Below, one piece after another: positions 1-64,000 of a DNA stretch of 64,000 bases. Within the stretch, counting starts at the first letter, position 1; every line of letters starts with the position of its first letter. The notes beneath the pieces are model-generated. The model was not told the DNA's origin, ran no database searches, and saw only the letters and a program-made list of their open reading frames with translations. Source of the DNA: Synechococcales cyanobacterium C42_A2020_086 (GTDB lineage: Bacteria; Cyanobacteriota; Cyanobacteriia; Elainellales; Elainellaceae); the NCBI GenBank assembly GCA_015272325.1, contig JACYLU010000004.1, forward strand, positions 1 to 64,000, in the 5' to 3' direction. The position numbers and the translations under genes are program-made.

Positions 1-219
1 AATCCTGGTAATAGAGGGTGTTATCCCGCAATTTTGACGGTGAATATATAGTTAGCCAAAACCCATTAAGCTGGTAGAGGTCAACACAGTGTACTGATGT
101 AACTGCTGCAAGTGCCGGAACAAAGCATTACTCTATCTGTCGTGATCGAAAGCTTACCGATATGCAATGATTTATCAACGTTAGACTACTGTTCGTGATT
201 TAATTCTTTTCCCAAACCT
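1..219. other. Left edge, possible decayed attC-like element
   Basis: No gene is visible here. A GTTAG at 180-184 lies 36 bases before the TPR lipoprotein start. A TAAC at 100-103 is followed by TGCAAGTGCCGG, which pairs only loosely with the sequence before GTTAG. The layout matches the clearer CTAAC...GTTAG elements further right, and the short distance from GTTAG to the start codon fits an integron cassette boundary. The arms pair too poorly for a firm call. Confidence 0.3.
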
Positions 220-918
220 ATGTTGATATCAAAACTTAGATCTACCCATTATAAATACTTATTTTTTATGATTTGCGCTTCTTGTTTTTATCTAACCATC
301 TTTGGTTGTGTTTCACAAGAATCAAGTTTAAGTTCAGCACAACCAACGTCTCAAAGCAAACAGAATGAAGCAGTACGAATGCTTAACAACGAAGCTGTTC
401 AACTTGAAGAGCAGGGGCGGTTACAAGAAGCTAGAGAGAAATACAAGCAGGCATTAAAAATAGCGAAAGAAACAAAAGATCTTTACGGAGAAGGCATAAC
501 TCTTAACAACCTTGGATTTCATTACTACAGCTTAGGACAATATTCAAATGCATTAGACTTTTATCATCAGGCGGCTGCCATTGAAGAGCGGCAAGGTAAT
601 CATTTCTCGACCAGTACTATTTTCTACGCCATTGGAGATTCTTATCTAAAATTAAATCAATATCAAAATGCTCTGGTAGCTTATGAAAAAGCTTTAGCGG
701 CTAGTCTTAAACTAGGAGATAATGACAAACAGGGTAAAGTTATCCGTGTTACAATTCTTAGTAAAATCGGAGATATCTATTTTACGCAGAAAGAATATCC
801 AAAGTCATTGAAGGCTTACCAGCAAGCCATGGAAGTTAGTCAACAGTTAAGCAGTAATGAAACGAAAACAGAGATTCGTAGAAAGTTAGAAGCAGTTCAA
901 CAAGCCATGAAAAAGTAG
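220..918 (+). CDS. TPR-repeat lipoprotein
   Basis: The 232-residue protein has a hydrophobic N-terminus (about residues 12-28) ending in a lipobox-like LTIFGC, so it is probably a lipid-anchored exported protein cleaved before Cys30. The rest is made of tetratricopeptide-type helices, for example the segments starting MLNNEAVQLEEQGRLQEARE and TLNNLGFHYYSLGQYSNALD, followed by two or three weaker repeats. TPRs bind other proteins, but no partner can be inferred. The gene looks clearly AT-richer than the housekeeping genes of the window and is followed 32 bases later by an attC-like inverted repeat. It is therefore probably a mobile cassette gene. The ATG at 220 is the only sensible start before the signal sequence. 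Function beyond TPR scaffold is unknown. Confidence 0.8.
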   Translation: MLISKLRSTHYKYLFFMICASCFYLTIFGCVSQESSLSSAQPTSQSKQNEAVRMLNNEAVQLEEQGRLQEAREKYKQALKIAKETKDLYGEGITLNNLGFHYYSLGQYSNALDFYHQAAAIEERQGNHFSTSTIFYAIGDSYLKLNQYQNALVAYEKALAASLKLGDNDKQGKVIRVTILSKIGDIYFTQKEYPKSLKAYQQAMEVSQQLSSNETKTEIRRKLEAVQQAMKK

Positions 919-948
919 TTTTATAGTAATAAAAATAAAATGGTGCAT

Positions 949-1042
949 TGTCTAACTACTGCATGCAACGGAACGGAAGCATACGCTATCTGTTATTTTG
1001 CAAAGTGCAAGTCCGTCCGCTGATGCAGATGACGTTAGTCTG
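949..1042 (+). repeat. attC-like element E1
   Basis: The left arm starts at CTAAC (952-956) and the right arm ends at GTTAG (1034-1038). After a mismatched stretch, left TGCATGCAACGGAACGG pairs with the complement of CCGTCCGCTGATGCA on the right, leaving one unpaired G in the left arm. Paired outer core, unpaired spacer and one extrahelical base in the left arm is the architecture of integron attC sites. It directly follows the TPR lipoprotein gene in the same orientation, as a cassette-end attC should. The outer cores only approximate the RYYYAAC/GTTRRRY consensus. Confidence 0.6.
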
Positions 1043-1244
1043 CTCAAGCTAATGGTAGGGCAGAAAATTGAAGGTTGTCCCTTGGGAATATGTCCGAGTT
1101 CGGTAAGAGGGATAGCCTGATTAGAGAGTGAAACATCTGTCTGGTTGAGCGCAAAAAGTTCTGTAAGTTGCTGTAGCCCTTGCCACCAAGATTTCTGAAT
1201 GGAGTTATCCTGGAGCAAGAAGTTTTTCCTCAGACAGATCGTGC
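1043..1244. other. Non-coding stretch before the NACHT gene
   Basis: About 200 bases between attC-like element E1 and the NACHT gene. The minus strand is open across it (1242 to about 1050) and the translation looks mildly protein-like (segment NSIQKSWWQGLQQLTELF), but it has no start region of its own and runs through E1. It could be a gene remnant or chance. A promoter for the downstream gene is expected here, but no clear -35/-10 pair was found. Confidence 0.3.
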
Positions 1245-4200
1245 ATGTCGAAGCAAACCTACAACTGGAAACGATTTTGGTGTTCTCGTACCGCCCGGAT
1301 TGATCTGAGCGATCGAGGCTATCTAGTCGATCCAGAATCAGAATGGGGCAGACACGCAAATCCTGAACTGGTTGGGTTGGAGTCGATCGCTGACGTTCCA
1401 TGCCTAGTTTTGTTAGGAGAGCCAGGAATTGGTAAAAGCGAAGCAATTAAAAAAGCAACAGAAATTAAAACTTATAACCAAGATCCACTGGTCTTAGATC
1501 TGCATTCATATGGTAATGAAGACAGGCTGGTTAAAAATTTATTTGAAAGTTCGCAGTTTAGAGCTTGGGGTGAAGGCAATCATGCTCTGCATATTTTCCT
1601 AGATAGCTTAGATGAGTGCTTATTGCGGATAGACAATGTGACTGCTCTATTGGCTGAGGAGTTTGAGCGACATCAGGATAAGGTCGATCGTTTATTCCTC
1701 CGAATTGTCTGTCGAACGGCTATGTGGCAATCTTCCTTTGAGAAACAACTCCAGCAAATCTGGGGAGAGGATAAAGTTAAAGTCTATGAATTAGCACCAC
1801 TTCGTTGGCTTGATGTTAGGCATGCAGCAGAATGTGAAGGAATCAAAGAGCCTGATCTCTTTATGCAGGAAATTTGGGACAAAAGGGTTGTGCCTTTAGC
1901 GGTAAAACCGATTACACTAGGATTCCTCCTCAATATATATCGCCGCAATGGTCGATTCTCTCAACAACAAACTTTGTTCCACTTATACCTTGAGGGCTGT
2001 CGTATTTTGTGCGACGAGGAAGAAGATAAACCAAATCTTCTGCTTCCGGGACGTGAAGGAAATTTAGAGCTAGATCAACGTCTTATCATTGCTGCTCGAA
2101 TCGCAGCAGTGACAGTTTTTGCAAACCGTGATGCGGTTTGGACAGGACGCGATCGTGGGCAAATTCCAGAAGAAGATATACTACCTCAGAAATTAGCGCA
2201 AGGTTATGAGAAGGCAAACGAAAGACCGATTGAAGTAAAGGAAGAGTCTGTTACAGAGGTCTTACGGACTGGGTTGTTCTCCTCTCGGGGTGCAAATCGC
2301 ATGGGGTGGGCGCATCAAACCTATGCAGAATTTCTAGCCGCGTGGTATCTGAAGCAACACAATCTCAATTTGAGTCAAATTCTCAATTTAATTATTCATC
2401 CCGATCACAGGGTTATTCCTCAGCTACAGGAAACGACAGCTTGGTTAGCGAGTATGATGCCTGAAGTGTTTCAGAAAGTCATGAAAACTGATCCAGATGT
2501 GTTGCTTCAAAGCGATATATCAACGATCGATCATGAAAATAAAGCACAATTAATCGAATCATTACTCAAGTTACACCACGAGGAGAAGCTTAAATATGAC
2601 TGGCGGCGGTACAACAATCTGAATTATCCAGGATTAGCAGCGCTACTCGAATCCTATATTCGCGATTCTTCTAAGAATCAATGGGCAAGGTTGGTTGCGA
2701 TCGACATCACCCAAGACTGTAACGTGAAAGCAGTACAAAATAGCCTTGCTGATATTGCGCTTGATCCAACCCAACTGTATATGGTTCGGACACATGCAGC
2801 CCATACTATTTGTGTTATCGGTGATGAGGAGACAAAGACGCGACTCAAGCCTCTTGCAGTGGGTGAAGCCGGAGACGCTCCTAATGATGATCTCAAAGGC
2901 TATGCTCTTCGCGCTATTTGGTCACAACACATCACTGTAGAAGAACTGCTGAATCATCTCTCGCAACCCAAGCAGAGGGGGGCATTTCCGATTATTGGTG
3001 GAGTATATCAAGATTTCATTGCGACAGAATTTGCAGAACATCTTCGGTTGTCTGACTTACCAGTTACACTCAAATGGCTTGAACAATTACCTCGGAGATA
3101 CAATTTACATTATCCGTTTAGAGAACTGGCTGATTCAGTGATGCTGAAAGCGTGGCAAAACCTGAATGAACCTGGTGTACTTGAGGCGTTTGCTAACGTA
3201 GCTATTCTTAGGCTAAAACAGCATGACGGAATTCTAGGCGATCGCCCACACCGAGCGTATACTCGTGAAAGTTCCAATTGTACTCATGATGCTGACGTGG
3301 AATCCTCGCTAAGGGATTCTGATGGAAAACGTCGGCAACTGATAGAAACAATAGTCTTACTAATTTCAGAATCAGAAAGTGATTTCTTATGGCTCACAGA
3401 CATTGTTTGTTCTGAAGACGTGTCGTGGATAATCGAGAAAACTATATCAGCAGAGTCCCATAGAATTGCTAATATTTGGGTCAAGCTTTTAAGCCAAGCC
3501 CTAACCTGGCATAACTTAATTTGGAAATATACAAAGCATATTGATGCTATCCTAAAAGCCTGTAATGTCAGCTCGGTGATGAGACGAGAGTTTGAGTCTG
3601 ATATTACCCCAATCGAATTGAATTCAGAGAAGGCTGAGCAAATAAAAACTAGCTGTTTGAGACGACGAGAACCACCTCAGCCAGAACCTACACTTGATCC
3701 GCCACCCAAGCAAAGAGTGCTTACCGCTTTAGAAAAAGTTGAAGCAGGACAACCTCAATTGTGGTGGCAGATAGTTGTTGAAATGACACTGATGCCAATC
3801 AGCGAAAAATATATCCACGACCATGTTTTTGAGTCAGATATAACAAGACTACCTGGATGGAAAGAAGCAGAAGCAAATACTAAGGCAAGAATTGTCAAAG
3901 CTGCAAAAAAATATCTGGATGCTAAAGATCCAGAAACTGAAGAATGGCTGGGTACAAATAAGTTCTCTCATCCTCCATTTGCAGGATATCAAGCGCTATA
4001 CCTTCTAGTAAAACAAGAGCCAGATTTCATCTCAACGATTTCTACTGATACTTGGGCAAAATGGATACCCGTCATTCTGAAATCTATAAATTTCTCTCAT
4101 AGAAATACAGAGGGTAAAGAGAATAACGTTTGTCAAGAGATAGTGAAGACTGCCTATCAAAGCGCTCCAGATGCATTAGTTGAAACACTTATCAGTTTAA

Positions 4201-5549
4201 TGGTTCACAACAACTATCAACCTCATACCTTTTACGATGATGATGTTTATCGATTAACTAATGAGTTATTAGATCAATGTTTAGCCAGTTTAATTATTGA
4301 TAGAGTTCCAGATGAAAACTTAAATGCTGGTATGCTGGAAATTTTGCTAACTGATCTGTTCAAGCATGACATTGATAAAGCCAAAGAAATTGCCAAGTCT
4401 TTTCTTCCGGCAAAAGTGCCAGAACTTGGGGAGGCAAGGAATAAAGCGATCGTTGCTGCTCGTTTGCTTGCAAACTATCCCGATAACTCTAGTTGGTCAG
4501 CTTTTTGGTCTGCCGTGCAACAAGACCATGAATTTGGACGAGAAGCATTAGAGTCTATTGCATTTCAGGCTGCTCGTCAAGGTCAAATTGAGCAAAAGAT
4601 TAAAGAGAATTATCTAGCCGATCTGTATATTTTTCTTGCCCAGCAATACCCAGAGATTGAGCAACCTGAGCTTGAAACGCAGGAACTCAGGGGTATAGAA
4701 GCTCAAATATTAAGAGAATTTGATGGTGTCAGGATGTGGAAAAATTATATCCCTCAACGTCTTCAAGCACGAGGTACTCCAGAAGCTTGCGATGCACTAC
4801 GGAAGATTATTTGCGAACTTCCAGAACAAAAAGAACAACTACAGCCGACACTACTGGAAGCCGAGAGTTTGGCACGTCGTAATACTTGGAAACCGCTCAG
4901 ACCAGAGGAGTTACTTCAGATTATTCTAAATCAAGATAAACGTCTGGTCAGGGATGGTCATCAGCTTCTCGATGTATTGCTCGAATCATTGAAGCGTCTT
5001 GAATTGGAACTGCAAGGGGAAACCTCGGCTTGTAGAGACTTATGGGACAAGGATAAAGGTAGCGATGCCTTGTTCAGACCGATTGATGAAAATGCATTTT
5101 CGGATTATGTCAAGCGATTTCTTGATAGAGATCTAAAGTCGAGAGGTATTGTTGTTAACCGTGAAGTAGAGCTAAGACGCAAATATGGAGGCAATCCGGG
5201 CGAACGAACTGATATTCATGTAGATGCTGTTCTCAAAAATTCCAACGGTAACACATATGATTCAATCACTGTCATCATTGAAGTAAAAGGATGCTGGCAT
5301 AGCGAGGTTCAAACTGCCATGCAAAGCCAGCTTGTTGAACGCTATTTGTCTGATAACGTATGTCCCTATGGATTGTACTTGGTTGGCTGGTTTAATTGTC
5401 AGCAATGGAATGACGAAGATTCTCGTAAGAAACAAGCGCCACAAATAACTTTAAATCAAGCAAGAATACAGTTTGATGAGCAAGCCCAACGTCTTACTTC
5501 ATCTGTTAATACAGTACGAGCTTATGTACTAAATACAGCTTTGAGATGA
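1245..5549 (+). CDS. NACHT/STAND NTPase with C-terminal PD-(D/E)XK-like nuclease
   Basis: The 1434-residue protein opens with an NTPase module. A Walker A loop GEPGIGKS lies at residues 58-65 and a Walker B LHIFLDSLDE at 115-124; the D-x-x-D-E form is typical of NACHT and related STAND ATPases. A long helical middle section (about 400-1250) follows, probably a repeat-type sensor or scaffold, but I see no clean repeat. Near the C-terminus D1323 and E1346-V-K1348 form the D...ExK core of a restriction-like nuclease (GERTDIHVDAV, then ITVIIEVKG). STAND NTPases joined to such nucleases are known as anti-phage sensors that cut DNA when triggered. That role here is inference. An antitoxin/PIN toxin pair starts 21 bases after the stop, and attC-like elements bracket the whole block. 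The ATG at 1245 leaves a short N-terminal segment before the P-loop. Confidence 0.8.
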   Translation: MSKQTYNWKRFWCSRTARIDLSDRGYLVDPESEWGRHANPELVGLESIADVPCLVLLGEPGIGKSEAIKKATEIKTYNQDPLVLDLHSYGNEDRLVKNLFESSQFRAWGEGNHALHIFLDSLDECLLRIDNVTALLAEEFERHQDKVDRLFLRIVCRTAMWQSSFEKQLQQIWGEDKVKVYELAPLRWLDVRHAAECEGIKEPDLFMQEIWDKRVVPLAVKPITLGFLLNIYRRNGRFSQQQTLFHLYLEGCRILCDEEEDKPNLLLPGREGNLELDQRLIIAARIAAVTVFANRDAVWTGRDRGQIPEEDILPQKLAQGYEKANERPIEVKEESVTEVLRTGLFSSRGANRMGWAHQTYAEFLAAWYLKQHNLNLSQILNLIIHPDHRVIPQLQETTAWLASMMPEVFQKVMKTDPDVLLQSDISTIDHENKAQLIESLLKLHHEEKLKYDWRRYNNLNYPGLAALLESYIRDSSKNQWARLVAIDITQDCNVKAVQNSLADIALDPTQLYMVRTHAAHTICVIGDEETKTRLKPLAVGEAGDAPNDDLKGYALRAIWSQHITVEELLNHLSQPKQRGAFPIIGGVYQDFIATEFAEHLRLSDLPVTLKWLEQLPRRYNLHYPFRELADSVMLKAWQNLNEPGVLEAFANVAILRLKQHDGILGDRPHRAYTRESSNCTHDADVESSLRDSDGKRRQLIETIVLLISESESDFLWLTDIVCSEDVSWIIEKTISAESHRIANIWVKLLSQALTWHNLIWKYTKHIDAILKACNVSSVMRREFESDITPIELNSEKAEQIKTSCLRRREPPQPEPTLDPPPKQRVLTALEKVEAGQPQLWWQIVVEMTLMPISEKYIHDHVFESDITRLPGWKEAEANTKARIVKAAKKYLDAKDPETEEWLGTNKFSHPPFAGYQALYLLVKQEPDFISTISTDTWAKWIPVILKSINFSHRNTEGKENNVCQEIVKTAYQSAPDALVETLISLMVHNNYQPHTFYDDDVYRLTNELLDQCLASLIIDRVPDENLNAGMLEILLTDLFKHDIDKAKEIAKSFLPAKVPELGEARNKAIVAARLLANYPDNSSWSAFWSAVQQDHEFGREALESIAFQAARQGQIEQKIKENYLADLYIFLAQQYPEIEQPELETQELRGIEAQILREFDGVRMWKNYIPQRLQARGTPEACDALRKIICELPEQKEQLQPTLLEAESLARRNTWKPLRPEELLQIILNQDKRLVRDGHQLLDVLLESLKRLELELQGETSACRDLWDKDKGSDALFRPIDENAFSDYVKRFLDRDLKSRGIVVNREVELRRKYGGNPGERTDIHVDAVLKNSNGNTYDSITVIIEVKGCWHSEVQTAMQSQLVERYLSDNVCPYGLYLVGWFNCQQWNDEDSRKKQAPQITLNQARIQFDEQAQRLTSSVNTVRAYVLNTALR

Positions 5550-5570
5550 CTAAACCAATGGAGAAAGCTC

Positions 5571-5813
5571 ATGCAAATTACGATCGACCTACCTCAAGAT
5601 CTTGAACAAGACCTGCTCCGTCGAGCGGCTCAATCCAACGTTCCACTCCAAACCCTAATTATTCAAGCCTTACGCCAACTCACTCAACCTGTCTCTGCCC
5701 CAGTTTCTCAATGGTCAGATGTCGTTTTATCTTATCAAGGAATTCCTGATTTTCCGGCCTTCGAGTCCTACCGGAATGAACTCCTTCCACCGCAAGAGAT
5801 AGAGCTATTCTGA
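5571..5813 (+). CDS. Putative ribbon-helix-helix-type antitoxin of a PIN toxin
   Basis: An 80-residue protein whose start (MQITIDLPQDLEQDLLRRAA) reads like a strand followed by two helices, as in small RHH or VapB-like antitoxins. The second half (WSDVVLSYQGIPDFPAFESY) is probably the toxin-neutralising tail. Its stop shares one base with the start of the downstream PIN-domain toxin gene (TGATG), a coupling typical of antitoxin-toxin operons. It would bind and inhibit the toxin and repress the operon. It lies 21 bases after the NACHT-nuclease gene, so it may be co-transcribed with it. I infer the antitoxin role mainly from size, fold and partner. Confidence 0.75.
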   Translation: MQITIDLPQDLEQDLLRRAAQSNVPLQTLIIQALRQLTQPVSAPVSQWSDVVLSYQGIPDFPAFESYRNELLPPQEIELF

Positions 5814-6217
5814 TGCGATACCTTCTTGATACCTGCGTCATTAGTGATTTCATCAAAGGTGAACTTGGGACGCAAGCCCGACTCAAGCAAATACCACCTA
5901 CTGATATTGCGGTTTCAGTCATTACAGTGATGGAATTGCGTTATGGCTTGCTTATCAACCCTCAACGTGCTCAAAAGGTTGAGCCCGTGATCTCCAGTTT
6001 TCTTGCTTCTGTCACAGTCCTTTCTTTTGGCAATGCAGAAGCTGAACAAGCGGCTCAAATTCGTGCTATTCTCAAGACTCAAGGGCAGCCGATCGGTGCT
6101 TACGATGTGTTGATTGCTTCAACTGCTTTGCAACACAACCTGCTCATGGTCACTGCGAATCAGCGAGAATTTGATCGAGTCCCCAGCTTACAGACTGAGA
6201 ACTGGCGACAGTTGTAG
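5813..6217 (+). CDS. vapC: PIN-domain ribonuclease toxin (VapC-like)
   Basis: A 134-residue PIN-domain protein. The acidic residues expected to bind the catalytic metal are present: D6 (MRYLLDTCVISDFI), E41 (TVMELRYGL), D98 (GAYDVLIAS) and D121, with N116 beside it. VapC toxins are RNases that cut tRNA or rRNA when their antitoxin is degraded. All active-site positions look intact and the length is typical, so it is probably functional. It is translationally coupled to the upstream antitoxin gene and ends 24 bases before attC-like element E2, as expected for the last gene of a cassette. Subfamily and target cannot be assigned by eye. Confidence 0.88.
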   Translation: MRYLLDTCVISDFIKGELGTQARLKQIPPTDIAVSVITVMELRYGLLINPQRAQKVEPVISSFLASVTVLSFGNAEAEQAAQIRAILKTQGQPIGAYDVLIASTALQHNLLMVTANQREFDRVPSLQTENWRQL

Positions 6218-6240
6218 AAACCTGGGTTGAGCAAACCGCA

Positions 6241-6327
6241 GACTAACAACGCAGTGGAGCGGACGGTACAAAGTTTTTGCGCTTCGTTTCGGTGTTATCT
6301 GCCGCCGCTCACTTTAGCCGTTAGCTG
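6241..6327 (+). repeat. attC-like element E2
   Basis: The left arm starts at CTAAC (6243-6247) and the right arm ends at GTTAG (6320-6324). Left GTGGAGCGGACGG pairs with the complement of CCGCCGCTCAC, with one unpaired G in the left arm. The bases just inside the outer cores do not pair, like the unpaired central spacer of attC. It closes the block holding the NACHT-nuclease and VapC-like pair. The sequence after GTTAG (GCTGGCTCCGCA) recurs after element E4. Confidence 0.65.
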
Positions 6328-6626
6328 GCTCCGCAATGGGTCCTTCCACTCGTTTGCAAAGTCACATCGTTATGTGGCAAAGTGCCGCCCAGATGGTCGG
6401 TTGAGACCGTCATTCGAGATTGTTGATGTGACCAAAAGCACCCAGAATACGGTGGGTGAGGACAGGGGTTTTGGGATAGTTTGGGAGGGGTAAAGTCAGA
6501 GTCTGCAAAGGAGATCGGTTCGGCTCACAGCCAACCACGCTATTGCAACAGATTGTGGATTCTGCTTGTCGAGGGGCAAGGCGAGTCTGCAACCGCTGAG
6601 CAGCGCCGTTTGCATGAAAGGAGAAA
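6328..6626. other. Gene-less leader before the kinase-like gene
   Basis: Between element E2 and the kinase-like gene I find no convincing coding sequence, repeat or RNA gene. A purine-rich GGAG lies just before the kinase start at 6627. Confidence 0.4.
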
Positions 6627-7937
6627 ATGAGAGGTATGCGATACTTGACTCCCGTTGAGTTCGTGAAACGCGGAGAGGGAATGGTGAACTTTGGGACTGC
6701 TCCGGATGGATTGCCTTGGATCACTCAAGTTGAGGCGCTGCCGAAGGGAGCTGCAATGCTGGCGGTGGCAGAACAAGCCTTTTCGCTGCGCGGAACGTCG
6801 CCAGATTTCGCGGGCACTCCCCTACACGACATTGCCCTATCCTTGGACAAACTGATTCAACAACACTACTCGCAGGACATCCGTACACCAGATGGGAGTG
6901 CCTTTCATGCAACGATACTGCCTCGTCCACTCAAGTTGCTACTTGGCGACACCCTTCTCCACCGCTTCCTCGTATCAGGTGCAGCGCCAAGAACTCAATT
7001 CAAAACATCCCCCCTAGGGGCAGCGACCAACGCAGTGACCACCGAGGAAACAGCGGTTGTCCAGTTCCAGATTGGAGATGCCTGCCTTGCTTTCCCCGAC
7101 CAAGGAGGAAGACTCAGCATCGTCCATATGACGCATGACCAGTTTGGGTGGCCCACTTTCACCTTTCGCCGCCCCTTTATTCAGGAGACTGTAACCGCAT
7201 TGCCAGGCGGTTTGCTTTGCCTTTTCGACAGTGCGAAGGTGGTTGCCGAACTGCCCGCTTCCGACCTGAAATCTTACTTGGACAGGAGAGGCGATTCCCT
7301 CCATGCGGACTGGAGGATTCGTGTGCCACGGGAATCTCTAGGTCAGATCATTCTCGGCATTGCCAGAACCGCACAGCGCCTCCATTCTGCGGACGAGATT
7401 CACGGAGACATAAAACCGGCGAATGTCCTTGTTGACGGCGATGACGTTCAGCTCATCGATAGCCTGTCCCTGCACGAAGGCGAGCGATCACCCGCCCTGA
7501 CCCGTGGCTGGGCAGCACCGGAGCAGGTGATGGCTACAGAGGTAACAGCAAGCACAGATCAATTTCCGATCGGTTTAATGTTGCTGGCACTTGTCCAAGG
7601 GGTATTGTTCGGGGAAGAAACAACCGTTGTCGTGCCATCTGGCGGGTCCAAGATCGAACGCCACGTGATCTTCCGAAGTCCCGGCGTCTTCATCGACCCG
7701 AACATGGGAACGGTCAATGAGTCGTACATTCATGCTTGGCAGAAGATGATTGAGAAGTGTCTCCGCTTCTCCCCTTCGGATCGATTCCCAGCGGTGGGCG
7801 ATCTCGTGGGTGAACTCGATTCTCTCTTGGTTGCGAAATCCCTATATGGCTGGTGTGAGTGCGCATTGCGCTTTGGACGAGCATCATCTGCGATCAGCAG
7901 CAATGGCAAAGAGGTATCCGTCTGGTTGTCCGGGTGA
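6627..7937 (+). CDS. Protein-kinase-like protein in a cassette
   Basis: A 436-residue protein with a recognisable kinase C-lobe. The catalytic loop reads HGDIKPANVL (H259, D261, K263, N266), the metal-binding motif is IDSL (D278, in place of DFG) and the APE motif is AAPEQ (residues 297-299). The usual glycine-rich loop is not obvious, so the first 230 residues, whose family I do not recognise, may hold a divergent N-lobe or another domain. If active it would phosphorylate Ser/Thr on unknown partners. It is the only gene between attC-like elements E2 and E3. A GGAG three bases before the ATG at 6627 supports that start, but Met4 is also possible. Standalone kinases occur among phage-defence genes; any such role here is speculation. 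Confidence 0.7.
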   Translation: MRGMRYLTPVEFVKRGEGMVNFGTAPDGLPWITQVEALPKGAAMLAVAEQAFSLRGTSPDFAGTPLHDIALSLDKLIQQHYSQDIRTPDGSAFHATILPRPLKLLLGDTLLHRFLVSGAAPRTQFKTSPLGAATNAVTTEETAVVQFQIGDACLAFPDQGGRLSIVHMTHDQFGWPTFTFRRPFIQETVTALPGGLLCLFDSAKVVAELPASDLKSYLDRRGDSLHADWRIRVPRESLGQIILGIARTAQRLHSADEIHGDIKPANVLVDGDDVQLIDSLSLHEGERSPALTRGWAAPEQVMATEVTASTDQFPIGLMLLALVQGVLFGEETTVVVPSGGSKIERHVIFRSPGVFIDPNMGTVNESYIHAWQKMIEKCLRFSPSDRFPAVGDLVGELDSLLVAKSLYGWCECALRFGRASSAISSNGKEVSVWLSG

Positions 7938-7949
7938 GACATAAATAGG

Positions 7950-8012
7950 TGCCAACAACTGGCAGAAACGTACATCGCTAATGCGCCGTCGTTCGCTAGG
8001 GCGTTAGCTGGC
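7950..8012 (+). repeat. attC-like element E3 (weaker)
   Basis: A GCCAAC at 7951-7956 and GTTAG at 8003-8007 frame a shorter imperfect inverted repeat. Left GGCAGAAACGTAC pairs with the complement of GTCGTTCGCTAG if several single unpaired bases are allowed. It follows the kinase-like gene by 13 bases and continues into GCTGGC like E2 and E4. Pairing is poorer than in E1, E2 and E5. Confidence 0.45.
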
Positions 8013-8063
8013 TTCGTTCCTGGATTGGAGCTGATACAGGAAGATAAGCTGTAGTGTTCAAAA

Positions 8064-8387
8064 TCACGAAGCAACAACGCGCGTTTGAGCTTGTGCATGA
8101 GATTTAGGCTTCACTACAATTTCCACATCTCGCCCCAAAGCATTGAGAAAGCGAAACAATCGTGCGGTCGAAAAACCTGCTAATTTTCCATTGATTAATG
8201 CCGAGATTTTAGGTTGGTCAATTCCTAACGCCTCTGCTGCCTCAATTTGAGTCATTTTTTGAGTTGTTATGATACTGCTGATCCGCCGAGCAAGTTCTGC
8301 TTTAACCAGCAATTCGTCAGCATTGTCCAAACTCAAATCTGCAAACACGTTGCCGCTACTGGCTTGCACTCCAATTTCTTCAGTCAT
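8064..8387 (-). CDS. higA: HigA-like XRE-family antitoxin
   Basis: A 107-residue protein with a Cro/C1-type helix-turn-helix (about residues 42-75; TQIEAAEALGIDQPKISALI covers both helices). The following LFRFLNALGRDVEIVV is typical of HigA-type antitoxins paired with Gp49-like toxins. It should bind its own promoter and neutralise the HigB-like toxin encoded just upstream, whose stop lies two bases before this start. The start has a strong AAGGAG. The toxin-before-antitoxin order is the usual higBA arrangement. Orientation is opposite to the other cassette genes, as expected for a toxin-antitoxin cassette with its own promoter. Confidence 0.88.
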   Translation of the reverse strand: MTEEIGVQASSGNVFADLSLDNADELLVKAELARRISSIITTQKMTQIEAAEALGIDQPKISALINGKLAGFSTARLFRFLNALGRDVEIVVKPKSHAQAQTRVVAS

Positions 8388-8389
8388 TT

Positions 8390-8767
8390 TTACTCTCCTT
8401 GATGTTTGCTGTAGTTTTGTGAATAGTGTTCCTTGGCTCGCTTCAGTCTTGCTTCGATCAGGTCAATATCCTGCTTAGGCGTAGCAATACCTTGCTTTGA
8501 TTTTTTCTGGAAAGCGTGTAAGACGTAGACCACTCCAGCCAGTTTTACCGTGTAGACAGCTCGATAAGTATCTCCGTCAAAATTTTCTACAATTTCTAGT
8601 ACCCCAGTTCCCCTAAATCCTTTGAGCGGCTTGGCTGAGGGATGCTTTTCCCCACATTGAGCTAAGTACAATGCGTACCCAACGGTTTGCCGCACATCCT
8701 CTGGGAACTCCTTTAAATCATCCAGAGAACTTCCGACCCATTCAACTGGCTTTGGCGATGCATTCAT
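8390..8767 (-). CDS. higB: HigB-like toxin (Gp49/RelE superfamily)
   Basis: A 125-residue protein of the phage Gp49-like HigB group. Family-like segments are LKEFPEDVRQTVGYAL, KPLKGFRGTGVLEIVENFDG and VVYVLHAFQKKSKQGIATP, the last being the RelE-fold C-terminal strand and helix. Such toxins cut ribosome-associated mRNA. Length is normal and no disruption is seen. It is the first gene of a pair with the XRE antitoxin and would be transcribed leftwards from a promoter around 8780-8830, where the sequence is AT-rich. The pair lies between attC-like element E3 and the half-element E4. Confidence 0.87.
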   Translation of the reverse strand: MNASPKPVEWVGSSLDDLKEFPEDVRQTVGYALYLAQCGEKHPSAKPLKGFRGTGVLEIVENFDGDTYRAVYTVKLAGVVYVLHAFQKKSKQGIATPKQDIDLIEARLKRAKEHYSQNYSKHQGE

Positions 8768-8847
8768 ACTTCAAATATGCTGGTTTTGGCATACTATTGT
8801 CAATAGCCAGAATAAAAATAATCGGTTGGGATGCCAAGGCTACTAGC

Positions 8848-8884
8848 CACCGCTGAACTCAATCGTTAGCTGGCTCCGCACAAA
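8848..8884 (+). repeat. Half attC-like element E4
   Basis: Only the right arm is recognisable: GCCACCGCTGAACTCAATCG followed by GTTAGCTGGCTCCGCA. The last 16 bases are identical to those at the end of E2, and similarity continues weakly into the flanking bases. No CTAAC left arm is found upstream, so this is probably a decayed or truncated element. Confidence 0.45.
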
Positions 8885-9072
8885 GGTCTTGCACTCGTGA
8901 ATGAGGGCGATCGACCCTTCCGAGACGACCATTGAGCGATCAGTTGTGGCACGTGATTAAAGCGATCGACATAACTGCAACGTTTATTGAGCGATCGGGG
9001 ATGACAGAGTGAATGAGGGCGATCGGTTAGGAGAGATGATTAAGATATATAGAAGCGATCGGCGCGAGACCC
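8885..9072. repeat. Spaced GCGATC (HIP1-core) motifs, no gene
   Basis: This block between E4 and E5 has no coding sequence. It carries GCGATC at 8907, 8936, 8962, 8991, 9019 and 9055, with a seventh at 9105 inside E5. The first five are 26-29 bases apart. GTGAATGAGGGCGATCG occurs twice, around 8897 and 9009. GCGATCGC is the HIP1 palindrome common in cyanobacteria; here only the GCGATCG core is kept. Confidence 0.6.
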
Positions 9073-9158
9073 AGCTAACACGGCGTTGCAACGGACGGAA
9101 AGGGGCGATCGGTTAGGGTTGAACAGTTCTGCCGCCGTTGAACTTTGCCGTTAGCCCA
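9073..9158 (+). repeat. attC-like element E5
   Basis: CTAAC at 9075-9079 and GTTAG at 9150-9154 frame arms in which GTTGCAACGGACGG on the left pairs with the complement of CCGCCGTTGAAC on the right. One G in the left arm is unpaired, in the same place as in E1 and E2. The loop carries a GCGATCGG. This is the last element of the array. The core gene tsaD starts 140 bases further on. Confidence 0.6.
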
Positions 9159-9293
9159 ACGTCCTCTAGAATTGGGAGTAAGCAGACACCCCGAGTAGGA
9201 TGCAGCACTGCTAGTGCCAGCTTTTAGGTTTTGATGAGGCTGTTGGTTTAAAGTCGTGAAAGTCGTGTTCAAGTCATCGATAGGGATAGGAGA

Positions 9294-10391
9294 ATGTCTA
9301 CGGTATTAGCCATTGAAACCAGCTGTGACGAAACCTCAGTGGCCGTTGTGCGCGGGCGGCAAGTGCTGAGCAATGTAGTGTCCTCACAGGTTGCAGTGCA
9401 TCAGCCCTATGGCGGCGTCGTGCCGGAAGTGGCTTCGCGGCACCATGTGGAAATTGTGAATTGGGCGATTGCCCAGGCAATGCAGCAGGCAGATCTCTCC
9501 TGGGATGATATCGATGGTGTGGCAGCAACGGTGGCTCCTGGGTTGGTCGGGGCGCTGCTTGTTGGGATGACGGCGGGCAAAACCCTGGCGATTTTGCATC
9601 AGAAGCCGTTTTTGGGCGTGCACCACCTAGAGGGGCATATTTACGCCTCTTATTTGAGCGAGCCGAGCTTGCAGCCGCCATTTCTCTGCCTGCTGGTTTC
9701 CGGCGGGCACACCAGCTTGATCCATGTCAAAGACTGCGGCAACTACGAAACCCTAGGGCAAACCCGCGACGATGCCGCTGGCGAAGCTTTCGACAAGGTG
9801 GCCCGGCTGCTGAATCTGGGCTATCCGGGCGGACCCGTGATTGACCGACTAGCACAAACCGGCAATGCCGCCGCCTTTCCCTTGCCAGAAGGAAAAGTAT
9901 CACTGCCCCAGGGCGGCTACCATCCCTACGATTCCAGCTTTAGCGGCTTAAAAACAGCCGTACTGCGTCTGACGCAATCGCTGCCGCCCATCAAAGCGAC
10001 TGAAGCGGATGTAGTCGCCGATATTGCAGCCAGCTTTCAGGCGGCGGTGGCTCGTGCCCTCACCAAGCGCACAATAGCCTGCGCCCTTGACTATGGGCTG
10101 ACCACCATTGCTGTGGGTGGCGGCGTTGCGGCTAATAGCGGTCTGCGAGATCATCTGCAGGCGGCCGCGGCCGAGCAGGGGTTGCGCGTGCTGTTTCCGC
10201 CGCTGAAGTTTTGCACTGATAATGCGGCGATGATTGCCTGTGCAGCGGCAGACCACCTCGACCAGGGGCACCAATCGCCCATAACGCTGGGTGTTCAGTC
10301 GCGGATGCCCATCTCCGACGTGATGCAGCTCTACCTGCCTCAGCCAGAACCAGTCCTCCTAGCAGCTCACGGTCTATCGGCAGCGGGTTGA
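9294..10391 (+). CDS. tsaD: tRNA threonylcarbamoyladenosine synthase subunit TsaD
   Basis: A 365-residue member of the Kae1/TsaD/Gcp family. With its partners it transfers the threonylcarbamoyl group to A37 of ANN-decoding tRNAs. The N-terminal ASKHA motif is [15 protein letters not shown], and the metal-binding H111-x-x-x-H115 is in [11 protein letters not shown]. Nucleotide-binding segments [20 protein letters not shown] and FCTDNAAM are all present. Length is normal. TAGGAG stands two bases before the ATG. It is the first core gene after the cassette region and seems monocistronic; a gap of 330 bases follows. Confidence 0.97.
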
Positions 10392-10721
10392 TTGCATTGG
10401 CTGAGGGGACTTGCTATTCTTAAACAAACTTAAAACAACCTGATTGGGTTTTTGTTAATACATTTTGTTAATACAAATTAATACAGATTGATACAGATTA
10501 ATACAACTCTGGTGTGGATTGGCTCTGCCAGCTCGATTGATTTCTGAACTATCTGCTGAGCTAGGGTTCCAGCTACCAGATATAGTCTCAGTCCTGAGCG
10601 TTCCAACCAGATGCCTCGCCGCCAAAGTTGTCAAAGCTGTCAAAGCTGTCGGTTCAATCAGAGGGGGTCTGGGATGAGCAAGCCGTTATGTTGGTGAACC
10701 CCACTGCTGGTCAGCCCTACT
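10392..10721. other. Intergenic region with short tandem repeats
   Basis: No gene. Around 10454-10505 a TTAATACA-like unit recurs about five times at irregular 10-14 base steps (TTAATACA, TTAATACA, TTAATACA, TTGATACA, TTAATACA). Around 10628-10650 GTCAAAGCT repeats as GTCAAAGCTGTCAAAGCTGT. The first block may act as promoter or operator sequence for the downstream gene; no standard -35/-10 pair stands out. Confidence 0.4.
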
Positions 10722-13235
10722 ATGTCCGTAACTCTCTACTGGCTAGACACCATTCAATCGGCTCATCGCAGCTCTGTAGGAGATAAAGCATTTTACCTAG
10801 GTCTGCTCAGCCAACGAGGCTACCCGGTGGTGCCGGGCGTAGTCGTTTCTAGTGAGCTGTTCTGGCAATTTTTAGAGCAGATGACCTGGCAGGAGCCACA
10901 GTTTAGCGATCTGCCGCACTCTTTCTTGTATCTAGATGTACATAATCCTCGGCAGTTGCAGACAGTGGCGCAGCAGATTCAGCAGGCAATTCAGTCCACG
11001 CCCCTGCCAGATGACCTTTTGACTCAGCTAGAGGCGGCCGTGCAGACCTGGCAAACTCCGACAGTGATGTTTCGTCCCTCTTTTGCCTTGCGAACTGGGC
11101 TGGATCCCACGGTGAGCCTTAGTACAACCGGGCTGCTAGAATCCCACCTCGGTCCGCCGACTCGGGAAGCAATCGCTGCCACGCTCAAGCAAACTTGGTC
11201 AGAGCTATTCCGTGCCAAAAGCTTGCTCTATTGGCAGCAACTCGGCATTCAGCTACCCCATATTCATCTGGCGGTTTTGGTGCAGCCGCTCTATCCAGCA
11301 CTGGCATCCGGAACGGGGCAGATCCGCAATGAGCAGTGGGATGTGGCAGCCGTATGGGGATTGGGCCAGAGCTTGGTGCGCGGCGAGAGCTTGCCCGATT
11401 ACTATCGGTTCTCGACAGACGCTGGGCTACAGGTCTTGCGAAAAGGACAACAGACCTATGCCTACCACTTGGCAGAAGCCTTGCCTCCGTCCGCTCCGAT
11501 TCCCTGGCTCCCCGATGGCGATACCGACTTGCAGCTTGATCTGCTGGATCCCAGCCTCCGGCAGCAACCCGTGCTGAGTTCAGCTCAATGCAACGAATTG
11601 GGAGAGCTGCTGCGCTCGCTCATCACTGAACTGGGCATGGCACTAGAGGTCGAGTGGATTTGGTGCAGCACGTCCTCTTCGTCGCCGCAGTTTTTCCTAA
11701 CGCAGGTGCAGCCGCTGATCACATCGTCGGTGAACGCCGTCAGTTCCGTTTCCTCCCAGGGGCAACCCGTCGCGTCGGAGCACCCTGTTGAGCTGTCCAG
11801 ATCTCACCTGTCTGAAGCAGTACCGCCGCAGGTCGCTACATCTCACACCGCTACATCTGCTCTGCACGGCATTGCAGCCTCTCCCGGTACCGCTCTAGCT
11901 CCGGCATGGGTGCTATCGAACGAGTCACCTGCTGATGTGCCTGCTGAACTGTCTGAACCTGTGATTTTAGTGCTGCCCACCTTTACACCTGATAAGCTGG
12001 TTTGGCTAGAACATGCAGCCGGGATTGTCACTGAACAGGGCGGCATGACTAGTCACGGCGCAATTCTGGCGCGGGAGGTCGGAATTCCAGCGGTAATTGG
12101 GGTGGCGCAAGCAACACAGCAGCTTCAAAGCGGCACGATGCTATGGGTCGATGGCGATCGCGGCGAGATCCAGGTGGTGTCGTCTCAGACCTCGATTGCT
12201 GAAGCTACTTCAGCCCTTAGCAAGGCTGCTCCGCATCCGGATCATCGGGATCATTTGAATGCTCTGGATCATCTCTCCAGAGTCTCGGGCGAGCTACGAC
12301 AACGCCCCAACGCCACTGAGCTGCTAGTAACGGTGAGCCGCCTGCAATTGGCAATCAAAGCGGCTGCACTGTCCATCGACGGTATTGGGCTGCTGCGCTC
12401 GGAGCTGATGCTGCTGCACGAGTTGGGGCATCGCCCGCTAGTGGACTGGTTGCGCCAGAGTGAGCCGCAGGAGGTGAGTCGGCTGCTGGCTCAGACTGTG
12501 CAGGAGTTTGCCGCAGCCTTGGCCCCACGACCTGTGTTCTACCGCTCGCTCGATCTGCGCTCCCATGAATTTGCTGGTTCTCTAGGAGAGGCGGTGACAG
12601 AAGCCAATCCAGTGCTGGGGATGCGCGGCACCTTTAGCTACCAGATGCAGCCGGCCGTGTTTCGGGCAGAATTGGCGGCCTTGCGGCAAGTGCAGCAGCA
12701 GGGCTATTCAAATCTGTGCTTGCTGTTGCCGTTTGTGCGCAGTGTCGAGGAGTTTGTCTTTTGCAGGCAGCAGGTCGAGCAGGCGGGATTGATGCAAGAA
12801 CCGCAGTTTCAGCTGTGGATCATGGCCGAGGTGCCCTCGGTGCTGCTACTGCTGCCTGACTATGTAGCGGCGGGGGTGCAGGGCATCGCTATCGGCAGCA
12901 ATGACTTAACTCAACTCCTGCTCGGCGTCGATCGCGATCATCCCCAGCTTGCGGCTGCCTTTACGGTGCAGCATCCTGCCGTCTTGCGAGCGATTGAGCA
13001 GTTGATCCAGACGGCTCGCACCTGCCGCATTCCCTGTTCCTTTTGCGGCCAGCTCCCGCAGCCGGCGACGGAATTTATCGATCTCCTCGTGCGCTGGGGC
13101 ATCCACGCCATTTCCGTAGAGCCAGACGCTGTGGCTGCGACCAACACCGCCATTGCCCGTGCCGAACGACGGTTGCTGCTAGAGCTAGCTCGACAGCGAC
13201 TGCGCCCGTCGGCAAAACCGTCGGCAGAGGAGTAA
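10722..13235 (+). CDS. Phosphoenolpyruvate synthase-like protein
   Basis: An 837-residue protein with the domain order of PEP synthase / pyruvate phosphate dikinase. It has an N-terminal ATP-grasp-like region (SSVGDKAFYLGLLSQRGYPV at about residues 17-36), the mobile phospho-His domain (GGMTSHGAILAREVGIPAV, His445) and a C-terminal TIM-barrel PEP-binding domain. The barrel shows GIGLLRSELML, IGSNDLTQLLLGVDRD and Cys775 in CSFCGQLP. It probably makes PEP from pyruvate and ATP or the reverse. A Ser/Gln-rich linker (about residues 330-385) separates the first two domains. The N-terminal part looks divergent from classical PpsA, so the substrate is not certain and I give no symbol. No good ribosome-binding site precedes the ATG. 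Confidence 0.8.
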   Translation: MSVTLYWLDTIQSAHRSSVGDKAFYLGLLSQRGYPVVPGVVVSSELFWQFLEQMTWQEPQFSDLPHSFLYLDVHNPRQLQTVAQQIQQAIQSTPLPDDLLTQLEAAVQTWQTPTVMFRPSFALRTGLDPTVSLSTTGLLESHLGPPTREAIAATLKQTWSELFRAKSLLYWQQLGIQLPHIHLAVLVQPLYPALASGTGQIRNEQWDVAAVWGLGQSLVRGESLPDYYRFSTDAGLQVLRKGQQTYAYHLAEALPPSAPIPWLPDGDTDLQLDLLDPSLRQQPVLSSAQCNELGELLRSLITELGMALEVEWIWCSTSSSSPQFFLTQVQPLITSSVNAVSSVSSQGQPVASEHPVELSRSHLSEAVPPQVATSHTATSALHGIAASPGTALAPAWVLSNESPADVPAELSEPVILVLPTFTPDKLVWLEHAAGIVTEQGGMTSHGAILAREVGIPAVIGVAQATQQLQSGTMLWVDGDRGEIQVVSSQTSIAEATSALSKAAPHPDHRDHLNALDHLSRVSGELRQRPNATELLVTVSRLQLAIKAAALSIDGIGLLRSELMLLHELGHRPLVDWLRQSEPQEVSRLLAQTVQEFAAALAPRPVFYRSLDLRSHEFAGSLGEAVTEANPVLGMRGTFSYQMQPAVFRAELAALRQVQQQGYSNLCLLLPFVRSVEEFVFCRQQVEQAGLMQEPQFQLWIMAEVPSVLLLLPDYVAAGVQGIAIGSNDLTQLLLGVDRDHPQLAAAFTVQHPAVLRAIEQLIQTARTCRIPCSFCGQLPQPATEFIDLLVRWGIHAISVEPDAVAATNTAIARAERRLLLELARQRLRPSAKPSAEE

Positions 13236-13411
13236 ATTCAGGAGTAAATCCAGCTTAACTTCCTATCGTTTCTCCTGATTCTGTCTTTTGTACTTTTTGC
13301 ACGAACCTTTAGTGTTCTTGTGAGTGAATTCCCTGCTGCACCACTGCCACCACTGGCTGCATCTCTCCCGGCGAAATCGGTTGCTATGATGCTTTACGAT
13401 GGAACAGAACT

Positions 13412-14581
13412 ATGGAACAGACACCTAAACTGGCTTTCGTGGAGCAGGCTCTAGCCGAACGTGCTCAACAACAGCAATTGCGGTCGCTGCAGCCGCTTCA
13501 TCCGATTGATGCGGTCCGAGTGACTGGCTACGGGCAAACCTTGCTCAACTTCACGTCCAACGATTATTTGGGGTTATCGAAGCATCCCCAGATTATTGCT
13601 GCCGCTCAGCGCTACACGGCCCAGTACGGTACCGGAGCCACGGCATCGCGGTTAGTCAGCGGCACTTACGACATTCACCTGCACCTTGAAGAGCAGTTGG
13701 CTGCCGCAACCGGCCGAGAAGCTGCCCTGCTGCTGAATTCCGGCTTTCAAGCCAACGCCACTCTGCTGCCAGCCCTGCTCGATCGCCAATCGCTAGTGCT
13801 CTGCGACCGCTTGGTGCACAACAGCCTGATCCACGGCATTCGGTCCAGTGGGGCGCGGTTTATCCGCTATGCCCATAATGACTTAAACCATCTGGAAAGC
13901 GCGTTACAGCAAGCCGTGCAGCAAGGCGTGCACCGCATGGCCATTGTCACAGAAACGGTCTTCAGCATGGATGGCGACTGCAGCGATGTTGAGGCGCTGA
14001 TTCAGCTCGCGAATCAGTATGGTGCGATCCTGTATCTCGACGATGCTCACGCAGTAGGGGTGCTGGGACAACGCGGCATGGGCTTGGCCGCCGATCGTCC
14101 CGAAGTTGATATTGTTGTGGGTACCTGTGGCAAAGCCTTCGGCAGCTTCGGGGCGTTTGTCACCTGCTCTCGCTCGCTGCGCCAGTATTTGATTAATTTT
14201 TGTCCTGGGTTTATCTACACCACAGCATTACCTCCTGCCGTCATTGGCGCGATTGAAGCGGCACTGTTGCTGATTCCCAGCCTCGATGCCGAACGACTGC
14301 ACCTAGCCCAGCTCAGCCAGACTCTACGCCCAGAACTGCAAGCCCTGGGTTATAGCACAGCCGCCTCTAGATCCCACATTGTGCCGCTGGTTCTTGGCAG
14401 CGAAACCCGGACACTGCACCTCTCCGACTGGCTCAAGCAGCAGGGCATTCTGGCTACGGCGATTCGCCCACCCACCGTTGCTGCCGGCACTTCTAGGCTG
14501 CGCTTTGCCCTTTCTAGTAGCCATACCGTTGAGCATCTTCAGTATTTGATTCAAACTATTGCTTCATGGACCGATTGTTAG
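13412..14581 (+). CDS. bioF: 8-amino-7-oxononanoate synthase BioF
   Basis: A 389-residue PLP-dependent alpha-oxoamine synthase. It condenses pimeloyl-ACP with alanine in the first ring-forming branch of biotin synthesis. Family signatures are FTSNDYLGLSKHP, GTGATASRLVSGT, the aspartate motif LYLDDAHAVGVLG and the PLP lysine K241 in GTCGKAFGSFGAF. Length and motifs are normal. It heads an overlapping operon with an alpha/beta hydrolase (16-base overlap) and bioC, so the set would build and use the pimeloyl-ACP precursor. bioA, bioB and bioD are not in the window. Confusion with the related Kbl is possible in principle, but the bioC context argues for BioF. Confidence 0.93.
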   Translation: MEQTPKLAFVEQALAERAQQQQLRSLQPLHPIDAVRVTGYGQTLLNFTSNDYLGLSKHPQIIAAAQRYTAQYGTGATASRLVSGTYDIHLHLEEQLAAATGREAALLLNSGFQANATLLPALLDRQSLVLCDRLVHNSLIHGIRSSGARFIRYAHNDLNHLESALQQAVQQGVHRMAIVTETVFSMDGDCSDVEALIQLANQYGAILYLDDAHAVGVLGQRGMGLAADRPEVDIVVGTCGKAFGSFGAFVTCSRSLRQYLINFCPGFIYTTALPPAVIGAIEAALLLIPSLDAERLHLAQLSQTLRPELQALGYSTAASRSHIVPLVLGSETRTLHLSDWLKQQGILATAIRPPTVAAGTSRLRFALSSSHTVEHLQYLIQTIASWTDC

Positions 14582-15321
14582 ATTCTCAGTTCAACACTCA
14601 CGAAGCTTCATCGCAGCATTCGTTGACCTCGATGCCGAGCATCATTGCCTATCATGGTTGGGGCTTTGCAGCCAACTGCTGGGCAGGGTGGCAGCAAACG
14701 ATGGAACAGCGGGGCTATCGTTTTCAGGCATCCGATCGGGGCTATTTCGGGCAGCCTGTATCTCCTAAATTTGCCGCATCCGATGGTCCCAAGATCATCT
14801 GGGCCCACTCCTACGGGCTGCATCTTTGCCCGGTTGAGCAGCTTCAGCAGGCGGATGGCTTGGTGCTGTTTAGCAGCTTTCGCGACTTTCATCCGGTTCC
14901 TCCCCAGCGCCGACGCTCTGAATATATGCTGCAGCAGATGATCGATCGCTTTGCCAAGGAGCCGCAGCTCGTGTTGAGCCGGTTTAAAGCCAAATCCTAT
15001 CATCCAGTAAGCTGGAGCGAGGAGAATCAAGAATTCTCGCTCAATACTGACCTATTGCTTCATGATCTACAGGCACTCAATGACTGCTCCCTCGATCTGA
15101 ATCTGCTGCAAGCCCTGCCGCAAATCGGGCTGCTGCACGGTACTGCCGATCGAATTGTACCGGTTGCCAAAAGCGCTGAATTGGCGGCAGTTCTACCCCA
15201 GAGCCAGTTTTTTGAAATTGCGGATGCCGGGCATGCGCTACCCTTTACCCATTCCCTGTTATGTGAATCTATGTGTGAACCTATTCTGAATACTATTCTT
15301 CAATCTTGCTTTACTCCATGA
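14566..15321 (+). CDS. Alpha/beta hydrolase, probable pimeloyl-ACP methyl ester esterase
   Basis: An alpha/beta-fold hydrolase of up to 251 residues. It has an oxyanion-type IIAYHGWGF near the N-terminus, nucleophile elbow WAHSYGLHL, acid-loop GTADRIVPV and catalytic His in DAGHALPF. Sitting between bioF and bioC, it is best read as the esterase that removes the methyl group from pimeloyl-ACP methyl ester (BioH role; cyanobacteria use a separate family called BioK). Its end overlaps bioC by 4 bases (ATGA). The ATG at 14566 overlaps bioF by 16 bases. A later ATG at 14632 would start just before the first strand and fits the family better, but neither has a clear ribosome-binding site. Confidence 0.78.
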   Translation: MDRLLDSQFNTHEASSQHSLTSMPSIIAYHGWGFAANCWAGWQQTMEQRGYRFQASDRGYFGQPVSPKFAASDGPKIIWAHSYGLHLCPVEQLQQADGLVLFSSFRDFHPVPPQRRRSEYMLQQMIDRFAKEPQLVLSRFKAKSYHPVSWSEENQEFSLNTDLLLHDLQALNDCSLDLNLLQALPQIGLLHGTADRIVPVAKSAELAAVLPQSQFFEIADAGHALPFTHSLLCESMCEPILNTILQSCFTP

Positions 15322-16190
15322 ATTCAACATTTCCATCCATCGCTGATTACAAATCTACTGTGGTTCAACATTTTGGCGATGCCGCTCAAGATTACGATCG
15401 GTATGCTGAGCTACAGCGACAATGTGCACAGCAGTTGTTAGAGCGCATTTCGGCTCAATCTCTTCATATTCCTGACGGTATCATTCTGGAAGTTGGTTGC
15501 GGCACGGGATTCGTCACTCAGGCTTTAATTCAAACATTTCCTCATCGGTATTTAGAAATTACCGATCTCTCTCCGCAAATGATTCAGGCGTGTCAAGCTA
15601 ATCTGATCATTCCATCAGCACAAGCGGACAGAATTACCTTTCATGTTCTTGATGGAGAAGCGATTTGTCAAACTGAATGGCGCTATGCTCTGATCGTCAG
15701 CGGTTTTGTGTTTCAGTGGTTCACCAACCCGATTCAGAGTCTGCATCGACTCATTTCCTGTTTGCAACCCGGTGGCTGGCTCTGCCTCTCGTTTCCGGGT
15801 AAACACAGCTTTCCCGAATGGCGGGCAGTTTGTCATCGCCTGAATCTACCATTTACCGCGAACCCGCTGCCCAATCCTGAGCAACTCCAGCGCCAGCTAC
15901 CGCTAGATGCGATGACTCGGCATCTGGAAACCGTTCAGTTCACCATCTCCTACACCAGTGCTATCGAGTTTTTCCGCAGCTTAAAACGCATCGGGGCAGA
16001 CGTTAGTCGGTCCAAAATGCAGCTCTCGCCTGCTCAATTGAAGCAACTCCTGCGCCATTGGGACGATCAACAACGGTTGCCAAACGGCAATCAAGATGAT
16101 CAACCAAAAGACGATCAACCAGAAGCAAGCGCTAAACCTCGGATTACCGTCACCTACGACGTCGTATTTTGGCTCATGCAGCGCATGTGA
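15318..16190 (+). CDS. bioC: Malonyl-ACP O-methyltransferase BioC
   Basis: A 290-residue class I SAM-dependent methyltransferase. BioC methylates malonyl-ACP so that fatty acid synthesis can extend it to pimeloyl-ACP. The family start VVQHFGDAAQDYDRYAELQR and SAM motif I (ILEVGCGTGFVTQAL) are present, followed by ITDLSPQMIQACQAN and the BioC-like FQWFTNP. ATG at 15318 overlaps the stop of the preceding hydrolase as ATGA, which I prefer over an in-frame TTG at 15306. A short insert QDDQPKDDQPEAS near the C-terminus contains a small repeat. It ends 60 bases from the convergent pflA gene. Confidence 0.9.
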   Translation: MNSTFPSIADYKSTVVQHFGDAAQDYDRYAELQRQCAQQLLERISAQSLHIPDGIILEVGCGTGFVTQALIQTFPHRYLEITDLSPQMIQACQANLIIPSAQADRITFHVLDGEAICQTEWRYALIVSGFVFQWFTNPIQSLHRLISCLQPGGWLCLSFPGKHSFPEWRAVCHRLNLPFTANPLPNPEQLQRQLPLDAMTRHLETVQFTISYTSAIEFFRSLKRIGADVSRSKMQLSPAQLKQLLRHWDDQQRLPNGNQDDQPKDDQPEASAKPRITVTYDVVFWLMQRM

Positions 16191-16250
16191 CCAGTTGACG
16201 TTATCTACCGTTATTCACGTTTCAGCATGACCCTAGGCTGAGTTCAGGAA

Positions 16251-17033
16251 TCACTCTACCCGCAATCCATAGCGGCGGAACGTCTCCATAACCTGTTGGA
16301 TCAGCTGCGGTGAGGGGGGCGGCGTGTCTTTGAGCTGGTAGTCATAGCCCAATTCCTGCCACTTGTATTCACCCATTTTGTGAAACGGCAGCACTTCTAC
16401 TTTTTCAACGCAGTCTCCTAAAGTTGCTACGAACTGTGCCAACCCTTCCACGTTGACCGGGTCGTCTGTGAGACCAGGCACTAGCACAAAGCGAATCCAG
16501 GTTGGTTTGTGAATGTCGCTCAGGTAGCGAGCAAAGTGCAGCGTTGGCTCGATAGACACGCTAGTGACTCGGTGATAGGTCTGCGGATCGTAGGATTTAA
16601 TGTCTAGCAGCACCAGATCCACGTAGTCGAGGACCGGCTTCGACCGCTCAAAATCGGGAAAGCCTGACGTATCAAGCGCCGTGTGGATACCTAGCTCATG
16701 GCAGCGGCGGCAAATCTCCCGCACAAATTCGGGTTGCAGGAGCGGTTCTCCACCGCTGATCGTCACCCCGCCACCCGATGCCTGCATATAGGACTGGTAC
16801 TTCTGGATCTCCTGCATCACCTGATCCACCGTGACTTCCCTGCCCTGAAACGGGTCGCGGGTGTCGGGATTGTGGCAGTAGAGGCAGCGCAGTAAGCACC
16901 CCTGAGTAAAGATCACAAAGCGAATTCCCGGACCATCGACGGTGCCGCAGGTTTCGATTGAATGAATCCGCCCTCGGTCAGCCGTATGCAGTTCCGACAG
17001 GGGCGGGTGATGAGTGGATAGATGGATAGCCAT
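16251..17033 (-). CDS. pflA: Pyruvate formate-lyase activating enzyme
   Basis: A 260-residue radical SAM protein. It installs the glycyl radical on PflB using SAM and a [4Fe-4S] cluster held by C46, C50 and C53 (GCLLRCLYCHNPD). SGGEPLLQPEF is the SAM-binding GGE motif. Other PflA-like segments are RIHSIETCGTVDGPGIRFV at the start and PFHKMGEYKW. A GGAGAG precedes the ATG. It is the last gene of the minus-strand set adhE, pflB, pflA, about 200 bases after pflB. Radical enzymes are oxygen-sensitive, so it would act in dark anoxic conditions. Confidence 0.96.
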   Translation of the reverse strand: MAIHLSTHHPPLSELHTADRGRIHSIETCGTVDGPGIRFVIFTQGCLLRCLYCHNPDTRDPFQGREVTVDQVMQEIQKYQSYMQASGGGVTISGGEPLLQPEFVREICRRCHELGIHTALDTSGFPDFERSKPVLDYVDLVLLDIKSYDPQTYHRVTSVSIEPTLHFARYLSDIHKPTWIRFVLVPGLTDDPVNVEGLAQFVATLGDCVEKVEVLPFHKMGEYKWQELGYDYQLKDTPPPSPQLIQQVMETFRRYGLRVE

Positions 17034-17232
17034 GATTGCTCTCCGAGTCTTTGATGCTAGTGATGATCTGAGTGCCCCAATCAGGAGGCGTATGTTCTGA
17101 TCAGGAAGCGAGTAGAGATGAGAAAGCGGGGCGAGTTATTCCCACCCCACTTGTACCCTACGAGATCAGGTGCCTGTTGAGATGCCTATTGAGATGCACC
17201 TTAACCGGCAGCCTCACCTCAGATGCACCCAA

Positions 17233-19512
17233 TTACAGCCGTTCGTGGAAGGTGCGACTGATCACGTCGAGCTGCTGCTCACGGGTCAGCTTGATGAAGT
17301 TGACCGCATAGCCGGACACCCGAATCGTGAGTTGGGGATAGCTCTCGGGATGCTCCATGGCATCAAGCAACGTATCACGATTCAGGACGTTGATATTGAC
17401 GTGATGCCCCTGATTGTGGAAATAACCGTCAAGTAGACCTGCTAAATTACGAATCTGTGTTTCCTTGACCTTGCCGAGGGCAGGCGGCACGATCGAGAAG
17501 GTATAGGAGATACCATCCTGAGCATGCTCGTAGGGCAGTTTTGCGACCGATTCTAGCGAAGCAACAGCACCCTGAGTATCGCGCCCATGCATTGGGTTGG
17601 CACCGGGAGCAAAGGGTTCACCTGCCTTACGACCATCGGGCGTATTGCCAGTTTTCTTGCCGTAGACGACGTTAGAGGTAATTGTCAGCACCGACTGGGT
17701 GGGCACGGCATTGCGGTAGGTTTTATGCTTCCGCACCTTGTTCATGAACGACTTCACCAGATTCACAGCGATGTCATCGACGCGGTCATCGTTGTTTCCA
17801 TACTTGGGGTAGTCGCCCTCAATGGCGTAGTCCACTGCCAATCCAGATTCATTGCGGATCACGTGCACCTTAGCATATTTAATTGCCGACAGCGAATCAG
17901 CCACCACTGACAACCCAGCAATACCACAAGCCATCGTGCGCAGAATATCGCGATCGTGCAGCGCCATTTCCAGTCGCTCGTAGCAGTATTTGTCATGCAT
18001 GTAGTGGATGACGTTCAGCGTGTTGACATAGAGTTTAGCCAGCCACTCCATCATGTCCTCTAGTTTCTGCATCACCTCGGTGTAGTCGAGCACATCCGCT
18101 GTGATGGGCGCATAGGCGGGACCCACCTGCTGTCCATCTTTTTCATCCTTGCCGCCATTGATTGCGTAGAGCAGGCATTTCGCCAAGTTGACGCGAGCGC
18201 CAAAAAACTGCATCTGTTTGCCGATCCGCATCGCCGAAACACAGCAGGCAATTGCGTAATCGTCTCCCCAGTAGGGACGCATTAAATCGTCATTTTCGTA
18301 CTGGATTGAGCTAGTGTCGATCGAGACTTGAGCGCAGAACTGCTTGAAGGGATCGGGCAGGCGGGTTGACCACAACACCGTCAGATTCGGTTCGGGAGCC
18401 GGACCCAGGGTATAGAGGGTATTCAAGAAGCGGAAGCTGGTTTTCGTAACCAAGGGGCGACCATCTTCACCCATGCCGCCGATTGATTCCGTGACCCAAA
18501 CCGGATCGCCCGAGAAGAGTTGGTTATAGTCGGGCGTACGTAGGAAGCGCACCACTCGCAGCTTCATCACAAAATGATCGATCAGCTCCTGCGCTTCGGA
18601 TTCGGTGAGGCTACCGTTTTGCAAATCACGCTCGATATAGATATCCAGGAACGTAGATACCCGCCCCAACGACATCGCCGCGCCGTTTTGTTCTTTGATT
18701 GCGCCTAGATAGGCAAAGTAGGTCCACTGTATAGCTTCGCGAGCGGTCATGGCCGGACGACTGATATCGAAGCCATAGCTGGCCGCCATCTGCTTCAGCT
18801 CGTTCAGGGCATCAATCTGATCGCTGAGTTCTTCGCGCAGCCGGATGGTGTCTTCGTCCATCACGTCCACTTCCAGAGACTCTTGCTGCATCTGTTTATC
18901 GGCGATCAATCGATCCACGCCGTAGAGTGCCACGCGGCGATAGTCACCAATGATCCGACCCCGTCCGTAGGCATCCGGCAAGCCGGTAATGATGCCTGAG
19001 TGTCGCGCCAGCCGCATTTCGCGAGTGTAAGCATCGAACACGCCGTCATTGTGGGTCTTGCGATAGCGGGTGAAAATCTCGAAGGTTTCTGGATCGAGCT
19101 GGTAGCCGTAGGCTTCCAATGAGCTGCGCACCACGCGGATGCCGCCCAACGGCATGATGGCTCGCTTCAGGGGTTTGTCGGTTTGCAGCCCAACGATCTG
19201 TTCTAGTGTTTGGTCGATATAGCCTGGCGCATGGGCAGTAATCCCCGTCGGAATTTTGGTATCGGCGTCAAGGACACCTTTTTCCCGCTCCAGCTTCATC
19301 AGCTGACAGACACGCTGCCACAGGGCTTGAGTCCGCTCGGTGGCTCCTGTTAAGAAAGCACTGTCGCCCGTGTAGGGCGTTACGTTTTGTTGAATAAAGC
19401 TGCGAACGTCAATTTCGTCGATCCACCGTCCGGGCACAAAGCCGTGCCATGCCTCGGGTTGCAGTGAGCGAGTACTGACCTCGGCGGGTGGTTTGACAGG
19501 GGTGGTAACCAT
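17233..19512 (-). CDS. pflB: Pyruvate formate-lyase (formate acetyltransferase)
   Basis: A 759-residue glycyl radical enzyme converting pyruvate and CoA to acetyl-CoA and formate. The adjacent catalytic cysteines are C423-C424 ([10 protein letters not shown]) and the radical glycine is G734 in RVSGYAVNF near the C-terminus. I start it at ATG 19512, which has GGAGG six bases upstream. The open frame extends 16 codons further but without support. pflA lies just downstream and the ethanol-forming adhE upstream on the same strand, so acetyl-CoA made here would feed AdhE to regenerate NAD during dark fermentation. Nothing looks damaged. Confidence 0.97.
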
Positions 19513-20213
19513 CTTTTTCCTCCAATGTATCAAGTCGAGTTTCCACTGGGAAACGCCCATAGGCTGGGTGAATTGCGGCGTCTAACTTTCTGAACTCTAA
19601 CCTTCTGAACAGAGTGTTGGCAGCAGATTGTAGCGAACTGACTGTAGATGACTGTAGATACTGACTGTAGATAATCAATGCAACCAGAACAGCAGCTTTG
19701 GCAATATGCTCCGATATACTTTGTACATTTCAAAAAGTCTATCGATCACATTCGAGAGCTATATTTTGCTTCATCAAACCGGTGAATAATACTTAGAAAA
19801 CTCCTTGCCTGCTAGCTGATGAAGCTCATATTCAAGCCGGCTGCTATTAATCTGCCACTGAATGGGTTGGTTCCATGAAATTGGCTGATTCACCTGGCTT
19901 GTTTGCCGAATCGATTTCCCGAATCGATGAATTTGATGAATCTGTAGCGCGTGTTCTGGAAATGCTGAACATCTTCACTCTTACTACACCCTTATTTTAG
20001 GAAGAAGTACTCATGCGATGAACTTTCGTTCACGATTGTTGATGATGTGAGGATTTGGAAACATAGACGATAAAGCAAGGACGATAGAGTAAGCCAGGGA
20101 GTTCTGCAGGCATCGAGCATTGAGTCAACGTCTACAGAACCTCCGTCACGAGGGATTGGCAAGATGGATTGGTAAGAGGTGAGCCAGTCACGAACCCTCT
20201 TGTGACCGCCCCG
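19513..20213. other. 700-base region between adhE and pflB
   Basis: No gene seen. GACTGTAGAT occurs three times at 19640, 19650 and 19663. CCGAATCGAT appears twice around 19906-19931. The pflB promoter should lie in the part near 19560-19800, where the sequence is AT-rich, but I cannot place boxes. The size of the gap suggests that pflB has its own promoter rather than relying on adhE read-through. Confidence 0.5.
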
Positions 20214-22886
20214 CTACACCGGCTGCGGATCGGGCTTGATCTCGTCCATAGCATGCAGCGACCAGCCATTCCCGTTGATTTCAGCGCCGGCAATTGGCGA
20301 AACCCCTTCGTAGGCATCCCTCAAGAGCTGTCTGAGATCAGCAATCAGCGGGTAACGCGGGTTCGAGCCGGTACACTGATCGTCAAATGCCTGATCGGCT
20401 AAGCTGTCGAGTTTATCGTAGAACTCGGAGCGGGCTACCTGTGGAAGCACCTCTTGAATAGACATGGGAATATCCAACTGCCGCTTCAGATTTTCAATGG
20501 CTGCAATCAGATGATTGACTTTTTCTTCTTCCGTATCGCCACCCAACCCTAGATAGCTAGCAATGCGGGCATAGCGCCATTTGGCGTTGGGGTATTTGTA
20601 CTGCGAGAAGGTGGCCTGCTTGAAGGGAGCGTCGGTAGCGTTATAGCGGATGACATGCGAAATCATCAAGGCATTGGCTAGACCGTGGGGAATGTGAAAC
20701 ACACCGCCCAGCTGGTGCGCCATCGAGTGGCAGACCCCCAGGAAGGCATTTGCGAAGGCCATACCGGCAATGGTTGCGGCGTAATGGACCTTCTCCCGTG
20801 CCTTGGGATCGTTAGCGCCATTGTGATACGCACTGGGTAGGTACTTAAAGATCAGGCGAATAGCTTCCAGTGCCAAGCCGTTCGTGTATTCCGACGCCAG
20901 TACCGAGACAAAGGCTTCCAACGCGTGGGTGAGAGCATCAATGCCGCCGTAGGCCGTCAGCTTCTTCGGCATATTCAGCACCAGCTCGGGATCAACAATG
21001 GCCATTGAGGGCGTCAAAGCATAGTCGGCTAGGGGATACTTGATGTTGCTACGGCGATCGGTGACGACAGCGAAGGGGGTCACTTCTGATCCCGTACCGG
21101 AGGTGGTAGGCACAGCGACCAGCAGCGCTTTCTGACCGAGCGGCGGCAGCTCGTATACCCGCTTGCGAATATCCATGAACCGCATTGCTAGCCCTTCAAA
21201 CTCAATTTCAGGATGCTCGTACATTAGCCACATGATCTTGGCCGCATCCATGGGCGATCCGCCGCCAATGGCGATGATCACGTCGGGTTGGAAGGTATTC
21301 ATTAAGGTCAAGCCGCGCTGTACGGTATCGAGTGAGGGATCCGGCTCCACGTCGTAGAAGACATCGTACTTCAGCCCAATCGTTTCCAAGGCTTTTTCTA
21401 GCGGCTCAGTCGCTCCCAAATCGTAGAGCGGCTTGTCGGTGACGATAAACGCCCGCCGCCGTCCGGCTAGTTCTTGGATAGCTGTGAGTAGCGATCCGTA
21501 TTTGAAATACACCTTGGGCGGCACCCGGAACCAGAGCATGTTTTCCCGTCGCTCGGCCACGGTTTTGATATTCAGCAGGTGATGCGGCTCGACGTTTTCG
21601 CTGATCGAGTTGCCACCCCAAGTGCCGCAGCCTAGGGTCAGCGAGGGGTCGAGGCGGAAGTTATAGAGATCGCCAATGGCCCCTTGAGACGAGGGCGTGT
21701 TGATCAGCACTCGTGCTGTCTGCATCGTGTCTTCAAACTGCTTGATGTGGCTAGCGTTGGCAGGATCGGTGTAGAGCACGGCGGTGTGTCCCCGTCCACC
21801 AAATTCCACGAGCTGCTCAGCTTTATCCACAGCATCCTCGAAGCTGCTCGCACGATACATGGCTAAAATCGGCGATAGCTTTTCGTAGGCAAACGGTTCC
21901 TCGCCGCTAATCTCTTCTACCTCGCCGATCAGCACCCGCGTGTTTTCCGGCAAGACCAGTCCGGCTAGGGCTGCTAGCTTCTGCACCGGCTGACCGACAA
22001 TATCAGGATTGAGGCGGCCATTCACCAAAATTAATTCGCCCATGCGTTCGCGTTCGGGGGGCGTTAGGAAGTATGCGCCGCGGGCGATGAATTCTTGCTT
22101 CACCTCGTCGTAGATGTCATCGAGGACAATCACCGACTGTTCGCTGGCGCAGATCATGCCGTTGTCGAAGGTTTTGCTGAGGATAATCGAGGAAACGGCC
22201 ATCTTCAGGTGCGCCGTAGAGTCAATCAGTGCGGGAGTATTGCCAGCTCCTACCCCTAGGGACGGGTGCCCCGACGAATAGGCCGCCTTCACCATGCCCG
22301 GTCCGCCGGTAGCCAAAATTAGGTTAATGTCCGGGTGCTGCATCAGCGCCTGAGATAGCGGCACCGTGGGTTCATCGATCCAGCCGATTAAGGGAGCTGG
22401 AGCACCCGCTGCCACCGCCGCTTCGAGGACAATTTTGGCAGCTTCAATGGTGCAGTGCTTGGCGCGGGGGTGGGGCGAAAAGATGATAGCATTGCGAGTT
22501 TTCAAGGCAATCAAGGCTTTGAAGATCGCCGTCGAGGTGGGGTTGGTCGTCGGCACGATGCCGGCCAGAATGCCGACAGGTTCGGCTATTTTTTGAATGC
22601 CAAAGACTTTGTCTTCTTCGATGATGCCGCAGGTTTTTTCGGACTTGTACTTGTTGTAGATAATTTCCGACGCGAAGTGATTTTTGATCACTTTATCTTC
22701 AACAACACCCATACCCGTTTCGGAAACGGCTAGTTTGGCGAGGGGAATCCGAGCGGCATTGGCGGCGAGAGCGGCTTTTTTGAAGATAACGTCTACTTGA
22801 GCTTGCGAGAAGGTGGCGTATTGCTGTTGAGCGGCTTTAACGCGCTGAATCAACTGCTCAAGTTCTGGAATACTGGTCACTGCCAT
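20214..22886 (-). CDS. adhE: Bifunctional acetaldehyde-CoA / alcohol dehydrogenase AdhE
   Basis: An 890-residue fusion. The N-terminal aldehyde dehydrogenase half reduces acetyl-CoA to acetaldehyde, with the active-site Cys in FDNGMICASEQSVIV. The C-terminal iron-dependent alcohol dehydrogenase half makes ethanol and carries the NAD-binding GGGSPMDAAK and metal-binding histidines in FLGVCHSMAHQLGG and HIPHGLAN. I take ATG 22886 (MAVTSIPELEQL) as start, matching family N-termini; the open frame runs 22 codons further upstream. AdhE forms filaments (spirosomes) in other bacteria. With pflB and pflA it completes a formate-plus-ethanol fermentation route. Confidence 0.96.
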   Translation of the reverse strand: MAVTSIPELEQLIQRVKAAQQQYATFSQAQVDVIFKKAALAANAARIPLAKLAVSETGMGVVEDKVIKNHFASEIIYNKYKSEKTCGIIEEDKVFGIQKIAEPVGILAGIVPTTNPTSTAIFKALIALKTRNAIIFSPHPRAKHCTIEAAKIVLEAAVAAGAPAPLIGWIDEPTVPLSQALMQHPDINLILATGGPGMVKAAYSSGHPSLGVGAGNTPALIDSTAHLKMAVSSIILSKTFDNGMICASEQSVIVLDDIYDEVKQEFIARGAYFLTPPERERMGELILVNGRLNPDIVGQPVQKLAALAGLVLPENTRVLIGEVEEISGEEPFAYEKLSPILAMYRASSFEDAVDKAEQLVEFGGRGHTAVLYTDPANASHIKQFEDTMQTARVLINTPSSQGAIGDLYNFRLDPSLTLGCGTWGGNSISENVEPHHLLNIKTVAERRENMLWFRVPPKVYFKYGSLLTAIQELAGRRRAFIVTDKPLYDLGATEPLEKALETIGLKYDVFYDVEPDPSLDTVQRGLTLMNTFQPDVIIAIGGGSPMDAAKIMWLMYEHPEIEFEGLAMRFMDIRKRVYELPPLGQKALLVAVPTTSGTGSEVTPFAVVTDRRSNIKYPLADYALTPSMAIVDPELVLNMPKKLTAYGGIDALTHALEAFVSVLASEYTNGLALEAIRLIFKYLPSAYHNGANDPKAREKVHYAATIAGMAFANAFLGVCHSMAHQLGGVFHIPHGLANALMISHVIRYNATDAPFKQATFSQYKYPNAKWRYARIASYLGLGGDTEEEKVNHLIAAIENLKRQLDIPMSIQEVLPQVARSEFYDKLDSLADQAFDDQCTGSNPRYPLIADLRQLLRDAYEGVSPIAGAEINGNGWSLHAMDEIKPDPQPV

Positions 22887-23586
22887 AAGGGCTGCCTCTT
22901 GATTAATGCAAGATGGAATGCAAAGAATGCAACGTGTCCGCTTCACAAACAACGGTTCAACGACCGAATGGAATTAGTTTGCTGAGCTAGATCCGGTGCA
23001 GTAGATTGGGTGCAGTCAATTGGGTGCATAAACTCGGTAAGTGGATTAACCGCAAAACTGCTTCATTACAGAAACTAAAGCCAATGAAGTGAACGATAGT
23101 CTCACCCAAACCACAAAATCCTAAGGATGCTTAGGGATGTTTGAAGCCGGTTGGGTGTCGAGCGTGGTCCACAGCAATCTCAGTTCACACGGGTCGTACC
23201 TCTACACTTAGCTAGCGATCGTGCCGACTCACTGCAACCTGCTGCAGATCTTCTGCAGATTAACTCACCAACTGCGCCCTGAAGACACTGTCTTCTTCCT
23301 TAACAGTAGAACGATCTTTTGGGAAAGGTCCCAATGATTCAGGATTATGTAAGCTTCTCCTGTAGATGCCGGGGAGCAGTCCTTGCAGGTGAAGTGGCTG
23401 ATTTAATAAAAGCTAATACCGGCAATTCAACTTGACAATTTCCAACCAATTCTGTCGGAGGACTGTTCGCGGGATAGTTGAATAGAGGTTCGGTGAACTG
23501 CTAAGTTAATCGAGGCAAGAAACTTCCCATCGGAAGGCACGTTGTCAACCACCTGTTAGATCCTTCAGCCTGTGTGATGCGAGGTT
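22887..23586. other. 700-base intergenic region with short hairpins
   Basis: Divergent intergenic region between adhE and the GT9 gene, no coding sequence found. TTGGGAAAGGTCCCAA at 23319-23334 is a perfect 6-base-pair hairpin and CTGCAGATCTTCTGCAG near 23241 a perfect palindromic stem. TTGACA at 23432-23437 resembles a -35 box but no -10 follows at the right distance. adhE and GT9 promoters must be here. A small RNA cannot be excluded, but I recognise none. Confidence 0.4.
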
Positions 23587-24546
23587 ATGCGAGTAGTAGC
23601 TCTTGTTCCTGGTGGAATCGGCGACCAGATTCTGTTTTTTCCTACCCTGGATGACTTGAAACAGAACTTCCCTAACGCCGAAATTGATGTGATTGTTGAG
23701 CCTCGGGCAAAATCAGCCTATCGAGTCTCTAAATCAGTCAGCGATGTCTTGATATTCGATTACAAAGACCGCAATAGCCCTGCGGACTGGGCCAACCTGC
23801 TGGGCGTCATCCGGGATCGCGATTACGAAGCGGTACTCTCGCTAGGGCGGAGCTGGGGCGTGGGGCTACTGCTGTGGCTAACGGGGATTCCCACCCGCGT
23901 TGGCTACGCAAGCAGCACCAGCAAAATATTTCTCACCAATCCCGTGCCGCTGAAGCCGGATCAGTACGCGGCTCATATGTATCACGATCTGCTGCAAGGG
24001 TTTGGCATTTCTACCCCCTGTCCCGATCTGGCTATCAGCATTCCCAAGGGCGATCTCGATTGGGCAGATGCTGAGCGGCAGCGGTTGGGCATTAGCGACG
24101 GCTATGTTGTGATCCACGGTGGGTCTAGCCAGCTCGCCCAGGACAAAGGCATCGACAAAATTTACCCGGTTGAGCATTGGCAGCGGATCGTGCAGGATTT
24201 TCAGCAGCGCCAGCCGGATTTGCCGATTGTAGTTGTCCAGGGTCCGGAAGACCAAGCCTGGGTGGCTGCACTCACTAGCACCAACCCGATGCTCAAAGTC
24301 ACTAAGCCAGGCGATATTGGCAAGCTCGCCGCTATGATTGCCGGAGCGAACCTGATGCTCTGCACCGACAGTGCGCCCATGCATCTAGCCGTTGCGTTGC
24401 AGGTCTACACTCTAGCGCTGTTTGGCCCTACCGATCCCGAGAAGCTGCTGCCCCAAAACGATAAGTTTGTTGGCATCAAGTCACCCACAGGCATTATGGC
24501 CGACATCCCGCCAGAGCAAATTTTAGCTAAAGTCTGGGGCGGCTAG
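23587..24546 (+). CDS. Glycosyltransferase family 9 (heptosyltransferase-like)
   Basis: A 319-residue GT-B protein of the ADP-heptose:LPS heptosyltransferase family. Family features are the start MRVVALVPGGIGDQILFFP, the mid-protein HGGSSQLAQDKG and the sugar-nucleotide binding stretch MIAGANLMLCTDSAPMHLAV followed by ALFGPTDPEK. It would add a heptose or related sugar to lipopolysaccharide or another surface glycan from the cytoplasmic side of the inner membrane. The next gene, 15 bases downstream, encodes a GmhB-like phosphatase of ADP-heptose synthesis, which supports a heptose donor. Cyanobacterial LPS often lacks heptose, so the acceptor is uncertain. Confidence 0.88.
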   Translation: MRVVALVPGGIGDQILFFPTLDDLKQNFPNAEIDVIVEPRAKSAYRVSKSVSDVLIFDYKDRNSPADWANLLGVIRDRDYEAVLSLGRSWGVGLLLWLTGIPTRVGYASSTSKIFLTNPVPLKPDQYAAHMYHDLLQGFGISTPCPDLAISIPKGDLDWADAERQRLGISDGYVVIHGGSSQLAQDKGIDKIYPVEHWQRIVQDFQQRQPDLPIVVVQGPEDQAWVAALTSTNPMLKVTKPGDIGKLAAMIAGANLMLCTDSAPMHLAVALQVYTLALFGPTDPEKLLPQNDKFVGIKSPTGIMADIPPEQILAKVWGG

Positions 24547-24561
24547 ATCCTGCGATTGAAC

Positions 24562-25143
24562 ATGACTAGACCAGCTGTTTTCCTGGACCGCGATGGCGTA
24601 CTAAATCAGGAGGTTGGCTACATTCACCGCGTCGAGGATTTGCACCTGATCCCTGGTGTGGCAACCGCAGTACGCCAGCTCAACGATCGCGGCATTTTTT
24701 GCTGCTTGGTGTCAAATCAAGCGGGACCGGCTCGTGGCTACTACCCCCAATCCCACGTGGAGCAATTACATGAACGGCTATGCTACCTGCTGGCCGCCGA
24801 AGCAGAGGCACAGCTTGATGCTCTCTATTATTGTCCTCATTTGAGTGCCCCTGAAGGCGGTATCGATCCCGACTACACCTGCTGGACGACTTGGCGCAAG
24901 CCGAATACAGGAATGCTGGTAGCCGCCGCCTGGGATCACGACCTTGACTTGAGCCGCAGCTTTATGGTGGGCGACAAAGCCACTGATGTCGATCTGGCGC
25001 ACAATGCCGGCTGTACTGGCATTCTGGTGCAGACCGGCTACGGCGAGCGCGTCCTGAGCGGTGTTTACCAGCACGTAACCCAGCCCGACTACATTGCCCC
25101 TGACTTGGCAGCCGCCGTGACCTGGATCTGTCAGCGACTGTAA
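24562..25143 (+). CDS. gmhB: HAD-family phosphatase, GmhB-like
   Basis: A 193-residue HAD phosphatase of the histidinol-phosphate / D-glycero-manno-heptose-1,7-bisphosphate 7-phosphatase group. The nucleophile motif is FLDRDGVLNQEVGYI, motif II CCLVSNQAG and motif III/IV KPNTGMLVAA...SFMVGDKATDVDLA. A Cys/His cluster (YYCPHLSAPEGG then DYTC) matches the zinc loop of GmhB. It would remove the 7-phosphate during ADP-heptose synthesis, fitting the upstream GT9 gene. Start: ATG 24562 gives the usual N-terminus; an in-frame TTG two codons earlier is less likely. HisB-N activity is an alternative. Confidence 0.85.
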   Translation: MTRPAVFLDRDGVLNQEVGYIHRVEDLHLIPGVATAVRQLNDRGIFCCLVSNQAGPARGYYPQSHVEQLHERLCYLLAAEAEAQLDALYYCPHLSAPEGGIDPDYTCWTTWRKPNTGMLVAAAWDHDLDLSRSFMVGDKATDVDLAHNAGCTGILVQTGYGERVLSGVYQHVTQPDYIAPDLAAAVTWICQRL

Positions 25144-25235
25144 CTCGTATCCCAACTTCAGATCACTGACGGCACAGTAGACTGGTTCTAGCAGTCTTGT
25201 CACTGGAGTTGCTCAAGTCACTGGAGGCAGTACCC

Positions 25236-26228
25236 ATGACTGGTCCAGCCATTGGTAAGCTCGACAGACGCGATCTGCGGGCCATTCTCATCCTGATCTT
25301 ATTTTTTGGGTTTCTCGCGTTGCTGGCGGGTTGGGCGGTGTCTCGGCATGTTGCTAAGGCAGATCGGCTAAGCCGCCTGCTAGATTCTAAGGTTTGCCCC
25401 AAGTGCGACCTCGATGGCGTGGATTTAGAAGATGCCGATTTAGCCGGAGGCAACCTGGAAGATGCAACGCTGCGGCAGGCCAAGCTGGAAGATGCTGACC
25501 TACAAGAAATCAACCTTGTGCGGGCCATTCTCAGCGAAGCAAATCTGACGAGGGCTCGTCTCAGTCGCGCTAACCTGAATGAAGCCATTCTCAATCAGGT
25601 CGTGTTGTTTAAGGCGGACCTAACCGGGGCAAACCTCAGCAAAACCTACCTTGGGGATACAAATCTGCGACAGGCAACCCTCGTGAATGCTGACCTCAGC
25701 GAAGCCAATTTGGCGCGAGCCAACCTCGGTCAGGCTAATCTACGCGATGCTGATTTGGGCGATGTCAACCTCAGCCGCGCCAACCTGCGACAAACCGATC
25801 TACGGCGAGCCAATTTTGGCGGTGCCGATCTGGTCAATGCCAAGCTGAACGAAGCGAACCTAGCCCGCGCTAACCTGCCGCGCACCAACTTGAACCGAGC
25901 AGTCCTGACTCGCACCAATCTGCAAGATGCCAATTTCAGCAGTGCTGATCTCGGCCATGCCGATCTGACCGGCGCGAACCTCACGAACACCTATCTAGGA
26001 GAAGCGAACCTCAGCCAAACCAACCTGAGTGGTGCAACCCTAGTAGGTACCAACCTTGCCAAAGCGAACCTCAGCGGTGCGAACCTCAGTGGTGCCAAGT
26101 TCAACGGCGTCAACCTGCGACGAGCTGATCTCACCGGCGCAAACCTCAGCGGCATCGATCTCAGCACGGCAAAATTCTGCAAAACTAAAATGCCTGACGA
26201 AACTGTAGAAAACCGCGACTGTCTCTAG
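25236..26228 (+). CDS. Membrane-anchored pentapeptide-repeat protein
   Basis: A 330-residue protein with one N-terminal membrane helix (about residues 15-37) followed by a short Cys pair segment (KVCPKCDLDG). A long right-handed beta-helix of A(D/N)LxX pentapeptides comes next, for example ANLARANLGQANLRDADL, spanning about residues 65-315. It ends in a Cys-containing cap (FCKTKMPDETVENRDC). Such proteins are abundant in cyanobacteria, and most have no known function; a periplasmic or thylakoid-lumen structural role is possible. I start it at ATG 25236, which has GGAGG nine bases upstream, rather than an in-frame TTG at 25197. Confidence 0.88.
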   Translation: MTGPAIGKLDRRDLRAILILILFFGFLALLAGWAVSRHVAKADRLSRLLDSKVCPKCDLDGVDLEDADLAGGNLEDATLRQAKLEDADLQEINLVRAILSEANLTRARLSRANLNEAILNQVVLFKADLTGANLSKTYLGDTNLRQATLVNADLSEANLARANLGQANLRDADLGDVNLSRANLRQTDLRRANFGGADLVNAKLNEANLARANLPRTNLNRAVLTRTNLQDANFSSADLGHADLTGANLTNTYLGEANLSQTNLSGATLVGTNLAKANLSGANLSGAKFNGVNLRRADLTGANLSGIDLSTAKFCKTKMPDETVENRDCL

Positions 26229-26337
26229 AGGATCTTTTCAATGATCTTTGGCGTCTAGGAGCTCATGTTGCGCTTTTCTATTCCTAGGCTAAAATAACCA
26301 GGCAAAAACGCCGGTGATGAGGCCGGGAGGCAGCAAT

Positions 26338-27276
26338 ATGGATCGCGGCTGGAAATATAAGCTCGCCAAGCTCAGCAGAGTGATCAACCGCTTAGGCTGG
26401 GGAACCATTGCGGCAGTTGTGCTGCTAGCCGACTGGAGCATGGCTCAATCTCCCCCCGCGCAGAGCCAGCCCAATCTGCAAACGGCAGCAGGGCAGCTCG
26501 AACTAGGCAATCAATACATTCAGCAGGGGCAGATCGAGCCAGCCATCGCCGCCTTCCGCCAGGCCGCTGCAATGGATCCCACCCTGACTCCAGCTCACTA
26601 CAACCTGGGATTGGCGCTCCGGCAGCAAGGCAATCTGCAGGAGGCAGCCATGGCCTTCTACCGAGCAATCCAATCCGATCCCAGCTTTGCCTTATCCTAT
26701 GGGAATTTGGGGGCAGCCCTGCTTGAGGGTGGTAACCTGACGCAGGCGCAGCAGTATTTGCAGCGGGCGATTGAGCTAGATCCAAATCTGGGGATGGCGC
26801 ACTATAATCTGGGGCTGGTGCTGCATCAACAAGGCAATCTGGCGCAAGCCGAGATTGAGTTTCGCAAAGCCCTGAATTTGTCGCGGTCGCCTGAGTCGGC
26901 CTATCATCTGGGGCTAGTGCACCTGCAGCAGGGCAAAGTTACTGAAGCGGCCGCCGCCTTTCAGCAAGCCGTGACTCTCAATCCCGCTTATGCTGAAGCC
27001 CACTACAGCTTAGGAACGGTGCTGGTACAGCAAGGCAAACTCGAAGAGGCGCTGGCCACATTTCGGCGCTCTGCTGAAGCCAATCCCAATTATCCCAATG
27101 CCTACTACGGTGCTGGAATTGTCTTTTTGAAGCAAGGCAACTACGCTGAAGCTCAGCGCGTGCTGCAATACGCTCGCGACCTATTTGCAGCCCAAGGCAA
27201 TACCCGCTGGGCCGACAGCGCTGCTCAGCTTTTGCAGCAGGTACCCAGTTCTAGCTCTGCTCTGCCACCTCACTAA
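26338..27276 (+). CDS. Exported TPR-repeat protein
   Basis: A 312-residue protein with an N-terminal signal-like helix (VINRLGWGTIAAVVLLADW, likely cleaved near SMAQ). It is followed by about six canonical 34-residue tetratricopeptide repeats (for example AHYNLGLALRQQGNLQEAAM and AHYSLGTVLVQQGKLEEALA). It should scaffold protein contacts in the periplasm or lumen. Start chosen at ATG 26338 because GGGAGG lies seven bases upstream; two earlier in-frame starts at 26314 and 26317 lack this. It stands alone between a pentapeptide protein and sepF, so context gives no function. Confidence 0.85.
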   Translation: MDRGWKYKLAKLSRVINRLGWGTIAAVVLLADWSMAQSPPAQSQPNLQTAAGQLELGNQYIQQGQIEPAIAAFRQAAAMDPTLTPAHYNLGLALRQQGNLQEAAMAFYRAIQSDPSFALSYGNLGAALLEGGNLTQAQQYLQRAIELDPNLGMAHYNLGLVLHQQGNLAQAEIEFRKALNLSRSPESAYHLGLVHLQQGKVTEAAAAFQQAVTLNPAYAEAHYSLGTVLVQQGKLEEALATFRRSAEANPNYPNAYYGAGIVFLKQGNYAEAQRVLQYARDLFAAQGNTRWADSAAQLLQQVPSSSSALPPH

Positions 27277-27413
27277 CTGCACCCTATCCTGAACCTAATT
27301 CTGTGAATCTATTCTGAAGAATACGTTCTGAAGGGTAGGCTTAACAAATCTCCTGATCCATTTTTCTAACTTTAGATAAAATAGAACAAGTGAACTAGCT
27401 AGAGAACGAAACC

Positions 27414-27917
27414 ATGAATCTCTTCGATCGGTTGCGCGATGCCCTAGGGTTCGGCGAGGAATACGACGAATTCGAGGATTATGACGCCGAAGAGGGAATG
27501 GAGTCAGACTACGAACCTGCTCACTCTGCTTCGCGCAAGCTGCCCAACAACGTGATTGGCTTGCCGGGGCTAATGATGGAAGTGGTGCTGATGCAGCCTC
27601 GCACCTTTGATGAGGCTCCCCAAGCGGTGACTGCTCTGCGCGAACGCAAGTCTGTGGTTCTTAACTTGACGCTGATGGATCCAGAACAAGCCCAACGCTG
27701 TGCCGACTATGTTGCAGGAGGCGCGTTTGCCATCGATGGCAACCAGCGGCAGCTCGGTCCCAATATCTTTTTATTTACGCCCAACTTTGTGCAGATCAGC
27801 AGTTACACTAGCGCTGACCCAGCAGCTACACATGTTGCTCACTCGCTTTCCAATGCTGGTAATGCCAGTGGCACTTCGCCGCTGACTTGGACATCCCAGT
27901 CATCTCAGGGTTACTAA
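27414..27917 (+). CDS. sepF: Cell division protein SepF
   Basis: A 167-residue protein with the SepF (Cdv2/YlmF) layout. It has an N-terminal [20 protein letters not shown] amphipathic helix for membrane binding, an acidic linker, and a C-terminal globular domain with [39 protein letters not shown] and GNIFLFTP-like [12 protein letters not shown]. SepF tethers FtsZ to the membrane at the division site in cyanobacteria. A TAAAAT -10-like box lies 36 bases before the ATG. In many cyanobacteria proC follows; here the next gene is convergent. Confidence 0.95.
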
Positions 27918-28011
27918 GAGCGCTGAAGCTGTTTGTGGCAAGTTTTGAGGATGCTATCGCTGTGACTGAGAACCACCAGTGAACCAGTGATCGAACCTGC
28001 CAAAGCCGTGC

Positions 28012-28566
28012 CTAGGGGTTGCCACCTGAGACATCAAGTACGACTGTCGATTGAATCGGTCTACCGTTGTGAGTTAAGGCCTCATGCCCATTCGCGTTGA
28101 GGCTGACGGTAATCTCATGGCGACCGGGTGGCAAATCACTCAAATAGTACCAGTTGCCATAGAGACGGGTGATTTTTGCGCCATTGATGTAAAGGTGGGC
28201 ATGGCCCTCTGTGGTTGTGGTGCTGGCTGCGTTGACATGCTCGGGAGCAAACCGAAAGTTCTCTACCTGCACCTCTAGATTCCAGCCTCGGCGCGAGTCA
28301 GGATGAACAATCAGCGTCACGGCTGGAACGGGTTGATTGGCAGCCACTTCCAGTGTTCCATGCTCATGATCCTCGCCATGCATTGTGCCGTGATCCGAAT
28401 GAGTCGCACCAGGGTCAGAGCTTTCGTGGGCGTAGAGAAACTGCCTTTGCTCGAGGGTGCGGCTACTCGCGGCTCCCTCCATCAGCACCCAGATTCCGGC
28501 TAAGCCACCGATTCCAGCGATCAATGTTCTGCTCAACATCCGCTGCATCTTTATATCAACTTGCAT
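28012..28566 (-). CDS. Secreted His-rich protein of unknown function
   Basis: Up to 184 residues, with an N-terminal membrane or signal segment (LSRTLIAGIGGLAGIWVLM). A His/Asp/Glu-rich stretch follows (HSDHGTMHGEDHEHG), then a beta-rich C-terminal domain (GWNLEVQVENFRFAPEHVN, GHAHLYINGAKITRLYG, LPPGRHEITVSLNANG). The histidines suggest metal binding and the C-terminal part resembles cupredoxin-like beta sandwiches, but I do not recognise a named family. It follows a TPR protein gene on the same strand within 15 bases, so they are probably co-transcribed. Petal genes for electron transfer and copper response lie nearby, making copper a plausible ligand; this is inference. Start is uncertain (ATG 28566, 28548 or TTG 28584). 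Confidence 0.65.
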   Translation of the reverse strand: MQVDIKMQRMLSRTLIAGIGGLAGIWVLMEGAASSRTLEQRQFLYAHESSDPGATHSDHGTMHGEDHEHGTLEVAANQPVPAVTLIVHPDSRRGWNLEVQVENFRFAPEHVNAASTTTTEGHAHLYINGAKITRLYGNWYYLSDLPPGRHEITVSLNANGHEALTHNGRPIQSTVVLDVSGGNP

Positions 28567-28580
28567 ATCCAATTTGCCTA

Positions 28581-29483
28581 TCAACCAATGGCTTGTCTAG
28601 AAAAGCGCAGTTTTTCAATCAAATTTAGAGTCTGCTGGTAAACTTGCATCGCTCCCTGCTGACAGAAACAGGCTGCTGCCTGTTCTAGATCGACTAGTGC
28701 TGCCGCGATGTCCCCTCGCTGCTGCTGAATCAACCCGCGATTTAAGTACGCCTGGGCATAATCGGGAGCCAGCTCCACGACTCGATTAAAGTCCTCCAAC
28801 GCCGCGACCAAGTTGCCCTGCTGATGGTATGTGCAGCCACGGTTATAGTAGGCGTGAATCTCCGTTGGACGGAACTGAATCGCCTGGCTAAAGTCGGCAA
28901 GCGCTTGCTGTGGATGACCCAGCCCAAGCTGAGCCAAACCGCGATCGTTATAGATTTCCGCTAAGGTCGCATGATCAAGCGGCGACACCTGACGCACCGC
29001 CTCGCCATAGTCCACAATGGCTTCACGATAGGCATGCAGCATAGCCTTGGCGAGTCCACGGTTGTAGTAGGCACGAAAATCGTGAGGTTTGAGCAGCAGG
29101 AGTTGGCTGTAGTCTTGGATGGCAGCCTCTGCTTCTCCTGAGCGGTAGTACGCCAAACCTCGATTCAGGTAGGCTTCGGTTTCTTTGGGATTGAGCCGCA
29201 GTGCCTGCGTGCAGTCGGCTATGGCGGCGGCATAGTTTTCGAGGTAAATCTGGCTCAAACAGCGATTGCTATAGGCAGCACTGCTGCCACCGTGCTGGAT
29301 GGCTTGAGTGAAGTGCTCCACTGCCGCTGCATAATCTTCTGCTTGAAAGGAGGTAATTCCCAGGCGCAGGGCATCATCGGTAGCATTTGGCAGTGTCATT
29401 GCTGCTGCGGGCACAGGCAGAATCAGCATGAGGAGTAGCCCAACAGTCGTGATCAGCCGGAGGAGCATGATGAGAAGGATCAT
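28581..29483 (-). CDS. Exported TPR-repeat protein
   Basis: About 300 residues. A strongly hydrophobic signal segment (LLRLITTVGLLLMLILPVPA) ends at AAAM, then at least six TPRs follow (for example AYLNRGLAYYRSGEAEAAIQ and AYYNRGCTYHQQGNLVAALE). It probably acts as a periplasmic or lumenal scaffold. It is the first gene of a two-gene unit with the His-rich protein, which begins right at its stop codon. I use ATG 29483; a TTG at 29510 is in frame, and several closely spaced Met codons make the exact start unclear. Confidence 0.8.
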   Translation of the reverse strand: MILLIMLLRLITTVGLLLMLILPVPAAAMTLPNATDDALRLGITSFQAEDYAAAVEHFTQAIQHGGSSAAYSNRCLSQIYLENYAAAIADCTQALRLNPKETEAYLNRGLAYYRSGEAEAAIQDYSQLLLLKPHDFRAYYNRGLAKAMLHAYREAIVDYGEAVRQVSPLDHATLAEIYNDRGLAQLGLGHPQQALADFSQAIQFRPTEIHAYYNRGCTYHQQGNLVAALEDFNRVVELAPDYAQAYLNRGLIQQQRGDIAAALVDLEQAAACFCQQGAMQVYQQTLNLIEKLRFSRQAIG

Positions 29484-29786
29484 GAGAGTGCCAGGGGAAA
29501 AGCGACACAATGCTCAAGCGAGGCAAAGCAAAGAAACGGTTGAACTAGGGGTAAAGGGTCAGGGATAGGAAGTAGGTAGGGAGCGCAGAACCTTGAGAAT
29601 GAATTCAACGAACCTCCGCAGCCTAACGACTTGAGCAGCCTACACAGCTACACAGTTTGAACAGTTTGAGCATGCTCTGATCGTGTCCTGCCTGTTGCTT
29701 AGCTTTATGCAATATCCCTAACCCTCGACCCCTAGTTCTTTATTGCCTAGGCAGAATACGGCTGTAAGACCTGTCTGTTCGAGGGG
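29484..29786. other. Intergenic region between TPR gene and petJ
   Basis: No gene, tRNA or clear repeat seen. It should hold the promoter of the TPR/His-rich pair and the transcript end of petJ. ACAGTTTGA recurs in CACAGTTTGAACAGTTTGAG near 29652. Confidence 0.4.
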
Positions 29787-30119
29787 TTACCAGCCGCTCT
29801 CAGCTTGGCTGAGCACATAGGCAGCGACATCTTCAATTTGGTTGGCATTCAGACGTCCACCGAAGGCGGGCATCGCATTTTTACCCTGGGTAATTTGAGT
29901 TTTGATGGCATCCAGCGAAGCCATCTCATACTTTTCCAAATCGGCTTTCTTCAGGGTTTTGGCAGCATTCACTAGATTGCCGCCCCCCACGTGGCAAGCA
30001 GCACAGTTAGCGCTAAACACTTTGGCACCGTTGCTCAAATCCGCGGCAAATGCAGGACGGCTAAACAAGACACTCGTCAACAGGAAGCCTAGGCACAAAA
30101 TAGCGAACAATTTTTTCAT
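29787..30119 (-). CDS. petJ: Cytochrome c6
   Basis: A 110-residue precursor with a signal peptide ([20 protein letters not shown], cut after AFA) and a mature protein of about 85 residues. The haem motif is CAACH and the Met ligand lies in [10 protein letters not shown]. It ends with the typical [12 protein letters not shown]. Cytochrome c6 carries electrons from cytochrome b6f to photosystem I or cytochrome oxidase in the lumen and replaces plastocyanin when copper is scarce. It is divergent from petR and petP, the regulator pair known in Synechocystis to control this switch. Confidence 0.97.
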
Positions 30120-30441
30120 AGAGTTCTCTCACACACAGATCGGGATATGGCAGCAGCGTCTAACCGCCCGTTTCCTGGGAGCAATTGGTAATGGGCGACA
30201 GCCCAGACGCTTCTCCTGAACCATCCTCAGCAATGGGGTAGCTGCTGTCAAAAGACGGACTGTCAAACTTGTCGAAATGTATCGAGATATTGAGCTATGG
30301 CATCCAATTCCTGTCAAGACAATCCGTTAGACTGGTTCTAACGAGGAGAACCAGCAGATGCTTGATCACTGTCGGGCTTCTAGCTGTGTTACTTCTGTAT
30401 GTTGCTTCTGATTATCTTGATTTTTGATGCTTTGAGCGTGC
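30120..30441. other. petJ-petR divergent control region
   Basis: This 322-base region must carry the promoters of petJ (leftward) and petRP (rightward). The clearest element is a GAC-N5-GTC palindrome at 30254-30264, listed separately. No small gene is visible. Confidence 0.6.
30254..30264. promoter_or_regulatory. Candidate PetR operator, GAC-N5-GTC
   Basis: GACGGACTGTC is an exact GAC-N5-GTC inverted repeat, and a further GTC follows at 30271. From memory, PetR of Synechocystis binds a palindrome of this form upstream of petJ and petE. Its position between petJ and petR fits, but short motifs like this can occur by chance. Confidence 0.5.
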
Positions 30442-30864
30442 ATGCCTCCTCTCCCTGATCCTCGCCCGCGCCAATTGTCCTTAGGACCTCTAGAAGCCGA
30501 GATTCTAGACCTGCTCTGGACGCTTGGTTCTGCCACCGTCAAAGACATTCATGAGCGCATTTTGGTTGATCCAGACCGCGAGCTAGCCTACGCCTCGGTG
30601 ACGACTGTCCTGCGACGGCTGACGCAGAAGGGCTGGCTAGTTTGTGATCGGCAGGATCGAGCGTTTCGCTGGCGACCTCTGGTGTCTCGAGAAGAAGCCA
30701 AAATTCTGCAGGCCCACGATCGCCTGCAACATTTCCTAGATGTTGGCAATCCCGATGTGGTCGCTGCCTTTGCCGATGCCTTGGATGGAGCCAGCGTGGA
30801 AAAGCTAGATGCCATTGCTCAACGCCTCAAAGCGGTTCGCCAAGCTCGGCAGGAGGAGAAGTAA
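30442..30864 (+). CDS. petR: BlaI/CopY-family repressor PetR
   Basis: A 140-residue winged-helix regulator of the BlaI/MecI/CopY family. The fold is visible in LGPLEAEILDLLWTLGSATV, YASVTTVLRRLTQKGWLV (recognition helix and wing) and RAFRWRPLVSREEA, followed by a dimerisation helix. It sits two bases before an M56 membrane peptidase gene and divergent from petJ. This is the arrangement of PetR/PetP, in which PetP degrades PetR when copper is present, repressing or releasing petJ and plastocyanin genes. I name it on that combined evidence. Confidence 0.85.
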   Translation: MPPLPDPRPRQLSLGPLEAEILDLLWTLGSATVKDIHERILVDPDRELAYASVTTVLRRLTQKGWLVCDRQDRAFRWRPLVSREEAKILQAHDRLQHFLDVGNPDVVAAFADALDGASVEKLDAIAQRLKAVRQARQEEK

Positions 30865-30866
30865 TC

Positions 30867-31730
30867 ATGCACATGAGCCTGATGCTGCTTGCTGTGACAG
30901 CAGTCTGTCTGACTCGTCTTTGGGTCTTTCGCGCCGCTTTGCCCCTTGTGTCGCGCTGGCAACACACCTTGGGATTGTTCTTGTTCGCTCCCCTATTTCT
31001 GCTAGCGATGGCAGTTGCCATTTTGGGCATGGGAACCCGAGGGCAAATGCTGGGTCTACCCGTCGGCTGGATTGGCTACAGCGTTTCCCTAGGATTTTTG
31101 GGCGTGGCTGTCGGGCTGGTGCTGTGGCGTGGTTGGCTGGGCTGGCGCTCCTTGCAGCAGGTACGAACCCAGCCTGCGGTAGTGGTGCACCAAGCTTCCA
31201 TTCCCATGACTGCTCGCGTTCTTAATACGTCCATGCCCTTTGCAGCTCAGGTTGGCTTTTGGCAACCAGAATTAGTTTTGAGTCAGGGAGCACTGGTCCA
31301 CTTGTCGCCTGATCAACTGACAGCAGTACTGACCCACGAGCAGGCTCACTTGCATTACCGCGACACTTTCTGGTTCTTCTGGCTAGGTTGGCTGCGGCAA
31401 CTCACCTCCTGGCTGCCCTACACCGAAGCACTTTGGCAAGAATTGCTACTGTTGCGAGAGCTGCGCGCCGACCGCTGGGCGGCTCAGCAAGTGGATGCCC
31501 TGTTGATTGCTGAAGCCCTGCTGCTTATGACCCGAGCGCCTTTACTGGACGCTGAATCCTGTGCCATGTTTGGTGCAACCGCACCGCTCCACCGGCTAGA
31601 AGAACGCATCAATGCGCTGCTCACGGATACCACTGATGCCGATGCGGACGCCTCTTCGGAGATTCACATCCCTTGGATATGGCTTGCCCTAGCGCTGTTG
31701 CCGCTATTCACGGTGATGCTGCATCGATAG
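30867..31730 (+). CDS. petP: BlaR1-type M56 membrane metalloprotease PetP
   Basis: A 287-residue membrane protein with three or so N-terminal helices (residues 3-20, 33-56 and 68-90) and a cytoplasmic M56 zinc protease motif H157-E-x-x-H161 (THEQAHLHYRD). RELRADRWAAQQVD carries the third zinc ligand. A final hydrophobic helix ends the protein (IPWIWLALALLPLFTVML). It lacks the penicillin-binding sensor of BlaR1, as expected for PetP. It is coupled to petR and would cleave it in response to copper, switching between cytochrome c6 and plastocyanin. Confidence 0.85.
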   Translation: MHMSLMLLAVTAVCLTRLWVFRAALPLVSRWQHTLGLFLFAPLFLLAMAVAILGMGTRGQMLGLPVGWIGYSVSLGFLGVAVGLVLWRGWLGWRSLQQVRTQPAVVVHQASIPMTARVLNTSMPFAAQVGFWQPELVLSQGALVHLSPDQLTAVLTHEQAHLHYRDTFWFFWLGWLRQLTSWLPYTEALWQELLLLRELRADRWAAQQVDALLIAEALLLMTRAPLLDAESCAMFGATAPLHRLEERINALLTDTTDADADASSEIHIPWIWLALALLPLFTVMLHR

Positions 31731-31821
31731 GCCCCTCGATATCGCATGATGATAGCCGACCGGAATAGCAGCAGAATGTCCACTGCTGCACAAACACCAA
31801 GATAACTCAGATGTAAGAAAA

Positions 31822-31839
31822 GCACCCCTGCGGGGGTGC
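31822..31839 (-). terminator. Rho-independent-like terminator
   Basis: GCACCCCTGCGGGGGTGC forms a strong 7-base-pair GC stem. Read on the minus strand it is followed by TTTTCTT, so it probably ends the leftward transcript of the DUF4278 gene and may also stop petRP from the other side. Confidence 0.65.
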
Positions 31840-31929
31840 CATCCAACCAGCTAACTTAAGACAAGCTTGTTAACCTCAGGCGATAAGCGCTCAAATAACA
31901 ATTTTAGGAAGCTTTAGGAAGCGAGTCCT

Positions 31930-32346
31930 TTAGCTCATCGCTGCCTGACTGCGATCGTAAGCCATGCCAAAGCTGGGATGAACTTTGCCTTGAATGTGGT
32001 TCCAATAGGAGCTAGCTTTGCCGGAATCAAGCCCGACACGAGCATCAAGCCGAGTGAGCATCGACTGCTGCCGCCGCTTCACAACGCGATGATGGTTCAT
32101 CATGAGCTGACGTGCTCTCTCCTGAATCGACGTTGTCGCAGGGGCTGCAACTGCTTCAGCCACGGGCTGCGAGGTGTAGTGAGCGCCGCGATAGATCAAA
32201 TCCAACGTGGGTTGAAGTACAAGTGGCTTCTTAGGATTGCGAAAACGGATATCCACACCTCGATACTTACCGACTTGGGTGGGATCACCATATTCCACTT
32301 GAGGAGGATTATAGTCGTAGCTGACTCCACGATAGGTTAATTTCAT
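31930..32346 (-). CDS. DUF4278 domain protein
   Basis: A 138-residue protein whose start MKLTYRGVSYDYNPPQVEYG and later DLIYRGAHYTSQP are the signature of DUF4278, a small domain nearly confined to cyanobacteria and of unknown function. The C-terminal half is basic and helical (MMNHHRVVKRRQQSMLTRLD). I start it at ATG 32346, which begins the domain and has GAGG nine bases upstream; the open frame runs 31 codons further. It seems monocistronic with a strong hairpin about 90 bases past its stop. Confidence 0.82.
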   Translation of the reverse strand: MKLTYRGVSYDYNPPQVEYGDPTQVGKYRGVDIRFRNPKKPLVLQPTLDLIYRGAHYTSQPVAEAVAAPATTSIQERARQLMMNHHRVVKRRQQSMLTRLDARVGLDSGKASSYWNHIQGKVHPSFGMAYDRSQAAMS

Positions 32347-32758
32347 AGGTTTCGCCTCTTTTAGTCTCTGATGGGATAATGAGGCGCGTTCCTTCAGGAG
32401 AATCTCCCTACTTCCGTCCTTCTGACTCTTACCGTTCAATTCTTATCTGGTCAGTAGAAGGATGAACGATTTATTCTGTATTCATTGTTACCGTTTGCCA
32501 CTATTTTGTCAATAAGCGCCTGCTTTTATGTCATCTTTCCTTGACATGACGGGTGCCGGCACAGGAGTGCAGACTACGCAGCAGATAAGAGGCATTGCTT
32601 CACTTCTGAAGAGCACTAGAAAGATCAAAAGAAACCAAAATCACCAGACCCGCTCAAACAGCAATCACCGCCACAACCATATCGCGCAAGACAGACTAGG
32701 TTCGTAAATGGGGGATCCGGCGCTCCACATTCGATGTGCTGCCGGTTAAGAGCGGCAC
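32347..32758. other. Intergenic region after gvpG
   Basis: No gene found. Near 32717-32745 there is a nested hairpin (see separate entry). The region 32440-32520 is AT-rich and may hold the DUF4278 promoter. Confidence 0.45.
32717..32745 (-). terminator. Candidate gvp operon terminator hairpin
   Basis: CCGGC...GCCGG encloses a second inner stem CACAT...ATGTG with a three-base loop. It lies 14 bases past the gvpG stop, so it may end the gas-vesicle transcript. It lacks a clear U-run. Confidence 0.5.
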
Positions 32759-33010
32759 CTATTCTGCCTCGCTGGCGCGTGCTTGTTCTTCAAGCGCTTG
32801 AATGGCGAGCAGTAGTGCTTCTTCCTCTGCTTCAAACTCGGATTCCGAAATGTCTCCCATATCGAAGGCAAGTTGCAGTGCCAGCAGACGTTTGCTGAGA
32901 TTTTCTTTCTCGTTCAGCTCGGTGCTAGCTTGTTCCAAAATTTTATCCGCGATCCAGGTGAGGCCGGTCACCGGAGCAGTCAGTGGTGCTATCAGCAAGT
33001 CGAGAAACAT
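32759..33010 (-). CDS. gvpG: Gas vesicle protein GvpG
   Basis: An 83-residue protein typical of GvpG. It has a hydrophobic start (MFLDLLIAPLTAPVTGLTWI) followed by an acidic coiled-coil helix (LNEKENLSKRLLALQLAFDM, then ISESEFEAEEEALL). GvpG is a minor assembly factor needed for gas vesicle formation in several organisms. It is the last gene of the minus-strand gvp cluster, about 95 bases after gvpF. Confidence 0.92.
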   Translation of the reverse strand: MFLDLLIAPLTAPVTGLTWIADKILEQASTELNEKENLSKRLLALQLAFDMGDISESEFEAEEEALLLAIQALEEQARASEAE

Positions 33011-33105
33011 GCGTAGAGATTCCCCTGTTGAATTATTGAATTATTGAACGATTTGGTTCAGATAACGCAGGGTGGATTAGTGTTGAGCTAAACCGTGCTG
33101 ACGAC

Positions 33106-33840
33106 TCAGGGCAACTGGGCAAAGTTAAAAGGAGCTGTAAAGTTGTTGTAACGGATGCGCAGCCGACTGCCAAACTGCTGATCGAGATCTTCAACTTGCT
33201 CACCAAATTCAGCTTCCGCCTCCCAAGCAATGAGATAGGCGGCATTGTAAATCATGGCTTCGCTGAGATTTTCGTTTTCCACGGTTTCAACAGCCAGCGG
33301 ATTGAGAACTGCACGAAACCGATCCACGATCTGCTGTTTGCGAACGGTCATGCTCTGTTCAATGGCTTGCCCGATAGCCACCACCTGGTCCATGCTCAGC
33401 GCCTTGCCTTCTAAGCGATCGCGCTGGGCCCGCAGCGATTCGTTCTCCTGCATCAGGGCTGCCAGCTCCTGTTCCGCCTCCCAAAACACCTTAATACCCA
33501 CTTCCCGCCGCCCTTCTAGCCTCGCGAATAGCTGTTTCAGGTTATCGCCTTGGGGAAGGGTTAATTGCCCCTGCACGGCATCCCAATCATCAATCGTCAT
33601 ACCAAACTGCAACGGTAAGAGCGTGCGAGACCCCTGCTGCATCACCTGCTCTAACACTCGCTCATGTCCTAGCAGGTTCCGCCGACTTGCCAGGTAGCGC
33701 TCCTGCTGCGCCTCAGAATACAAAAACACAAAGCCATCGATAGTGTGCATCTGTACGGGCTGTTGATCAAGCCCTTCCAAATCGGAGGGCAATTCAGCAG
33801 CGGCAGGTAGAATGCCGTATAGGTAAAGACCGTATGCCAT
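33106..33840 (-). CDS. gvpF: Gas vesicle protein GvpF/GvpL family
   Basis: About 244 residues, GvpL/GvpF family. Features are the start MAYGLYLYGILP, the core LLGHERVLEQVMQQGSRTLL with PLQFGM, and the C-terminal AYLIAWEAEAEFGEQVEDLD. GvpF contacts GvpA during vesicle nucleation. I start it at ATG 33840; nine further upstream codons are open but do not match the family. It lies between gvpK and gvpG on the same strand. GvpL is an alternative name, and the two are hard to separate by eye. Confidence 0.92.
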   Translation of the reverse strand: MAYGLYLYGILPAAAELPSDLEGLDQQPVQMHTIDGFVFLYSEAQQERYLASRRNLLGHERVLEQVMQQGSRTLLPLQFGMTIDDWDAVQGQLTLPQGDNLKQLFARLEGRREVGIKVFWEAEQELAALMQENESLRAQRDRLEGKALSMDQVVAIGQAIEQSMTVRKQQIVDRFRAVLNPLAVETVENENLSEAMIYNAAYLIAWEAEAEFGEQVEDLDQQFGSRLRIRYNNFTAPFNFAQLP

Positions 33841-34021
33841 AGAGGTGCCGATAATGAAACGGGGCAAGGCATTGGTAGAGTGCTAGATCGAATCAAGCTT
33901 TATCCATGCCTAGTTCAGAGTGCCCAAGCGGGAAGGGGTAGTATCGGTCAGGGGACAGGTAGGTCAGGCGCCCAGCGTTTGGAGAGTAACCCTGCTGCAA
34001 CTTCACTCCCCAAAACTCGAG

Positions 34022-34519
34022 TCAAACAGACTGACTGGATCCGAGCGGTTTCGAGGTTAACACCAATTGCAACTTGGCGTGGATCAAATTGAGCTGCGCC
34101 AATCCCAGATCGACGCTGCCTTCTAGGACAACACCCGTATGCAGCAGCCGATCGAGTAATTCCAAAATCGAGGGGTTGGTTGAGGTTTCCCCCGGATAGT
34201 AGCCGCCGGTTTTGGGCAGCAGGGTACCTACATCACCTAGGTCGATATTCAACTCAGTAGGGTCAATGCCAAATCCTTCACAGAGTTGAATCACCTGTGC
34301 TTCGAGCTGACGCAAACTCTCGGCCGCTCGATCAAGATCCGCTTCACTCAGCTCTCCGGCTTCCATGCGGCGAATCACCTGTGCTTCCATGAGCTGACGA
34401 ATCAATTCCACTAGCGTCAACAGCAACGGCGCTAGCCCAGAATTGGCACCTTTGTCTTCGGGCAATGAACCAGGCGTCAGAGCCGCGGAAGTGATGGGAA
34501 TCGGCATGTCAGAGGGCAT
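34022..34519 (-). CDS. gvpK: Gas vesicle protein GvpK
   Basis: A 165-residue GvpK. The helical core is LAPLLLTLVELIRQLMEAQV, IRRMEAGELSEADLDRAAES and LDRLLHTGVVLEGSVDLGLA; the last segment resembles the GvpA fold (DKGVVL..). It is an assembly factor. It starts 51 bases after gvpJ and lies 181 bases before gvpF. The N-terminal 25 residues are variable and the true start may be the internal Met5. Nothing unusual. Confidence 0.92.
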   Translation of the reverse strand: MPSDMPIPITSAALTPGSLPEDKGANSGLAPLLLTLVELIRQLMEAQVIRRMEAGELSEADLDRAAESLRQLEAQVIQLCEGFGIDPTELNIDLGDVGTLLPKTGGYYPGETSTNPSILELLDRLLHTGVVLEGSVDLGLAQLNLIHAKLQLVLTSKPLGSSQSV

Positions 34520-34570
34520 GACTTGAGCTTACACGATACCTGCGTTCAATTGCTTTCTATGAGTCCTGAG

Positions 34571-34930
34571 CTACCCAGCCTTGAGGGACTTCAACTCGGC
34601 TTCCAGGTGTGCGAGGCGAGTTTGCAGGTGCTGATTGGTTTCCAAAAGCTGCTGATTTGTAGCTAGCAACTGCTGCGTGCGGCTACTGAGATAGGGATCG
34701 CTCTCCCACCAGTTGATGCCCATTTCCTTGGCTTTATCAACCGAGGAAACGAGCAGCCGAATCCGAATGCTGAGCAGTTCCGTCGAGCCTACAGAAACCG
34801 AGATATCGCCAGCAATCACAATGCCTTTGTCGAGGACTCGTTCAAGCACATCGGCCAATGAGGAGCCTTGAGTTGCAGTGGCAATGGTGGGCGTAGTACC
34901 AGCAGTAGAGCGCGAAGTAGCGAGTGTCAT
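34571..34930 (-). CDS. gvpJ: Gas vesicle protein GvpJ
   Basis: A 119-residue GvpA-like protein. The central part [40 protein letters not shown] has the GvpA core (helix-strand-strand-helix). It is followed by a longer C-terminal coiled coil ([20 protein letters not shown]) typical of GvpJ. GvpJ is a minor shell or tip component. Its start overlaps the gvpN stop by four bases (ATGA), showing translational coupling. Confidence 0.92.
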
Positions 34931-36090
34931 GCCTTTTTACCTCCGCGAGGGGCTGGTTTGCGGTCTGCCGCTGGAGAATCTAATTCAACAGCTTCAGCAG
35001 GCGGAACTGAGACTGCTTCGGGAGAGGAATCAGCCGTTTGATTGGCTGCAACCTCTGGTGATTCAGCTGGTGATTCAGCGGTGGGTTCCGTTTCTGATGC
35101 TGCAAGTGCTTCCTCTGGCAATGGTGCTGCCGGTGGAGTTTGAGGTGGACTGGGAATAACGCGCGACTGCGGTGCAAAGCTCGTGGCTTCTTGCTGCATC
35201 GCATGAGCCGTGATCATCTCGTTGAACACTTCCCACAATAGGCGCGTTGATTCATCTAGAGAGAGGGCCGAGCGGGACAGCAGCACATCCTGACAAATAT
35301 CCCGGAACTCGGGGTTTTCCGGCATCGCCAAAATTTCGTGCTCGTGGCAGACCTTGGCTAGCATCAGGCAAGAGCGCAACCCCGAAGACTTGTCAGTATG
35401 GGTTCTATGGCGAAATTCACGCACTAGCCGCACGATAATCAGGGCACTTTCGCGATCGATCCCCGTTTTTTGGACAATAATTTCTTGCTGTGTCAGTTCA
35501 TCGGGTTCGGGAATATTGATGGTGATAATGCGATCAAGCAGTGCATCCTGAGTGGCATGCACCCCGCAATATTCCTCAGGATTCGAGGTAAGAATGACGC
35601 GAAACTGCGAATTAACCCGAATATATTCGCTGCGGCTATTGTTGGGCGGCAGCACCAGCAGCTTTTCTTCTAATGCCGACAGCAGAACGTTATTCACTTC
35701 AGGACGAGAACGATTAAACTCATCGTAAACGAGTGTAAATCCCTCTCGACATGCCAGCGTCAAGCGCGAGTCCACCCAATTGTGGCGCAGCTCATCCTCA
35801 ACCTTTACAACGCTATGAATAAAGTTATCTACAACTTTTTTGCGCGTGTAGCCGGTTTGGTTGCCAATTAAATCAGAGGTTTTAAACTCATCGTCTCCAT
35901 ACAACAGCATGATGGGACGGGCCAGGAGATCGGCAAGATGCAAGGCCAACGTCGTTTTACCGGTTCCGGCAGGTCCCCGCAGATGAACCGAGAAACCAGA
36001 TTGGAGATAGCGAAGTGCCCGCGCGGCCACACGCTCGATGGGAGGTGTGCTGACAAAGCGCCGGGGGCTGGCTCGTAGAACAGTAGTCAC
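34927..36090 (-). CDS. gvpN: Gas vesicle AAA+ ATPase GvpN
   Basis: A 387-residue MoxR-type AAA+ ATPase. Walker A GPAGTGKT is at residues 39-46, Walker [21 protein letters not shown] further on, and sensor [10 protein letters not shown] follows. GvpN promotes vesicle growth, acting with GvpC in Anabaena. The last 85 or so residues are a Pro/Glu/Ala-rich low-complexity tail ending in PAPRGGKKA, which I do not expect in standard GvpN. The gene overlaps both gvpC (stop) and gvpJ (start) by four bases. Confidence 0.95.
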
Positions 36091-37178
36091 AGGCTAACTT
36101 CCTCTTGAATTAAATACATGCGATCCCGCTGGGTAATCAATCCTTTTTTGATCAATGCCCGCAGCGCATCCACTGCTTGAAATCGGTTAATCCCCAGAGC
36201 AGATTCAATTTCGGTTAAGCGAGCACCTTGCACTTGATCAATGTAGGTGTATACTTGCTCCTCTGTGGAAACTGCCTCTTTGCGAGGGGATTTGCTAGAC
36301 GTTCCCACTGCTGCGGCAGATCGCTTTTGGGTCGGCGGGGATACAACCGCAGGGGAAAGAGGTGCGGCGGATGCGTTGGGCTGATGCTTAGTTTTGGGCT
36401 GATGCTTAATCGAGATAACTTGGGCTGGCGGCGGAACAGATTCAGGGGGTAGGCTGTCCACGACACTCTCTTCTCCCCAGACCAGTTGCCGCAAATCGGT
36501 ACGGTACTGGCGCAGTTCGGCTCGGAAGTCAGCAAGCTGCTGAAACAGATTAACTTGGTCGATTTGTCGCCGCTGCCGATCCTGTTGCAGCATTTGCTGG
36601 AGCTGCTGAGCGCGCTCTTGGCGAGCCAATCCGAGTTCCGTGAGGTAGGTTTGTACTTCAGCTCGTAGGTGATCGACAGAACGAGTCAATTCCTGCACTA
36701 GCTTTAGATGCTGCTGCAAACGCTCTTGCCGACTTTGCTGCAATAAAGCCTGCGTTTCCTGCTGTAGAGATTGCACGCGGGCTTGCAGCAATTGCCGCAG
36801 TTCCGCAACCGAGGATTTAAGCTGCGTACGAAACTCGCTCAGGTCCTGCAACAACTGTTGCGCCATCAGGGAATGGTCTGCTGCACAAGCCGACAGAAAG
36901 TTTGCCGTCTGCTGCTGTAGCGATTGAGTGAACTCGTGCAGTTGCTGCGCTAGCTGCTGCGCCTGAACTTGACGCTGCGCATGAGCTTGAATCAGCAAAG
37001 TCTGAGTTTCTTGCTGCACCTGCTGCTGAAATGCCTGTAACTCCCGACGAAGCTGCACCGCCGTTTGCTGCCGCTCTTGCTGAAACTGCATCAGGGTTTG
37101 CTGCACTTGCTGCTGCCGTTGGATGACATCCTGCTGCCGCTGCTGCTTCTGCTGTTGCCATGCGTCTTTAAGGGACAC
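36087..37178 (-). CDS. gvpC: Gas vesicle outer protein GvpC with C-terminal winged-helix-like domain
   Basis: A 363-residue Gln-rich helical protein. From about residue 40 it shows near 33-residue repeats (for example [20 protein letters not shown] and [20 protein letters not shown]), the GvpC pattern. GvpC coats and strengthens the vesicle shell. After a Ser/Pro linker, residues 304-363 look like a winged helix ([40 protein letters not shown]), a domain I do not associate with GvpC. gvpC starts 258 bases after gvpA and overlaps gvpN by four bases. The repeats are too degenerate for a simple count. Confidence 0.85.
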
Positions 37179-37436
37179 AGAAACCTCCTAAAAGAAGTAG
37201 TGAATGAGGAGTAAATGAGGAGTAGTGGATTGAGGACAGATGCCCTGCGGACAGGTTAAGCCAATCGGTGGGCGTGGTGCGTAGGGCAGATTAAGACAGA
37301 CAAGTGTAATGGGAAGCCATTGACTAAGTAACTTCTCAAGCAACCTTTTAAAAATAATCTTTTGAACGAATTGATGTATTAACCTGAGTGCTGAGGAGTA
37401 ATGATTGCATGCCTAGCACCCAGGCAAAACTCGAAA

Positions 37437-37655
37437 TTAAGCAGCCGGAACCGCGGCTTGAGCCGTTAGACCAACTGCCTCAGCATACTTCAGATAGGTT
37501 TCAACTGAAGCAATGACCACACGGGCTTCAACCGAGAGCAATTCAATCCCAACTAGCGAAACCCGTACCCACGCATCAACCACAATTCCCTTGTCGAGAA
37601 TGCGATCAACGACTTCAGCCAAGCTAGAGGAAGAGTTTACCTTTTCAACAGCCAT
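37437..37655 (-). CDS. gvpA: Major gas vesicle protein GvpA
   Basis: A 72-residue GvpA, the main ribbed shell protein. The core [40 protein letters not shown] is close to all GvpA sequences and ends in the short hydrophilic tail [10 protein letters not shown]. It is the first gene of the structural block, and only one copy occurs in the window. It probably has its own strong promoter in the AT-rich region upstream. The gap of 258 bases to gvpC may hold an attenuator or second promoter, but I see no clear hairpin. Confidence 0.97.
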
Positions 37656-38051
37656 GATTAGTCACCTAAGTTGAATGAATACAGAACGAAGGGCGGCTTA
37701 CTGAGTGAAATAAATCCTGACAAGGATAGATCAGCCTCTACTAGAGTAAGAATTCTCTCTACTTGAAGTGACAGCAATATCGCTGAAGTTATCAAGGAAT
37801 TAGAGACCCTATCCGAGGAAACACGGGGATGCTTAAATCTATCTATGTCTTCCTCAATAAGCCTCTCTCCACTTCTACTAACTTGAACGTCTGCACGAAT
37901 TTGGCAAATTTAGCTAGCAAAAGGGTGATGCGATCATCGTTCCCATTTCTCTATTTTTGATAACAGATTCTATTGAGTATTTATAAAATTTTAAATCAGT
38001 TATCAAAAATGAGTTTAAAATTATGAGAATAGTTGAGGAAATCGCGTCACG
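37656..38051. other. AT-rich region upstream of gvpA
   Basis: No gene. It must carry the gvpA promoter. The far end holds a long inverted repeat (separate entry) in very AT-rich sequence between 37950 and 38040. Confidence 0.5.
37954..38009. repeat. 16-base inverted repeat upstream of gvpA
   Basis: TTTTTGATAACAGATT (37954-37969) and AATCAGTTATCAAAAA (37994-38009) are inverted copies with 15 of 16 positions matching and 24 AT-rich bases between. It may be an operator for gvpA or a transcript-end hairpin for the small gene ending at 38052. Confidence 0.6.
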
Positions 38052-38309
38052 CTAAATATTCAATCGGCGCTCAAATTCTTCACGAGTTGATTCAACAAGC
38101 TGTATCGCCTGCTCATAAATATCGCAATAATCCTGCTTTAACCAGGCAAGTAAGCGAGCAAGCTGAGCATTCCTCAGTTCTAAATCGGTTTGAAAGATGG
38201 CAGCAGTAGCCATGTGCTGGGCGTACTGAGTCGGGTGCCCTTGGGCAACAAAATTGGCTGTAAGCATCTGCAGAGCTTGTTGACGAACCAAATCCAGGGA
38301 TTGACTCAT
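38052..38309 (-). CDS. Small helical protein of unknown function near gvp
   Basis: An 85-residue protein (start ATG 38309, MSQSLDLVRQQALQMLTANF) that is entirely helical and hydrophilic by sequence (DYCDIYEQAIQLVESTREEF). I do not recognise a family. It lies on the gvp strand, 98 bases after the AAA+ ATPase gene and about 400 bases before gvpA, so it may be part of the gas vesicle locus. An earlier in-frame start at 38351 is also possible. Confidence 0.6.
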   Translation of the reverse strand: MSQSLDLVRQQALQMLTANFVAQGHPTQYAQHMATAAIFQTDLELRNAQLARLLAWLKQDYCDIYEQAIQLVESTREEFERRLNI

Positions 38310-38407
38310 AGAATTTAGTGTTGAATTGAGAAGTGGAAAGGTAAATTGCAATTGCGATAGAGCATCGTAGACTGAGCTTGTAGACTGAGCCTGTAGAGTG
38401 GGCCTTA

Positions 38408-40270
38408 TCAGTCTTTGGGTGTTGACGCCAACGAAGATTGAGGTTGCGTTTTCTGCTCAGCTAATTGTTGGTAGGCAGCAGCAAAGTCGGACGTGGTGAT
38501 CCGAATGGCGCTAGGGTCGCTCAGCCCCTGGGAGCGATAGCGGCGAATAGCCTCCAAAGCCGCCTGATTGCTGAGCAGCGCCAAATCTGCTCCGTTCCAA
38601 CCTTCAGTTCGGGCAGCCCAAGTTGCTAGATCGACTTCAGTGAGAGGTCGTTCGCTGTTGTGCACCTGTAAAATTGCCAATCGACTGTCGAGATCCGGCA
38701 AATCGATTTTTAGCTGCAAATCGAGGCGTCCGGCTCGCAGCAGGGCCGCATCGATGGCGTCGGGACGATTGGTGGCGGCAATCAGCAGGACATTCCGGCA
38801 GCCTTGCAACCCGTCAAGTTCGGTCAGGAGTTGCCCCACCACGCGATCGCTAACGCCCGAATCACCCTGAAATTGACCGCGGGCGGGGGCCAGAGTATCA
38901 ATCTCGTCGATAAACACGACGCAGGGAGCGGCTTGTCGCGCTTTGGCGAAGAGTTCTCTCACGGCTTGCTCGGCGGTCCCCACCCATTTGCTTAAGAGTT
39001 CCGGACCATTGACCGCAATGAAATTTGCTCGTGCCTGGGACGCCACTGCCTTGGCCAGCAGCGTTTTGCCAGTACCGGGTGGACCCCAGAGCAGAATGCC
39101 ACGTGGAGCTTTCGCGCCGGTTTGCTGGTACAGCTCGGGGTAGAGCAATGCGCCTTCCACGGATTCTTGCAGGGTTTGCTTCACCGCACTGAGACCGCCA
39201 ATTTCCTCCCAGGTGATAGCTGGAATCTCAATTTCGACCGAGCGCAGCACCGAAGGCTTCACGTCCTTTAGAGCGAGTAGGAAATCGGCCTGACTCAGCA
39301 GCAGCGTCTCGGGTTCTGGAGTATGTAGATTGGGCACCTGACGCCGCAGCGCCAGGAAGGCAGCCTTCTGGCATACTGCTTTCAGATCGGCTCCGACCAT
39401 GCCAACAGCAAGATCGGCAACGGCTTCCAGGTTTACTGAGGCATCGAGGGGCATCGAGCGGGTTTGAATGCGCAAAATATCTAGTCGCCCGTCTCGGTCT
39501 GGCACACGAAACTGGATTTCTCGATCGAAACGCCCGGGACGACGCAGCGCCGGGTCTAGATGATTGGGACGATTCGTGGCTGCCAGCACGATCACGCCCT
39601 GGGTCTGGGCAAACCCATCCATCAAACTCAGAAGCTGGGCGACGAGGCGTTTTTCGACCTCTCCTTCGACTTTGGCGCGATCGGGTGCGAGGCTATCAAT
39701 CTCGTCAATAAACACCAAGCAGGGAGCCGAACGAGCCGCTTTTTCAAACACACTACGCAGGCGGGCTTCGGCTTCTCCATAGTACTTGCCCATTACCTCG
39801 GGACCGGCAATAGCAATGTAGTTGACATCCAGGTCGGCTGCTAGGGCGCGAGCGGTCAAGGTTTTACCGGTTCCTGGCGGTCCCACCAACAGCACGCCAC
39901 CGGGAGGCTCTAGCCCCAGTTTGGTCAGCAGATCCGGGCGTTTCAGAGGAATTTCGACGAGTTCGCGCAGCTCTTGCAGCACGTCCTTGATGCCACCCAC
40001 GTCTTCTAGGCTAGGTAGGTTAGGAGAGGGCTGTTCAACCTCGGCGGGCGAAACCTGATCGGTTCTGTGGTGTGCCGCGCTAGGCGGAGCAGGTGTGCGG
40101 ATGCGGCTGGTTCCGATATCGCTGCGGGGTATGTTGCCCTGACGGGGAATACTGCTGAGGGTACGGGAATTGAACTGAATGTCGGCTTTGAGTTCTCCCT
40201 TCTCGGCTTTTTCTTCCAGGAGTTTGGCAAGCTCTAGAAGCTGCTCAAATCCTTTAAATAAATCGCTCAT
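38408..40270 (-). CDS. Two-domain Cdc48-like AAA+ ATPase
   Basis: A 620-residue protein with two AAA+ modules. The first has Walker A GPPGTGKT at residues 130-137 and Walker B FIDEID near 187-192; the second has Walker A at 396-403 and Walker B VVFIDEID at 451-458. Both have arginine-finger motifs (RRPGRFDR, LRAGRLDL), so both are probably active. The N-domain of real Cdc48 is missing. Instead the first 30 residues (LFKGFEQLLELAKLLEEKAE) resemble the start of gas vesicle GvpH/Hsp20-like proteins. Lying just upstream of gvpA on the same strand, it may unfold or remodel gas vesicle proteins. The link is inference. Confidence 0.85.
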   Translation of the reverse strand: MSDLFKGFEQLLELAKLLEEKAEKGELKADIQFNSRTLSSIPRQGNIPRSDIGTSRIRTPAPPSAAHHRTDQVSPAEVEQPSPNLPSLEDVGGIKDVLQELRELVEIPLKRPDLLTKLGLEPPGGVLLVGPPGTGKTLTARALAADLDVNYIAIAGPEVMGKYYGEAEARLRSVFEKAARSAPCLVFIDEIDSLAPDRAKVEGEVEKRLVAQLLSLMDGFAQTQGVIVLAATNRPNHLDPALRRPGRFDREIQFRVPDRDGRLDILRIQTRSMPLDASVNLEAVADLAVGMVGADLKAVCQKAAFLALRRQVPNLHTPEPETLLLSQADFLLALKDVKPSVLRSVEIEIPAITWEEIGGLSAVKQTLQESVEGALLYPELYQQTGAKAPRGILLWGPPGTGKTLLAKAVASQARANFIAVNGPELLSKWVGTAEQAVRELFAKARQAAPCVVFIDEIDTLAPARGQFQGDSGVSDRVVGQLLTELDGLQGCRNVLLIAATNRPDAIDAALLRAGRLDLQLKIDLPDLDSRLAILQVHNSERPLTEVDLATWAARTEGWNGADLALLSNQAALEAIRRYRSQGLSDPSAIRITTSDFAAAYQQLAEQKTQPQSSLASTPKD

Positions 40271-40508
40271 AGCTTAGCTGCGATGGAGAGTTCTCGGTCT
40301 AGTTATCCCACTTCTTTCGGTGAGCTAACCTGGTACTCTGGCAATGACGACCGCAGCCATTTGGGTGTCACTGCCGCACAATGGCACGATTCCCAGCATC
40401 GCTATGCTGAGCTACCCGTTAAGCTGCCAGTTGCCCTACCCGCGATGATGACAACGCTGAAGATTCGCGAATGTCCGGTAGCGAACGGTGTAGGGTGGAA
40501 AAGGCGGT
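40271..40508. other. Divergent region between AAA+ gene and menD
   Basis: Holds the two outward promoters. No gene or repeat stands out. Confidence 0.4.
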
Positions 40509-42305
40509 ATGGGGCAGACGCTCCTCGCGATGTTTGGTTTAGGGATGAGGTCAGTGGATTTCAGCAACGTCAACACGGTTTGGGTATCAGTTTTAGTGGA
40601 AACGCTGTATCGCTTGGGGCTGAGAACGGCGGTCGTCTGCCCAGGATCGCGCTCGGCCCCACTGGCGGTCGCCTTTGCCCGGCATCAGCAGATTGAAGCC
40701 ATTCCGGTCTTAGATGAACGCTCGGCTGCTTTTTTTGCCCTAGGATTAGCCCGACAGAGCAGGCGACCCACGGCGCTAGTTTGCACCTCGGGAACGGCTG
40801 CCGCCCATTTCTATCCGGCGGTGATTGAATCCCACGAGAGCCGGGTGCCGCTGCTGGTGCTGACCGCCGATCGCCCACCAGAGCTACGCCAGTGCAACGC
40901 TGGGCAAGCCATCGACCAGCAAAAGCTCTACGGCAGCTATGTCAACGGGTATTACGAGTTAGCGGTGCCGGAGCTTGATGCAGGGCTGCTGGCTTACCTA
41001 CGGCAAACGGTGGTTCACGCCTGGGAGCGCAGTCTCTATCCGGTGGCAGGACCGGTGCATCTCAACCTGCCCTTCCGGGAACCGCTGACGCCCGCCCCCC
41101 ATCCCGACGCCCAAGCTTGGGGTGACACTTTTGACATTGAGGAGGACATTGAAGAGTTTTTTGCTGGGATTGCACCCCCAATTGAATCGAGTAGTCTGCA
41201 AGTTCAGCCGACCGGCACCGCCGCACCTCTGCCGCTGGCAGACTGGCACCACTGGGAGCGCGGTGTTTTGATTGCCGGAGTCGCGCAGCCCCCCTCGCCT
41301 CGGGAGTATTGCGCCGCCATTGCTCACCTTTCCAAAACCCTAGGAGTGCCAGTCCTGGCTGAAGGACTGTCGCCTGTACGCAACTATGCCGCCCTGAACC
41401 CCTATCTAGTCTCGGCCTACGATCGCATTCTGCGGCAGCCCGAGCTGTCCGACAAGCTGAAGCCCGACTTCGTGATCCGCGTGGGGGACATGCCAACCAG
41501 TCGCGTGTTGCGGCAATGGCTCAGCCAAACCCAGCCCCGCCAATGGGTGATCGACCCCAGCGACCGCAACCTTGACCCTACCCACGGTAGAACGATCCAT
41601 CTGCGGCTGACGATAGAACAGCTCGCGATGCGGCTGCTGCCGTTGCCCCCTCCACTGCCGTCGCCGTATTTAAATCTTTGGTGTGAGGCGGAAGCCCAGA
41701 CGCGGCAATCGCTTGATCAGGCGCTTGCTCAACCAGATCTCTGGTTTGAAGGGCAGGTAGCCTGGCTGCTCTCGCAACATTTGCCGCCGCAAACACCGAT
41801 CTTCATATCGAGCAGCACGCCGGTGCGGGATGTCGAGTGGTTCTGGCAGCCGGGTGACCGGGAAATTCAGCCTTTCTTTAATCGTGGCGCTAACGGCATC
41901 GACGGTATTCTTTCGACGGCACTAGGTATCGCCCATCGTCATCGCAGTACGGTTCTGCTGACCGGCGATCTGGCCTTTCTGCACGACACAAACGGGCTGC
42001 TGCTGCGGCATCACTTTACTGGCCATCTGACGATTGTGCTAATCAACAATAACGGTGGTGGTATTTTCGAGAACCTGCCCATCGCTCAGTTCGATCCGCC
42101 CTTCGAGACGTTTTTTGCCACACCCCAAGCCATTGATTTTGCCCAGCTCTGCCGCACCTACGATGTAGCTTACGAACGCATTGAGTCTTGGGTGCAGTTC
42201 ATCCAGCGAATCCAAGTTCTCCCCACCACTGGCATCCGCGTTTTGGAAGTGCCCTGCGACCGCAAAGCCGATGCCCAGTGGCGAAAGCGGCTTCTGGGGG
42301 GGTGA
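40509..42305 (+). CDS. menD: MenD, SEPHCHC synthase
   Basis: A 598-residue ThDP enzyme. It joins isochorismate and 2-oxoglutarate in phylloquinone synthesis, the photosystem I cofactor pathway. MenD features are [75 protein letters not shown] and the ThDP motif [16 protein letters not shown]...INNNGGGIF. An AAGG-type site precedes ATG 40509; ATG 40545 is an alternative that agrees with shorter family N-termini. A transposase remnant with REP-like repeats follows directly. Confidence 0.96.
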
Positions 42306-42307
42306 GG

Positions 42308-42344
42308 CATCCGCGAATGAAGGCAGGTTAGGAAGGAAACCTGC
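42308..42344 (+). repeat. REP-like element, left of transposase remnant
   Basis: CATCCGCGAATGAA at 42308-42321 is followed by a hairpin GCAGGTT...AACCTGC (42323-42344). The 14-base motif recurs at 42786, past the transposase remnant. Confidence 0.55.
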
Positions 42345-42367
42345 TTTCGACACACCTAGAATGACGA

Positions 42368-42767
42368 ATGACGCTCTGGACAGTGGATTACCATCTGATT
42401 TGGGCAACACATAATTCGGTTGCCATTGATTGTGCCAAACGCTGGGGATGAGCTACACGATTACATTGCTGGGAAAAGCCGCTCCCTCTGTCGCCCTATG
42501 CATGCCATCAATGGTATGTCTGATCATATTCACATCATTGTTTCAATTCCATCCCATTTGTCTATTTCAAGCTATGCAAAACGCATCAAAGGGAGCAGTT
42601 CTCGGTTCATGAACCAGATGAATTTACCCCACAGATTTGCATGGCAGCGGGAGTACGGCGTATTCTCTCTAGGCGGCAAGCAACTCGATCAGGCAATTGC
42701 CTATGTGCAGAACCAAAAGCAGCATCATGCTCAAGAAACGATTATCCGACCGCTGGAACTGCTCTGA
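42368..42767 (+). pseudogene. Frameshifted IS200-like / REP-associated (RAYT) Y1 transposase
   Basis: The first frame (ATG 42368) encodes MTLWTVDYHLIWATHNS, then stops at 42449-42451. A one-base shift near 42418 restores PLIVPNAGDELHDYIAGKSR and runs to 42767 with the HUH motif in GMSDHIHIIVSIP and family-like YAKRIKGSSSRFMNQM, WQREYGVFSLGGKQL and YVQNQKQHHAQET. Together they give a typical Y1/HUH TnpA of about 130 residues. Such enzymes move REP hairpins or IS200-like elements by single-strand cleavage. The frameshift makes it inactive. The catalytic Tyr is probably in the YVQNQ segment. Confidence 0.82.
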
Positions 42768-42785
42768 TTGGCTCCGAATCAAAGA

Positions 42786-42834
42786 CATCCGCGAATGAAT
42801 GGCGGGCTATGCAAGCAAGTCCACTTCAGTGGAC
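42786..42834 (+). repeat. REP-like element, right of transposase remnant
   Basis: The same CATCCGCGAATGAA (42786-42799) recurs, followed by a perfect hairpin GTCCACTTCAGTGGAC (42819-42834). The pair of motif-plus-hairpin units frames the transposase remnant as in REP/RAYT units. Confidence 0.6.
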
Positions 42835-43089
42835 TAAATGTGTTGTTCAATCCACCTCATCTAGCTAGACCGACGCGACGGACTCCAACTATGGAGACGC
42901 TATTGTTGAGCGGAGAATTGAGGACAAACTGAGACCGGATTCAAGCTCAAGAACCCGAAGTGAGCTTTGTGGTTCACCCAGGGCAAGGGCTGTTACGATC
43001 CTCTAGGAGGCAGTGGATTGGCTGCCTCTACTCGATGCAATTCGTTGGATTGCTGAACCCCACACTGAAGACTTAGGAGGGATTTGATC
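42835..43089. other. Intergenic region before the HMA gene
   Basis: No gene recognised. An AGGAGG around 43075 belongs to the HMA gene. Confidence 0.4.
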
Positions 43090-43281
43090 ATGATGCAAAT
43101 TAAAGTGCCATCCATCGTTTGTGAAGGCTGCATTGAGACGCTGACGAAAGCCGTGACGAAACTCGATCCCAACGCCAAAGTTACCGGCGATCTAGCCAAC
43201 AAGACCCTGACAATTGATACAACCGCAGACGTGGCGGCGGTGAAAGCGGCGATGGTGGAGGTCGGTCATAGCCCTGAGTAA
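43090..43281 (+). CDS. Heavy-metal-associated domain protein
   Basis: A 63-residue ferredoxin-fold HMA protein with its metal-binding Cys pair as V-C-x-x-C (IVCEGCIETLTKAV). The pattern fits an Atx1-like copper chaperone that hands Cu(I) to transport ATPases, though the usual MxCxxC is SIVCEGC here. It has a strong AGGAGG and stands alone. It is unlike the longer HMA domains of P-type ATPases. No ATPase is present in the window, so the partner is unknown. Start could be either of two adjacent ATGs. Confidence 0.82.
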   Translation: MMQIKVPSIVCEGCIETLTKAVTKLDPNAKVTGDLANKTLTIDTTADVAAVKAAMVEVGHSPE

Positions 43282-43321
43282 GCCGCCATTTCAAACCGCC
43301 TGCTGTTCAGTGTTCTGCCAT

Positions 43322-43945
43322 TCACTCGGCAAGATCCATCTGACCGCGATACCCCGTGATAATGCGGCTGCCGTCTTTAAGAATGTGAATCTCCATCTGG
43401 TCGCTCGCCCAAGTGATTTGGTCCTGGAACGCCGGGTTGAAAATATGCACCCGCTGGTTGCTTGACGACACCGGACAGTCGGGGGAATGTACGGCCAGCC
43501 GCTCCACATAGGGACCATCGATCAAAATATCGAGCTGCTCTAGCAACTCCTGCGCCCCTGCCGGTCCGTAGGGGTCCTGCAACTGCTCCAGGGTAAAACC
43601 CGTAAACGACATGACGTTTAAGCCCGCTGCCTTTAGCCGTCGTGCTAAATTCGCCAGAGCCGGAGCTTGCCAAAACGGCTCCCCACCCGAGAAGGTGACA
43701 CCTTGGTTGCGAGGATTGCTGAGGATTTTCTCGGCGAGGGTTTCAACGGCGATTAGCTGGTTAATCTCAAACGACCAAGATGCTGGATTGAAGCAGCCAG
43801 GACATTCGCGCAAACAGCCCTGCACCCAGACCACCGCTCGGCAGCCGGGACCATTCACCTCCGATTCATCCACATAGCCCATGATGTTGAGGTAGCCCGC
43901 TGGAATTTCGAGCAACGATAGATAAGGGTTTGTCTTAACAGTCAT
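43322..43945 (-). CDS. NrdG-like radical SAM activating protein
   Basis: A 207-residue short radical SAM protein. The cluster motif is CLRECPGC (CxxxCxxC) in WVQGCLRECPGCFNPASW, and the SAM motif is VTFSGGEPFWQ. The size and ILIDGPYVERLAV resemble NrdG, the activase of anaerobic ribonucleotide reductase. No nrdD is in the window. It may activate NrdD encoded elsewhere or another glycyl radical enzyme. A GGAG precedes the ATG. It converges with the HMA gene. Confidence 0.78.
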   Translation of the reverse strand: MTVKTNPYLSLLEIPAGYLNIMGYVDESEVNGPGCRAVVWVQGCLRECPGCFNPASWSFEINQLIAVETLAEKILSNPRNQGVTFSGGEPFWQAPALANLARRLKAAGLNVMSFTGFTLEQLQDPYGPAGAQELLEQLDILIDGPYVERLAVHSPDCPVSSSNQRVHIFNPAFQDQITWASDQMEIHILKDGSRIITGYRGQMDLAE

Positions 43946-44252
43946 GACTGTACTCCTTCTCCCATGAGAACCATTGAACGCAGGGTTCTATAGACAGTAT
44001 CGCCTTGACACCATACGTCCACACCGGCATTGTCGCACTGTCACCTCTACTGACCTGAGGATATCGGAATCATTTAACAACTCGCTTAAGAAAATACATG
44101 GTTTCTCGATTCTGTAACCCGTCGCCATCTGCGGCAAGATTCAGCAACGAAGGGAGCATGCTCGCAGAGTTAACCTTTAGGCAGGGTTCGTTCCTCAAGC
44201 TGTTCTTCAATTCATCTCTCGCCACTCTCAGGAGGTGAATCGACCATATTGC
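43946..44252. other. Intergenic region
   Basis: No gene, repeat or clear hairpin found. It should contain the promoter of the NrdG-like gene. Confidence 0.35.
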
Positions 44253-45221
44253 TCACCGCTGACGCAGAGCAGGCAGCACCTTTTCACCAAAGATCTCGAT
44301 AAACCGCTGCTGCTCGCGATTCACATTGTGCAGAATCAGCTCATCAAATCCCATCTCAATATCCTGCTGCAACCATTCGATGTGCTGCTGTGGGTCTGCC
44401 GAAATCCGCACATGGGGATCGAGGTCTGCCGGCTGTACAAAGGCGGCCGCCGCCTGAAACTGCTGCGGGGTAGATAGCTCCGTCATCAGGTGATTTTCAA
44501 ATACATTGGTCCGCCACTGCTGATGGGCACCACGGCGAGCGCTGACTTCATCCCGGTCGTAAGAGAGCTGCACTTTCAGGATCATCGGTTTGCCAGCACC
44601 GCCGCCTTGACGAAAGGCGTCCACCACAGGTCGAAGCTGCTCGGGCGGTCGCGATATCGTAATCAGTCCGTCGGCCCAGCTCCCGAGCCACTCTGCGGTT
44701 TTCGCGGTGACTGCTGCTCCAATCAGCAGTGGCGGGGTCGCAGGTCGCGTGTAGAGCTTGGCGTCTTCCACTTGCACCAGTCCGCGATGGGTCACAGTTT
44801 CGCCAGCCCAGAGGGCACGCATGACATCGGCGCATTCCTTGAGGCGAGCATTGCGATCGGCTTTGCAGGGCCATCCATCCCCCGTGATGCGTTCATTGAC
44901 TGCCTGACCGCTGCCAATCGTTAGCCAAAAACGATCGGGAAACAGCTCGGCTAGGGTAGCGGCTGCCTGGGCAATGATAGCAGGATGGTAGCGCTGCCCC
45001 GGAGCACACACCACACGGTAGGAAAGCTGTGGTGTCGCCTGCATTGCCGCCCCCAGCCACGACCACGCAAACCCGCTTTGCCCTTGCTGCTCACTCCAGG
45101 GGTGAAAATGATCGGAAGAAAGCGCTCGCGTAAATCCTGCCTGCTCTGCCTGCTGGACGTACTGCAGCAGTTCACTCGGTTTAAATTGCTCGTGGGAGGC
45201 ATGATATCCAATTTGAGCCAT
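44253..45221 (-). CDS. Luciferase-like (LLM) flavin oxidoreductase
   Basis: About 322 residues of bacterial-luciferase-like TIM barrel. Family segments are MAQIGYHASHEQFKPSELL, LSSDHFHPWSEQQGQSGFAW, FPDRFWLTIGSGQAVNERI and ADGLITISRPPEQLRPVV. Such enzymes use FMN or F420; cyanobacteria generally lack the relevant F420 partners, so an FMN-type or unknown flavin is likely. I start at ATG 45221; a longer open frame exists without family support. No neighbour suggests its substrate. Confidence 0.8.
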   Translation of the reverse strand: MAQIGYHASHEQFKPSELLQYVQQAEQAGFTRALSSDHFHPWSEQQGQSGFAWSWLGAAMQATPQLSYRVVCAPGQRYHPAIIAQAAATLAELFPDRFWLTIGSGQAVNERITGDGWPCKADRNARLKECADVMRALWAGETVTHRGLVQVEDAKLYTRPATPPLLIGAAVTAKTAEWLGSWADGLITISRPPEQLRPVVDAFRQGGGAGKPMILKVQLSYDRDEVSARRGAHQQWRTNVFENHLMTELSTPQQFQAAAAFVQPADLDPHVRISADPQQHIEWLQQDIEMGFDELILHNVNREQQRFIEIFGEKVLPALRQR

Positions 45222-45739
45222 ACTCGTGTGCTTATAGGTTCTTAGCAGTGATCTATAGTGATCAGGTGAGCAATGCGTTCCTCCTAGATCCACAATCTCA
45301 AAATATATCTACATCAAAATTATCTATATAGCTATTCGTATTGTATCGATGTTCACACTAGCGCATTCAGACTTTACACAGCTGAATTCACGTCAATGTA
45401 AATCCACGCTAGTGCATACGCACTAATGAATTTCAATGGATTAGATAGCTGTAGTTCCAAAGGTTCCAAAGTCCGGTAGTCCCCTGTGTCTCGTTTAGGA
45501 TCATTTATTTCACCCTAAAGTTCGTCTTTCTTGAGACAGAGATGAAGCGAAAGGCATCAAACAGAATAGCAGTAGCAGGGTGCTACTGGATGGCTATTAA
45601 TCTCGTGCTGTTGCTGCACGAGCTAGAGAGCATTGAGAAGGGCGTGCCGCTGCCGGGACAGATCTCTCTTCAGCGTTGGGGTCTAGGTAGCCTGCTGGAA
45701 GGTTGTTTCTCCTGTCTAACTACATCTTGAAAGAAAAGA

Positions 45740-45768
45740 TTGCAAAATCGTTACAATTGGTCTAATAT
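45740..45768 (+). promoter_or_regulatory. Candidate hli promoter
   Basis: TTGCAA (45740-45745) and TAATAT (45763-45768) are 17 bases apart, matching the sigma-70 -35/-10 pattern. The transcript would start near 45775, about 34 bases before the hli ATG. Confidence 0.5.
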
Positions 45769-45770
45769 TG

Positions 45771-45788
45771 TTTACATAAGTTAACAAG
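45771..45788 (+). promoter_or_regulatory. HLR1-like RpaB box
   Basis: TTTACATA-AG-TTAACAAG resembles the HLR1 direct repeat (two TTTACAWW-type octamers with two bases between); the second half has two mismatches. RpaB binds HLR1 at high-light genes in cyanobacteria. Here it overlaps the predicted transcription start, as expected for repression in low light. Confidence 0.5.
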
Positions 45789-45808
45789 TAATCAATTTAG
45801 GAGTTGTC

Positions 45809-46018
45809 ATGAGAAGCGGTCAGGTTACTGAAGAGCAGGGACGGCTGAACAACTATGCGATCGAGCCCAAAATGTACGTGATGGAAGAGACTCAGGTCGG
45901 CTTCACCCCCTACGCCGAGAAGTTGAACGGGCGGCTAGCGATGCTGGGCTTTGTATCGCTGATTGTCTTGGAAGTCCTGACCGGGCATGGTCTACTGGGT
46001 TTGCTGTCTAGTCTCTAG
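45809..46018 (+). CDS. hli: High-light-inducible protein (HLIP/SCP)
   Basis: A 69-residue single-helix CAB-like protein. The chlorophyll-binding helix is AEKLNGRLAMLGFVSLIVLE (ExxNxR with E37 as binding Glu) with a Gly-rich end. Hlips bind chlorophyll and carotenoid to dissipate energy and help photosystem II assembly under light stress. A promoter and HLR1-like box lie just upstream, and AGGAG is ten bases before ATG. Nearby sequence is heavily altered by an IS remnant. Confidence 0.94.
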   Translation: MRSGQVTEEQGRLNNYAIEPKMYVMEETQVGFTPYAEKLNGRLAMLGFVSLIVLEVLTGHGLLGLLSSL

Positions 46019-46096
46019 AATGGGTGCAGCAGATAGTACCCTCTCAAAGTTCCTGAGATAGGGAAAAAGCCCACAGTGAAGACCGTAATTTAATTT

Positions 46097-46146
46097 GGTA
46101 GTGCTCAAAAGGCAATGATGGGGTAGTGCTCAAGAGGTAATGATGG
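46097..46146. repeat. 25-base tandem duplication
   Basis: GGTAGTGCTCAAAAGGCAAT-type unit occurs twice in tandem (46097-46121 and 46122-46146) with two or three changes. It lies at the left side of the IS1-family remnant and GTGCTCAAAGGGTA appears again at its right side, so it may come from the element's end. Confidence 0.55.
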
Positions 46147-46175
46147 AGAGGCAGAGTTTTTGCTATCCTCCTTCC

Positions 46176-46585
46176 ATGCCGGCCTGCCCCGTTGGTGCAT
46201 TTATCGAAACTGTCAAGAACGGTTGCATCTACAATGGTAAACAACGGTAAGCAACGATTCAGATGCTACGACTGTGGACGACAGTTCATTAGATAACCAA
46301 TCCAAAACGTGACCGATGGCTGTTTAGAGCGTATTTCTCTAGCTGCCATCGCTCGTGCTACCGAGGTCTCTGAGCAATGGCTACAAGCCTGCGTTAACCC
46401 AAAACATGCTGACGTGCTCCGTCCAGTGCAGCTGAGACCCACAAGAAGGGAGGCTAACGATTCAATGTGAGGAATTGTGGTCATTGGTGGACCACCAAGG
46501 AAACATTCCTAATTACCGGACTCAGATAACCTTTGCTAACAACCAGCACACTCCAGGGCGATGGAGGGAAGTGCTCAAAGGGTAG
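46176..46585 (+). pseudogene. Decayed IS1-family transposase
   Basis: Reading across three frames gives CPVGAFIETVKNGCIYNGKQ, RFRCYDCGRQFI (zinc-binding InsA start), LERISLAAIARATEVSEQWL (helix-turn-helix) and IQCEELWSLVDHQGN (start of InsB, with the DDE region lost). A 10-base tandem duplication (GGTAAACAAC / GGTAAGCAAC at 46236-46255) breaks the first frame and stops occur at 46250 and 46312. It is clearly inactive. The catalytic part is missing, so the element is truncated as well as frameshifted. Confidence 0.75.
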
Positions 46586-46647
46586 CCTGTCTTCCGGTAG
46601 CGAAATCTAGGCATTTATGCCCACTGCAAAAATGGGTGCACTCAGTT

Positions 46648-47988
46648 TTAATCTGTGGCTTCTAGTTCAGCTTCTAGGCGTTCTGCCTCGGACTTGGCTT
46701 GAATGCGCAGCCGCACCGAATCTGCATGGGACGGCAGCCCTTCAGCGGTCGCTAAAACATCAATAGCAGAGGCGACCCGCTGCAGCGCTTTCGGCGAGTA
46801 CTCAATCAGGCTAGAACTTTTAATAAAGGTTTCGACGCTAAGAGCCGAGGCGTAACGGGCAGAACCAGAGGTCGGCAGGGTGTGGTTCGGTCCAGCCAAG
46901 TAATCTCCCACAGCTTCTGGGGTTGAATTGCCCAAAAAGATGGCACCGGCATGACGAATTTTTTCCAGCAAGCTCCAGGGATCGGCTACTTCTAGCTCCA
47001 GATGTTCGGGAGCAAACTCGTTGGATAGTTCCGCCGCTGCCTCCAGAGACTCAACTACCACCACAAGGCCGTGATGCGCAATGGCCTTCTCCGTCAGCAT
47101 TTTGCGGGGATGGTTGACCAACTGCTGCTTGACTTCGGCCACCACTTTCATGGCCAGATCGGCATCAGTTGTCAGCAAAATCGCCGCCGCCATCGGGTCG
47201 TGCTCGGCCTGCGCCAGCATATCTACCGCTACATGCACTGGATTGGCAGAGCTATCGGCAATAATCAAGACTTCCGAAGGGCCTGCCAGCGAGTCGATGC
47301 CCACTGTACCGTAGACCAGCTTTTTAGCCAGCGTCACGTAGATGTTGCCCGGACCCGTAATCACATCCACACGGGGAATCGTTTCTGTGCCGTAGGCCAA
47401 GGCCGCAATTGCCTGGGCACCACCCACCCGGTAGATTTCATGCACGCCCGCTTCCTGCGCTGCCACTAGCACCGCCGGGTTCACCGCTTTATCGGGTCCC
47501 GGAGGCGTTGTTACCACGATCCGCGGCACCTTGGCGACTCGGGCGGGGATAGCATTCATAATCACCGTGCTAGGATAGGCTGCCCGTCCACCCGGCACGT
47601 ACAGCCCTGCCCGATCGACCGGCGTGTAGCGCTTGCCCAAAACCACTTCATCGTCGCCAAACTGTACCCAGCTCTTGGGAACGCGCTGCCGATGGAATGC
47701 CTCAACCTGCCGACAGGCAAGCCGGATGGCGCTAAGCAACTCCTGCGAAACTTGCTGGTAGGCCGCATCGAGTTCAGAGCCACTGATTCGCAATTCCTCA
47801 GGCTTCAGGACTAGCTGGTCATATTCTTCGGTGTAGTGCAGAACAGCTCGATCCCCTTGTCGCTTTACAGCTTGCAGCACCTCCCGAACGGTTGCTTCTT
47901 TGTGCACAACCTGATCGTCGTGAGTGCGGTCGCAAATTCGCCGGATCTCGGTGAGTGCCTCAGCCCGCTGAGTAATAATTCGCAGCAT
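46648..47988 (-). CDS. hisD: Histidinol dehydrogenase
   Basis: A 446-residue HisD, catalysing the last two steps of histidine synthesis with NAD and zinc. Family blocks are YVPGGRAAYPSTVIMNAIPA, VITGPGNIYVTLAKKLVYG, SLAGPSEVLIIADSSANP with AEHDPMAA, and EFAPEHLELEV followed by AIFLGNSTPEAVGDYLAGPN. I start at ATG 47988; an in-frame GTG two codons earlier is possible. It is a lone histidine gene in the window, transcribed away from rpsT. Confidence 0.96.
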   Translation of the reverse strand: MLRIITQRAEALTEIRRICDRTHDDQVVHKEATVREVLQAVKRQGDRAVLHYTEEYDQLVLKPEELRISGSELDAAYQQVSQELLSAIRLACRQVEAFHRQRVPKSWVQFGDDEVVLGKRYTPVDRAGLYVPGGRAAYPSTVIMNAIPARVAKVPRIVVTTPPGPDKAVNPAVLVAAQEAGVHEIYRVGGAQAIAALAYGTETIPRVDVITGPGNIYVTLAKKLVYGTVGIDSLAGPSEVLIIADSSANPVHVAVDMLAQAEHDPMAAAILLTTDADLAMKVVAEVKQQLVNHPRKMLTEKAIAHHGLVVVVESLEAAAELSNEFAPEHLELEVADPWSLLEKIRHAGAIFLGNSTPEAVGDYLAGPNHTLPTSGSARYASALSVETFIKSSSLIEYSPKALQRVASAIDVLATAEGLPSHADSVRLRIQAKSEAERLEAELEATD

Positions 47989-48174
47989 CGCCACAATGAG
48001 TCAAGAACACTAGTCTGGGAGTACCCGCAAAACGACAGGGTCCACGGTATTCCAGCGATTATAGCCGCCAGACTGAAACCTGTGTTTCTTTTAGCTTAAC
48101 CTGGATTTTCATAGGATTTATGTAGATGAGATGGCAGTTTCTCTAGCACTTTGGTAAGTCATTCGCTAGAATAA

Positions 48175-48519
<345 letters not shown>

Positions 48520-48749
48520 ATAGGTCAGTAAGTTAGGTCAATAAGTTAAGTCTTCCGCCAGTCTCCCTAGGTCAGCGCCCGGTTTGCTTGAGCGCTCAGT
48601 TTGACCTTTGATGCAGCTTCAGAGCTTGCAGCTTGCCAGCCTTCTGCTTTCCAGAGTAGAAGGTTATTTAGCGTGGCAAAACACAGGTCAAAAAACTTAA
48701 TATAGAAAAGGTCGTCCCTGCCGAATTGCCCTTTTGAGTTGATGCCACC

Positions 48750-49574
48750 ATGCAGTTGATCGATACCCACGTTCATCTTAATTTCGAGAGTTTTCAGCCT
48801 GATCTGGACGCAGTGGCTCAGAACTGGCGAGAAGCTGGCGTGGTGCGGTTGGTTCACTCTTGCGTTGAGCCAGCGGAGTTTCCCAGGATTCAAGCCCTCG
48901 CGGATCGGTTTCCAGAACTATCCTTTGCGGTTGGGCTGCATCCACTCGATATGAACCAGTGGACACCCGAAACAGCTGATCAGATTGTCCAACTGGCGCG
49001 TTCCGATCGGCGAGTGGTGGCAATCGGCGAAACTGGGCTGGATTTTTTCAAGGCTGAGGATCACGCGATTCAGGAAGCTGCCTTTCAAGTGCAACTCCAG
49101 ATCGCTCGCCAGCTCAACCTGCCGGTGATTATTCACTGTCGCGATGCGGCATCCCGAATGGCAGAACTGCTGCGTCGGATCTGGACTGAGGAAGGTCCGG
49201 TGGCAGGGGTGATGCACTGTTGGAGCGGCACGCCAGAGGAAACCGAGTGGTTTTTGGATTTGGGTTTCTACATCAGCTTTAGCGGCATCGTCACCTTCAA
49301 GAACGCTACGCAAGTTCAGGAATCCGCCAAGCTCGTCCCCAGCGACCGGATTTTGATCGAAACCGACTGTCCGTTTCTAGCGCCGGTGCCCAAGCGCGGT
49401 GAACGTCGCAATCAGCCCGCTTATGTTCGCTTTGTGGCAGAACAGGTTGCCCGGTTGCGTCAGGTTCCCCTTGAGACCCTCGCGACCCAAACCACCGAGA
49501 ACGCCTGTCGCTTGTTCCACCTCAGCTTGCCGGTTGCAGACGCGGCTTCCCCCGTCACGGTTGGAATAGGATAG
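48750..49574 (+). CDS. tatD: TatD-family metal-dependent hydrolase
   Basis: A 274-residue TIM-barrel hydrolase. The metal-binding motifs are [50 protein letters not shown] and [13 protein letters not shown]. TatD proteins act as 3'-5' DNases/RNases or D-aminoacyl hydrolases; the exact subtype (TatD, YcfH, YjjV) cannot be told by eye. It lies between rpsT and rpoB as in other cyanobacteria, 230 bases after rpsT. Confidence 0.94.
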
Positions 49575-50037
49575 CCATGCAGCGACTGCGATCACAGACA
49601 GGGCACTGCAAACAACCACAAACGGACTAGTTTACGTCATAATTGAGGTTGGACTATGTAAATAATTTTGAGGTGCTTCCTGCAGTCCATCCAAATTGCC
49701 TGTTCACTAGGGTGTTTATCTGCAATTTGCAGTTATATCTAACTCGCTAGGGTTCTGTAATTTCTGAATACTGTTTATGCCGTGCCAGCGGTTGACGAAG
49801 CCCATTGTTTAAGCTATACTCTCCATGCCCAACCTGCCCGTACCCTGCCTATAAGTATTGGAATTGCGCCCATCTTCACTCCCTAAGTTTAGTTTCACGA
49901 GTTTTTTAACCTAGACGAAGTCGATTCAGTCTTCCAAATGTGAGGACTGAAGTTTTTTCGTCCGTATATTGCTGACTATTGCCCAGCTCCTACAGCATGA
50001 GGGGCATGCCCCACGCACGACTCATTTGAGGAGACGC
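49575..50037. other. rpoB upstream region
   Basis: No gene. It holds a good promoter (separate entry) followed by a leader of about 210 bases. Confidence 0.6.
49792..49820 (+). promoter_or_regulatory. Sigma-70 promoter for rpoBC1C2
   Basis: TTGACG (49792-49797) and TATACT (49815-49820) are 17 bases apart, close to consensus. Transcription would start near 49827, leaving a leader of about 210 bases before rpoB. Confidence 0.7.
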
Positions 50038-53000
50038 ATGAGTAACCTGACCAAAGCCACACCCATCTTTACCCTGCCTGACCTCGTAGAAATTCAGCGG
50101 GCGAGCTTTCGCTGGTTTCTGGAAGAGGGACTGATTGAGGAGTTAGATAGTTTCTCTCCGATCACAGACTACACCGGCAAGCTGGAATTGCACTTCCTGG
50201 GTAAAGACTATAAACTCAGACGTCCGAAGTATGACGTCGATGAAGCCAAACGCCGCGACAGCACCTACGCCGTGCAGATGTATGTGCCAACGCGCCTAAT
50301 TAACAAAGAAACCGGCGAGATCAAGGAACAAGAGGTGTTCATTGGCGATCTGCCGTTGATGACCGATCGAGGCACCTTCATTATCAACGGGGCCGAGCGC
50401 GTCATCGTCAACCAGATCGTGCGTAGCCCGGGCGTCTATTACAAAAAAGAAATTGACAAGAACGGTCGCAGCACCTTCAACGCCAGCCTGATCCCGAACC
50501 GCGGCGCGTGGCTGAAGTTTGAAACCGACAAGAATGACTTGGTGTGGGTGCGGATTGATAAAACCCGCAAGCTCTCGGCTCAGGTGCTGCTGAAGGCTCT
50601 GGGCTTGAGCGACGGCGAGATTTTTGATGCCTTGCGCCATCCCGAGTACTTCCAGAAAACAATCGAGAAAGAAGGACAGTTCAGCGAAGAAGAAGCGCTG
50701 ATGGAGCTGTACCGCAAGCTGCGTCCTGGTGAGCCGCCAACCGTATCAGGCGGACAGCAACTCCTTGATTCGCGCTTCTTTGATCCCAAGCGCTACGATT
50801 TGGGGCGGGTCGGTCGCTACAAGCTGAATCGCAAGCTGCGGCTGAACGTACCCGAGGGAACCCGAATCCTGACGCCCCAAGACATTCTGGCCGCCATCGA
50901 TTATTTGATCAACCTGGAATTTGACCTGGGGCAGATCGATGATATTGATCACTTGGGTAACCGTCGGGTGCGCTCGGTGGGCGAGCTGCTGCAAAACCAG
51001 GTGCGGGTGGGTTTGAACCGGCTAGAGCGAATTATCCGGGAGCGGATGACGGTCTCAGATGCCGACTCGCTGACGCCGGCTTCGCTGGTGAACCCCAAGC
51101 CGCTAGTCGCAGCCATCAAGGAATTCTTCGGGTCCTCGCAGCTTTCCCAGTTCATGGATCAGACGAACCCGTTGGCGGAATTGACCCACAAGCGGCGGCT
51201 TAGCGCCCTTGGTCCGGGCGGCCTGACGCGGGAACGGGCGGGCTTCGCAGTACGGGATATTCATCCGTCGCACTACGGCCGCATCTGCCCGATCGAAACG
51301 CCGGAAGGTCCGAATGCCGGGCTGATCGGCTCGCTGGCTACCCACGCCCGCGTCAACACCTACGGGTTTATCGAAACGCCCTTCTTTCGGGCAGAGAACG
51401 GCCGCGTCATCCGTGACCAAGCTCCCGTCTACATGACGGCAGATGAAGAGGATGATTTCCGCGTGGCGGCGGGCGACGTTTCTGTAGATGAAGAAGGCTA
51501 CATCCTCGGCGAGCAGGTGCCGATCCGCTATCGCCAAGAATTCACCACGGCTGCACCCAGCGAAGTGGACTACGTGGCCGTATCGCCGGTGCAGATCATC
51601 TCGGTCGCCACCTCGCTGATTCCGTTCCTGGAGCACGATGACGCTAACCGTGCCCTGATGGGATCGAACATGCAGCGTCAGGCGGTGCCTCTGCTGCGGC
51701 CCGAGCGCCCCCTAGTGGGTACGGGTCTAGAAGCGCAGGCCGCCCGCGACTCGGGGATGGTGATCGTCAGCCGTACCGATGGCGAAGTTACCTACGTAGA
51801 TGCCAACCGCATCCGGGTTCGCGATACCGAAGGCAAAGAGATCGAGTACCAGTTGCAAAAGTACCAGCGCTCAAACCAAGATACCTGCTTGAACCAGCGC
51901 CCGATTGTCTTTGTCGGCGACAAGATCGTGGCCGGTCAGATCATGGCAGATGGTTCCGCAACCGAGGGCGGTGAGCTGGCCTTGGGGCAGAATGTGCTTG
52001 TGGCCTACATGCCCTGGGAAGGCTATAACTACGAAGATGCGATCCTGATCAGCGAGCGCCTAGTCTACGACGATGTCTATACCTCGATCCACATCGAGAA
52101 GTATGAGATCGAGGCACGGCAAACTAAGCTCGGTCCCGAGGAAATTACTCGCGAGATTCCCAACGTTGGCGAAGACGCATTGCGGCAGCTCGATGAGACC
52201 GGAATTATCCGCATTGGCGCTTGGGTCGAAGCGGGCGATATTCTCGTCGGTAAAGTAACGCCGAAAGGCGAATCGGATCAGCCACCGGAAGAAAAGCTGC
52301 TGCGGGCCATTTTCGGAGAAAAGGCGCGGGATGTGCGTGACAATTCGCTGCGGGTTCCCAACGGGGAGAAGGGGCGCGTGGTCGATGTGCGGGTGTTTAC
52401 GCGCGAACAGGGCGACGAGCTGCCTCCGGGTGCCAATATGGTGGTGCGGGTCTATGTAGCCCAGAAGCGCAAGATCCAAGTAGGCGACAAGATGGCAGGC
52501 CGCCACGGCAACAAGGGCATCATTTCTCGGATTTTGCCCCAGGAAGACATGCCCTACCTACCCGACGGTACACCGGTGGATATCGTGCTCAACCCGCTAG
52601 GGGTGCCCTCACGAATGAACGTGGGTCAGGTGTTTGAATGTTTGCTGGGTTGGGCAGGCCATAACCTCGGCAAGCGCTTCAAGATGATTCCGTTCGACGA
52701 AATGTACGGTGCAGAAGCGTCGCGGCTCACCACCCATGCCAAAATCGACGAGGCCCGACAGAAAACTGGCCAGGACTGGGTCTACAACCCCGACAACCCC
52801 GGCAAGATCCAGGTGTACGACGGCCGTACGGGTGAACCGTTTGATCGCCCAGTGACGGTGGGCACAGCCTACATGCTGAAGCTAGTTCACCTCGTAGACG
52901 ACAAGATCCACGCTCGTTCCACTGGACCCTATTCGCTGGTGACGCAGCAGCCGTTGGGTGGTAAGGCGCAGCAGGGCGGACAGCGCTTTGGAGAAATGGA

Positions 53001-53337
53001 AGTGTGGGCGCTAGAAGCCTTCGGAGCAGCCTACATTCTGCAAGAGCTGCTGACGGTGAAATCCGATGATATGCAGGGCCGCAACGAAGCCCTGAACGCC
53101 ATTGTTAAAGGTAAGCAAATCCCGCGGCCGGGTACGCCCGAATCCTTCAAGGTGCTAATGCGCGAGCTGCAATCTCTCTGTCTCGATATTGCGGCTCACA
53201 AACTGCAAACCCAGGAAGATGGCACTAGCCGCGACGTAGAAGTGGATTTGATGGCTGATGTCGGCAACCGCCGCACGCCCTCGCGACCCACCTATGAGTC
53301 GATCTCCCGCGATGAGATGGAAGAGGTTGAAGATTAA
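50038..53337 (+). CDS. rpoB: RNA polymerase beta subunit
   Basis: A 1099-residue beta subunit. It starts at ATG 50038 ([20 protein letters not shown]) with GAGGAGA six bases upstream; the open frame extends 23 codons further but without family match. The rifampicin region ([20 protein letters not shown] and [19 protein letters not shown]) and the conserved GRHGNKGI and [18 protein letters not shown] are intact. With rpoC1 and rpoC2 it forms the core polymerase. Nothing unusual. Confidence 0.98.
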
Positions 53338-53590
53338 TCTTCTGTCGTCAGCGTCTTCATGGAATGAGTTGAACGGTTGAGGAGTTACGGGATCTCAAAA
53401 GCGACAGCCATTTGAACGATTGCGGTTGTTTTTGGGTCCCCGATTCCTACAACCTTCTGACGATGATCAAACCGGTTGCCTGCCGTCAGCCGTCTTGGGT
53501 TGACCCAATGATCCAGATAATCAGATTCAGACCATGAGATCAGCTGACCTTCATTCAGAATTACCGTGACACAACAAGGAAGTATCAGCA

Positions 53591-55462
53591 ATGCCAAAGC
53601 TAGAACAGCGGTTTGACTACGTCAAGATCGGTCTAGCATCTCCAGAGCGAATTCGTCAGTGGGGAGAGCGGACCTTACCCAACGGCATGGTGGTGGGTGA
53701 AGTCACTAAACCGGAAACCATCAACTACCGGACGCTGAAGCCAGAAATGGACGGGCTGTTTTGCGAGCGCATCTTTGGTCCGGCCAAGGATTGGGAATGC
53801 CATTGCGGCAAATATAAGCGAGTGCGGCACCGGGGCATTGTCTGCGAGCGCTGCGGCGTTGAAGTGACGGAGTCGCGGGTGCGCCGGCATCGCATGGGCT
53901 ATATCAAGTTGGCGGCTCCGGTTGCTCATGTTTGGTACCTGAAGGGCATTCCCAGCTACATGTCGATTTTGCTGGATATGCCTCTGCGGGATGTGGAGCA
54001 AATTGTCTACTTCAACTCCTATGTGGTGCTGAATCCTGGCAACGCCGAGAACCTTAGCTACAAGCAGCTTCTCACGGAAGACCAGTGGATCGAAATCGAG
54101 GATCAGCTCTACAGCGAAGACTCGCAGCTACAGGGCATTGAGGTTGGCATTGGAGCTGAGGCATTACAGCGGCTGCTGCAAGATCTCGATCTAGAAAAAG
54201 AAGCGGAAGGGCTGCGGGAAGAGATCGCCACGGCTAAAGGGCAGAAGCGAGCCAAGCTGATCAAGCGGCTCAGAGTGATCGACAACTTCATTGCCACGCA
54301 ATCGCTGCCCGAGTGGATGATCCTGAGTGTAATTCCGGTGATTCCTCCGGATCTGCGTCCGATGGTGCAGCTTGATGGCGGTCGCTTCGCGACTTCGGAT
54401 TTGAACGATCTGTACCGTCGGGTGATTAATCGCAACAACCGGCTAGCTCGTCTTCAGGAAATTTTAGCGCCCGAGATCATCGTCCGCAACGAAAAGCGGA
54501 TGCTGCAGGAAGCCGTAGATGCCCTAATCGACAATGGACGGCGCGGTCGTACCGTCGTGGGAGCCAACAACCGCCCACTGAAGTCGCTCTCCGACATTAT
54601 CGAAGGGAAACAGGGTCGCTTCCGGCAAAACCTGCTGGGTAAACGGGTTGACTACTCCGGTCGTTCTGTGATCGTGGTCGGTCCTAAGCTGAAGATCCAC
54701 CAGTGCGGTCTGCCGCGAGAAATGGCAATCGAGCTGTTCCAGCCCTTTGTGATCCACCGCTTAATTCGTCAGGGCTTGGTGAACAACATTAAGGCAGCTA
54801 AAAAGCTGATCCAGCGCAATGATCCGCAAATCTGGGATGTCCTAGAAGAAGTGATCGACGGTCACCCTGTGCTGCTGAACCGAGCGCCAACCCTGCATCG
54901 ACTGGGCATTCAAGCCTTCGAGCCGATTCTAGTAGAAGGACGTGCGATTCAGATTCACCCGCTCGTCTGTCCTGCCTTTAATGCCGACTTTGACGGGGAC
55001 CAGATGGCAGTGCATGTGCCGCTGTCGCTGGAATCGCAGGCAGAGGCACGGTTGCTGATGCTGGCCTCGAACAATATCCTGTCGCCAGCAACCGGCAAGC
55101 CAATCGTGACGCCGAGCCAAGATATGGTCTTAGGCTGCTACTACCTAACCGCAGAGAACCCGATGGCGACAAAGGGCGCGGGTCGCTACTTCTCCAGCCT
55201 CACAGACGCAATCATCGCCTACGAGCAGGGGCTGGTCGATCTCCACGCTTACGTCTGGGTACGGTTTGATGGCCCGGTGGAAAGCAGCGACCCCGAAACC
55301 GAGCCGCTGGAGATGCAGCAATCCGACGATGGTATTGTCACCAAGGTCTATAAATTCCGACGGGTTCGGGAAGACGCAGAGGGCAAAATCATCTCTCAGT
55401 ACATTAAAACCACCCCTGGACGCATCATCTACAACAAGACCATCCAGGATGCGCTCGTCTAG
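53591..55462 (+). CDS. rpoC1: RNA polymerase gamma subunit (N-terminal beta-prime)
   Basis: A 623-residue RpoC1, the N-terminal part of beta-prime, which is split in cyanobacteria and plastids. The zinc finger is [20 protein letters not shown] and the Mg-binding active-site loop is [16 protein letters not shown]. It contains the RNA exit and main-channel regions. It lies 253 bases after rpoB and 55 bases before rpoC2. No defects seen. Confidence 0.98.
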
Positions 55463-55517
55463 AGAGCGAGACGGCAACATTGACTACTAACCTTGCGAAT
55501 TAGAAGGGCAGAGATAG

Positions 55518-58500
55518 ATGACGGCAGAGCAACAATCGATTCAAAAGTCGGAACAGCCGATGGTGTTTCGCAACCGGGTGGTCGATAAAGGGCAACTGCG
55601 GCGGCTGATTGCCTGGGCTTTTACCCACTACGGTACGGCTCGCACGGCTCAGGTAGCGGACGAGCTCAAAGATCTGGGATTCCGGTTTGCCACACGGGCT
55701 GGGGTCTCGATCAGCGTTGATGACTTGCAGGTGCCCCCTAAAAAGCGGCAGCTCCTAGATGCGGCAGAAGAAGAAATCCGGGAAACCGAGAACCGCTACA
55801 CCCGCGGCGAGATCACCGAAGTGGAGCGCTTCCAAAAGGTGATTGACACCTGGAACGGTACCAGTGAAGAGCTGAAAAACGAAGTGGTGCGCCACTTCCG
55901 GGAAAGCAACCCCCTCAACTCGGTCTACATGATGGCGTTCTCGGGTGCCCGAGGCAATATCTCTCAGGTGCGGCAGTTGGTGGGTATGCGGGGCTTGATG
56001 GCCAACCCGCAAGGGGAAATCATCGACCTGCCGATTAAAACCAACTTCCGGGAAGGGCTGACGGTAACCGAATACATTATTTCCTCCTACGGGGCCCGCA
56101 AGGGTCTAGTCGATACAGCGCTCCGCACGGCAGACTCGGGCTACCTGACGCGACGCCTAGTGGATGTGTCCCAGGATGTGATCATTCGTGAGCTGGACTG
56201 TGGCACCGAACGCGGCATCTCTGTTCGCAGCATGACGGACGGCGAGCGGGTGTTGATTCCCCTGCAAGACCGGCTGCTAGGGCGGATTGCGGCTCGGGAT
56301 GTGGTGCATCCCCAAACTGGCGAAGTGATCGTGTCCCGCAACCAGGCCATCTCGGACGATCTAGCTAAGGCAATCGGCAAAGCCAATGTAGAAGAAGTCT
56401 TCGTGCGCTCGCCCCTCACCTGCGAAGCATCGCGCTCGGTGTGTCAGCTTTGCTATGGTTGGAGCCTGGCCCATGCGTCTCTGGTGGATCTGGGCGAAGC
56501 GGTGGGTATTATTGCCGCCCAGTCCATCGGCGAACCGGGTACCCAGCTGACGATGCGGACCTTCCATACGGGCGGAACCTTCACCGGCGAGATGGCCCCC
56601 CAAATCCGCGCTTCCTTTGATGGAGTGGTACACACCAAGCCAAAGCAGTTCCGTTCGCGTGCCTTCCGCACTAGCCACGGCGAAGACGCAGTGATCTCTG
56701 AGGTGAGTGTGGACCTGACGATTGAGTCAGCAGACGGACGCAAGGAAACCTCGACAGTGCCTTCGGGTTCCATTGTCTTCGTGCGAGACGGCGAATCGGT
56801 GAAAGCTGGCAAGATTCTAGTGGAAATGCCTAGCACCGGTCGCGTGCGCAAGGTAACGGAAAAAGCTACCAAGGACGTCGCCTCGGACCTAGCTGGCGAG
56901 GTCAAGTTCGCGGATGTGGTACCAGAAGAGAAGAAAGACCGCCAAGGCAACACAACTCGCATTGCCCAGCGCGGCGGCTTGATCTGGATCCTCTCGGGTG
57001 AGGTCTACAACCTACCGCCAGGAGCGGAACCTGTGGTCAAGAACGGCGACCGCGTAGACTCGAATAGCATCTTGGCAGAGACCAAGCTAATCACCGAGAA
57101 TGGCGGCGTGGTGCGGATTCCCCAGGAGAGCGAAGGCAACAAGGGCGGACGAGAGATCGAAATTATCACCGCCTCGGTGCTGCTCGACGAAGCCCGGGTA
57201 ATTGCCGAAAGCCAGCAAGGTCGTGAGCATTACCTGATTGAAACCCAGAGCGGGCAGCGTTTCTCGCTGATCGCCACGCCCGGCACCAAGGTCGCCAATG
57301 GTCAGGTAGTGGCCGAGCTGATCGACGACCGCTATCATACCCAAACCGGCGGCATTATCAAGTTCTCCGGCGTAGAGGTAGCCAAGAAGGGCAAAGCCAA
57401 GCAGGGCTACGAAGTGGTGCAGGGCGGCACGATCCTCTGGATTCCGGAAGAAGCCCACGAAGTCAACAAAGACATCTCGCTGCTGCTTGTGGAAGATGGG
57501 CAATATGTGGAAGCCGGCACCGAAGTCGTCAAGGACATCTTCTGCCAGAGCAATGGTGTCGTGGAAGTGACCCAAAAGAACGACATTTTGCGGGAGATCG
57601 TGATTAAGCCGGGTGAACTGCACTTGGCCGACAACCCAGAAGCGGTGCTCTCGAAGGACGGCACGATCGTCAGCCCCGGTCAGGAAGTGATGCCAGGTCT
57701 GGTTGTAGACGAGCTGCGCTATGTGGAGTATGTTGAGGGTCCCGAAGGTCCGGCGCTGCTGCTGCGCCCAGTCACGGAATTTACGGTGCCCGATGAGCCG
57801 GCCGTGCCTAGCCAAGCTTCGACTCGCGAAGAGTCTGGCTGCTCGATCCAGCTGCGGGCGGTGCAGCGCATTCCCTATAAAGATGGCGAGCGTGTTAAGT
57901 CCGTAGAAGGGCTAGAGCTGCTGCGGACCCAGCTCGTGCTGGAGATCGAAAAAGAAGCGCCCCAACTCGCGGCAGACATCGAGCTAGTACCCGACGAAAC
58001 TGATCCCACCGTGATGCGGCTGCAGCTGGTGATTCTGGAATCGCTGGTGATCCGGCGTGATGTGGCCGCAGACCAAACTCAAGGCAGCACGCTGACCCGT
58101 CTGCTCGTTCAAGATGGCGATCAGATTGCACCAGGAGCGGTTGTGGCCCGCACGGAAATCCAGTGTAAGGAAGCTGGAGAGGTGCGCGGCGTACGCGAGG
58201 ACGGTGAAGCGATTCGCCGCATCTTGGTGATGCGTCAAGCTGACCTGACGACCGTCAGTACGGAAGGCAAAACTCCAACGGTGAAGGTCGGTGATCTGGT
58301 GGTAGCGGGCAGCAGCGCGATTGCTTCGGGCGTCATCACCCCCGATTCGGGTCAGGTGGTGGAAGTCGCAGAGGATCACATCGTGCTGCGGATTGCCCGT
58401 CCCTATCGGGTGTCGGCGGGTGCCGTGCTGCATATCAACGACGGCGACCTAGTGCAGCGGGGAGATAACTTGGTGCTGCTGGTGTTTGAGCGTGCCAAAA

Positions 58501-59534
58501 CCGGAGACATTATTCAGGGTCTGCCGCGCATTGAAGAACTGCTAGAAGCTCGCAAGCCGAAGGAAGCCTGCATTCTAGCTCGTCGACCGGGTACGGCGCA
58601 GGTCGTCTACGGCGACGATGACACCGTTGAGGTGAAGGTGATCGAATCAGATGGCGTGACCACGGAATATCCACTCTTGCCGGGTCAGAACGTGCTAGTG
58701 ATGGATGGACAAGAAGTCAAAGCGGGTGAACCGCTCACTGACGGTCCGGCCAACCCGCACGAGATCCTGGAGATTTTCTTCGACTACCATCGGGAAACGG
58801 AAGGCTCCCATGAAGCGGCTCTTAAGAGCTTGCAGGAGGTGCAGACCTTCTTGGTGAACGAGGTGCAGTCGGTGTATCAGTCGCAGGGCATCGAGATTTC
58901 TGACAAACACATCGAGGTGATTGTGCGGCAGATGACCTCGAAAGCGCGGATTGACGACGGCGGCGACACAACGATGCTGCCCGGTGAACTCGTGGAACTG
59001 CGCCAGATCGAGCAGGTGAATGAGGCTATGTCGATCACTGGCGGCGCTCCGGCCGAATACACGCCGGTCCTGCTGGGGATCACCAAAGCTTCTCTAAACA
59101 CCGACAGTTTCATCTCAGCCGCCAGCTTCCAGGAAACTACTCGCGTCCTTACAGAGGCAGCCATCGAAGGCAAGTCGGATTGGCTGCGCGGTCTCAAGGA
59201 AAACGTGATCATCGGTCGTCTGATTCCGGCGGGTACCGGCTTCAACACCTACGAAGACACCGCCAGCATCGATATCGATCCGCTGTACGACGGCGGCATT
59301 GATTACGACGATGCCGATCTCACCGATATCGTGCTCGATGATCGCACGGCTCGCACCTACGAGCGGGAGGGAGGCTTTGATGTCTTCCCTAGCAATTTGC
59401 GGCCTGGCGAGATGGGCGACTATGGCGCGAACTACGGTATGGGCAGCGTCCAGGATGAGGATGATGACTCCTTCTCGTCGATTCTGGAAGACGACTACGG
59501 CTCGACTGACCCTGATGACGAGGACGACGAGTAA
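55518..59534 (+). CDS. rpoC2: RNA polymerase beta-prime subunit (C-terminal part)
   Basis: A 1338-residue RpoC2, the C-terminal part of beta-prime. The bridge helix/trigger loop region is [40 protein letters not shown], and the second zinc-binding part is [21 protein letters not shown] long insertion of barrel-sandwich hybrid repeats fills the middle, as in all cyanobacteria. The tail is strongly acidic ([20 protein letters not shown]). It ends the operon. A hairpin follows 48 bases later. Confidence 0.98.
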
Positions 59535-59581
59535 TCTCCACCCAGAAGGGTTCATCGCTTAACCATGGCTAGACAACTGAG

Positions 59582-59602
59582 TGCAGGGGCTATGCCTCTG
59601 CA
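59582..59602. terminator. Hairpin between rpoC2 and azlD
   Basis: TGCAGGGGCTATGCCTCTGCA folds into a nine-pair stem with one G-T pair. It lies between the convergent rpoC2 and azlD genes. No U-run follows, so it may be a weak or two-way terminator. Confidence 0.5.
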
Positions 59603-59626
59603 TTCGGTGTATTGGAGCACTCTGAG

Positions 59627-59959
59627 CTAATGATGAGCCGCAACGACGCCCCACTGCCAGAGCAGAAATACCCCCATGCCGACAGCAATCGTCAACAGCA
59701 GATTTTTGCGCCACAGCCCGACCGTCACAGCGGCTAGTGCTCCCACCATGCGAGCGTTGGCTAAAGTCAGGGAAAGCTCCTCTCCTGTAGGCATGAGCAC
59801 AGCAGGCACGACAATCGCCGTCAGCACTGTCGGCGGCACATAGCGCAGCAGTTGCAAAAACCAATCCGATAGCTTGAGGCGGCCACTCAGCGCCAGCACC
59901 GGGTAGCGAATGGCCAGCGTCACCAGCATCATGCCCATGATCAACAGCAGTTCATTCAT
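59627..59959 (-). CDS. azlD: AzlD-type small transport subunit
   Basis: A 110-residue protein with three or four membrane helices ([40 protein letters not shown] and others). It is the AzlD partner of the AzlC branched-chain amino acid exporter (YgaZ/YgaH-like). Its start overlaps the azlC stop by eight bases. Substrate is inferred from family only. Confidence 0.9.
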
Positions 59960-60686
59960 GGTGCATCCTCCTGAGATTGGTCAGCTTTTCTGCCAGTACG
60001 CCCGCTGCCATACCCAGGATCGCGGCAACCATCAGCCCCAACTGATGCGGCAAGCCGTGAGTGAGCAGGGATACCCCACCCGCCACCAGAACTGCTGCGA
60101 TCGTGGGATGACTCTGCAGATAGGGAAGGATCATGCCAATAAACGTGACCGACATGGCAAAATCCAGCCCCCAGTTGGCCACGTTGGGGAGCATTTGCCC
60201 CAGCGTTAACCCGATCCAGGTAAAGACCTGCCAATTGAGGTACATCAGCACAGAGGCTCCCAAGTAATACCAGTGCTTGTAGGGAGACGGATCTGGCTGA
60301 TGATAGCGGGCAATAGCAACAGCAAACGCTTCGTCGGTTAACCAAAAGCCTATCGGTACTTTCCACGCCTGCGGCAAATGTCGGATGTGGGGCAGCAAAC
60401 TTATCGCATAGAGCAAGTGCCGCAGATTCACCACAAAGGTTGTGAGAATGATCAGCGGCAGCGGAGTTCCAGCCGCCAACAGCCCCAGGGCGATAAACTG
60501 GGACGACCCAGCAAACACCAATGCAGACATCCCCAGCGCCCCAGCAAAGGATAGCCCGCTGCTGGTTGCTAGCGTTCCAAAGATCATTCCGAAGGGAATG
60601 GCACCCACTACCAAGGGCACAATGGCTCGGCAGCCCGCCCAAAACTCCGTTTGCGGGGATGGAGTAGCGGCAACACGCATCTTCAT
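59952..60686 (-). CDS. azlC: AzlC-family amino acid exporter subunit
   Basis: A 244-residue membrane protein of the AzlC/YgaZ family. Family features are the N-terminal [40 protein letters not shown] and [15 protein letters not shown]. It should export branched-chain amino acids or related compounds together with AzlD. I start at ATG 60686, where homology begins; the frame runs 37 codons further. An AraC-type regulator gene lies 107 bases upstream on the same strand and may control the pair. Confidence 0.92.
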
Positions 60687-60793
60687 GGGTCTCTCAATGT
60701 TGCGACTCTCAACGACTTCTACAAAACCGCCTCCAGTGTAGTTAGGCAGGAGAAGTCCGTCTTGAACGTTTTTGCAGGAACCCAACTGGCCAT

Positions 60794-61639
60794 TCAATGG
60801 GTCAAAAACCGGCAGCCCTTGGCATAGTGCCCAGGAGTAACGCCCACCCAGCGCTTGAAGTGGCGATTCAAATGGCTCTGATCACTAAACCCCGTCTCAA
60901 CGGCGACTTGAGCAATCGGCATGTCCAGCGCCAGCAGAGCTTTTGCCCGATTGATGCGCAACTGGAGCAGATAGGCATGGGGAGGTAGCCCGACGTCTCG
61001 CTGAAACACCCGCAGCAGCCGCAGAGGTTTCAAGTGGGCAATGGTCGCGAGCTGTTCCAGCGATACGGATTCGGCATAGTGAGCGGCGAGATACTCAAGC
61101 ACCTGCTGCACGGCACGGCTGTCGCGTCCCATGGTCGTCCAGTTTAGGCGGCATTCGGCGTGGCGCTGCACCAGCCGAGCAAACGTCCAGAGAAACTGCG
61201 ACTCGCGCTCCAGCGGCAGATCGGATCGTTCCAGGAGCATGTGTAGTGCCCGCAGCCCTTGCGCTAGCTCTTCATCAACAATCACCGGCACAGGAAAGTA
61301 AGGAATCTGTGAAGCTGCGTACTTTGGCTGGAGTTGACCTACGGTGCTTTGCAGCAGCGCTATGGATGGATAGAACATGCGATACTGCCAGCCGCTAGGA
61401 ATGCCTGCATGGCCGGTATGCACCTCCCCTGGATGCACAATCACAATATTATTGGCGATGGCTTGATGGGTCGCGCCTTGATAGTTGAATTCCTCGACAC
61501 CGGCATCAATCACGCCGATGGCGTAGCCCTCGTGGGTATGGCGAGCAAACGAGTGAGTGACATAGGTTGCCCGCAGCAGCTCCATGTTTCCCAGAACCGG
61601 GTCACGCCAGAAGAATGCCTGCTCTTTGGGGGGCGGCAT
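60794..61639 (-). CDS. AraC-family transcriptional regulator
   Basis: About 281 residues. An N-terminal AraC-type cupin ([20 protein letters not shown]) probably senses a small molecule. Two helix-turn-helix motifs follow at the C-terminus ([20 protein letters not shown] and [20 protein letters not shown], then [12 protein letters not shown]). It lies directly upstream of azlC-azlD, as in many bacteria where such a regulator controls an exporter. I use ATG 61639; an in-frame TTG at 61705 is less likely. Confidence 0.88.
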
Positions 61640-61970
61640 CGGTGCAGCTCGGGATAATAAAGCAACTGAAGGTGATCGAGCTGATGCAGAAGAGGTCCTC
61701 AGCAATGCTTTGCCTCCTGGATCCAGACGGCGTTCGTTTTCTAGTGTGCCAGCTCTCTAGCATACGCGGCTGACGCAATTGGGTCTTGGATATTTTTTCA
61801 CGACTATTCTGCGACGGCTGCTGCCCCAGTGCTAATCCAGTGCCGGCCTCCTCAACAAAGTTGATGCTGCTGCAAAAAATTCAACTAGTATGTAGCAGAC
61901 GCACCCCCACAGAGGCAGGGTGTCTCTTCTCCTCAATGATTCTCACTGACTTTAAACCGGCAAGAGAGCT
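61640..61970. other. Divergent region before the M15 peptidase gene
   Basis: No gene. GCACCC...GGGTGT near 61899-61922 could form a short hairpin. Promoters for both flanking genes should be here, but none is clear. Confidence 0.35.
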
Positions 61971-63638
61971 ATGGCAGGACTAAGCGCCGATCAGCGGAAC
62001 GACTATTACCTCACTGAGGCCACCCGCACCGGGATTCACAAGCCGATTTTGGCGGCGCTCTATGCAGTCCACCGTCGTCCCAGTCTTGGGGATGGAGAAT
62101 GGGGATTGGGGATCTCGCCCGCCAATCGCATTCCGCTGGAGCAGGTTAACACCTTTGCGGGGCAGGTGCAGTTTGCAGCTAATACCGTACGCAGCCTGAT
62201 CAACCAGCTAATAGCCCAGGGCTGGACCGGGCAAGAGCTGTGGAACGCCGAGCAGGGGTGCTACAGTGAGCGGCTCATTGAAATCTTGGGCAGTGGCTAC
62301 AGCCCCTCGACCAGCGATCAGTTCGCGGCTCGTCTAGAACCCAGTGATGATCAACAGTTGCTGGAGGCCTATCGGCACGATTGGATGCTTGACAGCAAGG
62401 CAGCCGAACTGCCAACCAACCTAGAGTTTGTCGATGCTGCGCTGCTGCAATTCATCGAGCCATTGCCACGCTTTTATTTGGGGTTGTCGTACCAGCGTCT
62501 GGCACTGCTAGAAGCGGCTCGACTCTGGCGCAAATTGGATTCCCGCCCTGCCACGATAGCCGCACTGCTGCACACCTCAGAAACAGATCCAGCCTTGTCT
62601 CAGATGGATAGTGCTCAGCTCGATCCGTTGCTGCTGCAATGGCTTCAGCAAAGCATGCCCGATTATGCTGGCTATCCCCACCAACGGGAGGCATTGCTGC
62701 GGCTGACCCAGCTCTGGCAGCAGTTAGACTCCCGCGAGGTTGCCATTGCCCGCCTCGCAACCCATGCCTCGGCCGAAGTTAGTATCCAGGTGGTTGATCC
62801 GGCTTTGGTGGCGTTTGTGCAGCGCGTTCCCCAGACCTATCAGGGCAAGGGCGATCAGCGCAACACCCTGACGGAAACCTACCGACTCTGGTATGGACTG
62901 GAGTCCCGTGGAGCAGCCCTGAAGCAACTGGGAGTCGATCCGCAAGTACTGACGGCTAGCAATCCCAACCGCACGGCATTGATGAACACCGCAGCTCAAT
63001 TAGACCGCTCGCTGCTGGAGTTTGTGAAGCGGCTGCCCGCCCTCTACCAGGAAACGGAAACCCAGCGAGAAGCCCTGCTGCAGCTCGTACAGCATTGGCG
63101 CAACATCGACGGGCGGGAGAAAACCCTGCAAGCTCTAGTCGACGATGTGCAGCGCATGGAAACCGCTCGTCGCGATTCCCTGGATGCGGCTCCTGCGCCT
63201 GAACCCATAGCCCTACCACCGCGCCCACCTCGTTGGACCTGCGACACCCTGCAACTGCACGCGGCGATCCTGACCAACGGCAACTTTACTTGGGCAGAAG
63301 CCACCCACGGCGGTAAATATCTGCCGCCCAATCAAGCCGTTGTGGATGCCATTGTGCGTATGGCCGAGTTGACGCAGCAAGCCCGAGACCGCATTGGCCG
63401 CCCCCTGCGAATTCTGACTTGGTATCGTCCGGCTGAAGCCGATCCCCAGCGCAGCGGCACCGTCCGCAATCGCCACGCCCTCGGTGATGCCATCGAGTTC
63501 TACTGTGATGGGCTAACCGGGTCGCAACTCTACCGTGCCCTTGATCCGTGGTGGATCGGCGGGTTGGGACGATACCGCGCCTATCCCGAGCTGTGTTACC
63601 TAGATGCTCGCCCAGACCCTGCTCGTTGGACCCGCTGA
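61971..63638 (+). CDS. M15-type peptidase with four internal repeats
   Basis: A 555-residue protein. The C-terminal part (about residues 425-545) is a peptidase M15-like zinc domain. It shows NFTWAEATHGGKYLPP, ILTWYRPAEA and the metal-binding H502-x-x-x-D506 in RNRHALGDAIEF, suggesting D-Ala-D-Ala carboxypeptidase-like action on peptidoglycan. Before it are four repeats of about 46-48 residues at about 154-200, 217-262, 275-320 and 343-390, each with LxxFV..LP..Y...QR.AL......W..LDSR. The first 110 residues may be a lysozyme-like segment. No signal peptide is visible, so how it reaches the wall is unclear. Confidence 0.8.
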   Translation: MAGLSADQRNDYYLTEATRTGIHKPILAALYAVHRRPSLGDGEWGLGISPANRIPLEQVNTFAGQVQFAANTVRSLINQLIAQGWTGQELWNAEQGCYSERLIEILGSGYSPSTSDQFAARLEPSDDQQLLEAYRHDWMLDSKAAELPTNLEFVDAALLQFIEPLPRFYLGLSYQRLALLEAARLWRKLDSRPATIAALLHTSETDPALSQMDSAQLDPLLLQWLQQSMPDYAGYPHQREALLRLTQLWQQLDSREVAIARLATHASAEVSIQVVDPALVAFVQRVPQTYQGKGDQRNTLTETYRLWYGLESRGAALKQLGVDPQVLTASNPNRTALMNTAAQLDRSLLEFVKRLPALYQETETQREALLQLVQHWRNIDGREKTLQALVDDVQRMETARRDSLDAAPAPEPIALPPRPPRWTCDTLQLHAAILTNGNFTWAEATHGGKYLPPNQAVVDAIVRMAELTQQARDRIGRPLRILTWYRPAEADPQRSGTVRNRHALGDAIEFYCDGLTGSQLYRALDPWWIGGLGRYRAYPELCYLDARPDPARWTR

Positions 63639-63854
63639 AAACCCGGTTTCATCTTACTGGTTTCATCTCAAGGGAATGGGCAATGCTGAAATGCCTCTAG
63701 TTCTCGCTACACTGAATTGCGGATTTTGAGGGCAAGCCGTTGTAATGATCTCTAGTAATGATCTAAATAAAGGATGATGAGATTGGGGAGCCTCGAGGGC
63801 ACCCTAGAAGCGAACATTACCTCCTTGTTGACCTACATTTGGTGCGCCGCCATC
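63639..63854. other. Intergenic region near the right edge
   Basis: No gene. GTAATGATCT repeats as GTAATGATCTCTAGTAATGATCT around 63741-63763, and GGTTTCATCT occurs twice near 63647 and 63659. Confidence 0.35.
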
Positions 63855-64000
63855 ATGTCAGCCCATGTCACTCTCGTACAGCCTAGGTTGGCTCAAGCTT
63901 CGCGATCGGTTTCTATATCCGCGTTGCCGCTCCAGCACATTTGGATGGCGAGTTCCGGCATTCTCACTCTGCTCTTGCTGGCCTTAGCAATCTATACCCG
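63855..64000 (+). CDS. Start of a membrane protein, cut by the window
   Basis: An open frame from ATG 63855 runs off the window end after 48 codons. A hydrophobic stretch near its end (MASSGILTLLLLALAIYT) suggests a membrane or exported protein. The family cannot be told from this piece. Confidence 0.45.
   Translation, partial: MSAHVTLVQPRLAQASRSVSISALPLQHIWMASSGILTLLLLALAIYT

Follow-up and report, generated by a model that had tools for sequence, protein, structure and literature searches.

Avs proteins are STAND receptors with a nuclease effector, which is located at their N-terminus. The arrangement of N-terminal effector, NACHT domain and C-terminal sensor is also the one given for bacterial NACHT proteins in the part of PMC12169576 available to us, and it includes bNACHT25, a STAND/NACHT receptor with an N-terminal nuclease effector. 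According to the accessible sections of PMC8195603, AP-GTPases join a single core to C-terminal domains of 24 or more kinds, and GT4 domains are fused, often C-terminally, to STAND NTPases including NACHT proteins.

The window examined in this study is a stretch of 64,000 nucleotides from Synechococcales cyanobacterium C42_A2020_086, the first base of which is also the first base of contig JACYLU010000004.1. It contains a receptor gene that resembles Avs and bNACHT25 in the combination of a STAND/NACHT NTPase with a putative nuclease effector, but the encoded protein has no N-terminal effector and carries its effector-like module at the C-terminus. The closest families are the NCBIfam proteins EruA (NF058535), named 'NACHT domain-containing antiphage protein', and HyoA (NF058534). 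Among the open-licence literature searched, antiphage work on EruA or HyoA was not found, the titles on EruA referring to an unrelated E. coli regulator or to other unrelated subjects, and no title dealt with the swapping of modules or with effectors at the C-terminus of NACHT proteins. Likewise, the literature search found no experiment on the window protein or a close relative.

The locus and its relationship to EruA and HyoA

The features of the locus, all on the forward strand (+), are as follows:

1034..6324, +, unit with 87-89% DNA identity to differently flanked relatives, the cassette excepted (blastn, flank sequences)
1245..5549, +, NACHT-type receptor gene (ORF starting with ATG, 1434 aa)
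1416..1439, +, GEPGIGKS, the P-loop (Walker A), at residues 58-65; K64 conserved in 35 of the 36 members
1596..1616, +, Walker B FLDSLDE, residues 118-124; D120, D123 and E124 in 36 of 36
2313..2342, +, conserved H357..EFLAA366 motif in a winged-helix-like region; A366 in 36 of 36, H357 in 32 of 36
2532..4844, +, HEAT/ARM-like solenoid predicted to consist of helices only (residues about 430-1200), presumably the sensor (low-confidence model, alpha-solenoid matches)
4872..4925, +, conserved linker ARRNTWKPLRPEELLQII, residues 1210-1227 (tails compared by eye)
4908..5546, +, cassette subject to exchange; the DNA is homologous to that of relative L028 up to 4907 and again from the stop codon, 5547
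4926..5546, +, putative PD-(D/E)XK-type nuclease module with E1282, D1323, E1346-x-K1348 and Q1362 (15 of 15 members, weak fold support)
5571..5813, +, antitoxin-like protein of only 80 aa, for which no more than weak CopG/Arc-like matches were obtained
5813..6217, +, PIN-domain VapC-like toxin, overlapping the antitoxin gene by one base (Pfam PIN, 4.2e-18)

EruA was the best family match of the window protein (226.7 bits, 6.3e-67), with an alignment of nearly full length (residues 45-1400 on profile positions 18-1289 of 1318) that misses the cut-off of 1000; HyoA followed with 139.7 bits (8.1e-41), missing its cut-off of 1200. By these profile comparisons, the window protein is a distant homologue of the antiphage proteins EruA and HyoA. 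Like the window protein, EruA consists of a NACHT-type NTPase, a long middle part and a C-terminal PD-(D/E)XK signature, but L065, a true member scoring over the cut-off, is only about 16% identical to the body of the window protein. HyoA has the same layout, and its true member L064, also over the cut-off, possesses the C-terminal nuclease residues. Since both L065 and L064 share the layout of NACHT and C-terminal nuclease, and GT4 domains at the C-terminus of STAND NTPases are described in PMC8195603, this layout is not new. To our knowledge, an exchange of modules is not known for EruA.

The original prediction had contrasted the C-terminal effector with the N-terminal one of many Avs proteins. 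The contrast is right, as the P-loop begins at residue 58 and the 57 preceding residues form no separate domain, but it does not define a new layout. The claim that 1245-5549 encodes a large protein with GEPGIGKS, a Walker B of the DxxDE kind, K64 and D1323 was confirmed. Homologues have an open frame as well, and the body is under purifying selection (dN/dS about 0.24 versus L028), so that it cannot be regarded as a chance ORF.

NTPase core, helical centre and nuclease module

In addition to the Walker B residues, R157 and P222 are invariant in the 36 family members, the window protein included. The protein thus contains Walker A, Walker B with the downstream acidic pair, a conserved arginine, a conserved proline and the H..EFLAA region, a motif set that we take to be that of the STAND/NACHT family. 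Pfam yielded no model over its cut-off for the window protein; its NACHT model gave no match to it and remained below the cut-off in L035, L060, L065 and L042. No family of the PADLOC library, which presumably includes Avs models, matched at E<=1, the best PHROGs value was 0.17, and a phmmer search of the PDB gave no sequence match at E<=1. A profile of residues 1-620 retrieved designed alpha-repeat proteins (2.5e-4) and Clp ATPases (7.5e-4) as best matches and a weak match to NLRP3 that is confined to residues 318-375 (E 0.03). The predicted NACHT-type STAND NTPase is supported by the invariant motifs and by the homology to EruA and HyoA, whereas a NACHT fold did not emerge from the structure model of residues 1-1200, in which the NACHT core is among the poorest parts.

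The long helical centre that had been proposed is all-helical in the same model, the mean pLDDT of which is only 62.6. Foldseek matches of residues 1-1200 were mainly importins, SF3b and CAND1 at a TM of about 0.13, and accordingly the region can be called an alpha-solenoid, but nothing finer. SAMD9 at rank 22 and Avs3 at rank 43 of these matches mean little.

The residues E1282, D1323, E1346, K1348 and Q1362 are invariant in all 15 nuclease-bearing members, including the window protein. E1346-x-K1348 is held by the stretch IIEVKG, and D1323 lies upstream; in the tail model (pLDDT 60.1), D1323 and the ExK motif sit on strands 113-122 and 129-140. In a structural comparison of this model, matches 1-17 were BamHI, EcoT38I, BglII, BstYI, Can2, EndoMS and OkrAI at Z 5.5-7.2, all of which we take to be PD-(D/E)XK enzymes, and unrelated proteins followed at Z about 5. 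Foldseek gave no match to the tail model at E<=0.001; the top two matches were restriction enzymes (E 0.014), followed by unrelated acetyl-CoA carboxylases, and a search of the PDB with a nuclease-tail profile returned one unrelated match (E 1.4). The residues of the proposed C-terminal nuclease stand, and its fold is weakly backed by the tail model. Taken together, sequence motifs, homology to EruA and HyoA and, weakly, the tail model support the assignment of the window protein as a NACHT-type STAND NTPase with a putative C-terminal PD-(D/E)XK nuclease.

Exchange of C-terminal modules on a common chassis

As judged from gene comparisons, residues 1-1221 serve as a chassis for exchangeable C-terminal modules, of which the nuclease is one. 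The modules comprise the PD-(D/E)XK nuclease, a CHAT protease (L038, 1.2e-10), a GT4-conflict glycosyltransferase (L060, 8.9e-113; L063, 2.9e-109), a predicted membrane anchor (TM) and a cyanobacterial module of ~120 aa (B). CHAT and GT4-conflict modules are known conflict effectors, and we infer that the C-terminal modules of the family in general serve as effectors. L028, the closest relative whose gene is complete, is 86.6% identical to the window DNA up to codon 1221, then carries an unrelated module, and is again 87.4% identical from the stop codon through the VapBC-like pair; the bodies are 84% identical. The same pattern of a homologous body and a homologous 3' flank around unrelated modules was found in the pairs L039/L100 and L097/L095, and in all three sister pairs the homology restarts at the stop codon or within about 40 bases beyond it. 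The shared unit starts at 1034 in comparison with L032, which ends at its contig end inside the unit, and extends from 1041 to 6324 in comparison with L028. Beyond these limits the DNA differs from that of both relatives (blastn, flank sequences), the left context reaching back only to the contig start, and the description as a cassette-like accessory region is fair.

A tree of the bodies of 36 proteins, including the window protein, requires at least 11 module changes, the least possible number being 4. In the analysis of a second tree, a single-clade origin was rejected for the nuclease (p 3.4e-6), module B (2.3e-5) and the TM module (1.6e-52), and the clustering of the TM label did not exceed that expected by chance, an equally low value being reached in 201 of 500 shuffles. 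Both trees omit L041, the gene of which is split over two ORFs, the incomplete members L032/L105, L103 and L104, and the same-record duplicates L058, L091 and L092; the second tree also omits 10 distant sequences.

Module B is 87-92% identical between L028 and L037, L039, L067 and L095, the chassis of which are only 42-44% identical, and its dN/dS of 0.12 (L028/L037) indicates purifying selection. Accordingly, module B is no debris. It is also present at the end of proteins of other kinds, and its stretch GDQIGTQHN seems to us to recall RHIM/BASS motifs. As BASS is placed at the N-terminus of NLRs in the available part of PMC7889193, module B as an amyloid motif stays an idea.

In the near family, the linker ARRNTWKPLRPEELLQII is found ahead of nuclease, B, TM and CHAT modules alike (by eye). 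Of 20 B, TM and CHAT tails, 19 begin with an in-frame ATG and one, that of L042, does not (by eye); the non-nuclease cassettes with this codon might additionally be translated as separate proteins, starting inside the gene. The variability of the C-terminus is reminiscent of the AP-GTPases, which belong to another NTPase family, and the C-terminal GT4 is shared with the STAND-GT4 fusions, for which the accessible sections of PMC8195603 do not report the in-place exchange at the DNA level that was found here.

Genetic neighbourhood and distribution

The VapC model gave the product of 5813..6217 a score of 110 bits, which falls short of the model's cut-off of 140. The VapBC-like pair starts 17-39 bp past the receptor stop codon in 13 of 26 near members and in 0 of 17 control regions. 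Regarding the expected location of homologues in defence islands, 113 neighbour proteins (ORFs of >=150 aa within 4.5 kb of 26 loci) matched 74 PADLOC families at 1e-15, against 49 families for 109 control proteins (of 143 equivalent ORFs, from 13 of 17 regions), these numbers being counts of families and not of proteins. This surplus is suggestive but not decisive. Among 10 neighbours scanned singly, eight had no match at 1e-8, one was a generic TPR protein and one a helicase with many matches. Within about 6 kb, the plasmid relative L059 has TIR and AbiEi-type genes and the plasmid relative L060 a SIR2 gene.

The distribution is patchy, with relatives at E<=1e-80 in 26 of 388 genomes of the class, the own genome included. 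Most of the members found are cyanobacterial, yet cyanobacteria were searched most, and homologues also occur in Bradyrhizobium, Rhizobium, Streptomyces and Rhodococcus. The HyoA profile had matches at 1e-30 in two of 145 genomes of the class, none above the cut-off. No relative of the receptor was detected in phage records or, by peptide patterns, in viral contigs. Viral contigs did, however, yield an orphan nuclease-tail fragment of 95 aa (L121) subsequently.

Functional interpretation

We consider it probable that the gene specifies an NLR-like (STAND/NACHT) bacterial immune receptor with a C-terminal effector cassette. An ordinary EruA-type antiphage protein, in which nothing but the nuclease acts as a relevant effector and the remaining tails are decayed or accessory termini without an effector role, would have the layout of EruA and HyoA, and the nuclease is indeed the commonest module in the class survey (9 of 22 complete members). 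The other 13 members carry other modules, with CHAT once and B and TM recurrent, and the conservation of module B across divergent chassis likewise makes this explanation rather unlikely. That the differing modules are artefacts of assembly or binning is barely conceivable: L028, L030, L031, L032 and L033 are MAG contigs, but the nuclease, B and TM modules were each found in several genomes (CHAT once), and three sister pairs with one pattern of restarting homology would have to be explained.

Less plausible than the EruA-type explanation is a regulatory or programmed-cell-death switch responding to internal stress in cyanobacteria, with the modules as signalling outputs and not antiphage as such. 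It would suit the mostly cyanobacterial membership in this most searched group and the occurrence of module B in other kinds of protein, and NLR-like cell-death systems have been proposed in multicellular bacteria (PMC8195603 and PMC7889193, as far as available). The patchy presence, the plasmid copies, the homologues in Bradyrhizobium, Rhizobium, Streptomyces and Rhodococcus, the VapBC-like neighbours and the homology to proteins named antiphage by NCBIfam argue against it.

The clean replacement of the tail in an otherwise constant locus suggests an immune receptor whose weapon is swapped as a cassette, and the window protein would then have a role in defence. In such a receptor, the helical solenoid (about residues 430-1200) would sense an infection cue, upon which the NACHT core (about residues 1-420) would bind ATP and oligomerise. 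Oligomerisation would gather the PD-(D/E)XK modules, which might then cut DNA, their presumed target, and thereby halt the phage or bring about cell death. Flanking homology in the body and the VapBC genes could allow recombination to swap the module. A more detailed version, which we put forward tentatively, is a locus in which recombination between two conserved arms swaps the effector as a cassette. The body with its linker would be one arm and the VapBC-like pair, which would also help to retain the locus, the other; the nuclease, CHAT protease, GT4 glycosyltransferase, membrane anchor and possibly an amyloid-like adaptor would be the options, and free products from the internal ATG a further possibility.

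The data point to a receptor family in which the effector-like module is C-terminal and is swapped while the chassis is kept, in contrast to the N-terminal effector of the description in the available part of PMC12169576. Since the window gene and L028 have like bodies and unlike modules, such natural pairs offer a direct test of whether unrelated effectors can be driven by the same sensor and of how phage escape selects among them.

The predicted receptor gene and its relatives

The original prediction of a large NACHT-type NTPase carrying a C-terminal PD-(D/E)XK-like nuclease was confirmed in that the respective gene is real and complete and the proposed motifs are present at the expected positions:
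1245-5549 (+), receptor gene, 1434 amino acids
The window corresponds to the initial 64 kb of contig 3 in a genome of 5.9 Mb, which contains one copy of this gene. The P-loop begins at residue 58, and thus leaves little space for an N-terminal effector. In the family alignment, residues G61, G63 and K64 are kept in 34, 35 and 35 of 36 proteins, respectively, and D120, D123, E124, R157 and P222 in all 36. For the core of the protein, profile and model tentatively indicate a P-loop domain followed by a winged-helix-like region, and for its middle an alpha-solenoid. Residues ~600-800 show low identity to most relatives, which suggests that the sensor surface may be located in this region.

The deduced protein matched the NCBIfam NACHT antiphage families EruA (E 6.3e-67, residues 45-1400) and HyoA (E 8.1e-41), with scores far below both curated cut-offs of 1000 and 1200 bits. 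By these scores it is placed outside EruA and HyoA proper, to which it is homologous and with which it shares the predicted layout with a C-terminal nuclease. The kind of protein originally proposed was upheld, but its layout is not new, since a true EruA protein (L065, 1447 bits) and a true HyoA protein (L064, 1311 bits) also keep the C-terminal nuclease residues in an alignment of 15 tails.

Relatives were detected at E<=1e-80 in 26 of 388 genomes of the class, including the own genome, and at E<=0.001 in 55, many of which match via the NTPase part alone; phylum-wide, 20 of 292 genomes matched at E<=0.001, some likewise via the NTPase part. The closest named relative whose gene is complete belongs to the cyanobacterium Phormidesmis priestleyi (L028). 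Plasmids provided 19 records, of which ten cover 80% or more of the query, from hosts including Dolichospermum, Bradyrhizobium, Rhizobium, Streptomyces and Rhodococcus.

The predicted C-terminal nuclease

Residues E1282, D1323, E1346, K1348 and Q1362 are invariant in all 15 nuclease-bearing tails. A model of residues 1210-1434, built from three rows (pLDDT 60, pTM 0.67), yielded no Foldseek match at E<=0.001; Kpn2I and EcoO109I ranked on top (E 0.014), followed by unrelated carboxylases. After realignment, BamHI, EcoT38I, BglII, BstYI, Can2, EndoMS and OkrAI occupied rows 1-17 with Z scores of 5.5-7.2, unrelated proteins appearing from about 5 downward and the tool itself cautioning that values below 8 may carry little meaning. 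The putative assignment as PD-(D/E)XK nuclease is borne by the residue signature, with which the fold search agrees.

Exchange of the C-terminal module

Many relatives within the near family align no further than about residue 1227-1257. The 3' end is complete in 22 of the 26 class members, which terminate in a nuclease (9), a membrane anchor predicted by hydropathy (TM, 7), a cyanobacterial module of about 120 amino acids (module B, 5) or a CHAT domain (1; domain match, E 1.2e-10). Rhizobial relatives carry a GT4-conflict domain (E 8.9e-113 and 2.9e-109); L060 and L063 combine it C-terminally with a plasmid-borne NACHT chassis, L060 being annotated merely as 'glycosyltransferase'. A DNA comparison of the window with L028, which carries module B, localized the replacement:
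1041-4907, 86.6% identical
4908-5546, without match
5547-6324, 87.4% identical
The same pattern was observed for L039/L100 (B versus TM; body 82.2%, 3' flank 85.2%) and L097/L095 (TM versus B; 82.2% and 86.7%), whereas L093/L096 and L037/L101 have the body alone in common. Moreover, module B of L028 is 87-92% identical to that of L037, L039, L067 and L095, with bodies of just 42-44% identity, whereas L033 is nearer in the body (54%) and reaches only 71% in module B.

The body tree of 36 proteins required 11 module changes, the least possible number being 4; shuffled labels gave a mean of 18.2 and in none of 200 cases a value as low as observed, and the modules are therefore clustered as well as swapped. 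The 26 nearer proteins required 9 changes (least 3; shuffled mean 12.8), and forcing nuclease, B or TM into a single clade was rejected, these groups having been chosen for testing after the first tree was seen.

An in-frame ATG, picked by eye, marks the module start in 19 of 20 B, TM and CHAT tails, the exception being L042. It is most simply regarded as a scar from the fusion of a once-separate gene; internal initiation at this codon is possible. Module B gave no significant Pfam match; 13 of 59 genomes of the class contain relatives of it. It is also found on its own, as a 124-aa protein (L108), and terminating other proteins, of which several resemble pentapeptide-repeat proteins; such free or fused copies are found at L108, L109, L112, L115 and L119. 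A viral contig (L121:2295-6285) carries 95 amino acids of the nuclease tail as an orphan fragment; close to it are a reverse transcriptase and two proteins whose ends are rich in Asn, by eye resembling a diversity-generating retroelement.

Genetic neighbourhood

Of the 26 near members, 13, including the window, have a VapBC-like pair on the same strand 17-39 bp past the receptor stop, alike beside nuclease, B and TM modules. L037 has an antitoxin remnant only, and the pair is missing from the other 12 as well as from all 11 distant members and 17 control regions. The toxin of L039 and of L041 is divided into two pieces; at L041:8332-12292, the TM-type receptor also extends over two ORFs, which looks like decay. 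Since the pair is conserved on either side of an exchange, pair and body could serve as homology arms for module exchange; alternatively, the pair might be an addiction module that holds the locus. Defence-type genes near relatives include TIR and AbiEi-type genes (L059), SIR2 (L060) and a NACHT gene with a DEAD/DEAH helicase (L062); a systematic count of defence genes around the relatives was not decisive. Further genes of the window are:
6627-7937, 436-aa protein whose C-terminal domain resembles a Ser/Thr kinase (Pkinase 6e-13) and which weakly matches PD-T4-6 and MkoA; may be a further accessory gene
8064-8767 (-), HTH_37 protein adjoining a Gp49-type protein, a HigBA-like second toxin-antitoxin pair
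17233-22952 (-), pyruvate formate-lyase-like protein beside a fused aldehyde/iron alcohol dehydrogenase, together a cyanobacterial fermentation block

Bacterial NACHT proteins are described in PMC12169576 with the order effector-NACHT-sensor. PMC8195603 reports GT4 domains on STAND proteins, often at the C-terminus, and AP-GTPases whose C-terminal domains are of at least 24 kinds, so that C-terminal effectors and effector variability were already known. Cassette exchange at the DNA level on one NACHT chassis was not found in the literature searched. With the C-terminal modules taken as effectors, the comparisons suggest that the receptor locus represents an unusually clean natural effector-swap system.
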